Positions 1 through 64,000 of a stretch of 64,000 bases of DNA are shown here, piece by piece. Both the position numbers and the translations under genes were made by a program. The DNA comes from an uncultured Caulobacterales bacterium (GTDB taxonomy: Bacteria > Pseudomonadota > Alphaproteobacteria > Caulobacterales > Maricaulaceae), in assembly GCA_937928165.1 (NCBI GenBank), contig CALFVT010000002.1:1-64000 (forward strand), written 5' to 3'. How positions within the stretch are numbered: the first letter of the stretch is position 1; every line of letters begins with the position of its first letter. The notes beneath the pieces were generated by a model. It was not told the DNA's origin. It saw nothing but the letters and a program-made list of their open reading frames with translations, and searched no databases.

Positions 1-52
1 TATGAATAATTAACGCCTTGGCATCCCATGTAATTTACGCATAAAGATAGAC

Positions 53-721
53 ATGACACCCGCAACTAAAACCACCCTCTCCCGCCTTGGGATTGTGGTT
101 GCGCTTTATGCCCTTTTACTGCTGCTTGCGGGGCGTTATGGGCGGGCGGTTATTTATCCGATTAATCTTTTTGTCACAGTCCTTCATGAGCTTGGTCATG
201 CCCTAGGCGGTATCATATCGGGCGGCAAGGTGGAATATGTGCAGATTAATGCGGATGGGTCTGGCAAGGCGTCTGTGTTGGGCGGCAACGCATTAATTAT
301 ATTAATGGGCGGTTATTTAGGCAGCGCTATTTTTGGCAATATTATCTTTTACATCGGCGTAAAAGCCGGAAAGCTCGCCCGCGCGGCACTTTATGTCTTA
401 GGCGGATTTATGCTGCTCTCCGGCGTGATTTGGTTTTCTCATTTATTCTCGACGCTCACCTTATTTGTCTTTGGCGGCGCGCTTATAACGTTGGCTCATA
501 AACAATGGGTGATGCGCGAGGCGCTCATGTTCCTTGGCCTTGCCAGCCTGATATATATTATTAGGGACTTTAACGTCGGGCCGAGTTCTGATCTAGCGCT
601 TTATGCGAGTATCATAAAAATTATCCCCGCCGCCTTATGGATGTATATCTGGCTCGGCCTCGTGCTAGTGATGACATATTTTAATCTTCGGATGATTTTA
701 AGAGCGCCAAATAAGCTTTAG
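53..721 (+). CDS. M50B-like membrane metallopeptidase
   Basis: A 222-residue polytopic membrane protein with a zinc-protease motif HELGH at residues 45-49, followed by ALGGIISGG. This arrangement, with the HExxH motif early and several hydrophobic segments after it, fits the M50B-like peptidase family (PF13398), relatives of site-2 proteases. The second zinc-ligand motif is not obvious, so catalysis is inferred from HExxH alone. The substrate is unknown. It is a single gene on the plus strand, and the next gene converges on it from the minus strand. The start is the first ATG, and no strong ribosome-binding site is visible in front of it. Confidence 0.75.
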   Translation: MTPATKTTLSRLGIVVALYALLLLLAGRYGRAVIYPINLFVTVLHELGHALGGIISGGKVEYVQINADGSGKASVLGGNALIILMGGYLGSAIFGNIIFYIGVKAGKLARAALYVLGGFMLLSGVIWFSHLFSTLTLFVFGGALITLAHKQWVMREALMFLGLASLIYIIRDFNVGPSSDLALYASIIKIIPAALWMYIWLGLVLVMTYFNLRMILRAPNKL

Positions 722-869
722 AGATTTTTGTAAAAACTTAGCGATCAAAGAAACAATGCTGCATTTAGCACGTGGCTTTATTTAGTTTAAGTGAGTCCCC
801 CTTGGGCTTTAAAGCGCTTTATTTACCTCTTATATTCCACAAAGTTTAGGTTTTGCTAATGACATCATT

Positions 870-886
870 TCGATATTTCATATCGA
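870..886. repeat. Inverted repeat between convergent genes
   Basis: TCGATAT, three bases, ATATCGA: a perfect 7-bp inverted repeat in the gap between the convergent genes ending at 721 and 913. It could be a weak terminator hairpin for the minus-strand gene. There is no T-run, so the role is a guess. Confidence 0.3.
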
Positions 887-912
887 CATCACTGTGATTA
901 TCGCTAGGCTCA

Positions 913-1215
913 TCACCCCTCATCGTGAGGCATCACCCCGCGGCGGGGTTTTTCATTTACAAACTCACTCCCAATGCGGTAGATAAAAACGCCAATACAT
1001 AAAACCATAAATATAAGAATATATATCATCTTATCGGCATAATATTCATCGCGGCTAGCGAGGTCGACATTTAAAACAATTAATCCAATAAAAAGCGGAA
1101 TCATCGCTAATGACATTAACGGATTGCGGGCCGAATGACGAAAAGAGCGGATCATAAGCAGGGCGCTAATCGCAAAACAGACGATGACAAAAATCATTAA
1201 ATCTTGGGTTGGCAT
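913..1215 (-). CDS. Small three-TM membrane protein, unknown function
   Basis: A 100-residue protein with three hydrophobic segments at about residues 7-25, 36-53 and 66-87, and a short charged C-terminus. I do not recognise a family. I start it at the ATG at 1215 because a GGGAGAG ribosome-binding site lies about 8 nt upstream. A GTG seven codons earlier (1236) would place that site inside the gene. It stands alone on the minus strand, with the oxidase subunit IV-like gene upstream. Confidence 0.6.
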   Translation of the reverse strand: MPTQDLMIFVIVCFAISALLMIRSFRHSARNPLMSLAMIPLFIGLIVLNVDLASRDEYYADKMIYILIFMVLCIGVFIYRIGSEFVNEKPRRGVMPHDEG

Positions 1216-1390
1216 GGTCAAACTCTCCCTTTTCACACATCATAACAACACGCATGCACGCCCATATAAGCGCCGCAGCGATTAAGAGTCACGTAAAAAG
1301 TAAGTTTCGCAGATCAAAGCCCCCGCCCAGCAGCGGCCAATGAAGTCACCGTTTACAGCGGGACTATGACTATAAGTCTTAGGCCGCGCC

Positions 1391-1675
1391 TTATGCGAAA
1401 ATGGCGGAGAAAATCGCCGTAACAATCCCAAGCCCGATCACAAAGCCGTACCATTTCCCCTTTAAGCGCAAGGCCATTCCGATAATACAGGCGACAATGA
1501 TAGAGATGAAGAGGGACGGGAGCCAATTCATCCCCACCGCAAACATAAGGATAGGGTAAAGTAAGATGTAGACAATCGCTGCGCCGCCATAAACCGTTGT
1601 ATTGATGAATCCACCAAAAGTTCCTCTTTGTTCGCTGACTTCCATTTGCCCGCGCTTATAATCTGTACTCGCCAT
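1391..1675 (-). CDS. aa3-type cytochrome oxidase subunit IV-like membrane protein
   Basis: A 94-residue protein. Its N-terminus (DYKRGQMEVSEQRGTFGGF, about residues 5-23) matches the signature of the bacterial aa3-type cytochrome c oxidase subunit IV family (PF07835): Y-x-R-G-x-M-x-(I/V)-S-E-Q-x-x-T-F. Classical members have that segment and one transmembrane helix. Here two or three hydrophobic stretches follow, so it may be a longer variant. No other oxidase genes are nearby. An AAGGGCGGGAC stretch precedes the ATG and could serve as ribosome-binding site. A role in the oxidase itself is an inference from the domain. Confidence 0.65.
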   Translation of the reverse strand: MASTDYKRGQMEVSEQRGTFGGFINTTVYGGAAIVYILLYPILMFAVGMNWLPSLFISIIVACIIGMALRLKGKWYGFVIGLGIVTAIFSAIFA

Positions 1676-1931
1676 GTCCCGCCCTTATCATTAAAAGATT
1701 AGCCGTTAAATTTCGCTACCGCATAACATTCTTTATGATGGGCCTCAAGACGCCAAGATGTGAAATTTACTAGTTTTCATAGGTTTTACAGACATAGTCT
1801 TTAGCTATGAACTTCGTTTTAAAAGAAATTTTACCTTTCATTAAGGACGACACTTAAACGCAAATTTACACCGCTTGCCTATAACCGTCCTAAATTGGGG
1901 CGAAGAGCCGAATTTGAATATAGGGAATAAC

Positions 1932-3371
1932 ATGGCAAAAACGGTTCTAATTGTAGATGATGATCCGACGCAGCGGCGCCTCCTGCGGGCGGTGGTGGAA
2001 AAACATGGTTTTTCTGTGCTCCAAGCTGAGGACGGCGACACAGCCCTCAACATGGCTCTTGGGGCCAATGGTAAAAATATTGATCTGATGCTGCTTGACT
2101 TGATTATGCCAGGGCGCGGCGGTATGGACACCCTATCAGAGCTACAAAAATCTCGCAGTGATTTACCTATCATCGTTCTAACTGGTAAAGGCTCGATTGA
2201 TACAGTGGTCAGCGCCATGCAATCCGGCGCGCGAGATTTTATCGTTAAGCCCGCCAGTCCAGAACGGCTTATTGTCTCACTACGCAATGCCCTTGAGATT
2301 AATAGCCTTGCCGGAGAGGTTACGCGGCTTAAGAAAACGGCGAGTGGCTCTTTGCAATTTGACGATCTGATCGGCAAAGCACCGTCTATGCGCTCTGTTA
2401 TTGCCATGGGTGAACGGGGCGCACAGGCCAATATCCCCATTTTAATCACCGGCGAATCGGGCGTGGGTAAAGAAGTCATTGCACGGGCTATTCAAGGCGC
2501 ATCCCAGCGCGCAGGACAGCCTTTTGTGACCGTGAACTGCGGGGCTATTCCTGAAAACCTCGTGGAATCCATTCTTTTCGGCCATGAAAAAGGCTCTTTT
2601 ACGGGGGCCAATGCCAAACATTTAGGGAAATTCCAAGAAGCCCATACGGGCACGCTTTTCCTTGATGAAATCGGCGAGCTTCCGCTTGATATGCAAGTCA
2701 AACTGCTGCGCGTACTCCAAGAAGGCGAAGTTGATCCTATCGGGTCTAAACGCCCCGTATCAGTGGACGTGCGGATTATATCGGCAACAAACCGCGACCT
2801 TCAAGACCGCGTCAAAGATGGGAATTTCCGCGAGGATTTATATTACCGTTTGAATGTCTTTCCGATCGAAGTCCCTTCTCTAAGAGAACGCCGCGAAGAT
2901 ATTGGCGCACTTACGGAGCATTTCATCAAGCGGTTTAATGCGCAAGAGCGTATGAAAGTCAGCGGGCCTTCCAAAGAAAGTCTTGAAATACTTCGTAGCT
3001 TTGATTGGCCCGGCAATGTGCGCCAATTAGAAAATGCAATTTTTCGCGCTATGATTTTAAGTGATGGGCAAACCTTACAACCCCATGACTTTCCGCAAAT
3101 CTCTGGCCAAACGCCAAACCTAAGCCTGAGTGATAACCTTACAGCGCTCTCCGCAGCGGCGTCTGTTGATAAGGGTGGGGTCGCCGTTATTGACCCGGAA
3201 GGTCACTTACGGCGCCTCGAAGATATTGAACGAGACTTAATCCAATTCGCCATCGAGACCTATGCGGGGCATATGTCCGAAGTCGCTCGCCGTCTGGGTA
3301 TTGGCCGTTCGACCCTTTACCGCAAAGTGCGCGAGCACGGCGTCGAGGTTATCGAGTCTAAATCAGCCTAA
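1932..3371 (+). CDS. Sigma-54-dependent response regulator (NtrC family, TacA/FlbD-like)
   Basis: A 479-residue transcription activator with three domains. The receiver domain (about residues 1-120) has phospho-acceptor D56 in LLDLIMP. The AAA+ domain (about 145-380) has Walker A GESGVGKE at 174-181, an intact sigma-54 loop (GSFTGA) and Walker B FLDEIGELP. The C-terminal Fis-type helix-turn-helix includes the segment SEVARRLGIGRSTLYRK. It should hydrolyse ATP to open sigma-54 promoters when phosphorylated. The overall look recalls TacA of Caulobacter, but I cannot confirm orthology. No kinase is adjacent. The ATG at 1932 is preferred over the one 19 codons upstream because the receiver begins immediately (MAKTVLIVDDD). 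Confidence 0.88.
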   Translation: MAKTVLIVDDDPTQRRLLRAVVEKHGFSVLQAEDGDTALNMALGANGKNIDLMLLDLIMPGRGGMDTLSELQKSRSDLPIIVLTGKGSIDTVVSAMQSGARDFIVKPASPERLIVSLRNALEINSLAGEVTRLKKTASGSLQFDDLIGKAPSMRSVIAMGERGAQANIPILITGESGVGKEVIARAIQGASQRAGQPFVTVNCGAIPENLVESILFGHEKGSFTGANAKHLGKFQEAHTGTLFLDEIGELPLDMQVKLLRVLQEGEVDPIGSKRPVSVDVRIISATNRDLQDRVKDGNFREDLYYRLNVFPIEVPSLRERREDIGALTEHFIKRFNAQERMKVSGPSKESLEILRSFDWPGNVRQLENAIFRAMILSDGQTLQPHDFPQISGQTPNLSLSDNLTALSAAASVDKGGVAVIDPEGHLRRLEDIERDLIQFAIETYAGHMSEVARRLGIGRSTLYRKVREHGVEVIESKSA

Positions 3372-3384
3372 GTTTTAAGGCCGT

Positions 3385-3410
3385 ATCATAAAGCCAAAAT
3401 ATTTTATGAT
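3385..3410. terminator. Possible bidirectional terminator
   Basis: ATCATAAA (3385-3392) and TTTATGAT (3403-3410) form an 8-bp inverted repeat between, and overlapping the end of, two convergent genes. It is AT-rich, so the terminator call is weak. Confidence 0.35.
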
Positions 3411-4009
3411 CCCGTCTTAACCAGCCGCAGAAAAGGCTTTTGCGGCTTGGTAGGGCTGTTAAAATCTGGAATAAACGGTTCTTGATTATCTACATCCCTA
3501 GGCCTTTTAGGCGGGGTAACACCGTCAAAATCATCATCAATTTGGCGCACCCGCGGCGTGAAAGATTTTTTATTTTTAGGTTTAAAGCTAGACTGAAATT
3601 TTGGCTTGGCTGAAGGCCGCTCATGATCGGCATCATCTCCGCTTGGTAAGTTTTGCGCGGCTTGGCGTTTAAGGCGCGCCGCCTTGCGCTGATCTTTGGC
3701 TTTTTTATTGAGCGCAGCCACCACACGTTTTTGCGCAAAAGATAAAGCATCTCCGGGGCGGCCCTTTTCAAGATCGTGAAAAGCCGCGCCATATTTATCA
3801 AGCCGATCGGCGACAGAGCCTGAAAACTCGTCTTCCCAATCGGACAAATTATCCGTCTCGCTTAATGTGCGGCGAAGGCGCTGTAATTTTCGCTGGACAT
3901 TACGGGCCGAGCGCTCGCGGGTTTTACGCTCTTTCTCGCGCTGTTTTTCAAACGCCGCGTCCCGAGCCTGCTGCTCCGCTTGCCATTGCTGTTTATCAAA
4001 ATCACTCAT
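3404..4009 (-). CDS. Highly charged protein of unknown function
   Basis: A 201-residue hydrophilic protein rich in Lys, Arg, Gln and Asp, with no signal peptide or membrane segment. The first 70 residues are likely helical or coiled-coil (QQWQAEQQARDAAFEKQREK). The C-terminal half is disordered, with repeated Lys/Pro/Phe patches. I do not recognise a family. It lies 45 nt downstream of gapR on the same strand, so the two are probably cotranscribed. The basic character and this neighbour would fit a nucleic-acid-associated role, but that is only inference. The ATG at 4009 lacks a convincing ribosome-binding site. Confidence 0.6.
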   Translation of the reverse strand: MSDFDKQQWQAEQQARDAAFEKQREKERKTRERSARNVQRKLQRLRRTLSETDNLSDWEDEFSGSVADRLDKYGAAFHDLEKGRPGDALSFAQKRVVAALNKKAKDQRKAARLKRQAAQNLPSGDDADHERPSAKPKFQSSFKPKNKKSFTPRVRQIDDDFDGVTPPKRPRDVDNQEPFIPDFNSPTKPQKPFLRLVKTGS

Positions 4010-4054
4010 GACAGGGCAAGGCTAGAACATTATAAGAACAAAATAAAGCGGTAA

Positions 4055-4324
4055 TTACGCCTGATCGTCGACCACGCCCATATACATATCAAGAAGCGCT
4101 TCTTGTTCGGCCCGTTCCGATGGCTCAACTTTACGAAGGGCGACAACTTTGCGCATGACTTTAGAATCAAAGCCAAAGGTTTTAACTTCCGCATAGACCT
4201 CGCGAATATCGGCTGTAATTTCGGCTTTATCGGCTTCCAGCCGTTCGATACGGGCGATAAATTGCTTTAATTTTTCCCGTGTCGCTTGTCCCATCTGGTC
4301 TGCGCGGTCACTATCACTTAACAT
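4055..4324 (-). CDS. gapR: GapR-like DUF2312 nucleoid-associated protein
   Basis: An 89-residue protein of the DUF2312/UPF0335 family. The core has RIERLEADKAEITADIREVY followed by a conserved G-F-D-x-K-V-(M/L)-(R/K)-K-V-V segment and an acidic LLDMYM end. This is the pattern of GapR of Caulobacter, which binds overtwisted DNA ahead of replication and transcription machinery. The start at 4324 is chosen over one 43 codons upstream because an AGAGGA/AAGG site precedes it and the longer version would run into the divergent asparaginase gene. The downstream charged protein is probably in the same operon. Confidence 0.88.
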   Translation of the reverse strand: MLSDSDRADQMGQATREKLKQFIARIERLEADKAEITADIREVYAEVKTFGFDSKVMRKVVALRKVEPSERAEQEALLDMYMGVVDDQA

Positions 4325-4438
4325 AGCCTTGTCCTCTTGATATTTAGCGGTAGATATAAAGCGCCCGCTCTGCCATTCAAGCCGTAGAGGCGAATGGACA
4401 AAAAGAAACTGTGTATAAATGACAAATGGAGAGATAAG

Positions 4439-5506
4439 ATGACAAGATCGCACAAGCCCCTATCCACTCAATTTCTAGGCCTCACAATTTTATGCGCCTC
4501 TTGCTCTTCTGCTGCCTTAGCCCAAGATTGCCCAGCAGGGGGTGATTATGCCCTCGCGATTCACGGCGGCGCAGGGGTTATTTTACGCGAGAACCTGAGC
4601 GCAGAAAGAGACGCAGAATATCGCCACGCCCTTAATACCGCTTTGGATATTGGGCAAGATAAACTGACCGCCGGAGCTAGCGCCCTTGATGTTGTCGAAG
4701 CAGTGATTATCTCCCTTGAAAATGATGAAAAATTCAATGCTGGAAAAGGGGCCGTGTTTTCTGATGCGGGGATTAACGAGCTTGACGCCGCGATCATGGA
4801 CGGCTCTGACCGCAATGCCGGCGCGGCCGCTGGGGTGACGACGGTGAAAAATCCAATCACCCTCGCCCGCGCCGTGATGGACAAGTCAGATCACGTCATG
4901 CTTCAAAGTCAAGGCGCCGAAGATTTTGCCAAAGCTCAAGGGCTTGAGATTGTTGACAAAGACTATTTCTACAGCCATCGCCGCTGGAAACAGCTCCAAG
5001 CCAAACAAGCGCGGCTAAAACAGCAAAAGGGCAGTTTTAACCGCTGGCTTGAAGACCCTCAAACAAAATACGGCACAGTTGGGGCCGTCGTAAAAGATAG
5101 CTGCGGAAACCTTGCAGCAGGCACGTCAACGGGCGGGCTAACTGCGAAGAAATTTGGCCGTGTGGGGGATACGCCAATTATCGGCGCGGGGACTTATGCG
5201 GACAGCCGCTACTGCGCTGTCTCTGCAACGGGCACAGGGGAGTTTTTCATCCGCGCTACTGTCGCCCGCGATATTTGCGCCCGCCAAGAGTTTACATCTG
5301 AAACGATACAGCAATCCTCAGATCATTTAATACATAAAACCCTACCTGAAATGGGCGGGGACGGCGGCATTATTGCCATAGATAATGATGGCCATATCGC
5401 CTTTAGTTTTAACACGGCCGGCATGTACCGCGGCAGCGTCACCCCCAAAGCGCGCCGCGTCGCCATTTTTAAAGGCGAGACAAAAGCCCTACCCCATAAA
5501 AAATAG
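4439..5506 (+). CDS. Secreted isoaspartyl peptidase / plant-type L-asparaginase (Ntn hydrolase)
   Basis: A 355-residue member of the Ntn-hydrolase asparaginase 2 family. A signal peptide is visible (hydrophobic stretch ending near ALAQ, about residue 28). The mature enzyme starts with ALAIHGGAG, typical of the family. The autocleavage site that frees the nucleophilic threonine is KYGTVGAVV, with T213. The family motif GTSTGG follows about 16 residues later. It should remove isoaspartyl residues or hydrolyse asparagine in the periplasm. The start at 4439 has a GGAG site just upstream (aatGGAGagataag). The next gene, a dipeptidase, lies 33 nt downstream on the same strand, which suggests a shared peptide-scavenging unit. 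Confidence 0.88.
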   Translation: MTRSHKPLSTQFLGLTILCASCSSAALAQDCPAGGDYALAIHGGAGVILRENLSAERDAEYRHALNTALDIGQDKLTAGASALDVVEAVIISLENDEKFNAGKGAVFSDAGINELDAAIMDGSDRNAGAAAGVTTVKNPITLARAVMDKSDHVMLQSQGAEDFAKAQGLEIVDKDYFYSHRRWKQLQAKQARLKQQKGSFNRWLEDPQTKYGTVGAVVKDSCGNLAAGTSTGGLTAKKFGRVGDTPIIGAGTYADSRYCAVSATGTGEFFIRATVARDICARQEFTSETIQQSSDHLIHKTLPEMGGDGGIIAIDNDGHIAFSFNTAGMYRGSVTPKARRVAIFKGETKALPHKK

Positions 5507-5539
5507 GCACAGGCCTCAAACCATAGGTAAGTTATCAAT

Positions 5540-6700
5540 ATGATGAAAAAGCTAATCGCTCTTCTTATGGTCCTCATAATGGCGGCGGGGATTTATTTTT
5601 ACGGCTTTAAATTACCCCAAATTGACCGTGATTTTAATGCGGTCATAGACCATAAGCCTTACCCGATAAGCGAGCCCGCCCAAAACTTACATCATAGCCT
5701 TTTTATTGCCGATCTTCATGCAGACACATTATTATGGCGGCGCAATCCTGCCCGGCGTCATAATTACAGCCACACCGATTTACCGCGCCTTAAAGACGGC
5801 GGCGTAAATTTACAGGTCTTTGCGACAGTCACAAAATCACCACGCGGGTTTAATTTTAATAATAATTCCGCCGATACGCCGGATGATATTTCCCTCCTTG
5901 CTAAGGTGCAGCTCTGGCCGCTCCGCACATGGAACAGCCTTTATGAGCGAGCGGTTTATCAGTCACAACGGCTTCATAAGCTTGAGGCCAACCCCGCCCA
6001 TAATTTCAAAGTCATACGTAGCGCCGCCGATATAAGCAGGGCAAAAGACGGCGTGCTTTTGGGTCTGCTGGCCACGGAAGGTGCGCATCCCCTCGAAGGT
6101 GATCTTGAAAATATTAACCGCCTTTATGAGGCCGGATTTCGCATGATGGGCTTACAACATTTTTTTGATAACGAACTTGGCGGCTCCCTGCATGGGGTGA
6201 AGAAAGGCGGGCTAACTCCCTTTGGCATAAGCGCGGTGAAAGCCATGGCGGAAAAAGGGATTATTATTGATGTTGCCCATTCATCCTATGACAGTGTGCG
6301 CAGCACATTATCCGCCATTGACGCGCCTGTGATAATTTCTCACGGCGGCATACGCGGCGGCTGCGAGGAGGTGAAAGCGCGCAACCTGCCCGATGATATA
6401 TTAAAACAAATCGCTCAAAGGCGCGGGCTGATTGGCATTGCTTATTTTAGCCCCGCCGTTTGTGATGCCTCTCCGGCCGGAATAGCCCGCACAATTAAGC
6501 GCGCCGCCGCGCTTTTAGGGGAGGACGTTATTGCGCTCGGCTCTGATTTTGACGGCACTGTTGAGACACATTTAGATAGCTCAGAACTTGCTGCTATTAC
6601 CCAAGCACTCCTCAATGAAGACATGGAGCCGCGGGTTATTCGCAAAGTTATGGGCGAGAATGTCAGGCGGTTTCTTTTAGAAAACCTACCCCAAGACTAG
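5540..6700 (+). CDS. Membrane dipeptidase (M19 / renal dipeptidase family)
   Basis: A 386-residue metallopeptidase. The N-terminus is one hydrophobic anchor (about residues 4-22). The family's metal ligands are in place: HADT near residue 60, E in LLATEGAH, H in DVAHSS, H in ISHGG, and D in GSDFDG. M19 enzymes cleave dipeptides, including D-amino-acid-containing ones, using a binuclear zinc centre. The N-terminal segment suggests the catalytic domain faces the periplasm. It lies directly downstream of the asparaginase/isoaspartyl peptidase gene. Two ATGs in tandem (5540, 5543) are possible starts. Confidence 0.9.
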   Translation: MMKKLIALLMVLIMAAGIYFYGFKLPQIDRDFNAVIDHKPYPISEPAQNLHHSLFIADLHADTLLWRRNPARRHNYSHTDLPRLKDGGVNLQVFATVTKSPRGFNFNNNSADTPDDISLLAKVQLWPLRTWNSLYERAVYQSQRLHKLEANPAHNFKVIRSAADISRAKDGVLLGLLATEGAHPLEGDLENINRLYEAGFRMMGLQHFFDNELGGSLHGVKKGGLTPFGISAVKAMAEKGIIIDVAHSSYDSVRSTLSAIDAPVIISHGGIRGGCEEVKARNLPDDILKQIAQRRGLIGIAYFSPAVCDASPAGIARTIKRAAALLGEDVIALGSDFDGTVETHLDSSELAAITQALLNEDMEPRVIRKVMGENVRRFLLENLPQD

Positions 6701-6704
6701 CCCT

Positions 6705-7364
6705 CTAAAGCACGTCGCCTTCCACCGAAGACATCAAAGCCGCGCGGCGAGAGGCAACGGATTCAAGGGCCGGATAAAGCTTATGAGCTTCGTTATAGAT
6801 TTGCAGCGCATCATCATAACGCTCGAGTCGTTCCATAACCGTGCCGAGCGTCCAAAGGGCGTAAAAATGGCGCGGCTCCAAGATTAAGGCCTTAGTCAGC
6901 TCCGCCAAGGCGCGGTCAAGATTATCTTCCGTAAGTGCATGACGGCCAGAGCGTGCCCAGCCTTCTGCATAATCAGGGACTAATGTCGTTACATTATCAA
7001 ACATACGCCGGGCCAATTTCCTGCGGCCTTGGCCCGCAGCCTCAGCCGCGCGCCGCAGGGTTAAATCAACCGTGGCCGAGCCGGAGCGCGTCCATAGCGC
7101 CCAAATCTCTTCGGCAATCAATCCGGCTTGTTCTTCATCTTGTTCAGTGGATAATTTCACAAAGAGCTTGTCAAGCCGCGCGGCTTTTTCCTCACTTTCA
7201 GACAGGCGGGAGTAATCGGTTTCATCTTTTAGAAATTCGGGCACATCTTCTTTGGGCGCTTCAAGGCGCGGCAGATTGATCTGCGCGGCGGCAAGGGGCG
7301 CGGCAGCAAGGAGGGCGGTGGTCAGACCAAGGCAAAAAACAGTCAAAATTAGGAAATAACGCAT
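6705..7364 (-). CDS. Secreted TPR-repeat protein
   Basis: A 219-residue protein with a signal peptide (MRYFLILTVFCLGL to about AAAQ, residue 26) and two to three tetratricopeptide repeats in the C-terminal half (for example YAEGWARSGRHALTEDNLDRA and FYALWTLGTVMERLERYDDA). It is probably a periplasmic scaffold, and the partner is not evident. I place the start at 7364 because the signal peptide begins there. An upstream in-frame start at 7451 would add 29 unrelated residues. It converges with the M19 dipeptidase gene, only 4 nt away, and lies downstream of rpmJ. Confidence 0.75.
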   Translation of the reverse strand: MRYFLILTVFCLGLTTALLAAAPLAAAQINLPRLEAPKEDVPEFLKDETDYSRLSESEEKAARLDKLFVKLSTEQDEEQAGLIAEEIWALWTRSGSATVDLTLRRAAEAAGQGRRKLARRMFDNVTTLVPDYAEGWARSGRHALTEDNLDRALAELTKALILEPRHFYALWTLGTVMERLERYDDALQIYNEAHKLYPALESVASRRAALMSSVEGDVL

Positions 7365-7473
7365 AGAGCATATAGTGACGCCTCGCGCTGCATATATCAA
7401 TAGATAATGGCGGCGCGAGGCGATCACAAAATTATGTTTATCCGTGCGCAAAAACGCAAGGACAATATAGGGT

Positions 7474-7599
7474 TTAGCCTTGACGGGCTTTAAACCGAGG
7501 GTCGGTCTTGTTAATCACATAAAGACGGCCTTTACGGCGGACAATTTGGCAATCGCGGTGACGGCCTTTAAGTGACTTCAAAGAGCTGCGAACTTTCAT
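7474..7599 (-). CDS. rpmJ: 50S ribosomal protein L36
   Basis: A 41-residue basic protein too short for usual ORF lists. It reads [18 protein letters not shown] and then a V-R-R-K-G-R core, ending RFKARQG. This is the alphaproteobacterial L36 form, which keeps only one cysteine and lacks the full zinc-binding set. It sits in the large ribosomal subunit. As in many alphaproteobacteria it stands apart from the main ribosomal operons. Every codon was read from the sequence: ATG at 7597-7599 and stop TAA at 7474-7476. Confidence 0.95.
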
Positions 7600-7742
7600 G
7601 ACGCGCACCTTTATCTAATTCCAAAGAAGCCGCGAAATAGAAGCTCTGGCCGCTAAGGTCAAGGGCTTTATTCCCCCATACACAGAGTTTAAACAATAAT
7701 CATAGTTTGATATCTTTGCTGACTTCATCTTTTTCAAAATAT

Positions 7743-7759
7743 TTATTGTTTTTCAATAA
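7743..7759. promoter_or_regulatory. Inverted repeat, candidate operator (copy 1)
   Basis: TTATTG, five T, CAATAA: a perfect 6-bp inverted repeat 38 nt upstream of the DUF2807 gene at 7798. Its reverse complement is identical to the site at 60604-60620, upstream of the efflux operon. A further half-site (CAATAA) lies at about 7774. It is likely a binding site for a common repressor, but the regulator is unknown. Confidence 0.45.
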
Positions 7760-7797
7760 TTATTATCGCAAAACAATAAGTAAAAGAGGAAATTACA

Positions 7798-8430
7798 ATG
7801 TTCAAAAAATATTTTATTATGGCATGCACAGGGTTCTTATTATCAACCTCAGCACAGGCGGATGAGCAAAAAACCTATGACTTATCAGGATTTACGGGCA
7901 TTAAAGCCTCCGCAGGCATTGATGTGACCTTTAAAACGGCCGATGATTACAGCGTCACTGCCAAATTCAAAGGCGGTACGGATGAAGATGACGTCAAAAT
8001 CCGCATTGATAATGATATTTTAAAGATCAGCTTCGCTTATACAAGCGGAAAACGAAACCTAAATGCTAAAATTGCCGTGACCGCCCCAGCGCTGGATTAT
8101 GCCCGCGCTACATCAGGGGCCAATTTATGGGCTGAAAACATAGCCGCAGGGAATATAGAGCTTCATGCGGATTTTGGCGGCAAACTATCTATTTCGGGCA
8201 CATGCCAATATGTTAAAAGCCGAGTGAGTTCCGGCGGCGCGATAAAGGCTAAGAACTTAAAATGCCTCTCGGCCCATGTTAAAGCCAATAGCGGCGCAAG
8301 CTCAAGCGTTTATGCCTCCGAAGCGGGCAAAGGCCATAGCAGCTCCGGCGGCTCTATTCGGATTTACGGTCAGCCTACAGAGCAAAAGAAAAATAAGTCA
8401 TGGAGCGGCGGAACTGTGACATTCCCATAG
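7798..8430 (+). CDS. Secreted DUF2807 (head GIN domain) protein
   Basis: A 210-residue protein with a clear signal peptide ending at about SAQA (residue 21). The rest is a DUF2807/head-GIN domain, recognised by the start (F-x-G-I-K-A-S-A-G-I-D-V-x-F), a middle of short beta strands, and repeated Gly/Ser/Ala turns (SGGAIKAKNLKC, SSGGSIRIYG). The fold is a beta-helix and the function of the family is unsettled. The ribosome-binding site AGAGGA lies 7 nt before the ATG. It shares a probable operator with the efflux operon at 60.5 kb. A second family member lies at 11747-12769 beside the psp genes. Confidence 0.82.
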   Translation: MFKKYFIMACTGFLLSTSAQADEQKTYDLSGFTGIKASAGIDVTFKTADDYSVTAKFKGGTDEDDVKIRIDNDILKISFAYTSGKRNLNAKIAVTAPALDYARATSGANLWAENIAAGNIELHADFGGKLSISGTCQYVKSRVSSGGAIKAKNLKCLSAHVKANSGASSSVYASEAGKGHSSSGGSIRIYGQPTEQKKNKSWSGGTVTFP

Positions 8431-8525
8431 GCCGCCTCTTAAACATTTATTAACCACTATGACATTTCAGTTAAGCGCAGTTAAGGCCCTAGCCGAAAGG
8501 GGGCAGGTTTGATAGCTTCCAGCGT

Positions 8526-9806
8526 ATGACCACTCGCACTTTCATACCTGCCCTATTTTTTTTCTCCCTCACCGCGAGCGCCTGCGCCGCCCCAGCAGAA
8601 AACCTGCAGCCACAAACTCCAAACGCAGTTGCGGCGCAAGCCTCTGCAAATACAGCACCAAATGATAGCTTAACGCAAGAGGAGCGCTTTACCCGTTGGA
8701 AAACCGTCTTTATTAATGAAGCCGCTGAAAAGGGCTATGACCGCGCCTTTACCGCCGCCTTAATAAATCCAGCAAAAATCAACAGCCTCGCCCTTGACCG
8801 CGACAGTCAGCAGCCAGAGTTTTCACGGCCTATTTGGGCCTATATTGACGGCGCTGTCTCTGCGGATCGCCTAAACCGCGGGAAAAATGCCCTCTCTAAG
8901 CATCAGGCAGATTTTGACATTATCGCCCAGCGCTTTCCTGTCGACCGCCATATCCTCACCGCTATTTGGGGGCTTGAAAGCAGTTATGGGCGTATTTTAG
9001 GCCAGCATAATATTATCGACGCCCTATCTACATTTGCTTTTGAGGGCCGCCGCACAAAATTCGGAACCCAACAGCTTTACGCGGTTTTAGACATGTTGCG
9101 AGACGGAGATATTCGCGCCGAGCAGCTGACAGGCTCATGGGCGGGAGCCATGGGCATGACCCAATTTATCCCTGCCACATTTCGTGATTACGCGGTAGAT
9201 ATGGATGGGGACGGCAATAAAAATCTGTGGGAGAGTGAGCAAGACGCCCTTGGCAGCGCCGCTCATTATCTCGCTCGTCATGGCTGGCAGCAGACCGAGC
9301 CCGTCATAACAGAAATCCGCTTGCCGCAAAATTTTAATTATGCCTTATCGGACGGGCAGAAAAAAACAATCGCAGAGTGGGAGCGCCTAGGGATAAAGCC
9401 TTTCGACGGACGAGCATGGTCACAAGACGCAAAAGCTTTATCCGCGCGCCTACTTGTTCCCGCAGGTCATAAAGGGCCCAAATTACTCGCCCTTAAAAAC
9501 TTTGATGTGATTATGAAATATAACCGCTCAACAAGCTATGCCCTTGGGATTTCGGCCCTTGCAAGCGGGTTTCAAGGCCAGCCTTTAATTCGCACCCCTT
9601 GGCCCAAATCGGACAAGCCTTTATCCTTTGAAAATAAGAAAGCCATGCAAGTGAAGCTCACGGCCCTTGGCTATGACACGCAAGGGGTCGACGGGCAAAT
9701 CGGGCCCAATAGCCGCCGCGCTATTCGGGGGTGGCAGGGTGACCAAGGCCTTCCGGCAGACGGCTATATGGAGCAAAGCTTGTTTCAAAAGCTCATGGAC
9801 CAATAG
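8526..9806 (+). CDS. Lytic murein transglycosylase (MltB family) with peptidoglycan-binding domain
   Basis: A 426-residue envelope enzyme. The N-terminal signal ends in TASAC, a possible though non-canonical lipobox. The catalytic domain (about residues 50-345) is of the MltB/SLT_2 type, with the general acid E151 in AIWGLESSYG and the family motif GAMGMTQFIP. A C-terminal PG_binding_1 domain (about 365-424) ends with DGQIGPNSRRAI. It cleaves the glycan strands of peptidoglycan to give 1,6-anhydro ends. It is followed after 9 nt by mnmC, which may be cotranscribed by chance of spacing. Confidence 0.9.
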   Translation: MTTRTFIPALFFFSLTASACAAPAENLQPQTPNAVAAQASANTAPNDSLTQEERFTRWKTVFINEAAEKGYDRAFTAALINPAKINSLALDRDSQQPEFSRPIWAYIDGAVSADRLNRGKNALSKHQADFDIIAQRFPVDRHILTAIWGLESSYGRILGQHNIIDALSTFAFEGRRTKFGTQQLYAVLDMLRDGDIRAEQLTGSWAGAMGMTQFIPATFRDYAVDMDGDGNKNLWESEQDALGSAAHYLARHGWQQTEPVITEIRLPQNFNYALSDGQKKTIAEWERLGIKPFDGRAWSQDAKALSARLLVPAGHKGPKLLALKNFDVIMKYNRSTSYALGISALASGFQGQPLIRTPWPKSDKPLSFENKKAMQVKLTALGYDTQGVDGQIGPNSRRAIRGWQGDQGLPADGYMEQSLFQKLMDQ

Positions 9807-9815
9807 AGCCCGTTT

Positions 9816-11603
9816 ATGCCGCCGCCTTTGCCTCTTACGGCTGCGCCAACGGCCCGTTTAGATTGGAGCCGAGGAGCTGTTCCTGTTGCTAAGGGTTTTG
9901 ATGATATTTATTTCTCCGTAGATGGCGGGCTTGAAGAAACCCGCTTTGTTTTCCTTCAAGGTTGCAGCCTACCGCAGCGCTGGGCGAACGGGCAAGACCA
10001 TCATATCGGCGAACTTGGTTTTGGCTCTGGGCTCAACTTTCTCACCGTCTGGCACGATTTTGAAGCTTGTGCAAAGCCAGAGCAAAAGCTTGACTTTACC
10101 TCAATCGAAAAATTTCCTTTTACCCGCAATATGTTGCAAAAGGCTCTCTCTCATTGGCCGCAGTTTGGAGATAAAGCCGCCCGCCTGACTGCGCTTTGGC
10201 CCGGCCCCGTTAAAGGCGTGCACCGTCTTCACCTTACAGAAAATGTCACTTTAACCCTTTACATCGACGATATTCAGCCCGCCTTATCTGATATGAGCGC
10301 CCCGATAGATAGCTGGTTTTTAGACGGTTTTAGCCCGTCGAAGAATCCCGATATGTGGTCGGCGGGCGTTATGAAACGTTTAGCGGAACTTTCCCATAAT
10401 CAAACCCACCTTGCAACCTTTACCGCCGCAGGTGATGTGCGCCGCGCCCTTGGGGATGCGGGGTTTAATGTTCAGAAAAAAGACGGATTCGGCCGCAAAC
10501 GCCACCGCCTTATTGCCACATATATCGGCGGGCCAAAACCTCCCACCAGGCCCGATATAGCGCCGCTTATTATTGGCGGCGGCATTGCCGGGGCGAGCCT
10601 GTGCCGCGCCGCAAAGCAGTTCGGCCTAACAGCAAAGCTTATTCATAACGATCCGGCTATGGATCGTGCCGCTAGCGGGAACCCGGCCGCCCTCATTAAG
10701 CCCCGTCTTGATTTACAAGACCGAGAGGAAAGCCGGTTCTTCCTTGCAAGCTATCTTTATGCCCTGCGCGCCTATGAACATAGCCATGAACATCATGAAC
10801 AAGCGGATATCATTCTCTCTCGCGGCATAACTCAAATCGCAAAAGATCCCGCGGAACTCGCCCGTTTTGAAAAACTCACCGCGCAAGCCCCCCTGCCGCT
10901 CACCCATCTGGCGGCCCATCCTAAAGGATTGTATTTTCCAAGCGCTCTGACGATTAATCCACGACCGCTTATCTCTTTATGGACAACGGCAACGCCGTCC
11001 AGAACGGCAAATATCACCCATATGGCTAAAACCGGCGATAATTGGACAGCTCATGATAAGGACGGCCAAATCATTGCGGCGTCCAAAACCATGATTATCG
11101 CTAGCGGGGCGGGGGTGCGGGATATTCACTTACCGAGCGGTGAGAGCATCGCCGCCGCATTATCCTTACGCTTCTCTCGCGGCCAGCTCACTTGGGCAAA
11201 GGAGGCGGGCAAGACACCGTTAAATCAGGCTATAGCTTATGGGGGTTACGCTATTCCTTTGGGCCAAGATATTTTACTCGGCGCGACTCATAACCGCCTT
11301 GATGCCCGTGATGACTACGCCTTGCGGCCAGAGGATGATGCGCATAATCTGGGCCAAGCGCGGCACTATCTTGAAACGGAATTAACAGCGGCCCCGCAAA
11401 AAAGCCGGGCCAGCCTTCGGGTGACGACGGTCAATAGTTTACCCCAAGTCATAGAAATAAAGCCGGGATTATGGGTTATGACGGGACTAGGCTCGCGCGG
11501 ATTTGTTTTTGCACCGCTTTTAGCGAATAATTTAACAGCCTATTTATGCCGTAAAGCGCCTAGCCTCACGCCAAGGCTTTGGGCCAAACTTTCACATAAT
11601 TGA
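9816..11603 (+). CDS. mnmC: Bifunctional tRNA mnm5s2U34 biosynthesis protein MnmC
   Basis: A 595-residue fusion. The N-terminal half (about 1-240) is the MnmD methyltransferase, with SAM-binding motif ELGFGSGLNF and WFLDGFSPSKNPDMW. The C-terminal half (about 245-590) is the FAD-dependent oxidoreductase, starting with the dinucleotide motif IIGGGIAGASL. Together they convert cmnm5(s2)U or nm5(s2)U at tRNA position 34 to mnm5(s2)U. Length and order match the classical MnmC of proteobacteria. The start at 9816 lacks a strong ribosome-binding site but gives the expected N-terminus. Confidence 0.93.
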   Translation: MPPPLPLTAAPTARLDWSRGAVPVAKGFDDIYFSVDGGLEETRFVFLQGCSLPQRWANGQDHHIGELGFGSGLNFLTVWHDFEACAKPEQKLDFTSIEKFPFTRNMLQKALSHWPQFGDKAARLTALWPGPVKGVHRLHLTENVTLTLYIDDIQPALSDMSAPIDSWFLDGFSPSKNPDMWSAGVMKRLAELSHNQTHLATFTAAGDVRRALGDAGFNVQKKDGFGRKRHRLIATYIGGPKPPTRPDIAPLIIGGGIAGASLCRAAKQFGLTAKLIHNDPAMDRAASGNPAALIKPRLDLQDREESRFFLASYLYALRAYEHSHEHHEQADIILSRGITQIAKDPAELARFEKLTAQAPLPLTHLAAHPKGLYFPSALTINPRPLISLWTTATPSRTANITHMAKTGDNWTAHDKDGQIIAASKTMIIASGAGVRDIHLPSGESIAAALSLRFSRGQLTWAKEAGKTPLNQAIAYGGYAIPLGQDILLGATHNRLDARDDYALRPEDDAHNLGQARHYLETELTAAPQKSRASLRVTTVNSLPQVIEIKPGLWVMTGLGSRGFVFAPLLANNLTAYLCRKAPSLTPRLWAKLSHN

Positions 11604-11629
11604 TAAGGCAGAATTAAATAAAGTGCGGG

Positions 11630-11692
11630 CCACGGCGAGAGAGACATCGGGCCTTGGCCTGCACCTCTATGATATGTCTTCGCGCCCCGTGG
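11630..11692. terminator. Long stem-loop between convergent genes
   Basis: CCACGG (11630-11635) pairs with CCGTGG (11687-11692) and AGACAT (11642-11647) with ATGTCT (11674-11679), with partly complementary bases between. It lies between mnmC and the convergent DUF2807 gene. A bidirectional terminator or a small structured RNA would both fit. It lacks an obvious T-run. Confidence 0.4.
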
Positions 11693-11746
11693 TGAGATAA
11701 AGACAGACCATAATCTTCAAACTTAGAAAATAGCTTATCTTAAAGC

Positions 11747-12769
11747 TTACTCGCGCTGATAATGTATGCGGTTCACATAAACATCAGAGGAGCCGCTCAC
11801 ATCAACACTCACCTCACCGGTGGCTTTTTTAATGCGCACATCAGAGCTTCCCGATGCTTGCACATCTACGTTAACGGCGGTTCCGCCAAAATCAACATCA
11901 CCAGAGCCGTGGGTCACGATCTGGGCGTCAGTAACATCGCCCCTGTCGATCTCCACATCACCAGAACCGTTGAGGCGAATATTAAGCAAATCACCGCTCA
12001 CCCTATCAATCAGTAAATCTCCAGAACCATTGTTTTTATGCTCAAGCCTGCCCGTAATCTTATCAATTTCAATATCGCCAGAGCCATTAACCCTTATAGT
12101 TGCATCTCCGGTTATCGTCTCGGCATTAAAATCACCAGAGCCGGATATAGTCAGGGTTAAGGGCCCGGTTTCACCCAAAACTACGTCCCCAGAGCCGCTA
12201 ATTTTTATCTTAGCTTCACCAATATTTTCAGCGCTAAAATCACCGCTTCCTGAAATACCGAGATCAAGCTTTCCTGCGATATTACGCGCCGTTATATCCG
12301 AACAAGACGGCATATGAATATGGGCGCTGCCCAGATCGTCAATATCGCCGTAGATAACACTGCTAGATATGTCCAAATGAGCCTGTTTCGGCAAGGTGAC
12401 TTTCAAATGGGGATAATCATTTATATTCTTATAACCGCCGCTGCGTTTGCGCCACCGCCAATTTCCTAGAGAGATTTCTATGCGGCTATTACGGGCACGG
12501 CAATTCACACCTTTAATCTCCTCACCGCCTAAGATCGCCCAGCTTAAACCATCCTGTTTAAGCGTGTCGTCTTTTGCGCCTTCAACCCCCATTACCTCAG
12601 CGTTTTCTACAGTGATACGGCCAATGAAGTTGTCTATTTTTAAGACAGGAACTCCAGAAAAGCTTTTCGTTTCAGACGGGCTCTGTGTTTGCGCCCAACT
12701 TGAGCTTAATCCTGCAAATAAAGCGAGGGCTGAAATGACCGAAAAGGATATAATAGGGTAATATGTCAT
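11747..12769 (-). CDS. Secreted DUF2807 protein with GSGD repeats
   Basis: A 340-residue protein with a signal peptide (MTYYPIISFSVISALALF to about SWAQ, residue 26). From about residue 145 it has at least eight spaced copies of a G-S-G-D-(F/V/I/L) turn, typical of DUF2807/head-GIN beta-helices. The family's role is not settled, and here it probably coats or interacts at the periplasmic face. The start at 12769 is chosen because GAGAGAG lies just in front of it. An ATG five codons earlier would contain that site. It follows the 76-residue secreted protein gene and so is at the end of the psp locus. It is longer than the paralogue at 7798. Confidence 0.82.
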   Translation of the reverse strand: MTYYPIISFSVISALALFAGLSSSWAQTQSPSETKSFSGVPVLKIDNFIGRITVENAEVMGVEGAKDDTLKQDGLSWAILGGEEIKGVNCRARNSRIEISLGNWRWRKRSGGYKNINDYPHLKVTLPKQAHLDISSSVIYGDIDDLGSAHIHMPSCSDITARNIAGKLDLGISGSGDFSAENIGEAKIKISGSGDVVLGETGPLTLTISGSGDFNAETITGDATIRVNGSGDIEIDKITGRLEHKNNGSGDLLIDRVSGDLLNIRLNGSGDVEIDRGDVTDAQIVTHGSGDVDFGGTAVNVDVQASGSSDVRIKKATGEVSVDVSGSSDVYVNRIHYQRE

Positions 12770-12788
12770 GGTCTCTCTCTTCATTATC

Positions 12789-13019
12789 TTAAAGGCTTAT
12801 CGTCACAGTTTTACCGCTACCGGATATAAACCTAAGATTAAACACCATTGCTTTTGTAAAACTCGCGTCAAATCCGTCTGGGCCGCCAAATTCAACTTTC
12901 ACGAGACCCGCCGTAATTTCAGTTGTGATATCAGCTTGCGGAGGGAGTAAATCCGCCTGAACGGCACTTGTGCCTAAAACGCCCGTTGCGGTTAATATAA
13001 TTAAACCTGTCTTGATCAT
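12789..13019 (-). CDS. Small secreted protein of the psp locus
   Basis: A 76-residue protein with a signal peptide (MIKTGLIILTATGVLGTSAVQA) and a 50-residue mature part rich in small and beta-prone residues, ending SGSGKTVTISL. The C-terminal GSGK-V-T-I pattern resembles one beta strand and turn of the adjacent DUF2807 protein, so it may be a relative or partner of it. I know no named family. GGAGCG precedes the ATG at 13019. It lies 19 nt upstream of the DUF2807 gene, so the two are likely cotranscribed. Confidence 0.6.
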   Translation of the reverse strand: MIKTGLIILTATGVLGTSAVQADLLPPQADITTEITAGLVKVEFGGPDGFDASFTKAMVFNLRFISGSGKTVTISL

Positions 13020-13127
13020 TTTTCGCTCCATCTCTCTTTCTTTTATCTCTCATTTATTTTGCCTTATTTTGGCAAAGCTTCGCTCCTGCGCTCACAGCGC
13101 TATTTTTCACGAAGGTTTATTAAGGGT

Positions 13128-13156
13128 GGGCCGGCCTTAAAGGGAATAACCGGCCC
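13128..13156. repeat. GC-rich inverted repeat after pspC
   Basis: GGGCCGG (13128-13134) and CCGGCCC (13150-13156) form a perfect 7-bp stem with a 15-nt loop, 15 nt beyond the stop of pspC. It could attenuate transcription between pspC and the downstream secreted-protein genes. No T-run follows on the minus strand. Confidence 0.4.
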
Positions 13157-13171
13157 TTGGGGGTTAAGAAC

Positions 13172-13654
13172 CTAACTTTCTAGGTCGCGGAAATCACGGC
13201 GGAGTTTCCATTCCTTTGACGTGATAGACCGCTCTAAATCCTGAAGCCGGGTTTCAAGGGAGCGAAATTTTGACTTCACATCGCGAAAGTTCGCACTGCT
13301 TACCGGCGGCGTATCATAATCATCACGGCGGCTTTCACGGCGGGCCTTGCGGGCTTCGCGGTATTCACGGCGGTAAGGGGCGCGCTTATCCGACGGAATA
13401 AACATCCACAGTAGGACATAAGCGAGAACCGGAAAGGCTAAGAACAGAACGCTCAGCACAAATAAAATCCGGACAATAATATGGTCGATGCCAAAGTAGT
13501 CGCCAAAGCCTGAACACACCCCGCCAAGGACGCCGTCGATTTTATTGCGGCGAAGTTTTTTATGCGGTTCTGAATATTCATAGCGATCATCATCACCGTC
13601 CCAGTGAACGTCTTTCATCATACGTTCGTATTTATGTCTATATCGTTTTGTCAT
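13172..13654 (-). CDS. pspC: PspC-domain envelope stress protein
   Basis: A 160-residue inner-membrane protein. The PspC domain (about residues 35-95) has the typical K-L-R-R-x-x-x-x-x-x-x-G-G-V-C-x-G start and one long hydrophobic helix (IIVRILFVLSVLFLAF). A charged Arg-rich segment and a probable coiled coil (SLETRLQDLERS) follow. PspC and PspB together sense membrane stress and recruit PspA. The start at 13654 follows GGAGAGAGA. It overlaps the end of pspB by 17 nt, which points to translational coupling. Confidence 0.9.
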   Translation of the reverse strand: MTKRYRHKYERMMKDVHWDGDDDRYEYSEPHKKLRRNKIDGVLGGVCSGFGDYFGIDHIIVRILFVLSVLFLAFPVLAYVLLWMFIPSDKRAPYRREYREARKARRESRRDDYDTPPVSSANFRDVKSKFRSLETRLQDLERSITSKEWKLRRDFRDLES

Positions 13655-13889
13655 GACGTCTCTCTCTCCACTCTGGAACCTCATCATCCAGAATTCTTTC
13701 TAATACATTGACCCGTTGGTCTAAAATGTCGGCAATACGCGACATTTGCTCTAGCTCGGCCATTTGACCTTCGCTCATTTGGCCCATCATGCGTTCCTTA
13801 TGTTTGAAATATGTTTTCATCATCGCGAGTCCGATGCCCATAACGATCGCAATTATTGGTATAAATACAGCAATAATATCTTCATCCAT
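13638..13889 (-). CDS. pspB: PspB-like envelope stress membrane protein
   Basis: An 83-residue protein with one N-terminal transmembrane helix (DIIAVFIPIIAIVMGIGLA), followed by a soluble helix ending in a leucine-spaced coiled coil (ADILDQRVNVLERILDDE). This order and length match PspB. The stretch WRERR near the end is also typical. The start at 13889 follows GAGAGAC. An ATG seven codons upstream would contain that site. It lies between pspA and pspC and overlaps pspC. Confidence 0.88.
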   Translation of the reverse strand: MDEDIIAVFIPIIAIVMGIGLAMMKTYFKHKERMMGQMSEGQMAELEQMSRIADILDQRVNVLERILDDEVPEWRERRHDKTI

Positions 13890-13959
13890 GATTCTGTCTC
13901 TCTCTTTCATGGCGGAGTGAATAACGTATCACCCCATTACATTTACGTGGCGGCTTAGA

Positions 13960-14634
13960 CTATTTTTTAGCCTTTTTGCTCATACTGGCTTTAAGGGCCG
14001 CAAGCTCTTCTTCAATGACGTCGTCTGCCTCTAATTGGGCAAATTGACTTTCGAGGCTATCGCCGCCGCTACCAAGGTCAAAAGCTTCTACATGGGCTTC
14101 CAGCTCATCTACTTTGCGTTCCATACGCTCGTAACGGGCGAGGGCATCTTCAACTTTGTTATCATTAATAACCGTTCGCATGCGGATTTGGCCTTTAGCC
14201 ACACCTGTGCGCATCATCAGCGCTTTGTGTTTCGCCTTAGCTTCATCAAGCTTGCTTTGCAGTTTATTCAGATCACCATCCGCCTTAGCAACGGCGTCAT
14301 CAAGAATAGATATTTCTTTCTCAACAACATCAGCCATTTTTTCAGCCTGCTGCTTCGCTTGCAAGGCTCCGCGGGCAAGGTCTTCACGCTCTTTACTCAA
14401 AGCCAGCTCTGCTTTAGCGGCCCATTCACCGGCCTTTTCGCGGTAGCTATCTGACTTACGGCTAAGCTCCTTACGCTCAGCAATATTGCGGGCCGCGTCT
14501 GTGCGAACTTCGACCAAAGTATCTTCCATTTCCTGAATAATCAGGCGGGCAATCTTCTCCGGATTTTCGGCCTTGTCGATCATGGCGTTTAAATTCGAGT
14601 TGATAATGTCGCCCATACGAGAAAAAATTCCCAT
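13960..14634 (-). CDS. pspA: Phage shock protein A (PspA/IM30 family)
   Basis: A 224-residue protein that is almost wholly coiled coil, with the family start MGIFSRMGDIINSNLNAMIDKAENPEK and a long run of heptads up to about residue 190. PspA/IM30 proteins are ESCRT-III-like: they coat and repair the inner membrane and, in enterobacteria, hold PspF inactive. GGAGACG precedes the ATG. It is the third gene of the operon that starts at 15001. Because the local PspF-like regulator is unusual, the feedback link between the two is uncertain. Confidence 0.93.
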   Translation of the reverse strand: MGIFSRMGDIINSNLNAMIDKAENPEKIARLIIQEMEDTLVEVRTDAARNIAERKELSRKSDSYREKAGEWAAKAELALSKEREDLARGALQAKQQAEKMADVVEKEISILDDAVAKADGDLNKLQSKLDEAKAKHKALMMRTGVAKGQIRMRTVINDNKVEDALARYERMERKVDELEAHVEAFDLGSGGDSLESQFAQLEADDVIEEELAALKASMSKKAKK

Positions 14635-14658
14635 GATTGCGTCTCCTTTTCTTAAATT

Positions 14659-14832
14659 TTAAAAAATTTTGCCGAGAATGAAACCGGCGGCGAAAAAGCC
14701 CCAGACTTCCATTTGGCGGGTTGAAAGATAGCGAAGAAACCGAAGGCCTTTAGCCTTCCACTCTTCGCGGGTCTCGAGGCGGGACGTACGCTCATCAAGG
14801 CGGCGTCCCATATCGTCATTATAGCGGCTCAT
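14659..14832 (-). CDS. Small tail-anchored protein in psp operon
   Basis: A 57-residue protein with a charged N-terminal part (MSRYNDDMGRRLDERTSRLE) and one hydrophobic helix at the very C-terminus (VWGFFAAGFILGKIF, with an AAGF and ILG small-residue face). I do not recognise a family. The start at 14832 is chosen over one 39 codons upstream, because the upstream part overlaps the next small gene in another frame. It lies 10 nt after that gene's stop and 24 nt before pspA, so it is inside the psp operon. Confidence 0.6.
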   Translation of the reverse strand: MSRYNDDMGRRLDERTSRLETREEWKAKGLRFLRYLSTRQMEVWGFFAAGFILGKIF

Positions 14833-14842
14833 CTTAGCGGCC

Positions 14843-15001
14843 CTAAAATCCAAAACCGGCAATGCGGCAACCGGCTGAACGGTGGGACATGGCCCGCGCC
14901 CGGCGGCGGCTACGAAGGTTCCGCACAACATCTGCCGAGGTTGTGGCATCTGCCGTTAGCGCAGCATTGGGGCTCTCAATATCAAATGTTCTAAATGTCA
15001 T
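14843..15001 (-). CDS. Very small first gene of the psp operon
   Basis: A 52-residue open frame, below usual length cut-offs, with the best ribosome-binding site in the neighbourhood: AGGAGAGAGAG directly before the ATG at 15001. The product starts MTFRTFDIESPNAALTADA, has an Arg-rich patch (RSRRRARAM), and ends CRIAGFGF. No family is recognised. It is the first gene of the psp transcript, and its stop is 10 nt from the next start. It could be a real small protein or a translated leader. Confidence 0.5.
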   Translation of the reverse strand: MTFRTFDIESPNAALTADATTSADVVRNLRSRRRARAMSHRSAGCRIAGFGF

Positions 15002-15230
15002 CTCTCTCTCCTGTTTTAGCGCCGGGCCCCTGGCCTCTCTCCTAAGTCCATATATCTGGCCCGGCTATGAGCTTAAATTGACGGATTTCTCCGTTTTTGT
15101 CACGTCATTTTAAGTCATTGATTTTATTGTTTTTTTACAAACTTTCGATATATAGTAAAAATTTATGTAGTATTTTTCACAAATGTATAGTATAAATAAC
15201 CACACTTTATTAGTAAAAACAGATAAATAA

Positions 15231-16316
15231 ATGAGTGCACGCCCCCCACAGCTTATTGGCGAGTCGCCGGCCTTCCACCGCTTGATGGATCAAATATCAG
15301 ATTTGGCCGTTTTAAATCGTCCGATTACGATAACCGGCGCCCGAGGAACAGGGAAAGGCCTTTTGGCCGCGCGGCTTCATTTCCTCTCCCCGCGCTGGGA
15401 GCAAAGCTTTTTAAGTTTTAATTGCCCCGCTATATATATGGACCACCATATGCCGCAGCTTTTCGGCGATGATAATATGGACGGGATGATACGCGCCGCC
15501 GATGGCGGTACATTATTGATTGACCATATTGATGAGCTCGGCCTATCGGCGCAAAACCGCTTATTGCATGTGATCGAAACAGGCGAGGTTTTACCCATTG
15601 GCGGCGAAGACCCCGTCAAGGTTGATACGCGGATTATCGTGGCCACGCGCAATAACCTGCCTGCACTTGCTGCGCGGGGGTTATTTGATTTTGACCTTTT
15701 GGACCGCCTTGCCTTTGGCCATATTCATGTCCCACCTCTTAACGCCCGCAAGGCAGATATTCTGTCGCTCGTGCAATATTTTGGGCGGCGCATGGCCACG
15801 GAACTCGGCGCTGATAGCTTTCCCGGTTTCACCCCCGAAGCCATTTTAGATATGGAAGGCCAAGATTGGCCCGGTAATATTGGTGAGCTTAAAACCGCCG
15901 TAGAGCGCAGCACGGCAGAAAGTTTCCTCGCTGATGAAAGCCTAAGCCAGCCGATTGCGCGGGTACTTTATAATCCCCTGCAAAACGCGGATAATTTAGG
16001 CTTAACCCTGCATATTCCGAAATCATTACAGGCTCAGGCCGTTCACCTTATCGGCGCAGCACCGCCTGTAGACGCGGCCCCCTCATCGGCAATAATGCCG
16101 CCCAAGGCTCAGAAAGACATAAGTGGGGACAACATAACGGATGTGCCAGACACGCAGCCAAACGGCTTTCATGCGCGCGTTTTTACATTTGAACGGGCGT
16201 TAATTGATGAAGCCATGCAAGTTAGCGGCGGCCACCAAGGCAAAGCCGCCAAACATCTCGGCATGACCTATCACGCCTTTCGCGGATTATTGCGCAAACA
16301 TGGGCTTAAGAAATAA
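15231..16316 (+). CDS. pspF: PspF-like AAA+ regulator lacking the GAFTGA loop
   Basis: A 361-residue protein divergent from the psp operon and aligning along its length with PspF: Walker A GARGTGKG at 36-43, LLDRLAF, DWPGN, and a C-terminal Fis-type helix-turn-helix (GKAAKHLGMTYHAFRGLLRKHG). Three key parts are changed. After LFG (77-79) a net deletion of about nine residues removes the GAFTGA loop that contacts sigma-54. Walker B reads LLIDH, so the catalytic glutamate is a histidine (H99). The first arginine of the FRADLLDR sensor segment is missing (FDFDLLDR). An extra linker of about 60 residues precedes the DNA-binding domain. It may bind DNA without acting on sigma-54. Confidence 0.85.
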   Translation: MSARPPQLIGESPAFHRLMDQISDLAVLNRPITITGARGTGKGLLAARLHFLSPRWEQSFLSFNCPAIYMDHHMPQLFGDDNMDGMIRAADGGTLLIDHIDELGLSAQNRLLHVIETGEVLPIGGEDPVKVDTRIIVATRNNLPALAARGLFDFDLLDRLAFGHIHVPPLNARKADILSLVQYFGRRMATELGADSFPGFTPEAILDMEGQDWPGNIGELKTAVERSTAESFLADESLSQPIARVLYNPLQNADNLGLTLHIPKSLQAQAVHLIGAAPPVDAAPSSAIMPPKAQKDISGDNITDVPDTQPNGFHARVFTFERALIDEAMQVSGGHQGKAAKHLGMTYHAFRGLLRKHGLKK

Positions 16317-16350
16317 ATATTGCTAACACCAAAAGCGGGCTTAATAAATC

Positions 16351-18762
16351 TTATTCTGGCAGAAAGATCTCACGCTTGCCGCCGCTTGCCGCCGCGCCAA
16401 TCATGCCTTGCTCCTCCATGCGGTCAATTAAATCTGCCGCGCGGTTATAGCCAATAGATAGTTTTCGCTGAATATAGCTTGTACTGGCTTTGCGGTCGCG
16501 AGCAACAATGGCAACGGCTTGGTCAAATAATTCATTCCCGCCCCCACTCGTCCCTGTCTCATCCGCCGCGCCCATATCCTCATCAGGGTCTTCGGTGATT
16601 TCATGCATATAATCCGGCGTGCCTTGAGCTTTGACAAATGCGGCAACTCGCTCGACTTCACCATCGCTAACAAAGGGGCCGTGATAACGGCGCGGGCGGC
16701 CTGTGCCCATAAATAACATGTCGCCATTACCCAAAAGCTGCTCTGCGCCCTGCTCACCTAATATTGTGCGGCTATCAATTTTAGAGCCGACGCGGAAGGA
16801 AACCCGCGTTGGGAAATTGGCTTTAATCGTACCAGTAATCACATCCACGGATGGGCGCTGGGTCGCCATAATCATATGTATGCCTGCGGCCCGCGCCATT
16901 TGCGCAAGGCGCTGCACGGCCCCTTCAATATCTTTCCCGGCCACCATCATAAGGTCGGCCATTTCATCAATAATCACGACAATATAAGGCATGGGCTCAT
17001 AATGAAGCTCTTCCGTTTCATAGAGCGGATCACCACTTTCTTTATCATAGCCTGTCATAACCGTGCGGGTCAGAGTTTCCCCGCGGGCTTTATATTCAGC
17101 GACTTTTTCATTATAGCCCGCCATATTCCGCACACCCATTTTCGACATTTTACGGTAACGGTCTTCCATCTCCCGAACTGTCCACTTCAGGGCCACCACC
17201 GCTTTTTTCGGCTCTGTGACAACCGGGGCAAGCAAATGCGGCGCGCCGTCATAAACAGAAAGCTCGAGCATTTTGGGATCAATCATAATAAACTTACACT
17301 GCTCCGGCGTGAGCTTATACATCAGGCTTAAGATCATAGCATTAACGGCCACGGACTTACCGGAGCCAGTCGTCCCTGCGACGAGTAAATGCGGCATTTT
17401 CGCAAGGTCAGCAACAAAAGGATGTCCGCCAATATCTTCGCCCATAATCAGCGGCAGGCTTTCCGGCGCATTCACAAAAGTCTCGCTCGCGAGCATATTT
17501 CGCAGCCACACAGTTTCGCGGCGGCGGTTTGGCATTTCAACGCCCATTGCATTACGGCCCGGCACCACCGCAATGCGCGCGCTTTCTGCGCTCATATTGC
17601 GGGCGATATCATCGGATAGATTAATGACCCGCTGACTTTTAACGCCGGGAGCCGGTTCAAATTCAAAAAGCGTGACAACGGGGCCGGGACGTACATCCCC
17701 CATTTGACCTTTAATGCCGTAATCTTCAAGTACCCGGTGAAGCTGTTCCGATTGGCGCTGCAACATGCCGGGATCAGCGGTTGCCATGCGCGGCGGCGGC
17801 GTTTTTAGCAGGTCAAGCCCTGGTAAGACAAAGCCTGATCCTTCCGGGAAGTGAAACTCAGCTTTCTTCGCAGGCCGCTTTTGCGGCTTTTTCGCCGTCA
17901 CTGGCGGCGCGGCGGGTGCGAGTTGCGGCGTATAATTAGGTGCGGGAGTAGGCGTTGGCGCAGGTATTGGCGCAGGTATTGGCGCAGGTATTGACGCAGG
18001 GGCATAGGCCGCTTGGCCCTCATCAAGGACGTAATGATTATGACCATCCCCCTTCGCAATCTCTTCCCCGTAAGAGCTATTAATCTTTCGGCCAAGCCAA
18101 TGGGAAAATTGGTCGAGGCGCACACGAAATGTCGCCCAGAGCAATCCGGCGGCATCAATAATCTCTACAAAATCATGGCCAACAATGCCGACATATCTTG
18201 CGAGGCAAAAGGCCGCCGCTAAGAAAAAGCAAAAAGTGACAATAAAGCCGCTGAGCGGGACATTCAGCGCATCTAATCCGCCGCGAAAATTAAGATAAAA
18301 AATATCCCCAATCCAGCCGCCAAGCCCCGTGCCCATAGGCCAATATTTTGGAATTGGAAACCCCGACAAAGTCACTGTGCCAAATAAAACAACGCCTGCA
18401 ATTAAAGCAATGCGCCCCCAGACTTGCCATTTATTGCGCGGCACAGGTTTTGCCATAAGCCGCCGCAATCCGGCTAGTGCAATCATTGCCGCTAGAACAT
18501 ATCCGCCAGCACCCATAATTTGCATGATAATATTCGCGCTGCCTGCCCCGAATTTACCAAGTAAATTTTTAACCGCCCCAAGCCCGGCTGTATCGCCTGT
18601 GTAATCATAGGGGCTAAAGCTTAAAAGAGCCGCAAATATAAGCAAGCTGACCGCGCAGATCACAAGGCCAGATATAGCCCGCCAAAAGGCTGCACCCGCC
18701 GTTATGGACGGGGGCGACATTAAATCATCCGCCATTGCGCTATCATAATCTGCTATTGCCAT
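16351..18762 (-). CDS. ftsK: FtsK/SpoIIIE DNA translocase
   Basis: An 803-residue cell-division protein. About four N-terminal transmembrane helices (to about residue 195) are followed by a Pro/Ala-rich linker with PAPI repeats, then the hexameric motor (Walker A AGTTGSGKS, Walker B VVIIDEMADLM). The C-terminal gamma winged-helix domain, which reads KOPS sites, contains ASTSYIQRKLSIGYNRAADLIDRMEEQG. It moves chromosome ends through the closing septum and activates dif recombination. The start at 18762 has TAGGAG 12 nt upstream; one nine codons earlier is possible. It is divergent from the ubiH-like gene. Confidence 0.93.
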   Translation of the reverse strand: MAIADYDSAMADDLMSPPSITAGAAFWRAISGLVICAVSLLIFAALLSFSPYDYTGDTAGLGAVKNLLGKFGAGSANIIMQIMGAGGYVLAAMIALAGLRRLMAKPVPRNKWQVWGRIALIAGVVLFGTVTLSGFPIPKYWPMGTGLGGWIGDIFYLNFRGGLDALNVPLSGFIVTFCFFLAAAFCLARYVGIVGHDFVEIIDAAGLLWATFRVRLDQFSHWLGRKINSSYGEEIAKGDGHNHYVLDEGQAAYAPASIPAPIPAPIPAPTPTPAPNYTPQLAPAAPPVTAKKPQKRPAKKAEFHFPEGSGFVLPGLDLLKTPPPRMATADPGMLQRQSEQLHRVLEDYGIKGQMGDVRPGPVVTLFEFEPAPGVKSQRVINLSDDIARNMSAESARIAVVPGRNAMGVEMPNRRRETVWLRNMLASETFVNAPESLPLIMGEDIGGHPFVADLAKMPHLLVAGTTGSGKSVAVNAMILSLMYKLTPEQCKFIMIDPKMLELSVYDGAPHLLAPVVTEPKKAVVALKWTVREMEDRYRKMSKMGVRNMAGYNEKVAEYKARGETLTRTVMTGYDKESGDPLYETEELHYEPMPYIVVIIDEMADLMMVAGKDIEGAVQRLAQMARAAGIHMIMATQRPSVDVITGTIKANFPTRVSFRVGSKIDSRTILGEQGAEQLLGNGDMLFMGTGRPRRYHGPFVSDGEVERVAAFVKAQGTPDYMHEITEDPDEDMGAADETGTSGGGNELFDQAVAIVARDRKASTSYIQRKLSIGYNRAADLIDRMEEQGMIGAAASGGKREIFLPE
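17957..17992. repeat. 12-bp tandem repeat inside ftsK linker
   Basis: Three perfect copies of GGCGCAGGTATT, followed by a degenerate fourth, encode the PAPI repeats of the FtsK linker. Copy number could vary without a frameshift. Confidence 0.85.
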
Positions 18763-18965
18763 GAAGAAAAATACTCCTACCTGCATCAATCAATTAACAG
18801 AGTGTAAAAGGGAGGCGTAAACAGCCCGTTAAGAGTCCCCAAGCAAAGTGATATTTATTTGGGGGTAAACCCCTGCACGTTTTGGTCGCAGGCAGACCAC
18901 CCCTGCGCGGTTTTTGCGCGGATTTGCAGTATAGATTTTTCGCCCATAACCCGCTATGCCCCCTC

Positions 18966-20198
18966 ATGGCCAAAAACATAACATCAAGCGATAACATATT
19001 ATATGATTATGACATTTTAATTGTCGGCGGCGGCATTACAGGCTTGTCTATGGCCCTTGCGGCGGCCCATCACGGGCTTCGGCCGGCCCTGATTGATAAA
19101 AATGATTTCAGTAGCCCCAGTCAAGATGGCCGCGCCTATGCGCTCTCGACAGCAAGCCTTAATCTATTTATCCATTTGGGCGTTGACGGCCTCACAGAGC
19201 TTGCAGAGCCCATGCGGGATATGCGCGTTGAAGAAGCCGAACGCGGGCAGCCCACCTCACCATTTAAGCTCGAATTTGGGGCGAGTCATGATGCGCCGCT
19301 AGCCTATATGCTAGAAGCCAAAGTCATTACGGCCGCCCTTCAGGGTAAAATTAAAACGTTGTCTTCTATTAAGATTATCGCCCCGGCCCAAGCTGCTAGC
19401 TTAAAACTCGCGCCGGGATTTGCCGAAGTGACATTGGATAACGGGCACGCCCTTCGCGCGCCTTTGGTAGTTGCTGCAGACGGCGGGACCTCTCGCTTGC
19501 GCCAATGGGCGGGAATTGGGGTGCGGCGCGAGGATTATAATCAGTCGGTTATTGTGTCTAATGTACAGCTTGAACGGCCCCACCACGGTATTTCGCGGCA
19601 AATATTTTACCACGGACAGCCTTTTGCCCTTCTGCCTATGACGGGCGGGCGGGCGCAAATTCCGTGGTTTGATACCCATGACGCGGTTCAGGCTGCCAAG
19701 GCGTTATCCAGTGACGATTATATCCGCGAGCTAGCTTTGCGCTTTCACGGTGATTACGGGGAAATCAAGCCGCTTTCCCCGCGCTATAGCTATCCCGTGG
19801 CCCTGCAAATTGCAGATATTTACGCCAAGCCGCGCTTTGTTTTAATCGGCGATGCGGCCCATCAAATTAGTCCGCTAATCGGGCAAGGGTTAAATCTTGG
19901 CCTGCGCGATGTGGCGAGCCTCGCGGCGGTGCTGCAAGGTGCCAAAGCCGCCGGACAAGACTTCGGCGGGCCGATCTTAAATGAATATGCCGCCTGGCGC
20001 GGGCTTGATAGCCGTATGCTCGGCATGACGACTGATATGCTGACCAAGCTTTACGGCATAAAGCGCGGGCCCATCGCCCATCTTCGCCGCCTTGGGGTGG
20101 GCGGGGTGAATAAGTCTGCATGGCTCAAGAAGCTTCTGGCCCTCGAAGCCTCGGGCACCATGGGGGATGTCCCGCCGCTCCTGCAAGCGCCCCATTAA
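18966..20198 (+). CDS. UbiH/COQ6-family FAD-dependent monooxygenase
   Basis: A 410-residue flavoprotein. The N-terminal dinucleotide motif [18 protein letters not shown] lies at about residues 17-34. The internal motif near residue 160 is [15 protein letters not shown], and the second FAD motif is [21 protein letters not shown]. This is the pattern of the UbiH/UbiF/VisC/COQ6 family, which hydroxylates the ubiquinone ring. Which ring position it uses cannot be read from the sequence. I start it at 18966, which puts the FAD motif at the expected place; an in-frame start at 18882 would add 28 unrelated residues. No strong ribosome-binding site is seen. Confidence 0.85.
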
Positions 20199-20278
20199 AA
20201 AAGGTTCTGACAACACCCTCTCGCCAAAGAGCGAGGAATGGTGTAAGGGCCGCGCCAAAGGATCACCGCGAGATCACC

Positions 20279-21448
20279 ATGAGCACAACACTTTTAAATA
20301 ATCCAGCCCCCGCCTTTGATGCCCCCCGAGACGCAGGCGGGAAAATCATGCTCGTCGGGCTGGGGCGTGCGGCGGTAAGCCATCATCTTGAGACCTTTGG
20401 GGTAGAGCCAAAAAAGCTGCGTATGCGCACGAATCAAATCTGGAATTGGATTTACCATTGGGGGGTGCGTGATTTCTCTGAGATGAAAAATATCGCCAAG
20501 CCTTTGCGTGAAAAACTTGCGGCTCACTTCTCTCTCGCACGCCCCGAAATTATCGAGCGCCAAGTCAGTGTTGACGGCACGCGGAAATATCTCATCCGCA
20601 TGGGGCCGGGCATTGAAGTGGAAAGCGTATTTATTCCCGACGTATCAAAAACTGGTGCGCTTTGTGTGTCCTCCCAAGTGGGCTGTACATTGACCTGTAA
20701 ATTTTGCCATACGGGCACGCAGAAACTCGTGCGCAACCTCACCCCGCGCGAGATTGTTCTGCAAGTCGTTGCCGCGCTAGATGATCTGGGTGAATGGCCG
20801 AGCGGGAAGGAGAACCGCAAGCTGACTAATATTGTGTTTATGGGCATGGGCGAGCCGCTTTATAATACGGATTATGTCGGCGATGCGCTGGATACGATTT
20901 GTTCCGATGACGGGCTGATGATCGGGCGGCGGCGCATTACGGTTTCGACCTCGGGCGTCGTGCCAGAGATCGTGCCCCTCGGGGAGCGCACCTCGGCTAT
21001 GCTCGCGATTTCGCTCCACGCGGCCAATGATGAGCTGCGGGAGCAGATCATGCCAATTAACCGCAAATACCCCCTCGCCGCCCTCAAAGAGGCTTGCCTG
21101 AATTATCCGGGGCTATCCAATGCGCGGCGGATTACCTTTGAATATGTGATGCTCAAGGGGGTGAATGATAGTAATAAACACGCCAAGCAGCTTATTCGTT
21201 TCCTTGAAGGCATTCCCGCCAAAGTCAACCTCATCCCGTTTAACCCCTGGCCCGGCAGCCCCTATGAATGTTCCGATTGGGAGCGTATTGAAGACTTCGC
21301 CGATATCGTCAACCGCGCCGGCTATGCCGCCCCCATCCGAACCCCAAGAGGCCGCGACATCCTCGCCGCCTGCGGACAGCTAAAGTCCGAATCCGAAAAA
21401 ATGCGCGCGAGTGAACGGCGGAAGCTGGAGGGTGAGCGTGGGGGTTAG
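20279..21448 (+). CDS. rlmN: 23S rRNA (adenine-2503-C2)-methyltransferase RlmN
   Basis: A 389-residue radical-SAM enzyme. The Fe-S cysteines are in [12 protein letters not shown] (CxxxCxxC), and the methyl-carrying cysteine is in [12 protein letters not shown] near the C-terminus. It methylates C2 of A2503 in 23S rRNA and A37 of some tRNAs. The start at 20279 agrees with the usual length; an ORF from 20120 would overlap the preceding ubiH-like gene by 79 nt. The reverse-transcriptase island begins 93 nt downstream on the opposite strand. Confidence 0.94.
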
Positions 21449-21541
21449 GCGAAGTGGCCAGTTTCGTTTTTAGAGAGCTTTGTTAAAAGGTTCATAAGCC
21501 TGTACTATGGGGGCAAAGCGTACCTTAAAAACTCACTAAAG

Positions 21542-23059
21542 TTATCCGCGCTTGCTAAATTGCAACCTAATTTGATGCTCTAAACTTTGTTGAATCAAGT
21601 TTTCAATTCCTCGGAGTTGCAGGAAAAGTTTTCCACTCTTCTTGCCAAATACTTTTTTTGCTCGTCTAATATAGCTCCAAAACGTCATAACTTTAAATGC
21701 AGCCCCTTCTTGTTCTAACGCCTCGCGAACAGAATCTTCAAAGTCTTCAACATTCATAAATTCTGTTTTGACAGCATTTATAGGGCTTTTTTCAAGGAGC
21801 CAACTCAGGTTTTTTTCTCTGTGTCCGCGCACATGAACATAAGCTGCATTGATACAAGCTTTTATCACTTTTCGCCGTAGATTAGATAATGTGCTATTTT
21901 TAATGAATGCATTTGAACCATCATATCTAAAACCAAGATAAGACAAGCCCTCATTTACTGAACATCGCTTTCGAAGTTTAGCATTCTCAACTACTACCAA
22001 GGAATAGCACCGCTGTTTGCCAGTTGGCTGTCCAGTGTAACAAACGATTTCTGTTTTCGAAGGTTTTATTTTTAGATGTTCTCCAGATTTTTTAATTATC
22101 CGAGAGATAGTTTTTTCGGCTCCACAAGCGGCACGACCATCACCTGGAAGAATTAGTAAGATATCGTCAGAATACCGGAAGTAATACCCGCCCCTTTTAT
22201 GAGCATAATTATTCATGTATATGTCAAAATCTAATAAGTACATATTAGCCAATAAATCAGAAATAGGGGTGCCTTGAGGGATGCCATAAGGTTTTTCTCG
22301 TTTTTTAACCAAACCAGAATCGACAATTTTCTTACGGAAATCATTAGGTGAACAAAGCTGTATCGGGATTTTTTTGGGATTAATTTTGTAACGAAGTTTT
22401 TTGGATACGGAATCATATTCAGAATACCCGAGTGCAACCAAAGCATCATCCATATGTACATACCTGTAATTTACTATCGATTTGAAAACTGCCTTATGGT
22501 CATTAGGCAATTTTTCAGTACCTAAAATTCGATTCCAAATGCGTTTCACATTTTTATCTTCTAGCGAACCAAAAAAGTCAGATATATCTACAGCAATAGC
22601 ACAACACTTACCCAGTCGATCTATGCAGTCGAAAGCGTCTTTAGCAAAATAAATATTATTCTTATTAGTGTTTTTCCCAACGGTTACAGGAATTTTTCTG
22701 TAAGCGAGAACGCAATTCTCTAAACCCTTTTCATGCAACTTTGCTTCGTAAAGGTTTGATAAAATCGTACGATAATATTTGTAGATATAAGCATCTTTTC
22801 GACAAGCATACCGTATTGGCCTAATTTTTGGTTCACGTTTTTTACCATTTTTGGGTGGCCGTCGCCATTTTTGTTCGAAATGTAAAAGAGGTCGAAAGGG
22901 ATGATGTGTGACATACTCAGGGTTACCTATAATGGTAGCGATGTCTTCTAAATCTAACTCCGAGTCAAAATGACGATACTTTTTAAGATCGGAAAGCTTA
23001 GGCTGCCAAATTAAATTGGCGGTGTTAGGGAAAGCAGAATCACTAGTGGTTTCGCTCAA
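21542..23059 (-). CDS. Defence-type reverse transcriptase (DRT/UG class, possibly DRT2-like)
   Basis: A 505-residue reverse transcriptase with all palm motifs: motif A AVDISDFF (D158), motif B IPQGTPISDLLAN (260-272), catalytic YSDD at 296-299, a motif D lysine (KIKPSKTEIV), and YLGF at 374-377. A helical C-terminal domain of about 120 residues replaces any maturase, so it is not a group II intron. I see no retron VTG motif. The N-terminal set IRYA-KDAYIY, VLAYRKIP, NIYFAKDAF resembles the UG2/DRT2 antiphage family from memory; treat that subclass as tentative. The start is TTG, with GGGGAAG 6 nt upstream, and no in-frame ATG fits. It is clearly AT-richer than rlmN on its left and is preceded by a likely ncRNA. 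Confidence 0.82.
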   Translation of the reverse strand: MSETTSDSAFPNTANLIWQPKLSDLKKYRHFDSELDLEDIATIIGNPEYVTHHPFRPLLHFEQKWRRPPKNGKKREPKIRPIRYACRKDAYIYKYYRTILSNLYEAKLHEKGLENCVLAYRKIPVTVGKNTNKNNIYFAKDAFDCIDRLGKCCAIAVDISDFFGSLEDKNVKRIWNRILGTEKLPNDHKAVFKSIVNYRYVHMDDALVALGYSEYDSVSKKLRYKINPKKIPIQLCSPNDFRKKIVDSGLVKKREKPYGIPQGTPISDLLANMYLLDFDIYMNNYAHKRGGYYFRYSDDILLILPGDGRAACGAEKTISRIIKKSGEHLKIKPSKTEIVCYTGQPTGKQRCYSLVVVENAKLRKRCSVNEGLSYLGFRYDGSNAFIKNSTLSNLRRKVIKACINAAYVHVRGHREKNLSWLLEKSPINAVKTEFMNVEDFEDSVREALEQEGAAFKVMTFWSYIRRAKKVFGKKSGKLFLQLRGIENLIQQSLEHQIRLQFSKRG

Positions 23060-23106
23060 GCTCTACTTCCCCATTCAACGACCGTGGATGTTAATCCAAA
23101 CCACAA

Positions 23107-23117
23107 GGTAAACGTTA
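23107..23117. repeat. Direct repeat GGTAAACGTTA, copy A
   Basis: An 11-bp direct repeat, here extended to GGTAAACGTTATGTG. The second copy starts exactly 269 nt further on, at 23376. Both lie inside the candidate RNA upstream of the reverse transcriptase. Confidence 0.7.
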
Positions 23118-23375
23118 TGTGCTATACTGTCATAATGCTAATACGCTTAAAGCGTTCATCATCAAGAAGTCATCAAATCATCAAGGAGCTTTCACTCATG
23201 ATAAATCTGAATTTGTCCATTGACAGATTTAACCATTGACTACTTCGGCATGCATAAAGCACCCTCATAGAAATCATATATGGTTAATGTAAATTAAGGT
23301 TTCAAGGGATGAGGTGCAGAAATATAAAATGCGTCAAAATAACTACATTTTCCCGAAATAAATATCCGTTATGTG

Positions 23376-23386
23376 GGTAAACGTTA
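23376..23386. repeat. Direct repeat GGTAAACGTTA, copy B
   Basis: Second copy of the 11-bp repeat. It is immediately preceded by CGTTATGTG (23367-23375), which in copy A follows and overlaps the repeat (23113-23121). The two ends therefore share the same words in permuted order. Confidence 0.7.
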
Positions 23387-23409
23387 CAAAACCCTAGCGC
23401 TTCTACCCC

Positions 23410-24624
23410 CTACTCCCGTGCATAATGCGCCGATAGGCCGCGGTAAAATTCCATCGCGAGGAGGCCGTGGGAGATGCCGTCTTTATTGACTTCGGAGGCG
23501 TCTTTGAAGGTTGAGAGTTTGACAATCACTGTCCCATGGTCGGGATTGACATAGATATGTTGGCCGTAGAATCCGGCGGCGGTGAAGTCATTTTGAAAAT
23601 CGGGCTCTGGCCGTTTCATCGGCACCCACCATTGATAGCCGTAACCAAGCTTGCCGCCTTCCAGCGGCGGCGGGGCGGAGCGGGCGGTGCTTTCACGCAC
23701 CCAGTCTTGGGAAATAATCTGTGTCCCGTTCCAGTCACCGCCCTGCAGGAAAAGCTGCCCGAGAAGCGCATAATCGCGGGCGCTCATGTTAAGCCCGCCG
23801 AGCACATATTCACTGCCCACGCTGTCGGTGATATAGTGAATGCCTTGGCTAAAGCCGAGATGGGTTCCCAAGACCCGCTCGAAATTCTCTGACGCGCTTT
23901 GGCCCGTCGCCCCTTTGAGCACCATGCCGAGCGCGTGGGTATCAATGGAGACATAGCGCATAAACTCGCCCGGCTCGAAATCCCGCGCTTTATAGCGGGT
24001 GGTAAATTCATCCAGCGAGCCGCTGACCGCCAGAAGATAGGTCATCTTGCTCACGTCGCTATTGCTATCGAAATAATCTTCATTAAAGCGCACACCGCTC
24101 GACATGTTTAAAACATCCCGAATAGATGTACCTTCATAGGCCGTGCCTTTAAGGGCGGGGGCATAGCGCTCCATTGGATCGCTCACGCTTTGGATGTCGC
24201 CCCGATCAATCGCTGCGCCGATGAGGGCCGAGAGAAAGCTTTTGGCGACCGACCATGAAATACGGTGGTCTTCGGGCTTGGCCCCTTGGTAATAATCCTC
24301 AAAACGAACAATACCGTCTTTAATAACTAAGAGGGCCACAGCATCAGTGCCCGTCATATAATCAGCTACGGCAACGTCTTGCCCTAGAATATCGACTTTT
24401 TCAGGTAGCGGCGTTATGTTCTTTTGCCATATATGCAGCGGGGCGGTGACGGCTAGATCGCGGCGGTGAAAGGCCTCTCCGGCATGGGCGAAATTATTCA
24501 CCACGCGGTCAGGGGCGAGAAAGTCTTTGACCATCATAAGCCGCTGTAGATTGTTCCAATTCGCCGCTAGCAGCCCGCCGCCAATCAGCGCCGCCGCGCC
24601 AAGGCCGATCCATATTTTTCGCAT
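23410..24624 (-). CDS. Serine hydrolase of the class C beta-lactamase fold
   Basis: A 404-residue protein with an N-terminal hydrophobic segment (WIGLGAAALIGGGLLAAN) that is a signal or anchor. The catalytic SxxK motif is SWSVAKSFLSALIGAA near residue 130. The second motif YVSIDTHALG and the KLGYGYQWW region fit the beta-lactamase/6-aminohexanoate-dimer hydrolase family. The substrate is unknown, and such enzymes act as esterases, peptidases or amidases. The start at 24624 is preferred to 24630 because a GGG lies 6 nt upstream. A perfect palindrome stands just before it. It follows the reverse-transcriptase island on the same strand. Confidence 0.85.
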   Translation of the reverse strand: MRKIWIGLGAAALIGGGLLAANWNNLQRLMMVKDFLAPDRVVNNFAHAGEAFHRRDLAVTAPLHIWQKNITPLPEKVDILGQDVAVADYMTGTDAVALLVIKDGIVRFEDYYQGAKPEDHRISWSVAKSFLSALIGAAIDRGDIQSVSDPMERYAPALKGTAYEGTSIRDVLNMSSGVRFNEDYFDSNSDVSKMTYLLAVSGSLDEFTTRYKARDFEPGEFMRYVSIDTHALGMVLKGATGQSASENFERVLGTHLGFSQGIHYITDSVGSEYVLGGLNMSARDYALLGQLFLQGGDWNGTQIISQDWVRESTARSAPPPLEGGKLGYGYQWWVPMKRPEPDFQNDFTAAGFYGQHIYVNPDHGTVIVKLSTFKDASEVNKDGISHGLLAMEFYRGLSAHYARE

Positions 24625-24638
24625 AATCATCCCGTTTT

Positions 24639-24652
24639 TAGTCTATAGACTA
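24639..24652. promoter_or_regulatory. 14-bp perfect palindrome, candidate operator
   Basis: TAGTCTATAGACTA is its own reverse complement. It lies 15 nt upstream of the serine hydrolase start and faces the divergent DUF350 gene. The TAGAC/GTCTA arms look like a TetR-family operator. No regulator gene is adjacent. Confidence 0.45.
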
Positions 24653-24793
24653 GCGCAGCCAGCCCAATTCAGCAAGCAAGGGCTATAAAAAGACCGCATT
24701 CATTTTTATATAATGCGTAGTAATCACAGCTTGATTTTAACGCCTATCTGGCACAGGTAAGAGCGTGTAAGTTATAACGAAAGAGCGGTAAAT

Positions 24794-25207
24794 ATGGGCC
24801 CCATCATAGATAGTCTCGCCAGCGGGTTTCCATGGCTCATCTTTTATCTTATCGTTGTCACGGTCATATATATTACGGGGTTATTTATTTATGTGAAACT
24901 AACCCCGATTAAAGAATTAGAACTGATCGAAAACGGGAATATCGCGGCGGCGATCACATTTTCGGCGCTAATTATTGGCCTCGCCCTACCTCTTGCGGCT
25001 TGCCTGATTAACAAATTCAGCCTGAGGGATGTGGCCGCATGGGGAATATTAAGTCTGTTTCTACAGCTGTTTTTATTTCGTATGACCGATAGTTTCTTTA
25101 AGCCCATGTCAAAACGCATTGAAAACAATGAAATTGCGCCGGCCCTTGTTTTAGCCGCCTTTAAAATTGCTGGCTCAATCATGCTCGCTTTTGCCATTGC
25201 TGGGTAA
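24794..25207 (+). CDS. DUF350 membrane protein
   Basis: A 137-residue protein with four hydrophobic segments, in two similar halves. The first half has FIYVKLTPIKELELIENGNIAAAI, and the second has a matching NEIAPALVLAAFKIAGSI. This two-fold layout is typical of DUF350 (UPF0719), small inner-membrane proteins of unknown function. The start follows AAGAGCGG. Its stop overlaps the ATG of the protease gene (TAATG), so the two are translationally coupled. Confidence 0.8.
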   Translation: MGPIIDSLASGFPWLIFYLIVVTVIYITGLFIYVKLTPIKELELIENGNIAAAITFSALIIGLALPLAACLINKFSLRDVAAWGILSLFLQLFLFRMTDSFFKPMSKRIENNEIAPALVLAAFKIAGSIMLAFAIAG

Positions 25208-26010
25208 TGAGCTCTATATTTCGCATTCCTGATTATGTTCTCTATGGGGCGATGGTTGCCTTAATTGTTATTTATTCTAATGTGGCTAATGACGAGCAAG
25301 ACGCTCCTCAACCGCCTAAAAATATTGGTGATCTTTTACCCGGTGATAGCCCCCGCGATCCGGATGTTTTAGTCAATATCGCTGCGCCGCAATCCGGCGT
25401 TGGCACGGCCTTTGCGATTGCGCAAAATGGCCGCTGGCTTACGGCGCGTCATGTGGTCGATAGCTGTGATCAAACGGCCCTACGGATGAGCCGTGAAAAA
25501 TTCCTGCCCGTTAAAGTGACTATATCACCGGATTCTGATGTGGCGGTTTTAACAAGTAATTGGGTTCGTGAGCCTATACGCTCTGATCTTTACAGCCCTC
25601 GGCATATCGGCGAAACAGGGTTTTTCTTTGGCTTCCCCCAGAGCCGCCCTGGCGAGGTCAGCGGAAAGCTTATTGGGCGCGGACGCATGAAAGTCAAAGG
25701 GCGTTACCGCACAGAGGAGCCAATATTAGCCTGGGCAGAGACCGGGCGGTCACGCGGACTTAAAGGCTCTCTTGGAGGGCTTTCCGGCGGGCCTGTTTTG
25801 GATAGCGACGGGGAGATTATCGGACTCGTCTCAGCGGAAAGCCTTCGCCGCGGGCGGGTATATTCGGTTGCGCCGCGTAATTTACGGCCCTATATCACCG
25901 AAGATCAAGCCTATGAGGCCCGTGCCATCTCCCGCGAGACTTATGGGCTTCAAGCGGATGCTTATCGCCGCAATCGCCAAATCGCGCAGGTGGTCTGCCT
26001 TGTGCAATAG
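25207..26010 (+). CDS. Membrane-anchored trypsin-like serine protease
   Basis: A 267-residue protein with one N-terminal hydrophobic helix (VLYGAMVALIVIYSNVA) and a trypsin-like domain. The triad is visible: His in LTARHVVDSC, Asp in SPDSDVAVL, Ser in GLSGGPVLDSDGEIIG. There is no PDZ domain, so it is not a full DegP/HtrA. It probably acts in the periplasm. The ATG overlaps the stop of the DUF350 gene, which suggests a functional pair. An extensin-like gene follows after 24 nt. Confidence 0.85.
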   Translation: MSSIFRIPDYVLYGAMVALIVIYSNVANDEQDAPQPPKNIGDLLPGDSPRDPDVLVNIAAPQSGVGTAFAIAQNGRWLTARHVVDSCDQTALRMSREKFLPVKVTISPDSDVAVLTSNWVREPIRSDLYSPRHIGETGFFFGFPQSRPGEVSGKLIGRGRMKVKGRYRTEEPILAWAETGRSRGLKGSLGGLSGGPVLDSDGEIIGLVSAESLRRGRVYSVAPRNLRPYITEDQAYEARAISRETYGLQADAYRRNRQIAQVVCLVQ

Positions 26011-26034
26011 GCCTAAGATGCGTCAATAAAAAGC

Positions 26035-26760
26035 GTGAAGGTCTTGCGTAAATATCGCCGCCTCAAAGGCTACTTTAAATTTGCCGTTATTTTAATGATC
26101 TGTTTTTCAGGCTTTTGGGCGGTCAACCGTTATGTTCCGCCGCAGGATTTATTCTGGCGATCACTTGACCCCAATGCCCCCATTGGCATGGCCACATCCA
26201 CCCAACTTTTACGGGTCAGCCTATCGCCAAACACATCTTGCAAAGCGCTGATCCTTCGGGCGGAAAATTTGCACACAACCCCCGCCCCGCCCAAAGACGG
26301 CCCGCAGATATGCGGATGGAACACAGCTCGATATGTGTCCGCGCGCGCAGGTGCCCGCCTCGCCCCTGGTGAGGCGGCTATGCAATGCCCCCTCGCCCTT
26401 GGCGTTCATATATGGACAGGGGAGATTGACCGCGCAGCGCAAGATATTTTCGGCGCAGACCTCATTAAAATCCATCACGCCGGAACCTATTCTTGCCGCC
26501 GCCAAAGAGGCAATAACTCCGGCGCATGGTCAGAACATGCCTTTGCCAATGCTTGGGATATCACTGGCTTTAGCCTATCCAATGGCGAGGTGATTTCCGT
26601 TTTGAAAGATTGGGACGGAGACGCGGATAAAAAGCGCTTTTTGCGGCAGGCGAGACAATCCGCCTGCAAGATTTTTCGCGTAACATTATCGCCGGATTAT
26701 AATACCGTCCATAAAGATCACTTCCATATTGATATGGGCCCGCAAAAATCCTGCCGCTAG
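26035..26760 (+). CDS. Extensin-like family protein
   Basis: A 241-residue protein with an N-terminal anchor (FAVILMICFSGFWAV, about residues 17-31). The rest matches the extensin-like C-terminal family (PF06904). Diagnostic residues are HHAGTYSCR, W-S-E-H-A-F-A-N-A-W-D-I and HKDHFHIDMGP, the His and Asp of a metal site like that of D-Ala-D-Ala carboxypeptidases. A peptidoglycan-processing role is inferred. The start is a GTG at 26035, because the nearby ATG at 26018 runs into a stop after three codons. It converges with the DUF2793 gene 3 nt away. Confidence 0.8.
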   Translation: MKVLRKYRRLKGYFKFAVILMICFSGFWAVNRYVPPQDLFWRSLDPNAPIGMATSTQLLRVSLSPNTSCKALILRAENLHTTPAPPKDGPQICGWNTARYVSARAGARLAPGEAAMQCPLALGVHIWTGEIDRAAQDIFGADLIKIHHAGTYSCRRQRGNNSGAWSEHAFANAWDITGFSLSNGEVISVLKDWDGDADKKRFLRQARQSACKIFRVTLSPDYNTVHKDHFHIDMGPQKSCR

Positions 26761-26763
26761 TGT

Positions 26764-28062
26764 TTATTGCGGCGCATTCCAGTGACGGAATTTCGGGATA
26801 AAAAATGTAAAATTACGAAAGCCACCGCTTGATGCGTCCGTCGCCCCAACTGTATAATTTTCAGGAAACCCCGTTGTAATATCACTTGCGCGGTTATTTA
26901 AAAAACAGCAGATGCTCGGGCCAACCGATAAAAAGGACGCAGAGCTTGAAACATCCGGAAGTGAAAACTGGCATAATCCAGGCGTATGCGTTTGTATATA
27001 ACGTATAACCGTGCCGGGGCCGCTCACGCCGATAGCAAACATATACCAGCCCTGCGTTAACAGAACAGGTTCATCGGCAGTAAACTCCTTACCGCCGCTA
27101 GCTCCAATTATCTTAGCGCCAAAGTCGGCTCGCCGCTGACCCACTCGCCAATTATTTCCATCCGGCTGTCCAATATCAAAAATGCCAAGACGCATAACCG
27201 CGTCAGGGTTTGACGAAGGGGTCACAACAACGACAAGTCCGCCCGTGATATATGTTGGGCGGTCAACCCACATCGCGCCAAAGTAAACCCCATTCGCCGG
27301 AAGTGTCAGATTCGACTGCGCTATCGGGATTGTTAAAAGATTAGGAAATCCAAAAAACTCTTGGCCATCACCTGTATTGGGCATTGTCGGCAATAACATA
27401 TCACGGCCCGTCCCATGTTCGAACCGGACATCCGCCGTTGCTTTATCAATACGTAATGCATTGATAAAGCTATCTCCGTCAGGGCTTACATTGACAGAGA
27501 AGTCATTATTACCCGTCAAACCCATTTCCGCATGACCGTTAAACGCACTTTGGTATAATAGGCTTGCGGTATCAGTCTCAGCCGCCTTATTGATCTTAAA
27601 TTGATGTCCCGCTCCATCATGATTAAACAAGGACGCTTCGGATTGCAGCAAGAGCTTATTCACATCATCGGCCGTGCCGTTAATACCAAACCGCGGGGCC
27701 ATTTCAGAGGATGACGCCGCGCCGCCTGATAAGGCCTGCCACTGCCCCTCTTCAAAAACAAGCATCAGGGACTGATTCTGATCAAAGGCCTGCCAACCGG
27801 TTTGCGGCGTATAAAACGCCCATGCTCCGTCTTGATAAGCGGCAATCTGGCCCGCGCGATTTTTAAAATCACCACTTGGTGTTGAACCCACAATAAACCG
27901 CATCCCATTTTCGGGAGATTCAGGCGGTATATCACCTATGGAGATAATTGAAAGTTGTACTAAGGCATCCATCGCCCGGATGGCTTCATTATGGGTTACA
28001 TGTTTTTGCGCTTGGGCAGGTGCAATATATGGCAAATCCAGATTAGGTGTTGTTAGGCTCAT
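26764..28062 (-). CDS. DUF2793 protein (phage/GTA-tail-related)
   Basis: A 432-residue protein. The N-terminal 125 residues are a DUF2793 domain, with L-P-Y-I-x-x-A-Q-A-Q-K-H-V-T-H-N-E-A, the pattern found in alphaproteobacterial gene-transfer-agent and prophage tail modules. The C-terminal 300 residues look like beta-rich adhesin or carbohydrate-binding sequence. No other phage or GTA genes are near. It lies at the edge of the polysaccharide locus, so it may be a surface protein that reused the domain. GAGGATATC precedes the ATG. Confidence 0.72.
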   Translation of the reverse strand: MSLTTPNLDLPYIAPAQAQKHVTHNEAIRAMDALVQLSIISIGDIPPESPENGMRFIVGSTPSGDFKNRAGQIAAYQDGAWAFYTPQTGWQAFDQNQSLMLVFEEGQWQALSGGAASSSEMAPRFGINGTADDVNKLLLQSEASLFNHDGAGHQFKINKAAETDTASLLYQSAFNGHAEMGLTGNNDFSVNVSPDGDSFINALRIDKATADVRFEHGTGRDMLLPTMPNTGDGQEFFGFPNLLTIPIAQSNLTLPANGVYFGAMWVDRPTYITGGLVVVVTPSSNPDAVMRLGIFDIGQPDGNNWRVGQRRADFGAKIIGASGGKEFTADEPVLLTQGWYMFAIGVSGPGTVIRYIQTHTPGLCQFSLPDVSSSASFLSVGPSICCFLNNRASDITTGFPENYTVGATDASSGGFRNFTFFIPKFRHWNAPQ

Positions 28063-28213
28063 GATATCCTCAGTAAATTTCTACTCTATCTGAGCCTATA
28101 GGCTAATCAGCCTGCGTGGATTTATTAGCGGCAAGAGCTCTTAAACCACGGTTTTTTCAATAAAACTTCATGAAGATTTGATGCGTTTATCCTACAAAAT
28201 AAAAGTCATCGCT

Positions 28214-29539
28214 TTATGCGCTTAGAATTTCATCAATGTCACTTTGCGTAAGATGTGGGAGTAAATTAAATGGCTCAACCTGCTCATTTTGGGCTAAGGC
28301 TCGATAAATATTTAATAGTTTCGACTTTTGAGCTGTCCATTTATATGGGGGTTTCAACGAAATATGAGGCCGGGTCTCTGTTAAGAAAGATTTCATATTT
28401 TCAAAAGCCTGAACAATCGCCTCTGTTTGATAGTTTTTAGCAATCACCCCGCATTTAGACATGCGCACAAATTTTTCGACCTCAGGCAAGGGCGTCACTA
28501 AAACAGGAAGCCCCGCATCAACAGATTCAAAGAGTTTATTCGGCAAGGCATATTTATATGACAAACAGCTCGGCTGAATAGCGATTATAGAGAAGTCAAA
28601 TATCGTTATCTTTTCTTTTAACTGATGATGCGCAACAGGCTCTAAAAATTTTATTTGGTCTAATACACCACAGAATAATGCAAGACTGCGTAAATGATCT
28701 ATATAGTCTTGCGAGCCTTTTCCAATGATCGTGATGTTTACGTCGGGCGCTTTTGATAAAGCCGATATGACCTGTTCATATCCCCGACTCGGCTGCACCG
28801 CGCCAATACAAACTGCTGAAATTTTATCATTTTTATTTTTTACACGGCCCAACCTTGGCTGGACTTGAGCCGAATTCTCTGGCGTATTCAAAATAACGGC
28901 AGGTTTTTTTATTTTATAATCTTGCTTTAATTGAGCCGCAATCGTTTCTGAGACTGTTAAAACATAATCCACAGCCTTTATCGCTCGGCCTTCACACCGG
29001 CGGTGAAGCCATTTAACAGGTAAGGGCGCCGCAAGGTTACGGCTATTTTCATATTCATGTGAATCATATATAATTTTGCAGTCAATCTCTTTAGCAAGCC
29101 GAACACCCGCCGCCAAAGTTGATAGATCATTCGCATGGATAATATCCGGACTAAAGTCTGACACCGGCGCAATCAATGCCTCATAACTTATCTTCGGCCA
29201 TAGCCAGGCTCCGGCAAGCAGTTTATACCAAGCTTGCTGCGCAGACTGTGCTGATGGCGGCGGCGAGGAAGCAACAGCCGGCTTAGGTGTTGATAAGGCC
29301 GCGCGAGGCTGTGAAGGAACAAAGTGCGCCTTAAGTGAAACTTTCCTGCGAAAATAACCGCTGCCGTCATGAAAACATAAGTTATAATCAGGGCTTGGCG
29401 GTAAAGACTGTGAATGTTTGACCTTATCAACAACGCAAAATATACGCGGTTCATAACCGCCGCTTTTTAAGGCGCTTAATAAACGGCTGACCCGTGAGTC
29501 CATATGGCCCGGATGATCGAGTAAAATGGCAACCCGCAA
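28214..29539 (-). CDS. Glycosyltransferase family 4 protein
   Basis: A 441-residue GT-B glycosyltransferase. The N-terminal half has the usual first domain (VAILLDHPGHMDSRVSRLLSAL), and IIHANDLSTLAAGVRLA lies near residue 135. The C-terminal half has the GT4 nucleotide-sugar region, with KYALPNKLFESVDAGLPVLVT as the conserved E-x7-E-like segment. The sugar and acceptor cannot be read. The start is a TTG at 29539, with no better in-frame ATG upstream and no clear ribosome-binding site. It belongs to the polysaccharide locus and is downstream of the wbp-like operon on the same strand. Confidence 0.82.
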   Translation of the reverse strand: MRVAILLDHPGHMDSRVSRLLSALKSGGYEPRIFCVVDKVKHSQSLPPSPDYNLCFHDGSGYFRRKVSLKAHFVPSQPRAALSTPKPAVASSPPPSAQSAQQAWYKLLAGAWLWPKISYEALIAPVSDFSPDIIHANDLSTLAAGVRLAKEIDCKIIYDSHEYENSRNLAAPLPVKWLHRRCEGRAIKAVDYVLTVSETIAAQLKQDYKIKKPAVILNTPENSAQVQPRLGRVKNKNDKISAVCIGAVQPSRGYEQVISALSKAPDVNITIIGKGSQDYIDHLRSLALFCGVLDQIKFLEPVAHHQLKEKITIFDFSIIAIQPSCLSYKYALPNKLFESVDAGLPVLVTPLPEVEKFVRMSKCGVIAKNYQTEAIVQAFENMKSFLTETRPHISLKPPYKWTAQKSKLLNIYRALAQNEQVEPFNLLPHLTQSDIDEILSA

Positions 29540-29682
29540 TGGTATCTGTCGGGACGTGCTTAAAATATGAGTCTCCGAAATTTAGTGGGTAAACCCCATT
29601 AACAACAAAATCCTAGGTCTTCAAACAAGGGCATCCCGTCATAGTAAGCTTCGTTAGCAAAGCAGCTGCAAAGTTAATTAGG

Positions 29683-29719
29683 TTTGCAATAACCTTATTA
29701 TAATTAAAATTATTGCAAA
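29683..29719. repeat. 10-bp inverted repeat between polysaccharide genes
   Basis: TTTGCAATAA (29683-29692) and TTATTGCAAA (29710-29719) are perfect inverted arms separated by 17 AT-rich bases. It lies 50 nt beyond the wbpE-like stop and 144 nt before the next glycosyltransferase start. It could be an operator, or an mRNA hairpin ending the wbp-like transcript. Confidence 0.5.
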
Positions 29720-29768
29720 GAAAACAGGCGCAAAATAAAACACCTACGCCCTATCTTATCAAAACAAA

Positions 29769-30890
29769 TTAAAGCGCTGCCTTCGCCGTTTCAATAATCA
29801 TGTCTTGGGTATTCTCATCCAAATAAGGGTGCATAGGGAGGCTGATGATATTACCAATGCAATCTTCTGTGTTGGCCATACCACCTGCGCCGCAAGGGTA
29901 ATGAGAGTAAGCAGTCTGCACATGTACGGGTTTAGGATAATACCGCGCAGTCGGAATACCCTTTTCCTTTAATGTGGCGGCAAAGGCCATAGGGTCTGGT
30001 ACCTCAAGGGTATATTGCGCCCAAGTCGAAACAACGCCTTCTAAAACCATAGGCACACGCATAGCCTTAGATCGTAGCCCATCATTATAACGTGCGGCTA
30101 CTTTGTTGCGGGCCTGTATTTCATCACTAAAAACGCTTAATTTAGGCAAAAGAATAGCTGCTTGAATCGTATCTAAGCGTGAGTTTAAACCAATGCGCAC
30201 ATTGTCATATTTATCGGCCCCTTTCCCATGAACACGGACACTATCCATAGCTGCAGCCAATGCATCATCATTCGTTAAAACCGCGCCGCCATCACCGTAA
30301 CAGCCCAAAGGTTTAGCTGGGAAGAAACTCGTTGTCGCAAGATCACACCACGCAAGCGGGTGCTGACCGTTAAGCGTTGTTCCAAAACCCTGCGCACTAT
30401 CGGCAATAAGTTTTAATCCATATTCGCGCGCCAGCGGCGCAATAGCTTCATAATTTGCAGACTGACCGAATAGATCTACGGCAATAACACCGAACATCTC
30501 CATATCGCCTGAGGCTTTAACCCCTTCAATCGCAGCTCTAAGAGAATGCGGGCACATGTTATAGGTTTCACGGTCAATATCGACAAAGACAGGAATGGCC
30601 CCCATGATGGCAATAATTTCCGCCGTCGCACAATAAGTAAAGGACGGGCAAAATACAGCCGCCCCGCGCGGGATTTTCCACGCCATCATTGGCAAAATCA
30701 GCGCATCTGTGCCATTAGCACAGCCTAAGACATGCTTAGCTTGCCCAAAATCGGCCAGCTTTTGCTCTAATTCCTTAACTTCAGGCCCCATAATATAGCG
30801 GCCCTCGGCCAAGACCTTATCAATACCGGCCATAATTTGCGGCCTTAAACGCGCTTGTTGGGCTTTGAGATCAATAAAATCAATACTCAT
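29769..30890 (-). CDS. wbpE: DegT/DnrJ/EryC1/StrS aminotransferase, WbpE-like
   Basis: A 373-residue PLP-dependent sugar aminotransferase. The PLP lysine is in TTSFFPAKPLGCYGDGGAV, the motif of the family, and ADSAQGFGTTL is the preceding PLP-contact segment. With WbpA-, WbpB- and WbpD-like genes next to it, the likely reaction is amination of UDP-2-acetamido-2-deoxy-3-keto-glucuronate at C3, as in WbpE of Pseudomonas. The start at 30890 is chosen because GGAGAC lies 7 nt upstream. It is 37 nt downstream of the WbpB-like gene, in one operon. Confidence 0.82.
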   Translation of the reverse strand: MSIDFIDLKAQQARLRPQIMAGIDKVLAEGRYIMGPEVKELEQKLADFGQAKHVLGCANGTDALILPMMAWKIPRGAAVFCPSFTYCATAEIIAIMGAIPVFVDIDRETYNMCPHSLRAAIEGVKASGDMEMFGVIAVDLFGQSANYEAIAPLAREYGLKLIADSAQGFGTTLNGQHPLAWCDLATTSFFPAKPLGCYGDGGAVLTNDDALAAAMDSVRVHGKGADKYDNVRIGLNSRLDTIQAAILLPKLSVFSDEIQARNKVAARYNDGLRSKAMRVPMVLEGVVSTWAQYTLEVPDPMAFAATLKEKGIPTARYYPKPVHVQTAYSHYPCGAGGMANTEDCIGNIISLPMHPYLDENTQDMIIETAKAAL

Positions 30891-30927
30891 AACAGTCTCC
30901 ACTAAATTTGCCGATTGATGAGGCAAG

Positions 30928-31887
30928 TCAGCCTTTTGGTAATTTTATGCTTTCGAGAACTTTTAAAACCCGAAGGCCTTCTTCTGCATCCGTAAACGGT
31001 ATATCGTCATTCACAATACAATCCAAGAAATGTTGACACTCTGATTTCAGCGGCTCACCTTTTGGAACATCGACATATTCAACATCGGCCTTCACAGGGA
31101 CGGGGACAGCGCCGCTAACATCAACAGAATGATTATAAATTGCGAGCTTTTCTTCCCACGGAGCCGTATCATCAAAAACGGCCATGGCGGTCTCACCAAT
31201 GACGACAAGTCTTTGTTCCTTAAACGGGTGAAGCCAACTCGCAAAGACATGAGCCCGCCCGCCCGATGGAAAGACCATATCTAGGCGCGATTCATCTGCG
31301 ACGCCGGGGGTGATGAAATCCAAACCACCACCTCGAACCTGCACAGGGGCCTCATCAAATAAGGCTAATAACATTGACACATCATGCGGCGCTAAGGACC
31401 AAAACGCATCCTCTTCTACGCGAAATTTTCCCATTGAGAGACGGTGGGAGTAAGCATAGCGTAATTGACCCAAATCACCGGCGCGAACCTTTTGGCGCAG
31501 CGCTACAAAAACAGGATGATATTGTAATAAATGCCCGACCATTAAAATGACGCCGGCCCGCTTCGCAGCATCTCGCATGCTCTCCCCATCCGCCACAGAA
31601 AGAGCTAATGGCTTTTCAACATAAACATGTTTACCCGCCGCAATAGCTTCAAGGCTTAGAGCTTTATGGTGCTCAGCCGGCGCCGCGATAACAACACCGG
31701 AAATATCATCATCAGTAAGCGCTTGTGTCATCGTCATCGCGGCAACGTTATGGGCATCGGCGTGAAATTTAGCCGCCTTAGGATTCGGGTCAACAATCGC
31801 TTTAAGCGCGCCAATTTCGGCAAAATTACGCGCGAGGTTTTTACCCCAATACCCACAGCCAATAACGGCAATTTTTACATTACTCAT
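30928..31887 (-). CDS. wbpB: Gfo/Idh/MocA oxidoreductase, WbpB-like
   Basis: A 319-residue NAD-dependent sugar dehydrogenase. The Rossmann motif is VIGCGYWGKNLARNF. The catalytic EKP is in HVYVEKPLALS near residue 95, and the HDVSMLLALF segment is in the C-terminal domain. In this context it should oxidise C3 of UDP-GlcNAc-uronate, as WbpB/WlbA does, to feed the aminotransferase next to it. It lies between the WbpD- and WbpE-like genes. Confidence 0.82.
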   Translation of the reverse strand: MSNVKIAVIGCGYWGKNLARNFAEIGALKAIVDPNPKAAKFHADAHNVAAMTMTQALTDDDISGVVIAAPAEHHKALSLEAIAAGKHVYVEKPLALSVADGESMRDAAKRAGVILMVGHLLQYHPVFVALRQKVRAGDLGQLRYAYSHRLSMGKFRVEEDAFWSLAPHDVSMLLALFDEAPVQVRGGGLDFITPGVADESRLDMVFPSGGRAHVFASWLHPFKEQRLVVIGETAMAVFDDTAPWEEKLAIYNHSVDVSGAVPVPVKADVEYVDVPKGEPLKSECQHFLDCIVNDDIPFTDAEEGLRVLKVLESIKLPKG

Positions 31888-31990
31888 GTGAATTCACGGC
31901 TTTAACCGTCCTTTAATGACAAACTTTTTGGGGTAAGCCTTCACCCTTTAAATCTTTACGAAACTTAACTTATGAGAACTGAAATTGCAA

Positions 31991-32566
31991 TCAGCTCTTA
32001 CGTATCAATGTGTCATTTATAACCTCATATTCATCCCCTGTTCGCGGACAAACCATATCATCTCTTAGCATTTCACCACTATGGGCCACCCACCCAATTT
32101 GTTTGGCTGGAACCCCCGCCATAACCGCATGGGGTTTTACATCTTTCGTGACGACGGCCCCTGCGGCTATAAAGCAATATTGCCCAAGTTCATGACCACA
32201 AACAATCGTTGCATTCGCCCCTATCGTCGCCCCTTTACGCACAAGAGTCTGCGCATATTCATCTCGGCGATTAACTTCCGAACGCGGCGTCGTAACATTT
32301 GTAAAAACCATAGATGGTCCGCAAAAGACGCCATCTTCCAAAATAACACCTTTATAAAGGGCAACATTATTTTGAATTTTACAGCCATTTCCAATTATAA
32401 CATCGGGGCCCGCCATGACGTTTTGACCTAATGAACAGTTCTGACCAATCGTCGTTCCGGGAAGAATATGACAAAAATGCCAAATCTTAGTCCCTTGGCC
32501 AATAGATACATTATCGTCAACATAACTACTTTCATGACACATATAGTCAGCGGGAGTATTCATCAT
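31991..32566 (-). CDS. wbpD: Sugar N-acetyltransferase, WbpD-like
   Basis: A 191-residue left-handed beta-helix acyltransferase with hexapeptide repeats (IGQGTKIWHFCHILPGTTIG, then CSLGQNVMAGPDVIIG). It acetylates the 3-amino group of UDP-GlcNAc(3NH2)A in the WbpD/WlbB family. Motif RKGATIGANATIVCG is near residue 110. AAGGTG lies 7 nt before the ATG at 32566; a second ATG follows directly. It is the first gene of the three-gene minus-strand operon with the WbpB- and WbpE-like genes. A glycosyltransferase gene runs the other way from it. Confidence 0.85.
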   Translation of the reverse strand: MMNTPADYMCHESSYVDDNVSIGQGTKIWHFCHILPGTTIGQNCSLGQNVMAGPDVIIGNGCKIQNNVALYKGVILEDGVFCGPSMVFTNVTTPRSEVNRRDEYAQTLVRKGATIGANATIVCGHELGQYCFIAAGAVVTKDVKPHAVMAGVPAKQIGWVAHSGEMLRDDMVCPRTGDEYEVINDTLIRKS

Positions 32567-32692
32567 TATAGCACCTTATTATCAGTTTACCCTTTACATA
32601 AGTTGACACCTATATTCTCTTATAGAAGAATATCAATAAAGTTGGTTGGATTTTTATCTTATCCACACATCACGAGACATAATAGTTATTTT

Positions 32693-33844
32693 ATGCATAT
32701 CCTACTTCTAACACGTCATTACCCGCCTGAAGTCTCTGGTGGGGCGCGGCGCCCGAGCTTATTAACCAAGGCGTTAAGGCAGCTTGGACACCGCGTCACA
32801 GTCGTATCCCCCTTCACATTAGAGGATCAAGACAGCATTACAGTCAAGGATAAAGCCATAGATAACGGCATTTCTAACCTTAATAATTCAAGTCCAACTC
32901 TTCAAGCTAAGAGCCGCTTCTCCTCCGTTAAATCAGTTATCCGCTTATGGGTCTATTGGCCCGATGACAACATACGTTGGGCACTAAGGGCCGTTCAGAC
33001 CGTAAAACATAAAGACATTCAGCCGGATTGGATTATGACAACCAGCCCGCCAGAATCCATACATATCGCTGGGCAGCTTTTATCCAAACATTTAAACGTG
33101 CCTTGGGTCGCTGAGATGCGAGACACATGGACTGAATTTCCGCACCGTAAAATATTAGCTAAGTCCCGTTTTAGGGCTGCTGTAGAGAAGTGGATTGCCC
33201 GCAGAACACTTGGGCATGCCAATGCTATAACCGCTGTATCAGAAGCCGTCATGAGTGAAGCTAGAAAATATGTTCATATAAATACACCAGAATGCATCAT
33301 TCCTCACTTCAGCGCGCCCCCTCCCGCGCCTGTTAAGCTTGATGAAACGGCTTTAAATCTAGTCCATACAGGCGGCTTCATAAAATCAGACCATCGGCGA
33401 GAGCTAAGCCCTTTATTAAACGCGCTCGAAACTGTTTTCAAAAAACAAAAAAAACTTGTCTTTCATATTGCAGGCCCTTTAACGCAAGAGGAGCATCAGA
33501 TGGTTAATGCCGCCCCCTTTCCAGTTAAATGGCACGGCTCTATCAACCTTAATCAAAGCCAAGCCCTTCAAGCCGGTGCAGATGGTTTAATTTTATATAC
33601 GGCTTCAAACAGTCATGCTTTGCCAGGGAAATATGCTGAATATGTGTTAACAGGAAAACCCATATTTTATATGGGTCATGGGGATTGGATGTCACTTGTC
33701 GAAGATGACAGCACATTAGAACCTTTAATAAGCGGAGCCATCAACTTAAAGAAAAACACACAAATCACACGGAAAGGCGGCTATACACATATCAAAGCCG
33801 CCAAAGAAATTTTAGACTTCTTAAACCATGCCGAGCGCGGTTAA
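32693..33844 (+). CDS. Glycosyltransferase family 4 protein
   Basis: A 383-residue GT-B glycosyltransferase. It starts MHILLLTRHYPPEVSGGARRP, the typical first strand and glycine-rich loop of GT4 enzymes such as WbuB-like aminosugar transferases. A second segment is WVAEMRDTWTEFPHR. The C-terminal LPGKYAEYVLTGKPIFYMG is the nucleotide-binding end. I start it at 32693; a longer frame from 32468 would overlap the WbpD-like gene on the other strand. It converges with the WbpA-like gene. Confidence 0.8.
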   Translation: MHILLLTRHYPPEVSGGARRPSLLTKALRQLGHRVTVVSPFTLEDQDSITVKDKAIDNGISNLNNSSPTLQAKSRFSSVKSVIRLWVYWPDDNIRWALRAVQTVKHKDIQPDWIMTTSPPESIHIAGQLLSKHLNVPWVAEMRDTWTEFPHRKILAKSRFRAAVEKWIARRTLGHANAITAVSEAVMSEARKYVHINTPECIIPHFSAPPPAPVKLDETALNLVHTGGFIKSDHRRELSPLLNALETVFKKQKKLVFHIAGPLTQEEHQMVNAAPFPVKWHGSINLNQSQALQAGADGLILYTASNSHALPGKYAEYVLTGKPIFYMGHGDWMSLVEDDSTLEPLISGAINLKKNTQITRKGGYTHIKAAKEILDFLNHAERG

Positions 33845-33874
33845 ACAGTCTTAAGAGTTGAAATAAATTTGCGC

Positions 33875-35248
33875 TTAGGCTTTAACGATTTTTGATTTAA
33901 ACTCTTCAAAGTTATCTTTTGTGGCATTGCGCGTATCAAGAATTAATGGCACATTCTCGCATAATTCTTTATAGTTAACACGGCTATGCGCCGTTGCAAT
34001 AACTGCGGCGTCAAATTCACGCAAATTCGCCTCATTCCACGTAATTGACTTCATCCCCGCAAGCTCAATATGTTCACGGGTCTCAGGAACTTCAGCAATC
34101 ATTGGGTCGTAAAAACTAACGTCAGCGCCTTGCTCTTTCAGTAATTGGATGAGCTCAAGTGACGGGCTTTCGCGCATGTCATCTATATCCTTTTTATAGG
34201 CCAACCCGCAAAGTAATATCTTTGATGCGGCAAGCGCTTTCTTTTCACGGCGAGATAATTCTTGTAAAAGACGGCCAATAATATGCCGCGGCATATTGGT
34301 ATTGATCTCCCCGGCCAGTTCAATAAATTGCGTGGAAAGGCCGTACTCTCTGGCCTTATAAGATAGGTAATAAGGATCGATCCGGATACAATGCCCGCCA
34401 ACGCCCGGGCCGGGGTAAAAGGCATGAAACCCAAAAGGCTTCGTCTTTGCCGCATCAATAACTTCCCATATATCAATATCAATCTTTTCAAAGATCATTT
34501 TCATTTCATTAACAGCCGCAATATTGATCCAGCGATAAATATTTTCAACCAATTTTGTGGCCTCTGCTGTCCGAGTGTTAGACACCATAACCGTCTCCAC
34601 GATGATATTATAAGCAGCTTGAGCCATGAGCCGGCCATCGGCACTATCTGCCCCCACAACTTTGGGGATTGTCGCCGTTTCAAAGTCAGGGTTGCCAGGA
34701 TCCTCACGCTCAGGTGAATAAGCCAATGCAAAATCAATACCCGCTTTAAGGCCACTTTTTTCCAGTTCAGGCTTCATAACTTCATCAGTTGTACCAGGGT
34801 AAGTTGTCGATTCGAGAACAATTAATTGACCGCGCCTTAAATTCTGGCTTAATATTTTACACGTATCCACAACATAAGATAAGTCTGGCTGATGGTGTAT
34901 GTCTAATGGTGTCGGAACGGCAATTAAGATTGCATCGGCGTCTTTCAAATCTTCAGCCTTTGCCGTCGCCTTAAATAGTTTCGCATCCAGCATGGATTGC
35001 ACACGGCTGTCGTCAATATGTAACATGCCTGAGTGCCCATTATTAAGCTGTTCGGCACGTTTTTCACTTATATCATAACCAATAACGCGCGTATTTTGCC
35101 GCGCATAGGCCTCGGCCAAGGGTAAACCAACATATCCAAGGCCAACCACACCTATGACAAGCTGTCCGGCCTCTGCTTTTTCAAGAAAAGCCTCTGCCAT
35201 TTTAGTTACGCTCTTGCTCGGTTCCATGTCAGTTGCTCCACTTGCCAT
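33875..35248 (-). CDS. wbpA: UDP-GlcNAc 6-dehydrogenase, WbpA-like
   Basis: A 457-residue nucleotide-sugar dehydrogenase. The NAD motif GVVGLGYVGLPLAEAYA is at about 33-49. The active-site cysteine lies in FYPGPGVGGHCIRIDPYY, and TKLVENIYRWINIAAVNE is the family's lysine/asparagine segment. It makes a 6-carboxylate in two NAD-dependent steps, and with WbpB/D/E/I homologues here the substrate should be UDP-GlcNAc. GGAG lies 9 nt before the ATG at 35248. The gene is separated from the rest of the pathway by a glycosyltransferase on the opposite strand. Confidence 0.85.
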   Translation of the reverse strand: MASGATDMEPSKSVTKMAEAFLEKAEAGQLVIGVVGLGYVGLPLAEAYARQNTRVIGYDISEKRAEQLNNGHSGMLHIDDSRVQSMLDAKLFKATAKAEDLKDADAILIAVPTPLDIHHQPDLSYVVDTCKILSQNLRRGQLIVLESTTYPGTTDEVMKPELEKSGLKAGIDFALAYSPEREDPGNPDFETATIPKVVGADSADGRLMAQAAYNIIVETVMVSNTRTAEATKLVENIYRWINIAAVNEMKMIFEKIDIDIWEVIDAAKTKPFGFHAFYPGPGVGGHCIRIDPYYLSYKAREYGLSTQFIELAGEINTNMPRHIIGRLLQELSRREKKALAASKILLCGLAYKKDIDDMRESPSLELIQLLKEQGADVSFYDPMIAEVPETREHIELAGMKSITWNEANLREFDAAVIATAHSRVNYKELCENVPLILDTRNATKDNFEEFKSKIVKA

Positions 35249-35417
35249 ATTTACGCTCCACTATAATATCAGCTTACTTGGGTAAAGCAGAGATTACGCA
35301 TTTAAGCACAACAAACTCGCCTTAACCATTACGCCAAGCAAGGCAAAAACTACATTCATAGGCCAAACAATAAAATAGCTGATATTATAAGGTATAATTG
35401 CCCCATGAGCTCATCAT

Positions 35418-35831
35418 TCATGAATATACATATGCTTTCTGAACTAAAAATGACACAAAAGGCCAAAACGCGCAAAATAGAGTGGTAGACATAAAAATAG
35501 CTATGTTTAATAGGTGCGTTAAAATATAGATAAATGCCATATTAAGCACGACGCCAATAGCCGCGAGCACGATGTACTTCATAAGCGTCTCACTATGTTT
35601 TCCCGATGATTCAAAAGACCAATAGTAATTACCCAAATAGCTAAACAGCGTAACGCTTAAATAAAAGCCGATATTACTCGGCATAATAGGCCAATTAAAA
35701 ACTTCCACGGCGAGGCTCGTACCAAGGATATAAATCACCAAAGCTCCCCCGCCAACCACTAGGTATTTGATTAAATCGATCTGTCTCGATATAAGCCCCA
35801 TAAGGTAGTTTCTACTTTCAAGAAGCAACAT
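35418..35831 (-). CDS. GtrA-family membrane protein
   Basis: A 137-residue protein with four transmembrane segments (for example IKYLVVGGGALVIYILGTSLA and YIVLAAIGVVLNMAFIYILT), the length and layout of the GtrA family (PF04138), proposed flippases for lipid-linked sugars. AAAGGATATT precedes the ATG. It is divergent from the GtrB-like glycosyltransferase gene, its usual partner. That partner carries a stop codon, so the pair may be non-functional. Confidence 0.82.
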   Translation of the reverse strand: MLLLESRNYLMGLISRQIDLIKYLVVGGGALVIYILGTSLAVEVFNWPIMPSNIGFYLSVTLFSYLGNYYWSFESSGKHSETLMKYIVLAAIGVVLNMAFIYILTHLLNIAIFMSTTLFCAFWPFVSFLVQKAYVYS

Positions 35832-36025
35832 AATATCCTTTACAAAATGAAGACAGCATCTACAGGTTTGAAGTATATATATGCTTAACAGAAACAGATA
35901 GAATTATAGTTATTCCTTAAATAAGAGCTTTAAAACAACGTCATATGGGGCATAAAGCCGGCCATTATGCAGGCTTGTAACCCATTATACATACACATTA
36001 TATCTGTATGGATTGGAGAAAATTC

Positions 36026-36973
36026 ATGAAGAATATTACCTTTGTTATTGCCGTGTATAATGAATAAGCGTCGATTCCATATTTGGTCGGCTTATATCAA
36101 GGTCTATGGACAAAACTTGATGCCAGGGTCTTATTCGTAAATGATGGCAGCAAAGATAATACTTTAACCGTTATACAAAGCTACGCGGAAAAGTTGTCAT
36201 ATATTGGTTATATCAATCTATCACGTAACTTTGGCAAAGAGCAAGCTATTACGGCTGGGCTTTCAGCCGTCCCCTTAAACCAAAATGTTGTTATTATGGA
36301 TGGAGACGGCCAACACACCCCTAAAGCCGTTGGGAAACTTATAGACTATATGCAAGCTAATCCGGAAGTCGATATTACATTCGGTGTAAGAGAGTCGCGT
36401 CAATATCAAGGCGTTTTAGATAAGGCGTTTTCAAAATGGTTTTATAAAGGCGTCAATCTCATGCTGCCACAGCCTTTGGACGATCAATTAGGTGACTTCT
36501 TTTTTGCCAGATCAACCATATTGCCTGCCCTCAAAATGTTTAAGGATAGTAAATTATTTTGGAAAGGCATCTACAGTTGGATAGGTTTTAACCGTGCAAA
36601 GATACCAATAACTATTGATGACAGACAAGAAGGAAAGTCTAAGTTTTCTTTTTTCAAGAAATTAAACCTTGCCATTGACGGGGTTGTTTGGCTTACAAAA
36701 TTTCCGCTTTACCTTATATCTATCTTAGGTCTTGGTCTATCCAGTATTAGCTTTCTATTCGCCCTATGGTTTATTGGGCAATGGCTATTCACAGGCGTTA
36801 CCGTCCCTGGGTTTTATACAATTATTGTCATGCAGGCCTTTATTGGTGGTATACTTATGTTATCCTTAGGCGTTATCGCTTTATATCTTGCGGTCATATC
36901 TGAAAACACATCCTCAAAGCCGGGGTTTTTACTCTCTTCAGATAATAAACCACCTACATGGCCTAAACCCTAG
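36026..36973 (+). pseudogene. GtrB-like glycosyltransferase family 2, interrupted by a stop codon
   Basis: From the ATG at 36026, with GGAG upstream, the frame reads MKNITFVIAVYNE and then TAA at 36065-36067, where GT2 enzymes usually continue VYNE(E/A)-S. It then stays open to 36973 with an intact catalytic domain: VNDGSKDN, MDGDGQHTPK with the DxD motif, and two C-terminal membrane helices (LISILGLGLSSISFLFALW and IGGILMLSLGVIALYL). The full length would be about 315 residues, normal for GtrB-type GT2. Re-initiation at the TTG at 36083 is possible but has no ribosome-binding site. One nonsense change (for example GAA to TAA) explains the break. Confidence 0.8.
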
Positions 36974-36984
36974 GACATGTGATT

Positions 36985-37884
36985 TTATGACTTTGGCGTC
37001 ACGACAGCCATAACATTTGCACGATAGCCCAAGGGTAGGTTTAACTTACCCAATTTTGTATTTGATAGTTTCGGGGCGATCCATTTTAAAACCCCTTTAA
37101 GGTTTGTAAACATGATGGGTGAATTAAAGATATCTACGTCATGACTTGGAAACGCTCGCTCACAAATATGCCTTAGAGAGCCCGCATCAAAATAGTTAAA
37201 ATGCATAGGGCAATAGAGATAATACCGACTCCCCAACCATTTTGCCCATAGTCTACCAATATCTGGCACACCAAAAATATAAGAATTTTTCTCCGCCCCC
37301 GGTTTCGAAGATAAAAACTGAAGGAAGCTGTAAGGGTCTTCCATATGTTCGACAAAATCAAAAGCAGAAATCCATAGGGGGAGCTGACCTTCTATTTCAT
37401 CATAATTTTCAACCCTACGAATATTTTTCTTTTTAAGAACAGGGTCAAAGTCACTATTTAATTCGACTCCCACCTTAGTCTTATCATCCCCAAAGACTTC
37501 TAACCAATTCCCTGCAGCGCATCCAAAATCAACGACATGTTTGTAGTTTTCCAAGGTCTTATGACGTTTAATTGCAGTTGTTTTTACACTACGAAAATAT
37601 GAAACACGCTGCGGTTCAAGGTTCAAATAATCATCAACATCAGCCGCTCGGTAAAACTCATCGGCTTTTTCAGAGGGCTTTTCAAGATAATGGAATCCGC
37701 AATGACCACATTGGGATATAGGGCCAAGCATTGTGTTGGGTCCATAAAAAAAGTCACGCCAATCGGAAGGGGGAGAATACTCATCGGTATGTTTGGAAAA
37801 TGGCGCCAAATCACGACGTTCGCAGACAGGGCACTGGTCAAACCGGCATGTTACATCCTGCGGTAATTCCAATTCTGACATCAT
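36985..37884 (-). CDS. SAM-dependent methyltransferase with N-terminal zinc finger-like Cys pairs
   Basis: A 299-residue class I methyltransferase. The N-terminal 70 residues have paired cysteines (CPVC, then CGHCG), as in zinc-ribbon methyltransferases that modify sugar nucleotides or lipids. The SAM motif is VVDFGCAAGNWLEVF near residue 110. The acidic post-motif is WISAFDFVEHMEDPY. It may methylate a sugar in this polysaccharide. It converges with the GtrB-like gene 11 nt away. Confidence 0.75.
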   Translation of the reverse strand: MMSELELPQDVTCRFDQCPVCERRDLAPFSKHTDEYSPPSDWRDFFYGPNTMLGPISQCGHCGFHYLEKPSEKADEFYRAADVDDYLNLEPQRVSYFRSVKTTAIKRHKTLENYKHVVDFGCAAGNWLEVFGDDKTKVGVELNSDFDPVLKKKNIRRVENYDEIEGQLPLWISAFDFVEHMEDPYSFLQFLSSKPGAEKNSYIFGVPDIGRLWAKWLGSRYYLYCPMHFNYFDAGSLRHICERAFPSHDVDIFNSPIMFTNLKGVLKWIAPKLSNTKLGKLNLPLGYRANVMAVVTPKS

Positions 37885-38037
37885 GTCCCCCTAGGCTCCT
37901 ACGCGGCTTCAACCCGTAACATAGCACAAAAATTGAGTCATCCTCTTTTTCATATGCTTTAAACAATTACTAGAATAACTCAACTTAATGTACTATGGAG
38001 CCTTGGGATTATATTGCTTTGACATCGACGGTAAAAC

Positions 38038-39747
38038 ATGAAAAAATTTGCAACATATAAATGGCTACTCGCAGCCAGTATTATACTAATCCTTGTCGCT
38101 ATTTTTGCCTCCATTAATTTAATAACACCCATTTCTGGGGACTTTTGGGCTCCTCGGACTTTTGGTAAAGAAAACGGCCCCAGTCTTATTGAACCTATAG
38201 CTGGCTATATAAGAGGGTTCACTGGCGGAAATCCACGCATCGGACAATTTTGGTTAATCTTTGGTGGGTATTTCCCGTGGCTATATGATCTTATTGCGTC
38301 AATATTTGCAGTTAGTCTTGTGGCCCTAATGGGCATATATGTCCGCGGACGCAGTTGGAAGATAAACCCTATACTTACCTTAGCCGCAGGCATCATTAGT
38401 TTAGGGCTGCTTTGGTTTATAGACCGAGAAATTGGCCCTATCTTTTTCTACGAACCGGCAAATAGTAATTACTTATTTGCGGCTATTTTACTTATGTCCT
38501 TTATTCTACCCTATTTTTTGTTATGGGGAGACCCTGATAAGGCGTCCCAATCTAAACTCCCTCTTCCGGCGCTCTTGGGCTTTGTTTTACTCGCCATAGC
38601 CGCCGGAATGGCACATGAGACCTATGGCCCGCCCGTCATATGCCTTTTAGGGTTTTTGCTAATAATTGGGCGGTGGATTAAGCTGAAAGTCACACACTGG
38701 ATGTGGGGTGGGTTCTTGGCTTTTTTTATAGGCTATCTCGCCATCTTTTTAGCCCCGGGTCAAGACAAACGCTACACTGAAAGCCGTTTTGACGGTTTAA
38801 TTGAAAACCTCTCAAGTTTGGACGTGATTATTCCTAAATTATTTAATTTATTCGCCGGCAACGGACTATGGATTTTATTAGTTGGGGTCAGCTTACTCAT
38901 CATACGGGTTGCTTTAAAACAAATACCGCTGAAACGCGCCCTTGCTTTTACCGCCTTTCTCATTATCGGCGCTGGCACCGTCACAACGGCGATAGCCGCC
39001 CCTATATTTGGGGAACGGTTAGGGCTCATTGCGCATATTTCTATCGCAATCTTTGTAACCGGAGCGGCCTTATCGCATTTAGACTCAAAAAGAATAGAGC
39101 CCACGCTCGTGGCTATTGCCACAATATTATCAACATCTTATTTATGGGTAGAATATAATTCGACGCGGTCTGCCTATTCCGCTTACCGCGCCGAATTTGA
39201 CCAACAAGCCACGGTTATAAGGGCGGCCATTAAAGAGCAAAAAGAAGAAGCCCTTGTTCCCGCTTATTCAATTCCGTTTTACGCTCAAAAGAAATATCTG
39301 TTTCCAGAGTTCCCGCAAGAGGGTCCATCCGCAAAAGTGAATAAGATTATTGCCCGTTATTACGGCCTTGAAAAAATAACAATGGTTCCACCTGAAAACA
39401 TCGTAAGATATGGTCTAGGGTTTTTAAACGTAACCCGTCAATTCACATTAATTAACTGCCCCGAGGATGACCGCGATGGCTGGGATGATAAAAATGATTA
39501 TATGGGAACGCTTGTATGTGGAGAGACCTATGACATTAGCTATGACACGTCTACCGGCGAATGGGTTGTCTCTGGAATACGTGAAGTTCCGGCTACGCCT
39601 TTTCGCTTAACCCGCGCCAGTTATAAGACCAAAGGCATGGGTCCAGAGACTGGACAATTAAGAATTTGGGGAGGCAGCTTCCGCTTTAATCAAACTGGGG
39701 CTATTCTTACTCATAAGAGAGAGCATGTTGGACAAATTATAGATTAG
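38038..39747 (+). CDS. Polytopic membrane protein (DUF6056-like)
   Basis: A 569-residue protein with about ten hydrophobic helices over residues 9-370, followed by a soluble C-terminal region of about 190 residues. The N-terminal layout, with a TPISGDFW motif after the first helix and GMAHETYGP in the middle, recalls DUF6056-family and O-antigen-ligase or GT-C-like membrane proteins. A role in polysaccharide polymerisation or glycosylation is possible but not shown. It lies on the plus strand and converges with the glycosyltransferase ending at 39780. Confidence 0.6.
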   Translation: MKKFATYKWLLAASIILILVAIFASINLITPISGDFWAPRTFGKENGPSLIEPIAGYIRGFTGGNPRIGQFWLIFGGYFPWLYDLIASIFAVSLVALMGIYVRGRSWKINPILTLAAGIISLGLLWFIDREIGPIFFYEPANSNYLFAAILLMSFILPYFLLWGDPDKASQSKLPLPALLGFVLLAIAAGMAHETYGPPVICLLGFLLIIGRWIKLKVTHWMWGGFLAFFIGYLAIFLAPGQDKRYTESRFDGLIENLSSLDVIIPKLFNLFAGNGLWILLVGVSLLIIRVALKQIPLKRALAFTAFLIIGAGTVTTAIAAPIFGERLGLIAHISIAIFVTGAALSHLDSKRIEPTLVAIATILSTSYLWVEYNSTRSAYSAYRAEFDQQATVIRAAIKEQKEEALVPAYSIPFYAQKKYLFPEFPQEGPSAKVNKIIARYYGLEKITMVPPENIVRYGLGFLNVTRQFTLINCPEDDRDGWDDKNDYMGTLVCGETYDISYDTSTGEWVVSGIREVPATPFRLTRASYKTKGMGPETGQLRIWGGSFRFNQTGAILTHKREHVGQIID

Positions 39748-39779
39748 CTTTAAAAAAACTACTTCTATGAATTTCACCT

Positions 39780-41282
39780 TTAACTTGCTTTTAAAAGTTT
39801 TATTTCCTTCGCAAGTGTATGGTTTTGATTACATTGCTTCGCGGAACGATCAGCGGCAGCCGCAGACATCCTTAAATATAGTTCTGGATTATTATAAAGT
39901 TTATCATAACCATCAATAAGGCTCTGGGCATCATCGAAATTCCCTAAAATGGCACAGTCCTTATCGACAAATTCGCGAAGGCCAGACACATATGACGTCA
40001 AAGGGACAAGCCCACTATGCATAGCTTCGCCGCAGGTTAAGCCTTGGCTATCCCAGCGGGTTGGAACGAGTTTCACCCCATGAGCCGCATGTTGACTTTG
40101 CAGCTCCTTGCGGCTTAAAAATTTATTTGTAATACTAACGTTATCAAATCCCGCAAGCGGCTTTGTAATCTCATCAAAATAACGCCCAGCTCCATAAATC
40201 GAAAATGATAAATCTTTGAAATATGGTTTTTGTGATAGGCCTAAAATTACATCCCTTGATATATCATTCGCATAATTTTTAGCCGCAAAGGTTCGAACCC
40301 ATAGAATATGCTTCCGCGCCTCAGCCGATTTAATGCGATATGGAAAGTCTGATGAACTCACGCTATTATGAATAACGTGAGAACGCAGCGCCTGTTTTGC
40401 CGCAAACTTTTCTGCCACATCTTTCATATAATTAGAGACAAAAATAACTTGCACATTGGGATGAGTAAACACCTCACCCATGGTTTCTTTACGGTCTTTA
40501 TTTGCTTGATCAAGCCTTGGCCGTAGAGTTTTCAAGTCATCTTCGGAAAAGTTAAATGACAACTCACGCCAATCACGGGCTTCGAATCCATGCACCCAGA
40601 TAATGGCCGGAATTTTATCAAGATATGAGCGAATAACACTCCAAACTGGCTTTTCGACCGAATGTACAGCGATTTTTCGAATATTGGCCAAGCCCATAAC
40701 TTTCCCAAGCCCGGCCGGATTAATCCGAAGTACATCAACTCTATCCACGACATGACGCTTAACGACCTTGGTAGAATTTGCGACCTCGATAACAACTGGA
40801 TTAAGCCCAGCCGCTTGATAGGCCTCAGCGCGTCTTTGAACAAATTCACCGCCATAATCCCGCGCGCCGCCCGGATAAGCAGAACATATAATAGCCACAG
40901 GCGCTTTAACTGTCATTTGTTTTAATATAAGTCTTGCCGCCTCATCTCTTTGTTTTTGCGCCTTCTTTTCTTTAGCCTTCTCCAACTTCAATAATTGCGC
41001 AGAAGATTTCTCTATTCCAAATAAACGTTTAGCAGCAATTTTGACCTGCCTGTCAAGACGCATATTGGCCGAACGCTCATTGACAGAATTAAACTGATTT
41101 TTCAAACTTTGAACGTCACGGCGAAGACTTTCCAAGCCGACGGTTCCCCGAGCTTGAACCTTGCCGCCCTCTTCCATATCAGACAAGCGCAAATCCAAAC
41201 TTGCAACTTGCTCCATCAATTTTGTCATGAATAATTCATTGAGGTGAGACATCTCATAATTGATATGGTCTTCAGGCTTCAT
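39780..41282 (-). CDS. Glycosyltransferase with N-terminal coiled coil
   Basis: A 500-residue GT-B glycosyltransferase. The first about 120 residues are a predicted coiled coil (for example MEQVASLDLRLSDMEE and QLLKLEKAKEKKAQKQRDEA). The enzyme domain starts at about residue 130 with VAIICSAYPGGARDYGGEFV. The C-terminal donor site is GLTCGEAMHSGLVPLTSYVSG. It is closely similar in several segments to the protein at 47484-48719, which lacks the coiled coil, so the two are paralogues. The coiled coil may dock it to other assembly proteins. Confidence 0.78.
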   Translation of the reverse strand: MKPEDHINYEMSHLNELFMTKLMEQVASLDLRLSDMEEGGKVQARGTVGLESLRRDVQSLKNQFNSVNERSANMRLDRQVKIAAKRLFGIEKSSAQLLKLEKAKEKKAQKQRDEAARLILKQMTVKAPVAIICSAYPGGARDYGGEFVQRRAEAYQAAGLNPVVIEVANSTKVVKRHVVDRVDVLRINPAGLGKVMGLANIRKIAVHSVEKPVWSVIRSYLDKIPAIIWVHGFEARDWRELSFNFSEDDLKTLRPRLDQANKDRKETMGEVFTHPNVQVIFVSNYMKDVAEKFAAKQALRSHVIHNSVSSSDFPYRIKSAEARKHILWVRTFAAKNYANDISRDVILGLSQKPYFKDLSFSIYGAGRYFDEITKPLAGFDNVSITNKFLSRKELQSQHAAHGVKLVPTRWDSQGLTCGEAMHSGLVPLTSYVSGLREFVDKDCAILGNFDDAQSLIDGYDKLYNNPELYLRMSAAAADRSAKQCNQNHTLAKEIKLLKAS

Positions 41283-41348
41283 AATATATCCGTAATTCCG
41301 AGTCAGACCCAGTTTGCATTTACAGATGCGTAGAGTGCACCGTAGGCT

Positions 41349-42995
41349 TTAGTTTATGGCTAAATATAACAAAAAGCTAAAGGTAACAACAGCCACATAT
41401 GCAGTTGTTCCCATGCGAAGAATTGGATAGTTCAGAGCCAACGCATTAAGTTTGAGTGAGGGCCGTTCAACTATGTAATGCACTATAATTGAAATTAAAA
41501 CTGAAATCGATAGGCATAAGAATAAAGTCCAAATATAATAATCCGTATCAGTTCCAATCGCATCAGGCACGGGCAATGTGGTGATGAGTTGAAACACCGG
41601 AATATGGACAAGATAGACAATAAAAGATAAAAGCCCTAAGGGGCGCAACCAAGACACAGCCTTAAACCTTGCACCACGGTCTTCTGCATAACGCGCCATA
41701 AAAATAACGGCCGCACACATCAAGACAACAAAAAGGCGGCTGTCCACAAAAACCCCGGGTAAAGACACCGCTTTTCCGATAAACTCGCTTAGAGCCACAG
41801 CATAAATAAGCGCCATAAAAATAGCTATAGTTATCAGGCTCCCATATCTTTTAAAAATCACAGCCCCTGCTGACGCAGTATTTAAAGGAGGGGCAACCGC
41901 GTGTTTAGCTTTCATCATCAAGATAGCCAGCGCAATACCAATAGCAAACGCATCAAAGTGATAAAAAACGGTATAGGCCATCCAGGGTTTGCCCTCTAAT
42001 ACGCCGCGGCTTATCGCGCTAATGCTTATCCCAGTCACAAAAATTAAAGCCGCTATAAGATATCGTTTCCGGCGCTCTAAACCGACCTTTTGTAAGTAAG
42101 CAATGACCGGTAAAAACAAAAGCGGCATAACCACGTAAAACTGAAACTCTGTAGAGATTGACCACCATACAGAATGTCCAATCGGTATGAAGAGTATGTC
42201 ACGGTCAAATATATAATTCATTGATAAAAAACGGCCAAGTGTCAGCATCATATTTTCAGGGGTAAAACTGGACGTAAAAAAATCACGGAATAAATAGGCT
42301 ATAATAATGCAAAATAAAAATGTCGGTAAGATACGGTTAAATCGGCGGTTCCAAAAATAAATAACCGGCATTTCTTGCGCGCGTCTCGCGGAGGACGCAA
42401 GGCTATATGTTAAAGTATAAGCACTTACAACATAGAAAATTTCAACCCCGTAATGACCATATTTAGCAACGGCGCCTATAAAGTTATAAGCTGATAAATC
42501 AGGTAAACCAGCATAGCCCGTTGCATGAAGCATAACGACAAGCAAAATACCGACGCCTCTCAACACATCAATGGATTGATAACTCCGCCCGGAACTACTT
42601 TGCGGCGCACTGACTAGAATACTCGCGAGCCAAAGACTTAACGCAAAGAGTGTGAACATAAGGCTTTGCCAAAGGATACGGTTATAATCAAACCGTCCTT
42701 GCGCCTTATAGCCAAGATGATCTATTAATACACGAGGCTGCCCCATATCCGCAATCGCAAGCTTTATATTACTCGGTGCGACAGGTGGATCAAACATAAC
42801 CTCTTTCACACGCACCCCCTTATCCCCCCCATATACCATGGTTTGCATTTGATCATCGAGCATGATTGTAAGAGTATTATCTCCCTCCCCATAATCATAA
42901 TACCTTAGATTTACGGAGGTTATTAAGACATTATCATTAACTGGAATGACGAGTTCAGAGTTTGCGTCAGCGGTGAAAATTGCGCTCCCCCTCAC
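41349..42995 (-). CDS. Acyltransferase-3 family protein, main part
   Basis: An open frame of 548 codons. It begins with about 110 residues of a probable periplasmic beta domain. An acyltransferase-3 domain follows with about ten transmembrane helices and the motif SIDVLRGVGILLVVMLHATG (catalytic His in LH). The family O-acetylates sugars in surface polysaccharides (OafA/NodX type). It would start at a GTG at 42995. The upstream frame (42967-43209) supplies the missing N-terminal membrane helix. The two are joined by removing one G from the run of five at 42987-42991, so this is probably one frameshifted gene of about 610 residues. Confidence 0.8.
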   Translation of the reverse strand: MRGSAIFTADANSELVIPVNDNVLITSVNLRYYDYGEGDNTLTIMLDDQMQTMVYGGDKGVRVKEVMFDPPVAPSNIKLAIADMGQPRVLIDHLGYKAQGRFDYNRILWQSLMFTLFALSLWLASILVSAPQSSSGRSYQSIDVLRGVGILLVVMLHATGYAGLPDLSAYNFIGAVAKYGHYGVEIFYVVSAYTLTYSLASSARRAQEMPVIYFWNRRFNRILPTFLFCIIIAYLFRDFFTSSFTPENMMLTLGRFLSMNYIFDRDILFIPIGHSVWWSISTEFQFYVVMPLLFLPVIAYLQKVGLERRKRYLIAALIFVTGISISAISRGVLEGKPWMAYTVFYHFDAFAIGIALAILMMKAKHAVAPPLNTASAGAVIFKRYGSLITIAIFMALIYAVALSEFIGKAVSLPGVFVDSRLFVVLMCAAVIFMARYAEDRGARFKAVSWLRPLGLLSFIVYLVHIPVFQLITTLPVPDAIGTDTDYYIWTLFLCLSISVLISIIVHYIVERPSLKLNALALNYPILRMGTTAYVAVVTFSFLLYLAIN

Positions 42996-43209
42996 TATAG
43001 CGCGCGAGCTCTATAGATTGCCAAGCCCCTGATATGTCAAAATCTGCATCGGATATACGCCGAGAAGACGTATATGGGTTAACGACCAGAAGCGCCCCTA
43101 ACGTAGCAAAAGCCAAAATCGTTAAAAGCCATAATTTCATATTATGTTCAAAACCATTCGGGCGTTTACGCACCGGTAGATTTGGCTCAATATTTGTCTT
43201 AACTGTCAT
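42967..43209 (-). CDS. N-terminal fragment of the acyltransferase
   Basis: An 80-residue open frame with one transmembrane helix (MKLWLLTILAFATLGALLVV) followed by about 40 residues of soluble sequence. It overlaps the acyltransferase frame by 29 nt and fits it when the G5 run is shortened by one: ELARYSEGS then continues AIFTADANSEL. On its own it would be a meaningless stub. I treat it as the 5' part of one gene disrupted by a frameshift at a homopolymer. Sequencing error at the homopolymer is an alternative. Confidence 0.7.
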   Translation of the reverse strand: MTVKTNIEPNLPVRKRPNGFEHNMKLWLLTILAFATLGALLVVNPYTSSRRISDADFDISGAWQSIELARYSEGERNFHR

Positions 43210-43369
43210 TTCTTTTTAATATGCTTGAAAGCTACCCTCATCCAATATATTTTCTCGATAGACGATGCCTTTTACATATGCTAGCGCAAAAAAATATACT
43301 TATATACAGAAGTAAATTGCAACCTATGGGGGTGGCTACGTTTTCCTGGCACAAATTAAGGCGGCTGAC

Positions 43370-44419
43370 ATGATCAAAATTTTATCAGTTGTAGGAGCGC
43401 GCCCTCAATTTGTTAAGGCCTCTGTCCTTAGAAAACTTTTTACCGAATCTAATGATTTTGAAGAAATACTCATTCACACGGGCCAACATTACGATGTGAA
43501 TATGTCAGACATATTTTTTGAAGACCTCTCGATCCCTGCTCCTAATATAAAACTTGGGATAAATGGCGGCGGGCAAGGTGCAACGACCGGACTTATGTTA
43601 CAAGGAATAGAAGGCGCTCTATTGCAGCATAAACCTGACGCCTGTTTAGTTTATGGTGATACAAACTCTACATTAGCCGGCGCACTCGCTGCCGCTAAAT
43701 TACATATTCCAATTATCCATATCGAGGCCGGCTTACGCTCATTTAACAAAGCCATGCCCGAAGAAATAAACCGCATTTTAACAGACCACGTAAGTGAGCT
43801 TTTATTCTGCCCAACAACAACAGGCGTCAACAACCTCACCAATGAAGGTATCACAAAAAACGTCTATCATGTCGGTGATATCATGTTTGATGCCGTGACA
43901 ATGGTCAGCCAACAAAGCGCTAAAATAAAACATATCCAATCTATAGATCTATCAGATAATAACTTGGCTGCCTGTTCACTCCACCGTGCTGAAAATACGG
44001 ATGATGCAAAGAAACTACAAAGCCTGATTGATTACTTAAATACACAATGTGACAAATATAATATTGTTTTACCGTTACATCCGCGCACAAAGAAAGCTTT
44101 AAGCCAGTTTAATATAAAGACTGGGAAAATCACTCTGATCAATCCAATAGGTTATATTGAAATGCAAGCCTTGTTAGCCGCCTCCCAAATGGTATTCACG
44201 GACTCTGGCGGGCTGCAAAAAGAGGCCTATTTTAACCAAACACCCTGCGTAACCCTTCGCGGGGAAACAGAATGGGTGGAATTAATTGATGCCGGGTGGA
44301 ATAAATTATGGACAGATAATAATTTTAAACCGCGTAAAGATATTATAGAGTATGGTAAAGGGCAATCAGGGGCGTTAATTTTAGATAAGATAAAGTCTTA
44401 TTTTTTATCTAAAGCTTAG
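43370..44419 (+). CDS. wbpI: UDP-sugar 2-epimerase, WbpI/WecB-like
   Basis: A 349-residue GT-B-fold epimerase with the family motifs SVVGARPQFVKASV, HTGQHYDVNMSDIFFE, VYGDTNSTLAGALAAAKLHIP and HIEAGLRSFNKAMPEEINRILTDH. The N-terminal KASV and GINGGGQGATTG segments are nearer WbpI, which inverts C2 of UDP-GlcNAc(3NAc)A to give the manno sugar, than the WecB housekeeping form. With WbpA, B, D and E homologues in the same locus this completes the pathway. It is the first of three plus-strand genes. Confidence 0.83.
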   Translation: MIKILSVVGARPQFVKASVLRKLFTESNDFEEILIHTGQHYDVNMSDIFFEDLSIPAPNIKLGINGGGQGATTGLMLQGIEGALLQHKPDACLVYGDTNSTLAGALAAAKLHIPIIHIEAGLRSFNKAMPEEINRILTDHVSELLFCPTTTGVNNLTNEGITKNVYHVGDIMFDAVTMVSQQSAKIKHIQSIDLSDNNLAACSLHRAENTDDAKKLQSLIDYLNTQCDKYNIVLPLHPRTKKALSQFNIKTGKITLINPIGYIEMQALLAASQMVFTDSGGLQKEAYFNQTPCVTLRGETEWVELIDAGWNKLWTDNNFKPRKDIIEYGKGQSGALILDKIKSYFLSKA

Positions 44420-44433
44420 AAAGAAAAACCACG

Positions 44434-45645
44434 ATGAACACGATTAAGAAAAGCTTTACACATAAAGGCCAAACGATCAATCTGTCGGGCGCTGAAAATT
44501 GTTCTATCGTCAATATGGTTTCAAAAACAAACCAATTTTATGAAAAAGATTTCCTAGAGGCATTAGACGGCATAATTGCCAAAGATAAATGGGTTGTCGA
44601 TATCGGCGCGCATATTGGTAATCATACAATTTATTGGTCAAAGATATTAAACTATAAAGTTTTAGCCCTTGAACCAAATGCCGATACATATCGTTATTTA
44701 AAAGAGAACATTCAAGCAAATGGCGTGTCCAGCTTAGTTTCCGCTTTGAATGTTGCTGCGAGCGACACACCCGGAAGCGTCACCTTGACACCCTTAGCAA
44801 GTCAAGACCCTGGGACATATTCAATATTGCGAACACCCGGAGAAGGTAGCTTTCAGTGTAAAGCTGTCATTATTGATGATTATATGGAGTATTTTCAAAC
44901 CCGTGTTCCAGGTCTTATCAAGATTGACGTGGAAGGTGCAGAGGCAAAGATACTTAAAGGCGCTCTGCAAACGTTGCAAACCTTCTGGCCTTTAATCACG
45001 ACGGAAATTACGCAAACAGACGCATTTAACACAATCGGTGATATTCTATCACCTATAGGTTATTTTCCTATCGGCATATATAATGCAACCCCAACTGTTG
45101 TTTGGTCGGCTATCCCAACAAGAGATGCGGCCACAAGCAACCCATATCTTGAGCTTATGCAAGTAACACGTTACGGAATTGACGCGGCCCTTTCATCCAA
45201 TACTGCACAAATAAAAGTGCGAGAGTTAAAGGAAGAAACCATCCAGTTGAAAGTTTCGCAGGCCCTCGCTAAAAAAAATATTGTTTCGAAAGTCCTCCCA
45301 AAACAAGCGCCGCTTGCAAGCCCCGATACGCCCGATAAAGATGAAGCTCCCACTACGAAAACGCCGGATGTAAAGGCTCCAGTTGCGAGCCTCCCTATTA
45401 AGAAACCAGCAGCCCAAACAGCAAGCGTGAAGGCCGCCCCCAAGAAACTTGCTGCGAAGAAACTTGCTGCGAAGGCAGCAACAGCAAGTAAGCCGTCCGC
45501 GAAAAGACCGGTTGCTAAGACAGTCACGGCGAAAAAGCCCGCAGCTAAAGAAACAGCCATAAAGAAATCAACTACAAAGAAAACGACTGCAAAGAAAACG
45601 ACTGCAAAGAAACCTATAACAAATCCTAAAACGGGTTCGACTTAA
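44434..45645 (+). CDS. FkbM-family methyltransferase with histone H1-like tail
   Basis: A 403-residue protein. Residues 1-250 are an FkbM-type methyltransferase, with SAM motif VVDIGAHIGNHTIYW, acidic motif ALEPNADTYRYLKENI and LIKIDVEGAEAKILKGAL. Residues about 290-403 are a Lys/Ala/Thr/Pro tail full of KKxAAKK and KKTTAKK units, like a histone H1 tail. The tail is encoded by perfect short tandem repeats (15 bp at 45442 and at 45580), so its length can vary. FkbM enzymes O-methylate sugars or lipids. It lies 14 nt downstream of the wbpI-like gene. Confidence 0.8.
   Translation: MNTIKKSFTHKGQTINLSGAENCSIVNMVSKTNQFYEKDFLEALDGIIAKDKWVVDIGAHIGNHTIYWSKILNYKVLALEPNADTYRYLKENIQANGVSSLVSALNVAASDTPGSVTLTPLASQDPGTYSILRTPGEGSFQCKAVIIDDYMEYFQTRVPGLIKIDVEGAEAKILKGALQTLQTFWPLITTEITQTDAFNTIGDILSPIGYFPIGIYNATPTVVWSAIPTRDAATSNPYLELMQVTRYGIDAALSSNTAQIKVRELKEETIQLKVSQALAKKNIVSKVLPKQAPLASPDTPDKDEAPTTKTPDVKAPVASLPIKKPAAQTASVKAAPKKLAAKKLAAKAATASKPSAKRPVAKTVTAKKPAAKETAIKKSTTKKTTAKKTTAKKPITNPKTGST
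45442..45471. repeat. 15-bp tandem repeat in FkbM tail
   Basis: Two perfect adjacent copies of AAGAAACTTGCTGCG, encoding KKLAA units of the Lys/Ala-rich tail. Confidence 0.9.
45580..45609. repeat. Second 15-bp tandem repeat in FkbM tail
   Basis: Two perfect adjacent copies of AAAACGACTGCAAAG, encoding KTTAK units in the same tail. Confidence 0.9.
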
Positions 45646-45702
45646 AACTTTACTCGAATAAAAACTGTGTAATTGAAGTCAACAGAGGTTTACAATCAGG
45701 AT

Positions 45703-47481
45703 ATGAGTCAAAGAACAAAAAACTCTAAAACCCAAGTGAAAACTCGTGCCGCGTCTAAGACATCAGCTTCGACGCCTCTTAGCCCTGAACAGTTGGATCG
45801 CGTGATCATTATATCAATGCGCCCTTATGAAGAATCGCAAGCCTTACTTAGCGGACCTAACAACGTAGAGCATTACCGCGTTCAGGATACAGGTAAACGG
45901 CTTATTGTGACACAAAGTGTTTTTCAAAACGGCATTTTTCAATCCCAAAAACAAGTTCAATTCAGCGGCAAGTCACTAATCGGGCTTGAAGTTTATTTTT
46001 ACCATGCTTTCCAAAAAATTGCGGGGCACGGCTTCATCATTTATGAGCACCACACACAACTTTTTGCAACTGTTCAAAATGTTATTTTAAGCAGCCGATT
46101 ACCTTACGTTATAAAAATTAATAATGACGTGAATTTCAACTGGCAACAACATCATTTTGTTGCGGCTGCACGTCTGCGCTTTACATTTGATGAAGTCATG
46201 AAGCTCGCATGGCAAAAACGTATGGTCTATAGCTGCAAAACTATTACGCCAAAAGACATATTAAAAACCCTTAAAGCATGTGCGCGGCGCGAGCGGTTTA
46301 CGCCGCCAATGACAAAGTCAACACGATCCCAAAAACAGAATTTTTTGCTTGTATCTTATTACATGCCGCCTGCGGAAACAGTTGCTGTCCACCGTTTATC
46401 TTATTGGCATCAGGTTTTACCAAAAATCGCCAAAACTAAAGGCGATAACGTTAATGTATCCGTTCTCACGGCCATTGAATCTTATGAAAACGACACCCGC
46501 TACCTCGTCGTTCCAGACCGGGCCAACTTTAATGAAGTAGATAAACAAACCCAAGATTTAGTAAGAGAATGTCAAGCATCTAAAGTAAACTACTTTTCTG
46601 CGCATTGGGCATATTACGTAAAACAATATTTTGAGCAAAGGCCTCATTTGCGTTTTGACTCAATCGTTATATCCGGCAATCCCTTTTTCTACTTTGAACT
46701 CTCAGAATATTTTAAAGAAAAATGGGGCGCAACGGTCGTACTCGACTTCCGCGACCCCTTTGCCAATAACCCGCGTTTTGTATATTCAAAGGCACATAAA
46801 GAACTGGTTTGTAGACTTGAAGATCGCTATTTAAAGTCTGCGGATTATGCGATTTCAGTAAATAAATATTGTCTTGATGCTTTACGCTTGCCAAACGCTA
46901 AAATGGGCCGAATCGTTGCGAATGGTTATGACGAACGCATTGTCGATAAAATATCAGCAAAACCATTACGTAAGAAATCAAAGAAGATTAATTTTGTTTA
47001 TACAGGGTCTTTTTATCAAGACCGAAACCCGGAACCCTTTTTAAAAGCGTTAGATGAAGGCAAACACTCCTTAATTCACATTGGAAAGTCTACTGCCGTC
47101 GATGCACCATTTGATAAATATTCGACGATAGAACGATATGGCCAAATGCCATATTCAGACGTTGTCGGATATTGCAAAACTATGGATGCAGGCGTAATCT
47201 TTACGAGCGGGAAAGCTTTTGAACAGACCACTAAAATATTTGATTATATTGCCACAGGCATTGATATTATTTTAGTTACAGACGGCGTTATACACACTGG
47301 AGAGCTTGAGAATCTTACAAAAAACCTGGGGGGTGTATATTGGGTCAAGAACAAGCCGAGTGCAATCTCTTCGTTTTTGAAAACATATAAGCCGAACAAA
47401 AAAACACGAAAAATTGCCACGCAATTTTCACGGCTAAAACAAACTGAAGCTCTCTATAAACTCCTGTCAAATACAAAGTAA
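45703..47481 (+). CDS. Large glycosyltransferase-like protein
   Basis: A 592-residue protein. The first about 35 residues are rich in Lys, Ser and Thr (SQRTKNSKTQVKTRAASKTS), reminiscent of the basic tail of the preceding gene. Residues about 220-590 look like a GT-B glycosyltransferase: LLVSYYMPPAETVAVHRLSY, VVLDFRDPFANNP and TTKIFDYIATGIDIILVTDG. The N-terminal 200 residues are not recognised. I start it at the ATG at 45703; an upstream in-frame TTG at 45673 adds ten residues. It converges with the next glycosyltransferase, 2 nt away. Confidence 0.72.
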   Translation: MSQRTKNSKTQVKTRAASKTSASTPLSPEQLDRVIIISMRPYEESQALLSGPNNVEHYRVQDTGKRLIVTQSVFQNGIFQSQKQVQFSGKSLIGLEVYFYHAFQKIAGHGFIIYEHHTQLFATVQNVILSSRLPYVIKINNDVNFNWQQHHFVAAARLRFTFDEVMKLAWQKRMVYSCKTITPKDILKTLKACARRERFTPPMTKSTRSQKQNFLLVSYYMPPAETVAVHRLSYWHQVLPKIAKTKGDNVNVSVLTAIESYENDTRYLVVPDRANFNEVDKQTQDLVRECQASKVNYFSAHWAYYVKQYFEQRPHLRFDSIVISGNPFFYFELSEYFKEKWGATVVLDFRDPFANNPRFVYSKAHKELVCRLEDRYLKSADYAISVNKYCLDALRLPNAKMGRIVANGYDERIVDKISAKPLRKKSKKINFVYTGSFYQDRNPEPFLKALDEGKHSLIHIGKSTAVDAPFDKYSTIERYGQMPYSDVVGYCKTMDAGVIFTSGKAFEQTTKIFDYIATGIDIILVTDGVIHTGELENLTKNLGGVYWVKNKPSAISSFLKTYKPNKKTRKIATQFSRLKQTEALYKLLSNTK

Positions 47482-47483
47482 GT

Positions 47484-48719
47484 TTATATCACGCCGCGCA
47501 ATAAGTCAGCCTCACGCATAACCGTTTGGCTCGGACCGCATTGTTGCAATGATCTTTGAGCTGCTGCTTGAGATAAACGCAAAAAAGTTTCGGGATTATC
47601 AACAAGATAACCAATAGACTTGGCGAGGGCCAATACGTCTTCAGGGGGGCACAGGCAACCTTGTTCATGGGATATAAACTCTGGAACAGCCGCTATGGAA
47701 TTTGTAACAGGCACAAGGCCGCTTGCCATTGCTTCGCCCAATGTCAAGCCTTGGCTTTCCCAGCGGGCCGGGACAAGCATAATTCCATGTTCCCGGTGTA
47801 GACGTGCGACATCTGGTCGTGTCATAAAACCCCGCCGGCGTTCGACATTAGTAAAATGCGCTAAAGGGGCCGTCATTTGCTCCCAAAGCTTCCCGTCACC
47901 GCAAATCGTAATTTTAAATCGGTCAAAATCACGCCGCTTGGAGAGCGCTAAGATTACGTCCCGCGATAAATCATTAGCATAATTATGCGATTGAAAACTT
48001 CGCATCCAGAGAATTTTATAACGATCATCTATAGATTTCCTCTGATAGGGAAATTCTGATGGTAAAATAGGGTTGTGAATAATCTGCGCGTTATGCGGCG
48101 CAGTTATACCGCTAAAGCTTTCGGCCATATTTTTCATCGTTTGAGATACAAAAATTGGCATGACGTCATTATGGGAGAGAACGTCTGCGGCAGTCTTACG
48201 CCGAACATCATCACGCGCATCGAGCCAATCCCCAAACTCTGCAATTTCATCTGCGCTGTAACTGCTTTCTAAAACACGCCAAGGCCGAGCCTCATAGCCA
48301 TGAAAAATAACCAGCGGCCGCGTTCTCTCAGCATGATGTGCAACAATAGTCCAATTATCAGCTTCAGGGTGATGAAGAACAATCCTGCGGCAAAATTGTT
48401 TTTTTAAATAACGTGCTAATTGTTGGGGGTGAGTGCGCCAAACAGATATACCGTCAACTTGTTCTTCATAATCAGATAATGAGTCTGGACGCGAAACAAT
48501 CACGGCAACGGATAAGCCGCTCTCACAATAAGCTTTCACCCGCGATTGTACAAATTGTCCGCCGTAAGAGTTATTCTTCCCTGGATATGATGGGCATATC
48601 ACAGCAACATCAACAGGGCTCGTCCAAGCTTTTTGAGCGGGTAATTTGGACGGAAACAATCGGTTTATTCGCCGCGCAGCACCACGAATTATCCTTCGTA
48701 GTTCAAGCTGCATAGTCAT
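47484..48719 (-). CDS. Glycosyltransferase family 4 protein
   Basis: A 411-residue GT-B glycosyltransferase with CPSYPGKNNSYGGQFV near residue 37 and the donor-binding GLTLGEAMASGLVPVTNSIA near the end. It is a paralogue of the protein at 39780-41282: same order of motifs, with HNxILPSEFPYQ matching HNSVSSSDFPYR. Its ATG at 48719 overlaps the stop of the ABC ATPase gene (ATGA), so it is translationally coupled to the exporter genes. Confidence 0.82.
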   Translation of the reverse strand: MTMQLELRRIIRGAARRINRLFPSKLPAQKAWTSPVDVAVICPSYPGKNNSYGGQFVQSRVKAYCESGLSVAVIVSRPDSLSDYEEQVDGISVWRTHPQQLARYLKKQFCRRIVLHHPEADNWTIVAHHAERTRPLVIFHGYEARPWRVLESSYSADEIAEFGDWLDARDDVRRKTAADVLSHNDVMPIFVSQTMKNMAESFSGITAPHNAQIIHNPILPSEFPYQRKSIDDRYKILWMRSFQSHNYANDLSRDVILALSKRRDFDRFKITICGDGKLWEQMTAPLAHFTNVERRRGFMTRPDVARLHREHGIMLVPARWESQGLTLGEAMASGLVPVTNSIAAVPEFISHEQGCLCPPEDVLALAKSIGYLVDNPETFLRLSQAAAQRSLQQCGPSQTVMREADLLRGVI

Positions 48720-49504
48720 GAAACGTTATCGCGATCATCTTTACCTGTTGTTTCGAGTAATTTATTTAAAAACTCTATCCCCCCCGAAACATTACGGTCA
48801 TCATATACTATCTCTCCGCCCTCCATTACAAGAAGCCGGTTGCACCATTTTCTGACGAGGGCCGCAGAGTGCGAGGCTAAAAACACAATCCGGTCATTAC
48901 TTAGCATTTTTTCCATGCGTTTTTCTGCGCGTTCAATAAAGCGCGAATCTCCTGCCGATATCCATTCATCCATCAAAATAATGTCCGCTTTGACGGATGT
49001 CGCAATGCCAAAAGACAAACGCGCCAACATACCAGAGCTATATGTTCGTATCGGCTCGTCCAGAAAACTACCAAGCTCAGAAAACTTGCGCACCTCTTTA
49101 ATAACATCCGATATCTCAGACTGACTCATACCGTATAAAGCGCCGCGTAACTCAATATTTCTAACGCCCGTCGCATAGGGGTCCATACCCATTGAGAGAT
49201 TAATAAGCGGAACCGTTTTACCAATCCGGCTAATTTTACCATGGTCGGGCTCATACACACCGGCCAATGCACGGAGCAATGTGGTTTTTCCCGCACCATT
49301 CCGCCCAACAATACCAATTTTATCTCCTGGCAGAGCTTTAAGATTTACATGTTTTAATCCATAATGGTAACGCCGCGACCCACCATTTCGGCGTAAAATA
49401 TTTGTTATAGCGTACCTAAAAGATCGGGTATGAGCATCTAAATGCATTGGAAAATGCACAGTTGCATTGTCTAACTCAACATAAGCCTTCAGATTAATAG
49501 ACAT
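48716..49504 (-). CDS. Polysaccharide ABC exporter ATPase (Wzt/KpsT-like)
   Basis: A 262-residue ABC ATPase. Walker A is GIVGRNGAGKTTLLRAL, the signature is YSSGMLARLSFGIATS, and Walker B is ADIILMDEWISAGD. These fit polysaccharide exporters of the Wzt/KpsT/TagH group. It lacks the C-terminal carbohydrate-binding domain of O-antigen Wzt, so it is nearer the KpsT/short form. AAGGATAAG lies before the ATG. It follows the permease gene by 9 nt and overlaps the glycosyltransferase gene by 4 nt. Confidence 0.9.
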   Translation of the reverse strand: MSINLKAYVELDNATVHFPMHLDAHTRSFRYAITNILRRNGGSRRYHYGLKHVNLKALPGDKIGIVGRNGAGKTTLLRALAGVYEPDHGKISRIGKTVPLINLSMGMDPYATGVRNIELRGALYGMSQSEISDVIKEVRKFSELGSFLDEPIRTYSSGMLARLSFGIATSVKADIILMDEWISAGDSRFIERAEKRMEKMLSNDRIVFLASHSAALVRKWCNRLLVMEGGEIVYDDRNVSGGIEFLNKLLETTGKDDRDNVS

Positions 49505-49513
49505 AACTTATCC

Positions 49514-50410
49514 TTAAATCCAAAAGGTGATTCGTTGGCGAAACCGTATAAATATCCCATAGCCAATGATATTTGCGATTATGGTAAAGCCGATAGCGCC
49601 GGCCCAAACTTCGGGCGCAACAGGCAGTCCTAAAAGCGGACTGCGAACAACTGTTAGCGCATAATAAAATGGGTTGCCCAAAGCAATCCACTTCCCCAAT
49701 CCTTCGCCCAATAGTTCAGCTTTCCAAAGTAATGGAGTCATATAAAATGCAAATTGCATCAGCATAGTTACAAGCTGCTCTAAATCTCGGTAACGAGACG
49801 ACAGCGTACCTAGAGCCGCAGCTAAGGGGAGTAAGCTTAAACTTAGTAATGCCAAACCGGGAATAAACATCAAAGTGTACCAGTTAATCACGTTTGTAAA
49901 GGCCACCACAATGAGCACAACAGGCACAGAATGCATGAAGCCGATTAAAGATCTCAAGAGAAGCCTGACCGGCAAGTTAATCAAATTTGTTCGAACAGAG
50001 CGTATCTCTGATGCATTAGCCACGAAAATTCGGCTTCCTTCTGTTAGATTAAGCGCAATAAATTGCCATGTCACAACGCCGCAAGCGATATAGCCCAAAA
50101 ACTCTTCCAATGGACGTTTAAATAATAGGCCTGCAAGAATAGAATAACCTGCAACGAAAGTCAGTGTGCCGATTGTTAACCAATAGGGCCCTAAAATGGA
50201 GCGCTTATAGCGGGCCTTAATGTCCAGCCAAGCGCGCCATAGCAGAAGAGGAAGGTCATTTCTTAATGTCGCAAGTTCATTGATAAACATGCGCCATTTA
50301 GAGCTCTCACCAACTTGATAAATAATACCCTCACCTATGGCACGGCGGTAATCAGAATTGCTTAGATTTTCTAATTGTATTTCACTCAGGTCAGACGTCG
50401 GCTCAGCCAT
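49514..50410 (-). CDS. Polysaccharide ABC exporter permease (Wzm/KpsM-like)
   Basis: A 298-residue ABC-2-type permease with about six transmembrane helices after a soluble N-terminus of 70 residues. Motifs such as LLLWRAWLDIKARYKRSILGPYWL (amphipathic connecting helix) and RYRDLEQLVTMLMQFAFYMTPLLW are typical of polysaccharide and teichoic-acid exporters. It pairs with the downstream ATPase to move the finished glycan across the inner membrane. I choose the ATG at 50410, with GGCGGAG upstream; a longer frame from 50479 lacks a site. It is the first gene of its operon. Confidence 0.9.
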   Translation of the reverse strand: MAEPTSDLSEIQLENLSNSDYRRAIGEGIIYQVGESSKWRMFINELATLRNDLPLLLWRAWLDIKARYKRSILGPYWLTIGTLTFVAGYSILAGLLFKRPLEEFLGYIACGVVTWQFIALNLTEGSRIFVANASEIRSVRTNLINLPVRLLLRSLIGFMHSVPVVLIVVAFTNVINWYTLMFIPGLALLSLSLLPLAAALGTLSSRYRDLEQLVTMLMQFAFYMTPLLWKAELLGEGLGKWIALGNPFYYALTVVRSPLLGLPVAPEVWAGAIGFTIIANIIGYGIFIRFRQRITFWI

Positions 50411-50881
50411 TAAATAATGCTCCGCCGGATAGGGTGAATGTTTGAATAGAGTGCTGACATAAATCGAATATATCGTCAAAAATATTGTGCATTACAATCT
50501 GTGCCTAACTTTCTGTTTACCTGCTTACTCAAATTTGAAATAAGTTCAATATGAAAGAAAAGAGGGCGGCGACTAGTGAGATAAATAATGATCATAACAT
50601 GACATAACATATTTCTATAGCGTCCAACCTTTATTTATACCCTCATATATCTGCATTTATACCCTCATATATCTGCGCAATATCACGGCAAACATGAAAG
50701 CTGACTGAAAAAAGTTCGTGAAGAGCCTATATCTCGTGTAAAATGTTATTAATGAAACCCTTTTTGTAAAATGATAATCACATGAACTCTGGTTTTTAGA
50801 AAATATAATAGCCATTTTTTGCTTCAAACTTTGACAGTAACTTTAAACCCTCCCTAACGAAATCATGGTAATTGCGAGATT
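50411..50881. other. Long intergenic region between divergent units
   Basis: About 470 bp without a gene between the exporter operon (leftward) and the acetyltransferase (rightward). It is AT-rich and probably holds promoters in both directions. A TTGACA at 50831-50836 is a possible -35 element for the rightward gene, with no good -10. It also contains a 22-bp perfect tandem duplication (next entry). I see no tRNA or small ORF with a good ribosome-binding site. Confidence 0.6.
50633..50676. repeat. 22-bp perfect tandem duplication
   Basis: Two exact adjacent copies of a 22-bp unit (50633-50654 and 50655-50676) that begins ATTTATACCC and ends ATATATCTGC. It lies in the intergenic region upstream of the exporter operon and may alter promoter spacing or carry a repeated regulator site. 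Confidence 0.9.
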
Positions 50882-52006
50882 ATGACGACTGAGATAATGA
50901 TAGACCGCCTAAAAGCGGCTGAGTTGACGCCGCAGGATTGGGCCGCATGGGCCGCTTTGCGTGCAGAAAACCCGTCCCTTTATAGCCCTTATTTCCACCC
51001 GGATTATACGCGCATTGTCAGCGCCCTGCATAATGATGCTTATGTCGCCGTCATCAAACAAGGCGATAATATTCTAGGCTTCCTCCCGTTCCAACAAAGA
51101 CGCCGCAGCGGCCCCGCGCGGCCCATTGGCGCGCCGCTTACCGATTATCACGGCATTATATCCAACGCGCCGCTGGATACGCATATTACCGCCATTTTGA
51201 AGGGCGCGGGCATTGGTGCCATGGCTCTGCCGCACCTGATGAACAGCGCAAAGCCTGCGGACGCAGCGCCATGCGCCGTTATGCAGCTTAAGGGCTATCA
51301 AACGGTTGATGAATGGCGGGGGGAGCGGGATAGCTCCTATCGCCGCCACCTTAAATCTTTACGTCGCCGCATTAAGAAAACCGAGAGCGAACATGGGGCC
51401 CGGACATTTATCTGGCAGTCCCAAGATCCGGCGCATTTTGAGCAATTAATGACATGGAAAATACAAAAATTTACCCAGACTGGAAAATATAATGTCCTTG
51501 GCGTTAACTGGACGAGCGCCCTTTTAAGGCAGCTTTGGGAGGCGGGCCCGAAGGCCGAGCTGCGCTGTGATCTTCACGTTATGAGTATAAACGGGCAACC
51601 CGCCGCTATGGATTTAGGCCTAACAGACGGCACCACTTTCCATAGCTGGATTGTGGGTTATGATGACCATTTTCACAGCCTCTCCCCGGGTATGCAACTA
51701 CTCGAAAGCTTAGTCGATCAAGCCCATGTTTTAGGTTATGAAAATATTGACCTTGGCGCAGGATTAGACGGGTATAAAAAACATTATGCCACTTGGCCGC
51801 ATATGGCAGGCGCTGATTTATGGCTCGGCAGCGGCTTCACCGCGCAGCGCGCGAGGTTATATGCCGCCGTTGAACATAAAGGCGCTCGGGCCTTAAAAGA
51901 TATACCGGGGAAGTTTCGCCGCCGTTATAGCCAAATTGCCGCCTGTGATCCCAGTGCATCGGGGCAAGCCAAAGCCATGTGGCAGGCCATAAAAAATGGC
52001 GGCTAA
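50882..52006 (+). CDS. GNAT-like acetyltransferase of the CelD/BcsL family
   Basis: A 374-residue protein with the CelD/BcsL (PF13480, acetyltransferase-6) layout. Short flanking domains surround a GNAT fold (SYRRHLKSLRRRIKKTES near residue 157 and LGYENIDLGAGLDGYKKHYA near residue 290). These proteins, related to FemAB, occur in polysaccharide loci and probably transfer acyl groups to glycans. It lies beside the exporter operon and is likely the last gene of that locus. It converges with the M13 peptidase gene. Confidence 0.8.
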   Translation: MTTEIMIDRLKAAELTPQDWAAWAALRAENPSLYSPYFHPDYTRIVSALHNDAYVAVIKQGDNILGFLPFQQRRRSGPARPIGAPLTDYHGIISNAPLDTHITAILKGAGIGAMALPHLMNSAKPADAAPCAVMQLKGYQTVDEWRGERDSSYRRHLKSLRRRIKKTESEHGARTFIWQSQDPAHFEQLMTWKIQKFTQTGKYNVLGVNWTSALLRQLWEAGPKAELRCDLHVMSINGQPAAMDLGLTDGTTFHSWIVGYDDHFHSLSPGMQLLESLVDQAHVLGYENIDLGAGLDGYKKHYATWPHMAGADLWLGSGFTAQRARLYAAVEHKGARALKDIPGKFRRRYSQIAACDPSASGQAKAMWQAIKNGG

Positions 52007-52039
52007 CCGCCGCCATTGCCAAAAGCTTTAAAGCAAGAC

Positions 52040-54151
52040 CTACCAGATTTTAACGCGCTTCTCTGGCGGTAAATAAAGCGCATCGCCCGGCTGTACGTTA
52101 AACGCATCATACCACGCATCAAAATTACGCACGATACCATTGGCTCTAAATTCGCCCGGACTATGGGGGCCATTTTTAACCTGCGCTTGCAGGGCTGCCT
52201 CGCGCCATTTGACTTGCCAGATCTGCGCATAAGCCATGAAGAAGCGCTGATCTCCTGTCAGCCCATCAATAACCGGAGCTTCTTTACCATTTAACGAGCG
52301 CTTATAGGCCGCATAACCCATGGTGAGGCCTGTTAGGTCACCAATATTTTCGCCTAATCCCAAGCGGCCATTTAGGTTTAACCCCGGTAGCGGTTCAAAC
52401 GCATTATATTGCGCAACTAACTTATCAGCCCGTTCCTTAAAGGCCGTCCCGTCTTCTTCAGTCCACCAATCACGCTGCACACCATCGCCGTCAGTCTTGC
52501 GGCCTTGGTCATCAAAGCCGTGTCCCATCTCATGACCGATCACCGCGCCGATACCGCCGTAATTCACCGCTGGATCTGCATTGGGGTCAAAGAAAGGCGC
52601 TTGCAAGATGGCCGCTGGGAAGACAATCTCATTAAGGTCAGCGCGGTAATAGGCATTGACGGTTTGCGGGTTCATACCCCACTCATCGCGGTCAATCGGC
52701 CCGCCGAGCTTGGAAATATTATCTTTCCAATTCCATAAAGACGCAGATTTAACGGTCCCGATCAAATCATCACGGTCAACTTGGAGCTCTGAATAATCAG
52801 TCCAGACATCAGGATAGCCAATTTTAGGGTTAAACTTAGCGAGCTTATAATGGGCTTGTTTCTTGGTTTCATCCCCCATCCATTCCAGATTATCAATACC
52901 CGTTTTAAAAGACGCCCGTAGGTTCTCGATTAAGTCGAGCATTTGCGTTTTAGACGTTTCGGGGAAATGTTGATTAACATAAACCTTACCGACAATCTCG
53001 CCCATCGTGCCGTCGATTTGGCCAACCGCACGCTTCCAGCGGGCCCGCTGTTCTTTGGTACCGCGAAGCGCTGTGCCGTAAAAAGCAAAACTGGCATCAT
53101 CAATACGCTTAGGTAAATAGGCCGCGCGGCCCAAAACGTAACGGGCGCTGGCATAATCTTTTAAAACATCCACATCGGTCGCAGCAAAGACTTTGGCCAT
53201 GCCCTGAATAGCGTCCGTCTCGCGAATAACAAATGTTGTTTGGTCGCCAAGTCCCGCCGTGTCCAGCATCGCTTTAAACGGAATACCGGGCGCATAGGCA
53301 GTCAGCTCCTCAAGGCTCATTTTATTATAGGTCAGGTCACGATTACGACGTTTTGTCGGCGTCCAGTGATGCTCAGCGAGACTCGTTTCAAACGCGACAA
53401 CCGCTTTGGCCCGCGCATCGGCATTATCCGCGCCCGTCTCTTTCAGCATTTGACTAATTAACTGCGTATAGCCTTCAAGAAGCCCTTGGCCTTTTTCGCT
53501 GTCATCAAAATAATAATCCCGGTTCGGCATACCCAAGCCAGATTGAGTCATATAGACGATGTAATTTTCAACATCTTTGGCATCAACGCTGATGAACGGC
53601 GCAGCTATGGTGGGCACCCCAAGAACAGGGTCAGCCATAAGCCGGGCAATATCTTCATGGCTTGCCGCTGCTGCGATGGCGTCAAGGTCGCCCTGAACCG
53701 GCGCAAGGCCTGCGGCCTCGATTGCGTCTGTATCCATAAAAGCGGCGTAGAAATCACCGACTTTTTGCTCATCAGAGCCTTTAGGCGCATTTTTCGCCGC
53801 CGCCTCTTCAATAATGACCTTAACCCGGTCTTCGGATAAATCCCGCAAGATTCCAAACCCGCCATAGTTAGAGCGGTCAGCCGGAATTTCTGTTTTCTCA
53901 ATCCATAGGCCGTTAACATAGCGGAAGAAATCATCGCCGGGTTTTACGCTCTCGTCAATATTGTCCAAATCAATACCAAAGCTGCCAAGGGTCGGCTTAG
54001 TTTTCGCTTTAGCAGCTACTTTTTTAACGGTCTCGGCGGATTTCGCCGCAGTATCAACAGCTGCGCTCGTCTCAGTGCTGCTTTCCCCGCCGGAGCAGGC
54101 CGCAAGGGTTAAAGCCATTAAGGAGGGCACAAGTAATCGTTTAAGTGTCAT
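52040..54151 (-). CDS. M13 family metallopeptidase lipoprotein (neprilysin/PepO-like)
   Basis: A 703-residue zinc peptidase. The lipobox LTLAACSGGES gives an N-terminal lipoprotein signal with Cys near residue 20. The zinc site is VIGHEMGHGFDD (HExxH), and the third ligand is in LGENIGDLTG. The substrate-binding NAYYRADLNEIVFPAAIL is also conserved. M13 enzymes cleave small peptides; this one should face the periplasm or the cell surface. The start at 54151 follows AAGAGAG; a longer frame adds 12 residues before the signal. It is downstream of the efflux operon on the same strand. Confidence 0.93.
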   Translation of the reverse strand: MTLKRLLVPSLMALTLAACSGGESSTETSAAVDTAAKSAETVKKVAAKAKTKPTLGSFGIDLDNIDESVKPGDDFFRYVNGLWIEKTEIPADRSNYGGFGILRDLSEDRVKVIIEEAAAKNAPKGSDEQKVGDFYAAFMDTDAIEAAGLAPVQGDLDAIAAAASHEDIARLMADPVLGVPTIAAPFISVDAKDVENYIVYMTQSGLGMPNRDYYFDDSEKGQGLLEGYTQLISQMLKETGADNADARAKAVVAFETSLAEHHWTPTKRRNRDLTYNKMSLEELTAYAPGIPFKAMLDTAGLGDQTTFVIRETDAIQGMAKVFAATDVDVLKDYASARYVLGRAAYLPKRIDDASFAFYGTALRGTKEQRARWKRAVGQIDGTMGEIVGKVYVNQHFPETSKTQMLDLIENLRASFKTGIDNLEWMGDETKKQAHYKLAKFNPKIGYPDVWTDYSELQVDRDDLIGTVKSASLWNWKDNISKLGGPIDRDEWGMNPQTVNAYYRADLNEIVFPAAILQAPFFDPNADPAVNYGGIGAVIGHEMGHGFDDQGRKTDGDGVQRDWWTEEDGTAFKERADKLVAQYNAFEPLPGLNLNGRLGLGENIGDLTGLTMGYAAYKRSLNGKEAPVIDGLTGDQRFFMAYAQIWQVKWREAALQAQVKNGPHSPGEFRANGIVRNFDAWYDAFNVQPGDALYLPPEKRVKIW

Positions 54152-54209
54152 GGTTTTCTCTCTTTTGTTTATAAAACTATAGTTCATCTTTAAAATCTGC
54201 GCTTAAGAT

Positions 54210-57200
54210 TCACTCTGCAGGCTGTATCTGTGCATTAGGTTCAGGCGTCACGACGTCGGCGTCAAGTTCCATATCATCCAGTGCCAGAGCCAGTTCAGGG
54301 TCATAAGTGGAGCCAAGCATAGGCTGGCTTTTGCCGGTCCAAATACTGCGCGCAATGCGGCGGATATCAACACCAATACCATACATAGCCGGAACCAACA
54401 TCAAAGTGAGGAAAAAGTCAAATAAGACTCCAAAGGCGAGGGCCACAACCATCGGCTTGAGAAATTCAGCCTGCGCCGAGGTTTCAAATAAAATCGGAGT
54501 AATCCCAACAAATGTCGTCACAGAGGTTAGCAAAATCGGCCGAAACCGCGACACACAGGCATCCATCATCGCTTGATAGGCCCCAACGCCTTTAGCCCGA
54601 AGGCGGTTAACATAATCAATCAAAACCAAATTATCATTCACGGCCACGCCGGAGGCGGCAAAAAACCCAAAGACGGACATCATGCCAAAAGGCACTTGGG
54701 TCACCGCATTCCCAATTACCATGCCAACAAAAGCAAAGGGGATGGCAATCATAATCAAGAGCGGCTGCGCATAGGAGCGGAAAGCAATGGCCAAAAGCCC
54801 ATACATCATAAATAAAATCGCAATGCCGCTAGCTCTCAGCTCTGAGAAAAATGTTGACGCCGCTTCATCATCACCGACATTCACCCGTGTCACCTGTGGA
54901 TGACGAAGCTGCCATTCCGGGAAAAAATTCTCGTCAAGGTCTTTACGAATACGGGCGACTTCATCGCGCTCCCCGCGAACCCGAGCGCCAGTATATTCAA
55001 TTTGTTGGCGGTCACGGCGGTTAATCCGCGTCACGCCTTCACTAAAGCCAACATTCGCCACAGAAAAGAGCGGAACTTCGACTCCATTGGCAGCGCGGAT
55101 ACGCAAAGTTTCAAGACTGTCAATCGACTCCCGTGCCGCTTGCGGATAGCGCAGCATCACCCGTACATCCTCGCCATTACGCGGCAGGCGCTGAACTTCG
55201 AGACCGAAAAAGGCTTGGCGGACTTGGCGGGTCACATCATTGAGATTAATGCCCAAAGTCTCCGCCCCTGGCTTGAGGGTAAACTGCATTTCTTGGGCCG
55301 AGGATTCAAGGCCGTCCCATGCCCGCGCTACGGCGCTATAGCTCTCAAGCTCGGCTTTAAGCTCTAATAATCCCTTTTTCAGGGCCTCACTATCATTAGA
55401 TGCAAGGCCAAAGAAGAGGCCCCCGCCATTGGGCGAGCCGCCTTGGGCAAAGCCGTACCTCACCCGGAAAGCATCAGGAATAGGCCCGACATATTCTTCG
55501 AGTTTATCAGCAATATCTTTGGTCGAAACTTCGCGGCGTTTATTCCCGTCAACAAGTCCCAGAAAACCTTGCACCCCGCGGTTACTCACGGTCATACCCG
55601 GCGCCGTGATAATATCAAAGTCAAAACCAAAATCCGCCTTGGCATTGGCATTTAACTTTAAAATACCTTCATCTAACTGATCTGATACCTGCTGCATACG
55701 CTCAAAGGGCGTGCCTTCCGGGAAGCGCGCGTTAAACTGTATCATATCTCCTTCAACTTCGGGCAGGGCTGAGGTCGGGGCAATGCCGGACTGTAAAAGC
55801 CCGACGGCAAAAATAAACATACCGATAAAAGTTGCCAATGTGGCATAGCGAAAGCGGATTAAAAACCCGACAAAAGGACGGAACCGTTTTTGCGCAAACC
55901 CAACAAGGCCATTGGCAAGATTATTTTGAAACCGCAGAAACCGGTTTTCTTGATCGTGCGGAATGGGTTTAAGGTGACGCAAATGCGCCGGAAGAATAAA
56001 AAAGGCTTCGATCAATGAGAAACATAACACCGCAATCACGACAAGGCTGATTTGCTCAAAAAACGCGCGGATTGGCCCGCTCATGAGCATAAAGGGCACA
56101 AACATCATGATGGTCGTAATCACTGCAAAATAAACCGGCTTGATGACCATATTGGCCCCGCCAATCGCGCCCCGTTCCCCAGCGATTCCGTTCTCCACAT
56201 GAAGATGGGCCGATTCCCCGACAACAATCGCATCATCCACCACAATACCAATCACCAATAGAAAAGCGAAAAGCGAGATCATATTTAATGTAATACCGAT
56301 AAACGGCGCAATCCCAATGGCCCCTGCAAAGGCAGCGATAATGCCGATGGTCACCCAAATCGCTACAGCCGGACGGAGGAATAACATCAGGACAATAAGA
56401 ACCAAAACAAGACCCGAGAGCGCGTTTCCGCCAATCAAATTCATGCGGCTATCAAACATACGCGAGCCATCAAACCATATGGCGAAAGTTAGGCCCGGAG
56501 GCAAAACATCTTGAATGTCCTTTTCAAATTTGCGAATTGCATTGCCTGAATCCGTAATATTCATTTTATCAGGGGAGGAAACTTGAAAGACCGCCGTCGG
56601 GTTGCCTTTAAAGCGGTTATCAAATTTATCTTGCTGGAAACCATCTTGAACTTTGGCAATATCGCGCACTCTGACGGTTCCGCCTTCAGGGGATTGGCGG
56701 ACGATAATATCCCCAAACTCTTTGGAGCTATTCGCCAGTGAACGGGCGCGGAGCTGTAAATTCCCGCCGCTGGTTTCAACCACCCCCGCCGAAAGATTAA
56801 CCGAGGCGTTACGAATAGCCGCCGCGACTTGATTAAAGGTCAAGTTGTAACGGCGCAGGTTTTCCTCGGAGACTTCGATCGTGACCTGTTCTTCGATTTT
56901 AGAAATATGATTGGTGAGTTGCAGGCCGGTTAATTGGGTTAATTTAAGGCGCAGATCTTCTGCGGCGCGCTGCAAGGTGAGTTTATCTACATCTCCATAA
57001 AGCGCCAAAAACATAATATCCGCCCGCAGTTCCGTCCGCGCAACTTCGGGGCGGAAGGCATCAGGAGGCAAATTCGGGATCGATTCAACCCGGCTTTGAA
57101 CCTGATTAAATAGTTTTTCATAATCAATGCCTAGCTTTGTTATAATCGAGACACTACCAACGCCCTCGCTGGCATTACTATCCACGTAATCAATCCCGTC

Positions 57201-57425
57201 GAGGCCTTCGACCGCTTCTTCAATACGCACCACAAGCTGCTCGACCACATCTCGCGGCGAAGCACCGGGCCAAGATACGGTAACCGTCATTTGATTCACC
57301 GTCGTTTGCGGAATAAATTCGCGCTCAAGATTATTAAAGCCAAATATGCCCAAAACAAACATAAGGAGCATGAGTAAATTCGCAGCAACGGGGTTTTTAA
57401 CAAACCATGCAACAATGTTTTTCAT
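54210..57425 (-). CDS. RND efflux transporter permease (AcrB/HAE1 family)
   Basis: A 1071-residue inner-membrane pump. It begins MKNIVAWFVKNPVAANLLML. The proton-relay acidic pair is in VIGIVVDDAIVVGESAHLH (TM4), and the layout has twelve helices with two large periplasmic loops. It forms the trimeric pump with the adaptor and NodT-type outer-membrane protein encoded just upstream. The order outer-membrane protein, adaptor, pump recalls the AcrAB-NodT operon of Caulobacter. Substrates are not known. AGAGGC precedes the ATG. Confidence 0.93.
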   Translation of the reverse strand: MKNIVAWFVKNPVAANLLMLLMFVLGIFGFNNLEREFIPQTTVNQMTVTVSWPGASPRDVVEQLVVRIEEAVEGLDGIDYVDSNASEGVGSVSIITKLGIDYEKLFNQVQSRVESIPNLPPDAFRPEVARTELRADIMFLALYGDVDKLTLQRAAEDLRLKLTQLTGLQLTNHISKIEEQVTIEVSEENLRRYNLTFNQVAAAIRNASVNLSAGVVETSGGNLQLRARSLANSSKEFGDIIVRQSPEGGTVRVRDIAKVQDGFQQDKFDNRFKGNPTAVFQVSSPDKMNITDSGNAIRKFEKDIQDVLPPGLTFAIWFDGSRMFDSRMNLIGGNALSGLVLVLIVLMLFLRPAVAIWVTIGIIAAFAGAIGIAPFIGITLNMISLFAFLLVIGIVVDDAIVVGESAHLHVENGIAGERGAIGGANMVIKPVYFAVITTIMMFVPFMLMSGPIRAFFEQISLVVIAVLCFSLIEAFFILPAHLRHLKPIPHDQENRFLRFQNNLANGLVGFAQKRFRPFVGFLIRFRYATLATFIGMFIFAVGLLQSGIAPTSALPEVEGDMIQFNARFPEGTPFERMQQVSDQLDEGILKLNANAKADFGFDFDIITAPGMTVSNRGVQGFLGLVDGNKRREVSTKDIADKLEEYVGPIPDAFRVRYGFAQGGSPNGGGLFFGLASNDSEALKKGLLELKAELESYSAVARAWDGLESSAQEMQFTLKPGAETLGINLNDVTRQVRQAFFGLEVQRLPRNGEDVRVMLRYPQAARESIDSLETLRIRAANGVEVPLFSVANVGFSEGVTRINRRDRQQIEYTGARVRGERDEVARIRKDLDENFFPEWQLRHPQVTRVNVGDDEAASTFFSELRASGIAILFMMYGLLAIAFRSYAQPLLIMIAIPFAFVGMVIGNAVTQVPFGMMSVFGFFAASGVAVNDNLVLIDYVNRLRAKGVGAYQAMMDACVSRFRPILLTSVTTFVGITPILFETSAQAEFLKPMVVALAFGVLFDFFLTLMLVPAMYGIGVDIRRIARSIWTGKSQPMLGSTYDPELALALDDMELDADVVTPEPNAQIQPAE

Positions 57426-57516
57426 TTCTTTGCCTCTTTAGACGCCCAAACTTATGGCGCTCTATCCACATAGGGCGAAACTTATCGCCCGCGTCTCTTA
57501 TCCTGTCCAATCACAG

Positions 57517-57532
57517 CCCCGTGGCCACGGGG
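57517..57532. repeat. 16-bp GC palindrome inside the efflux operon
   Basis: CCCCGTGGCCACGGGG is a perfect palindrome 13 nt after the adaptor stop and 92 nt before the pump start. A second small stem (GGGCG/CGCCC) lies near 57472-57490. They could adjust the adaptor-to-pump ratio by mRNA stability or attenuation. There is no T-run. Confidence 0.6.
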
Positions 57533-57544
57533 TTATATTCGGCT

Positions 57545-58993
57545 TTAATCAGTTTGGTCTTTTTTAACCTCATCAGCCTTTGATTTTGCGACCGCATCAT
57601 CGCCCGCATCTTCATTCGTTTTTTTGTCATCACCGGATTTTTTAAAGGGTTTAAACTTCTTCCCTTTTTTCTCAGCATTTTTCTTGCGGAATTTATTGAG
57701 TTTATTACTTTTTTCCTCTTTGGCTTCACGGGCTTTTTTCGCCCATTCCGGCTCCGGCGGCTCAACGAGAATATTTGTCGGATCATTAACATCAGAGACC
57801 CGCAGGTTCAGCCGCGTTCGCGAGGGCTCCATAGGAGATAAGACCACAAGCTCACCGGCCTCAATGCCGTCGGCAATCACGGCTCGCTCAGCATTACTGT
57901 CAATAACAGACACATCACGAATTTCGACCTTGCCTTTATCATCGGATAAATAAACCTTATCTTCGGGGCGCAGACCATCACGCGGAATGACAACAACATT
58001 TTCAAAGCTTCGCCCCGCAATTCTAGCGTCAACAAATAAGCCGGGCGCTAAAGGGAATCCGTCTTCAGAACGGCCTTTTCCATAAGGATCATAAACTTCA
58101 ACAATCGCCGAGAGCGCCCGGGTTTGAACATCAATCACACTATCAGTGCGCATAAGATGGCCAATCCATACCCGCTTTTGACCCGCAACAACGGCGCTGA
58201 GTTCGACCTTGGGTGCGTCGGCTCTATTCTTAGCCGCATAGGCAAGCGGTAAGTCCGCCCGGTAAAGATCACTATCCGTCAGCGGCAGCCGCACCTCTAT
58301 AACATCCGTTGAGAATATCTGCCCAAGCCGTGCACCTGGCGAGACAAATTGCCCAACATCAGATGATTTTGCCCGTATGCGGCCATCAAAAGGCGCGCGA
58401 ACTTTCGTACGTTCAAGCTGTAGCTTAGCCGTTTGTAAACGCCCTTTTGCTGCTTTAACGGCAGCTTCCGCTTGGGCGCGTTGCGGCTCACGCAAGACGA
58501 GCGCCGTGGGTGTGCCGCGGCCGAGTTCTTCGTAATCACGGCGCGCTATATCACCTTCAGCTATTTCGCGGATCAGGACTTGCTCCGTTTGCGCGACATC
58601 TGCTTCCGCTTGGATAACTGCAATTTCGAAATCAACAGGCTCAATCCATAAAAGGGTTTCACCTTTTTTAAATGTGCCCCCTTGAATAAAATTTGGTGAC
58701 ACTTTGATAATTTGACCGCCCACTTGCGGGACAAGGTCAATTTCAATTTGCGGACGCGCTTCCCCTTGCGCGTTCACCTGTAAGTTCACATTATCCGTGC
58801 GGGCATAATCTGCAAGAACCGCCAATATATTAAAGCTGCGGGTGCGCTCTTTGGGTTTTTTGTTCGACTTCACCACAACATATGTCAAGGCGGCAAAGCC
58901 GATAACAATCAAGATCGGGATTACAAAGACTAATATCGTACGAAGCGGACTTCGCTGCGGGGCATTTGCGCCCAATCCTATTTCATTCGGCAT
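57545..58993 (-). CDS. RND efflux periplasmic adaptor (MFP) with charged tail
   Basis: A 482-residue membrane-fusion protein. It has an N-terminal anchor (TILVFVIPILIVIGFAALTYVVV), lipoyl-like halves (GGQIIKVSPNFIQGGTFKKGE and APFDGRIRAKSSDVGQFVSPG) flanking a coiled-coil hairpin, and a beta-barrel domain. The last about 75 residues are an unusual run of Lys, Glu and Asp (KKAREAKEEKSNKLNKFRKK). The start at 58993 follows GAGAGAGAC; the TTG five codons upstream would include that site. It links the NodT-type protein with the RND pump. Confidence 0.9.
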   Translation of the reverse strand: MPNEIGLGANAPQRSPLRTILVFVIPILIVIGFAALTYVVVKSNKKPKERTRSFNILAVLADYARTDNVNLQVNAQGEARPQIEIDLVPQVGGQIIKVSPNFIQGGTFKKGETLLWIEPVDFEIAVIQAEADVAQTEQVLIREIAEGDIARRDYEELGRGTPTALVLREPQRAQAEAAVKAAKGRLQTAKLQLERTKVRAPFDGRIRAKSSDVGQFVSPGARLGQIFSTDVIEVRLPLTDSDLYRADLPLAYAAKNRADAPKVELSAVVAGQKRVWIGHLMRTDSVIDVQTRALSAIVEVYDPYGKGRSEDGFPLAPGLFVDARIAGRSFENVVVIPRDGLRPEDKVYLSDDKGKVEIRDVSVIDSNAERAVIADGIEAGELVVLSPMEPSRTRLNLRVSDVNDPTNILVEPPEPEWAKKAREAKEEKSNKLNKFRKKNAEKKGKKFKPFKKSGDDKKTNEDAGDDAVAKSKADEVKKDQTD

Positions 58994-59036
58994 TGTCTCT
59001 CTCGCCAAGTAAAGGTTAAATTATAACCGCGAATTT

Positions 59037-60548
59037 TTATCCATCTTGCAGAGGGATGTTAAGTTTCCACTTTGGAACCACATCGCCTACATCTCTCGTA
59101 ATCTCATCGCCAAACTCCCCGCCGCCAAGGGCCACATGAAGCGCAACACGGTTTGTTAGCCGATCTTTACGGGCTGTTATTAACTGGCCTTCCGCAGACA
59201 GCCGCCGTGACTGGGCATCTAAAAGCTGCAAAATCGTTGCTAGCCCTTCCACATAGCGCTGCTCCAACCGCTCTTCCGCCCGGCGGGCCTCCGATAGGGA
59301 CACCCGCAGGGCCGCTTCTCTTTCCGCCAAGCGCTGCTCACCATCTAGCGCATTTTCAACTTCAAGATAAGCCGTTAGAAGCGTTCCTGTATATTGTTCC
59401 ATTTGTTCACGCAATATAGTTCTTTGAGTTTCAACATTGGCCCGCAAAGCGCCCGATTGAAAAATAGGCTGAGATAGATTGCCTGCAATGTTACTAATGA
59501 TATTATCAATTCGGAAAATCTCGCTTAACCCTGAACCAGAGCTATCTAGCCCCGCCGATAAAGATAGCCGCGGCAAAAGGTTTTTCCGCGCGACATCAAC
59601 ATTCAGCCCCGCCGCGCGCATCCGCCGTTCCGAGGCCAAAAGATCAGGTCGGCGGGTTAAGATATAGCCCGGTTGGGCCGCGCCGGATAAGGGGGCAAGT
59701 TCGGGCAAGTCGGATGCGGCCTCTATTGCATTGGCCGGATAGCGGCGCAAAAGAATTTCAAGGCTACGGGTCAGTGACGCCAAGCGCTGTTTACGGGTGG
59801 CCTCAAGAGCTTGGGCATTGGCCACAGCCGACTTAGCAAGGCGAACGTCACTGGATTCGGCGACGCCGCCTTCAAAGCGGCGCTGGGTGAGGCGCAAAGC
59901 CCGGTCTTGGGTTTCAAGGTCTCGCGCAGAGAGCTCAACGAGGAGCCGCCCTTCGACAATATCAAACCATGTTTGGCTCACCCGCTGGGCAATCAATAGC
60001 CGCGCGCCCGCAAGATCGGCCGCAGAGGCGGAGGCGGTTTCCTCGCTGGCATGAATAGTATCGCGAATACGGCCCCATAAGTCGGGCTCCCATGTGGCAT
60101 CAAGACCCGCGCTTAGATTTGTCGTGCCGCCGCCCACAGGAATTTGCCCGCCGCCGGGAATATTAATCACCCCGCCGCCGCCAAAAGGCTCGGAACGCGC
60201 CGCACGGCTTCGGGATGTAATCGTCGGCAAGCGGCCAGATTGTGAGTTTTTTAGCTGGGTTAAAGCCCGGTCATAGCGGGCAGAGGCCGCGCCAATATCA
60301 GCATTATTCGCCAAAGCTTCGTCAATTAAAGCCGGCAAAATAGGATCGTTAAACCCCGCCACCCAATCTGTTTGCGGTAAAGCATCTGGTGCAGGTTCCG
60401 TCCATTTTCCGCTCTCAGACGTAATAACATCAACAGCAGTCGGAGTCGGGGCAGGTAAAAACCGCTGCCCTGCCGCAAAGCTACCACAGCCACTTAGAAA
60501 AGTGAATGTCGACGCCGCTGTTGCTGTCATAAGCCATTTATAGCGCAT
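59037..60548 (-). CDS. Outer-membrane efflux lipoprotein (NodT/OprM family)
   Basis: A 503-residue TolC-like protein. The lipobox FLSGCGSF makes it a lipoprotein. Two repeats of the outer-membrane efflux motif are seen, for example around GRLPTITSRSRAARSEP and NLLPRLSLSAGLDSSGSG. It should form the outer-membrane channel of the RND pump encoded downstream. GGAGCGGC precedes the ATG. A probable operator lies 55 nt upstream (60604-60620). Confidence 0.93.
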   Translation of the reverse strand: MRYKWLMTATAASTFTFLSGCGSFAAGQRFLPAPTPTAVDVITSESGKWTEPAPDALPQTDWVAGFNDPILPALIDEALANNADIGAASARYDRALTQLKNSQSGRLPTITSRSRAARSEPFGGGGVINIPGGGQIPVGGGTTNLSAGLDATWEPDLWGRIRDTIHASEETASASAADLAGARLLIAQRVSQTWFDIVEGRLLVELSARDLETQDRALRLTQRRFEGGVAESSDVRLAKSAVANAQALEATRKQRLASLTRSLEILLRRYPANAIEAASDLPELAPLSGAAQPGYILTRRPDLLASERRMRAAGLNVDVARKNLLPRLSLSAGLDSSGSGLSEIFRIDNIISNIAGNLSQPIFQSGALRANVETQRTILREQMEQYTGTLLTAYLEVENALDGEQRLAEREAALRVSLSEARRAEERLEQRYVEGLATILQLLDAQSRRLSAEGQLITARKDRLTNRVALHVALGGGEFGDEITRDVGDVVPKWKLNIPLQDG

Positions 60549-60603
60549 GTGCCGCTCCTTTTCCGCTTAATAGGGCTTAATTATACTGAAAGTCAATAGA
60601 TTT

Positions 60604-60620
60604 TTATTGAAAAACAATAA
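60604..60620. promoter_or_regulatory. Inverted repeat, candidate operator (copy 2)
   Basis: TTATTG, five A, CAATAA: the same inverted repeat, with the same A/T spacer read on the other strand, as at 7743-7759. It lies 56 nt upstream of the efflux operon start. An overlapping TATTG/CAATA arm makes the site slightly longer. A local repressor of the efflux operon is the natural hypothesis. Confidence 0.5.
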
Positions 60621-60773
60621 TTTTAAAATATTTTTACGGCCCACAGCTTTTACCACATATCTTAATTTCGTAGAATATTCACCATGACGTAACGGATATT
60701 ATTTGATAGACATATATAAATTATGACATAATTTTAAAATGTAAACACGCGGCATTTCCTACGCACCGTAAAG

Positions 60774-60786
60774 CCAAACCGTTTGG
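60774..60786. promoter_or_regulatory. CCAAAC-C-GTTTGG inverted repeat upstream of phoR
   Basis: A perfect 6-bp inverted repeat with one central base, 33 nt before the phoR ATG, followed by two TTTGGTATA words. It may be an operator or part of the promoter. It does not resemble a Pho box. Confidence 0.35.
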
Positions 60787-60819
60787 TATATTTTGGTATA
60801 TAATGTAAAAAGATAGTTT

Positions 60820-62202
60820 ATGAGCCGCCTGTTTCTACATCCCATCATAATGATAACAGCTATAACGGCGCTCAGCCTTTTGATTTTTGAGAGCTTAGCC
60901 GTTTTTGGCTTTACCGCTGGCACGGCCCGCGCGGTTTTAACGCTCATTATAATTGCCGGCATTAGCGCTATTTATCATTTCGGGGGCCAAGAGGAGGGGT
61001 CTTTGTCAAACCCCAAACCAACAGACCCTTTATCTTATACAGGCCAGCCCCAAGCTAAAATATATGATAATTTTGAAGTTGCGATTGCCGAAGGTCTACA
61101 AGAAGCAATTTTTATCATCAACCGCCAAGCCATCATTAATTACGCCAATCAAGCGGCCAGTGATCTATTTCCTGAACTGGCCTTAGACCGGCCCCTGCTC
61201 AGCTATGTGCGCGATCCCGATGTTTCGCAATTAATTATGGAAACTTTGGAAGGGCGTATTTCTGCACCGATTTCAATTCAGCGGCCGGGCTCTATCGACC
61301 GCCACCTACGCATATCCGCCGCGCCTGTGATAACTTATCAAAATAAGAGTGAAATCATCGAACGGGCCGTGGTTATCTTTACAGACGTTACGGAGATTGA
61401 GCGTAACAATACGGTGCGCGCCGATTTTCTCGCAAATGCCTCCCATGAGCTTAAAACTCCTATTGCGTCCATGCTCGGCTATATCGAAACCCTGCGCGGC
61501 CATGCCAAAAATGATCCCGACGCCCGCGAAATGTTTCTTGGCATTATGCAAGAACAGGCTGAGCGTATGCAGCGCCTTATAACAGACATATTATCCTTAC
61601 GTAAAATTGAGCAAATTGAGCATATTACCCCCACAGAGCGGGCCGATTTTGGCCTTGCCGCCAAAGCCGCCCTTGAGGCCGTTCATCCCATCGCCAAAAG
61701 ACGTAAGGTCAGTGTCAGCCTTAGCGGGAAAAAGAAAAATGCCCTTGTCATGGGGAGCCAAGACGAGCTGGTACAGCTTTGCCTCAACCTGATTGATAAT
61801 GCCGTGCGTATGAGCCCGCCTAAAAGTAAGGTCAGCGTCAAATTGGAGCGGCTTAAAAACTGGATACCGGGCGATCAATTTTCCCAAGAGCCGATTATTA
61901 AAGACATTCCCCGCCGCCGCATCGTCACCCCACCAAAAACATCGCAAGATTTTTGGCGGCTATCTGTACGCGATTCAGGCCCCGGGTTTAAACCGGAACA
62001 TTTGCCGCGCCTTGGCGAGCGGTTTTACCGTATCGCCGGGGATCGCAATTCCAAAGAAAAAGGCACAGGCCTCGGCCTCGCCATTGTCAAACATATTGTC
62101 CGCTGGCACCGCGGCGGGCTTTATATTGAAAGCGCCGAACACCACGGCACTGAATTTATTATCATACTGCCGCTTGTAAAAGATATCAGCAGTGAAGAAT
62201 AA
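60820..62202 (+). CDS. phoR: Phosphate regulon sensor histidine kinase PhoR
   Basis: A 460-residue kinase. Two N-terminal transmembrane helices (about 8-25 and 34-50) are followed by a PAS domain (GLQEAIFIINRQAIINYANQAA), HisKA with phospho-accepting His in FLANASHELKTPIASMLGY, and an HATPase domain (LNLIDNAVRM, RDSGPGFKPEHLPRLGERFYR). This is the PhoR layout. It phosphorylates PhoB when phosphate is scarce and is controlled by PhoU. AAAAGATAG precedes the ATG. It is separated from phoU by about 200 nt with a Pho box. Confidence 0.93.
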   Translation: MSRLFLHPIIMITAITALSLLIFESLAVFGFTAGTARAVLTLIIIAGISAIYHFGGQEEGSLSNPKPTDPLSYTGQPQAKIYDNFEVAIAEGLQEAIFIINRQAIINYANQAASDLFPELALDRPLLSYVRDPDVSQLIMETLEGRISAPISIQRPGSIDRHLRISAAPVITYQNKSEIIERAVVIFTDVTEIERNNTVRADFLANASHELKTPIASMLGYIETLRGHAKNDPDAREMFLGIMQEQAERMQRLITDILSLRKIEQIEHITPTERADFGLAAKAALEAVHPIAKRRKVSVSLSGKKKNALVMGSQDELVQLCLNLIDNAVRMSPPKSKVSVKLERLKNWIPGDQFSQEPIIKDIPRRRIVTPPKTSQDFWRLSVRDSGPGFKPEHLPRLGERFYRIAGDRNSKEKGTGLGLAIVKHIVRWHRGGLYIESAEHHGTEFIIILPLVKDISSEE

Positions 62203-62298
62203 TTTGGCCCTCCGCCTTTAACACGGAGTGCGAAGAACCTTAGGCGAAATCATAAAACTGTTTCGGCTCCGAGCGGAAATAGGTGTAAAAACCTCGTG

Positions 62299-62331
62299 CT
62301 GTCATATATGTTTCACAAAATTGTCACTATA
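62299..62331 (+). promoter_or_regulatory. Pho box (three direct repeats)
   Basis: Three 7-mers in phase every 11 bp: CTGTCAT at 62299, GTTTCAC at 62310 and TTGTCAC at 62321, with AT-rich 4-bp spacers. This is the classical PhoB recognition sequence. TATGATAAAAT just after it is a possible -10 region. It lies about 80 nt upstream of phoU, so PhoB probably regulates phoU-phoB. Confidence 0.85.
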
Positions 62332-62409
62332 TGATAAAATAAACTCGTAAAACAGCCATTCTTAGGAAAAGGGCTTTGATATAAGCAGGGCAATTTAAAA
62401 GGTAACATC

Positions 62410-63153
62410 ATGGCTCAGGCTCTTGAGCGCATATTTGGGAAATCCAACGTTAATGCAGATTTAATCAGCCTCACAAGCCAATTAGCGCTTATGGGCGGGC
62501 AAGTCGAGTCTATACTCGGCGCGACCTTAGACGCTCTGCAAAACCACGATATATCCAAAGCCGCCATAATTGGTGAGCGCAAATCAGAATTTGCTATCTT
62601 GCAGCAAGGCATTGACGGCGCATGCGAAAGCTTGATGATAGACCATAATCTTAACGCGCAAGAGCTGCGCCGGGTCATTGCAATTATAAAAACGGCCGCC
62701 GACCTTGAACGGATTGGGCAGTTATCCGCCAATATTTCATGGCGGGTACAAAGCCCCGAGACTATGAACGTTTTACCCTCGGTTTCGGGGATTATACGGC
62801 TGGGTAAACAAGTACAGCGACAAGTAATATCTGCCCTTGATACCCTTGCCTATGAGAGCCCCGCCAGAGCCCTCCAAGTTTATCAATCTGATGATGATAT
62901 TGACCGGCTTCATGCGATATTAAAAAATGACATTTTAGACCTTATGACTCAGGGTAAAACCTCCATCAGCGCCGGCACACATTTAATGTTTATCATTCGC
63001 CATTTTGAGCGCATGGCCGACCATGCCAGCCATATTGCTGAATCAGTTTATTACGCCCATACAGCCAAACATTTACAGCAAGATATAAGTGATGATAAGG
63101 CTATCAGTGATTCACAACAACCAAACGCTATCAATAATTTATCCCATAAATAA
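62410..63153 (+). CDS. phoU: Phosphate signalling complex protein PhoU
   Basis: A 247-residue helical protein with two PhoU repeats, each with the metal-binding E-R-x-A-D-H-like segment (AADLERIGQLSANISW and HFERMADHASHIAESVYY). It tunes PhoR to the phosphate transporter state. AAAAGG precedes the ATG. It is followed 17 nt later by phoB, so they form an operon. The pst transporter genes, which PhoU needs for signalling, are not between phoR and phoU here. Confidence 0.93.
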   Translation: MAQALERIFGKSNVNADLISLTSQLALMGGQVESILGATLDALQNHDISKAAIIGERKSEFAILQQGIDGACESLMIDHNLNAQELRRVIAIIKTAADLERIGQLSANISWRVQSPETMNVLPSVSGIIRLGKQVQRQVISALDTLAYESPARALQVYQSDDDIDRLHAILKNDILDLMTQGKTSISAGTHLMFIIRHFERMADHASHIAESVYYAHTAKHLQQDISDDKAISDSQQPNAINNLSHK

Positions 63154-63170
63154 TCTATAAAAGGGCAAGT

Positions 63171-63869
63171 ATGAAACCCTATATCCTAATCGCAGAAGAC
63201 GAAGATGCCCTTGCCACGCTCTTGGAATATAATTTCCAAAAAGAGGGCTATGAAGTCGGCGTCGCGTCAGACGGGGATGAAGTTTTAGTCATGGCCGATG
63301 AGCGCACGCCTGATCTTATTTTAATGGATTGGATGATGCCTAAATTATCCGGCGTTGAAGCTTGTCGCCGCCTGCGCCGTAAAAGCGAAACCCGCAACAC
63401 GCCGATTATTATGCTGACCGCGCGCGGAGATGAAACCGACCGTATTACAGGGCTTGATTACGGGGCAGATGATTATGTGATTAAACCCTTTTCCACCCCA
63501 GAGCTTTTGGCCCGGGTCCGCGCGGTTCTGCGCCGTACCCAGCCGGGATTGCTGGATGATATTATCCGCCACGGCGATATTGAGATCGACGTCAAAGCTT
63601 TTCGCGTTCGGCGCGGCGAGACCGAAATCCACCTTGGCCCCACAGAGTTTCGCCTGCTGGATCATTTCATGCGCCATCCTGCCCGGGTCTTCTCCCGCGA
63701 GCAGCTTCTTGATGCCGTCTGGGGCCGTGATGTTTATGTCGAAGCCCGCACCGTAGATGTGCATATTGGCCGCCTGCGTAAAGCGCTGAAAAAAGCCGGC
63801 GGCGGTGATCCCATAAGAACCGTCCGCTCCGCCGGCTACGCCTTTGAAATCAAAACCAAAGGCGCATAA
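63171..63869 (+). CDS. phoB: Phosphate regulon response regulator PhoB
   Basis: A 232-residue regulator. The receiver domain (about 1-120) has acidic pocket EDED and phospho-acceptor Asp in LILMDWMMP, with KPF at the end. The C-terminal winged helix (about 130-228) has LGPTEFRLLDHFMRHP and RTVDVHIGRLRKAL. It binds Pho boxes when phosphorylated. AAAGGGCAAG precedes the ATG. A terminator follows the stop. Confidence 0.95.
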   Translation: MKPYILIAEDEDALATLLEYNFQKEGYEVGVASDGDEVLVMADERTPDLILMDWMMPKLSGVEACRRLRRKSETRNTPIIMLTARGDETDRITGLDYGADDYVIKPFSTPELLARVRAVLRRTQPGLLDDIIRHGDIEIDVKAFRVRRGETEIHLGPTEFRLLDHFMRHPARVFSREQLLDAVWGRDVYVEARTVDVHIGRLRKALKKAGGGDPIRTVRSAGYAFEIKTKGA

Positions 63870-63893
63870 AACCCTGCAGTGCAGCGGGGTTTT
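63868..63893. terminator. Terminator after phoB
   Basis: AAAACCC (63868-63874) pairs with GGGTTTT (63887-63893), with a small inner TGC/GCA stem. The A-run and T-run make it usable in both directions, for phoB and for the convergent gene that enters from the right edge. Confidence 0.75.
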
Positions 63894-63895
63894 AA

Positions 63896-64000
63896 TTATT
63901 CAGGGCGTGCGCCATGGCTCTTGGTGATATATCCTTCACATACCTCTGCCATCTCTTGCTTTACAGCAGGCGTATCCACATCTGTTCGGTAGATGGACCA
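63896..64000 (-). CDS. C-terminal fragment of an unknown gene
   Basis: An open frame enters from the right edge and ends at TAA (63896-63898). The visible 34 residues start WSIYRTDVDTPAVKQEM and end KSHGARPE. No family is recognised. Its start lies outside the window. The position after a bidirectional terminator supports a real gene. Confidence 0.45.
   Translation of the reverse strand, partial: WSIYRTDVDTPAVKQEMAEVCEGYITKSHGARPE

What the first reader, a model, noticed from the sequence alone, without database searches (positions are those of the whole stretch)
21542..23400. Defence-type reverse transcriptase with a likely template RNA gene
A complete, catalytically intact reverse transcriptase (YSDD, IPQGTPISD, motif A aspartate) stands alone in an AT-rich island between rlmN and a serine hydrolase. 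Directly upstream on the same strand are about 340 nt with no plausible gene but with at least four perfect stem-loops. DRT2 and DRT9 systems are known to consist of just such an RT plus an upstream structured RNA that serves as template. The protein resembles UG2/DRT2 from memory, but the subclass is tentative.
Basis: partly seen in the sequence, partly recalled or inferred. Interest (0 to 1): 0.85.

Follow-up and report, generated by a model that had tools for sequence, protein, structure and literature searches.

The report
Reverse transcriptase hiding a toxin gene
This bacterial locus looks like a DRT2-type antiviral system, in which a reverse transcriptase copies a small RNA over and over into DNA and so assembles a gene that does not exist in the genome; the promoter, start and reading frame of that hidden gene can be predicted here and in dozens of related loci, but nothing has been tested at the bench.

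Summary
The 505-aa RT (21542-23059, minus strand) is intact and low in GC (37%), with a structured RNA upstream. The RNA runs from about 23268 to 23022; its last hairpin overlaps the called RT start. The RT is DRT2 by profile (413 bits; next family 69) and fold (KpnDRT2 9c0i, Z 34.2), in a 35-row clade (100/100) apart from KpnDRT2. Plus strand 23113-23232 is a 120-bp unit. Joined head to tail, it makes TTGACA-17-TATACT across the junction, AAGGAG plus ATG, and a stopless 40-codon frame. Of 61 loci (window included), 57 have a unit divisible by three with this antisense frame open (55 before two elements were moved by hand). Interior stops in those 57: 0 of 1777 codons, against 19 and 91 in the other antisense frames. 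Template ends share GU (sometimes CU) at one register; Klebsiella's ACA is absent (0 of 61). Best reading: rolling-circle reverse transcription builds a neo gene whose product arrests growth of phage-infected cells. Against: the window alone is weak statistics, four loci do not fit, and no selection on the Neo amino acids was seen. Expression, cDNA and defence are untested. New variant of a known kind.

The parts
21542..23059 (-). DRT2-type reverse transcriptase, 505 aa from the called TTG; YSDD catalytic motif
   Evidence: residues 1-14 have pLDDT below 50, so the real start is unsure
23022..23268 (-). non-coding RNA, approximate ends (about 247 nt); overlaps the first codons of the RT frame
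   Evidence: conserved with relatives; RNA fold z -2.4; ends inferred
23275..23306 (-). tentative promoter of the RNA: CTTGAA (23301-23306) and CATATATG (23275-23282)
   Evidence: CTTGAN in the same zone in 30 of 61 loci, without a chance estimate; inferred
23247..23264 (-). 5' handle hairpin GGGUGC-loop-GCAUGCC, followed by GAAGUAGU (23239-23246)
   Evidence: pairing judged by eye in the window and two close relatives, not counted
23113..23232 (+). neo unit, 120 bp = 40 stopless codons when joined head to tail (template is the minus-strand RNA)
23220..23225 (+). -35 box TTGACA at the end of the unit
   Evidence: conserved as TGTCAA in the RNA
23123..23128 (+). -10 box TATACT at the start of the unit; 17 nt from the -35 only across the repeat junction
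   Evidence: conserved as AGTATA in the RNA
23183..23188 (+). ribosome binding site AAGGAG of neo
23198..23200 (+). ATG of neo (MINLNLSIDRFNVMCYTVIMLIRLKRSSSRSHQIIKELSL, then repeats)
23231..23233 (-). left junction homology GUU (5' end of template)
23111..23113 (-). right junction homology GUU (3' end of template)
23085..23098 (-). short hairpin UGGAU-UAAC-AUCCA, possible counterpart of the 'buttress'
   Evidence: by eye, not tested statistically
23028..23072 (-). 3' 'tower' hairpin, 11-bp stem; the TTG start codon of the RT (23057-23059) lies in its loop

Best explanation
A DRT2 (UG2) anti-phage system. The locus makes one structured RNA and an RT. The RT holds the RNA by its 5' hairpin and its 3' tower and copies the minus-strand template 23232->23113 into cDNA. 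[quoted passage not shown] Once this is double-stranded, each junction brings TTGACA and TATACT to 17 bp from each other. The resulting promoter drives an mRNA with AAGGAG-ATG and a frame without stops (40 codons per repeat). The repetitive Neo protein stops growth of the phage-infected cell. Shown here: RT identity and fold, RNA conservation, promoter, SD-ATG and frame geometry, junction homology. Inferred from the Klebsiella work: RNP formation, template jumping, second strand, phage trigger, toxicity.
For: RT: Drt2 profile 413 bits against 69 for the next family; 9c0i phmmer 214 bits; AlphaFold pLDDT 88.4; 9c0i Z 34.2, rmsd 2.8 over 413 of 425 residues, next row Z 23.0. Tree of 45 rows: 35-row clade at 100/100, five-row group with KpnDRT2 at 100/95; the fork joining the two has 89/80. 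RNA: left CTGTCAAG and right ACAGTATA elements flank a variable template; 7 of 8 predicted tower pairs have changes on both sides in 34 loci. Neo: at spacing 17, 55 of 61 loci (window included) are in phase and open; 57 of 61 after two right elements were moved 2 nt. Five loci had been set aside before the count for a misplaced right element; four of them, re-anchored by hand afterwards, are open in the same frame, the fifth (L090) lacks the left flank. Mononucleotide shuffles: mean 20.8, maximum 31 of 61; sense strand 29 of 61; with junction parts held fixed, mean 17, maximum 29 of 57. Interior stops in the 57 in-phase loci: neo frame 0 of 1777 codons, other antisense frames 19 and 91, sense 27, 106 and 51. 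SD (GGAG/GAGG or better) + ATG in the neo frame 38 of 57; other antisense frames 0 and 0, sense 4, 0 and 0; any start with an SD of 4 nt or more 53 of 57. Junction homology: two adjacent identities in at least 56 of 61 at spacing 17, next best 33, with CU/CU in place of GU/GU in 5 loci.
Against: The window alone is weak statistics: 15% of shuffled window units are open, 12.5% with the junction fixed. In the window's own four-row subclade only the window and L048 are in phase at spacing 17: L042 opens only at other spacings such as 16, L043 at none tried; L046 and L116 also fail at 17. Spacings 8, 11 and 14 leave as many loci open as 17, so the frame test fixes the phase, not the exact junction. 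The -35 box itself closes one other frame. Codon-position counts show no third-position excess (428/641/613 in the largest group), so purifying selection on the Neo amino acids is not shown. The ACA motifs of KpnDRT2 are absent, and the NCBIfam Drt2 score (337) is below its cut-off of 390. No expression data.
Confidence: 0.87

Rival explanations
1. The RT does copy the RNA into concatemers, but the product acts as DNA (a sink, or a DNA signal) and the open frame is a by-product of selection for the promoter or structure.
For: No third-position excess in the neo frame; one other frame is closed by the promoter itself; four of 61 loci out of phase at spacing 17, two of them in the window's own subclade.
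Against: 0 stops in 1777 interior codons, unit length a multiple of three in 57 of 61, SD+ATG only in this antisense frame; unit lengths run from 117 to 150 in the 57 and yet stay in phase.
Confidence: 0.06
2. DRT9-type system: the RT copies a U-tract of the RNA into poly-dA.
For: DRT9 is among the lower-ranked matches by profile (43.6 bits) and fold (Z 16.6); it also has an RNA partner.
Against: Drt2 scores 413 bits and Z 34.2; the longest U run in the RNA is 3.
Confidence: 0.01
3. Degenerate or decaying DRT2: the RT is intact but the system is no longer expressed in this host.
For: Low-GC stretch, and no close relative of the RT in 98 other related genomes, so recent gain is likely; unusual TTG start inside the RNA hairpin.
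Against: All catalytic residues, the 120-nt phase, promoter spacing and SD-ATG are kept together; the TTG-in-loop start recurs in L048 and in L056, L062 and L084.
Confidence: 0.06

Closest known systems
Klebsiella pneumoniae DRT2 (PDB 9c0i; Wilkinson 2024 PMC12039810; Tang 2024 preprint PMC11100668)
   Same: Lone RT of the same fold, upstream RNA with 5' hairpin, template and 3' tower; 120-nt unit; -35 and -10 joined only at the repeat junction; SD, ATG and stopless antisense frame.
   Different: RT longer (505 against 425 aa; thumb region kept); template ends share GU instead of ACA (ACA in 0 of 61 at those places); RT start codon lies inside the tower loop; NCBIfam Drt2 cut-off not reached. 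The two RNA sequences themselves were not aligned, as the Klebsiella RNA was not at hand.
Photobacterium damselae plasmid Drt2 (L122, 52% to KpnDRT2)
   Same: A TGTCAA/ATTATA pair at spacing 17 gives an in-phase open unit (111 nt).
   Different: In the Kpn-side group of the tree; one of several element pairs and spacings tried, so weak by itself.
DRT9 (UG28) and DRT10 (UG17)
   Same: RTs with an RNA partner that serve repetitive DNA synthesis (as described in PMC12632851, passages read; the UG28 label is recalled).
   Different: No U-tract; Drt2 profile far ahead of UG17 (413 against 69 bits).

Membership tests
DRT2 / UG2 in the broad sense | RT scores best to UG2/Drt2 profiles | tested here: met
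   PADLOC PDLC03757 413 bits, PDLC02173 293; next RT_UG17 69; NCBIfam NF041746 best hit but 337 against cut-off 390
DRT2 / UG2 in the broad sense | Intact RT active site | tested here: met
   D158 and YSDD; D158, D298 and D299 invariant in 35 sequences, window included
DRT2 / UG2 in the broad sense | KpnDRT2 fold including extended thumb | tested here: met
   Z 34.2, 413 of 425 residues of 9c0i aligned, model 16-495
DRT2 / UG2 in the broad sense | Conserved structured RNA upstream of the RT | tested here: met
   left/right elements by a loose pattern in 81 of 87 RT loci (the pattern also admitted distant loci, 61 kept); 7 of 8 predicted tower pairs with changes on both sides
DRT2 / UG2 in the broad sense | Template concatemer makes promoter plus stopless antisense ORF, unit a multiple of 3 | tested here: met
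   window 120 nt, TTGACA-17-TATACT; 57 of 61 loci, 55 of 61 before two elements were moved
DRT2 / UG2 in the broad sense | Short direct repeats at the two template ends allow template jumping | tested here: met
   identical at -8/+10 in 56 and at -7/+11 in 60 of 61; best register by far among spacings 12-23
DRT2 / UG2 in the broad sense | RNA pseudoknot around the thumb | not tested
   no pseudoknot search was made
DRT2 / UG2 in the broad sense | Phage-triggered concatemeric cDNA and defence | not testable with these tools
   needs experiments
DRT2, Klebsiella subclade | ACA-1/ACA-2 at the template ends | tested here: not met
   0 of 61 loci at the corresponding places
DRT2, Klebsiella subclade | Groups with KpnDRT2 in the tree | tested here: not met
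   separate 35-row clade, 100/100; KpnDRT2 in a five-row group, 100/95
DRT9 | poly-U template in the RNA | tested here: not met
   longest U run 3 in 23022-23268
Group II intron | Intron RNA around the RT | tested here: not met
   no Rfam match at E<=1 in 21000-24000

The most novel reading that the evidence does not exclude
A second, mostly alphaproteobacterial branch of DRT2 builds neo genes by jumping on a two-base GU (or CU) homology instead of ACA. In several members, this one included, the RT is translated from a start codon inside the loop of the RNA's own 3' hairpin, so one transcript can serve either as template RNA or as RT message, but not both.
Probability: 0.5. Interest if true: 0.68.

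Novelty: new variant of a known kind. Interest (0 to 1): 0.6.

Why it matters
The Tang preprint says that Neo annotation was harder in more divergent DRT2 clades and that these might use other mechanisms (PMC11100668, section read); whether this branch is one of them I could not check. Here a branch apart from KpnDRT2 yields a clear prediction from sequence alone: same principle, other junction. That gives 57 predicted Neo proteins with units of 117 to 150 nt (and a few of 96 to 168 nt from hand-anchored loci) to test, and a natural comparison of jump sites for working out how the RT finds the template end. It also suggests a general way to find genes that exist only after reverse transcription: search for circular stopless frames behind junction-split promoters.

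Tried and rejected
Relatives of the RT in 99 related genomes: 8 of 99 match, one being the window's own genome; the other 7 are weak hits to the RT core (best E 4.2e-8), so no near-identical island could be compared. Viral contigs with the single protein: none; with an alignment: one (L120). Synteny: rlmN was not found in the 11 relatives' hydrolase loci fetched, which reach only about 1.5 kb to each side, so no empty site could be shown. Purifying selection on Neo by codon position: not seen. RNAalifold on a plain MAFFT alignment of the 3' region gave only the tower (8 pairs); the buttress is from the window fold and by eye in close relatives. The tower script picks the best 11-bp hairpin of each locus, so its pairing is partly by construction, its registers differ by a base or two, and at least three rows (L057, L058, L074) look like other hairpins. 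The SD finder had a slicing fault for starts at the very beginning of the core and was redone. The script to class RT start codons used a poor tower pattern and is not used for counts; one search lists the codons themselves for 13 chosen loci. Klebsiella-type controls (L122-L124) were only scanned loosely: L122 and L124 gave an open unit at one spacing, L123 gave no element pair. No record of the plasmid collection matched KpnDRT2 at 60% identity or more. VIA-align lists many other RTs at Z 15-23, as expected for the shared RT fold. Papers: PMC12039810 (first part of the main text, first part of the ccDNA section, bioinformatics and discussion read), PMC11100668 (three results sections and passages), PMC12596737 and PMC12632851 (passages), others in listings only; supplements could not be read. 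In searches and those readings I saw no account of neo genes in this clade.

Full report
Observation. The window carries, on the minus strand at 21542-23059, a single 505-aa reverse transcriptase frame with YSDD and IPQGTPISD. It sits in a low-GC stretch (37%) between rlmN and a PF00144 hydrolase. The roughly 350 nt upstream hold no ORF of 60 aa or more. As RNA, 270 nt of it fold better than shuffles (z -2.4).

Which RT. PADLOC Drt2 413 bits, the next family 69; NCBIfam Drt2 is the best hit but under its cut-off (337 against 390); Klebsiella DRT2 is the best PDB sequence. AlphaFold2 on 35 aligned sequences (window included) gave pLDDT 88.4. The model aligns with 9c0i over 413 of its 425 residues at Z 34.2 and rmsd 2.8, well above the next chain (Z 23.0). 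One scan of genome contigs confirmed 84 relatives, kept the best 80 and returned 78 distinct loci, by their titles mostly Alphaproteobacteria; the nearest are L048 (55%) and L042 (51%). In a maximum-likelihood tree of 45 rows, the window falls in a four-row set with L048, L042 and L043 (100/99), within a 35-row clade (100/100). The five rows with KpnDRT2 form their own group (100/95); the fork that joins the two has 89/80, and the root was set at the midpoint. The window's class is Alphaproteobacteria by inference: same-class genomes G220 and G436 have contigs of the same length as named alphaproteobacterial records.

The RNA. Upstream regions share, in order, a hairpin, CTGTCAAG, a variable stretch, ACAGTATA, and a long 3' hairpin directly before the RT. 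Of 87 RT loci (window included), 81 gave both elements by a loose pattern. Before any ORF count 20 were dropped: 9 too distant or poorly matched, 5 whose right element was plainly misplaced, 6 near-duplicates. That left 61, window included. In an alignment of 34 loci the only consensus structure is the 3' tower, and 7 of its 8 predicted pairs have changes on both sides. A per-locus hairpin search found 52 distinct towers with several standard pair types at every position, but that script chooses the best hairpin, so it leans towards pairing, and at least three rows look like other hairpins. In the window the tower is 23028-23072 and its loop contains the TTG called as RT start. No other ATG, GTG or TTG is in frame for 321 nt after it; the nearest alternative is an ATT codon 48 nt on. 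L048 and the Rhizobiaceae loci L056, L062 and L084 have the same kind of start in the loop.

The hidden gene. In KpnDRT2 a 120-nt template is copied repeatedly; junctions join a -35 to a -10, and the antisense strand carries a stopless frame (PMC12039810, PMC11100668, sections read). The conserved elements here are such boxes in reverse complement: TGTCAA = TTGACA and AGTATA = TATACT. If the junction puts them 17 nt apart, the window's unit is 120 nt (23113-23232, plus strand). It has AAGGAG 9 nt before ATG, and reads MINLNLSIDRFNVMCYTVIMLIRLKRSSSRSHQIIKELSL without end. On the chromosome the -35 lies downstream of the -10, so the promoter exists only in a concatemer.

Tests across relatives. 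At spacing 17, 55 of 61 loci are in phase with an open frame. Spacings 8, 11 and 14 do equally well, as expected from phase, and spacings of the other two phases give 1 to 3; so this test fixes the phase only. Two right elements (L060, L067) were then moved 2 nt because their distance to the conserved GTCG was off. This was done after seeing that they were out of phase. The count is then 57 of 61. Of the five loci set aside beforehand for a misplaced right element, four (L106, L083, L087, L107) are open in the same frame once re-anchored by hand; in L107 the junction letters do not match, and the fifth, L090, lacks the left flank. L094, one of the nine distant ones, was also tried and the element was not found. 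The four failures are L042, L043, L046 and L116; L042 and L046 open at other spacings, L043 and L116 at none from 9 to 25. The sense strand has an open frame in 29 of 61 and mononucleotide shuffles in 20.8 on average, 31 at most. Interior stop codons in the 57 in-phase loci: neo frame 0 of 1777, other antisense frames 19 and 91, sense 27, 106 and 51. With junction parts fixed and interiors shuffled, mean 17 and maximum 29 of 57 are open. The templates are diverse but not independent: 28 clusters by shared 5-mers, 24 of them wholly open; one cluster holds 27 loci. An ATG with a Shine-Dalgarno sequence (GGAG/GAGG or better) lies in the neo frame in 38 of 57, in the other two antisense frames in 0 of 57; with any start and 4 nt of SD it is 53 of 57, and L044, L055, L071 and L102 have none.

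The jump. [quoted passage not shown] Scanning spacings 12-23, only 17 shows two neighbouring places identical in at least 56 of 61 loci; the next best reaches 33. This is the result that picks spacing 17 among those of the right phase. The shared letters are GU in most and CU on both sides in five loci from Rhizobium, Agrobacterium, Brucella and Devosia records, so the covariation may be one or few events. Mismatches also occur: GU against AU in three loci and CU against GU in one. ACA, the Klebsiella motif, is absent at the corresponding places in all 61.

What is not shown. The window alone would not convince: 12.5 to 15% of shuffled units are open. Two of the four loci of its own subclade do not keep phase at spacing 17. 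The neo frame shows no excess of third-position changes. RNA ends, processing, the DNA primer, second strand, trigger and toxicity are taken over from Klebsiella DRT2 by analogy.

Verdict. It is a DRT2 system in the broad sense, not of the Klebsiella subclade: the fold, RNA layout and neo logic are met, the ACA motif and the NCBIfam cut-off are not. It counts as a new variant of a known kind. Its value is that the neo genes of a branch apart from KpnDRT2 can now be read and tested.

Noticed in passing
window 23057-23059 and tower loop 23039-23061: The called TTG start of the RT sits in the loop of the RNA's terminal hairpin; the same arrangement recurs in L048 and in the distant L056, L062 and L084. 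RNA and RT message may be alternative uses of one transcript.
   Followed up: partly
window 28000-51000: Broad low-GC region (39-48%) with long ORFs, one of which (28214-29539) looks by eye like a glycosyltransferase; possibly a surface polysaccharide cluster.
   Followed up: no
L120 (IMG/VR contig, 49.9 kb): One member of this DRT2 branch (39% to the window RT) lies on a contig of the viral collection, so the system may travel on a phage or prophage.
   Followed up: no
L047, L076, L092, L101: RT frames with one internal stop in the matched stretch; L076 and L101 still have an open neo frame. Could be decay or assembly error.
   Followed up: no
L049 and L085: Members of the branch in contigs labelled Solirubrobacterales and Acidicapsa (Acidobacteriaceae), suggesting transfer beyond Proteobacteria or a mislabelled bin.
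   Followed up: no
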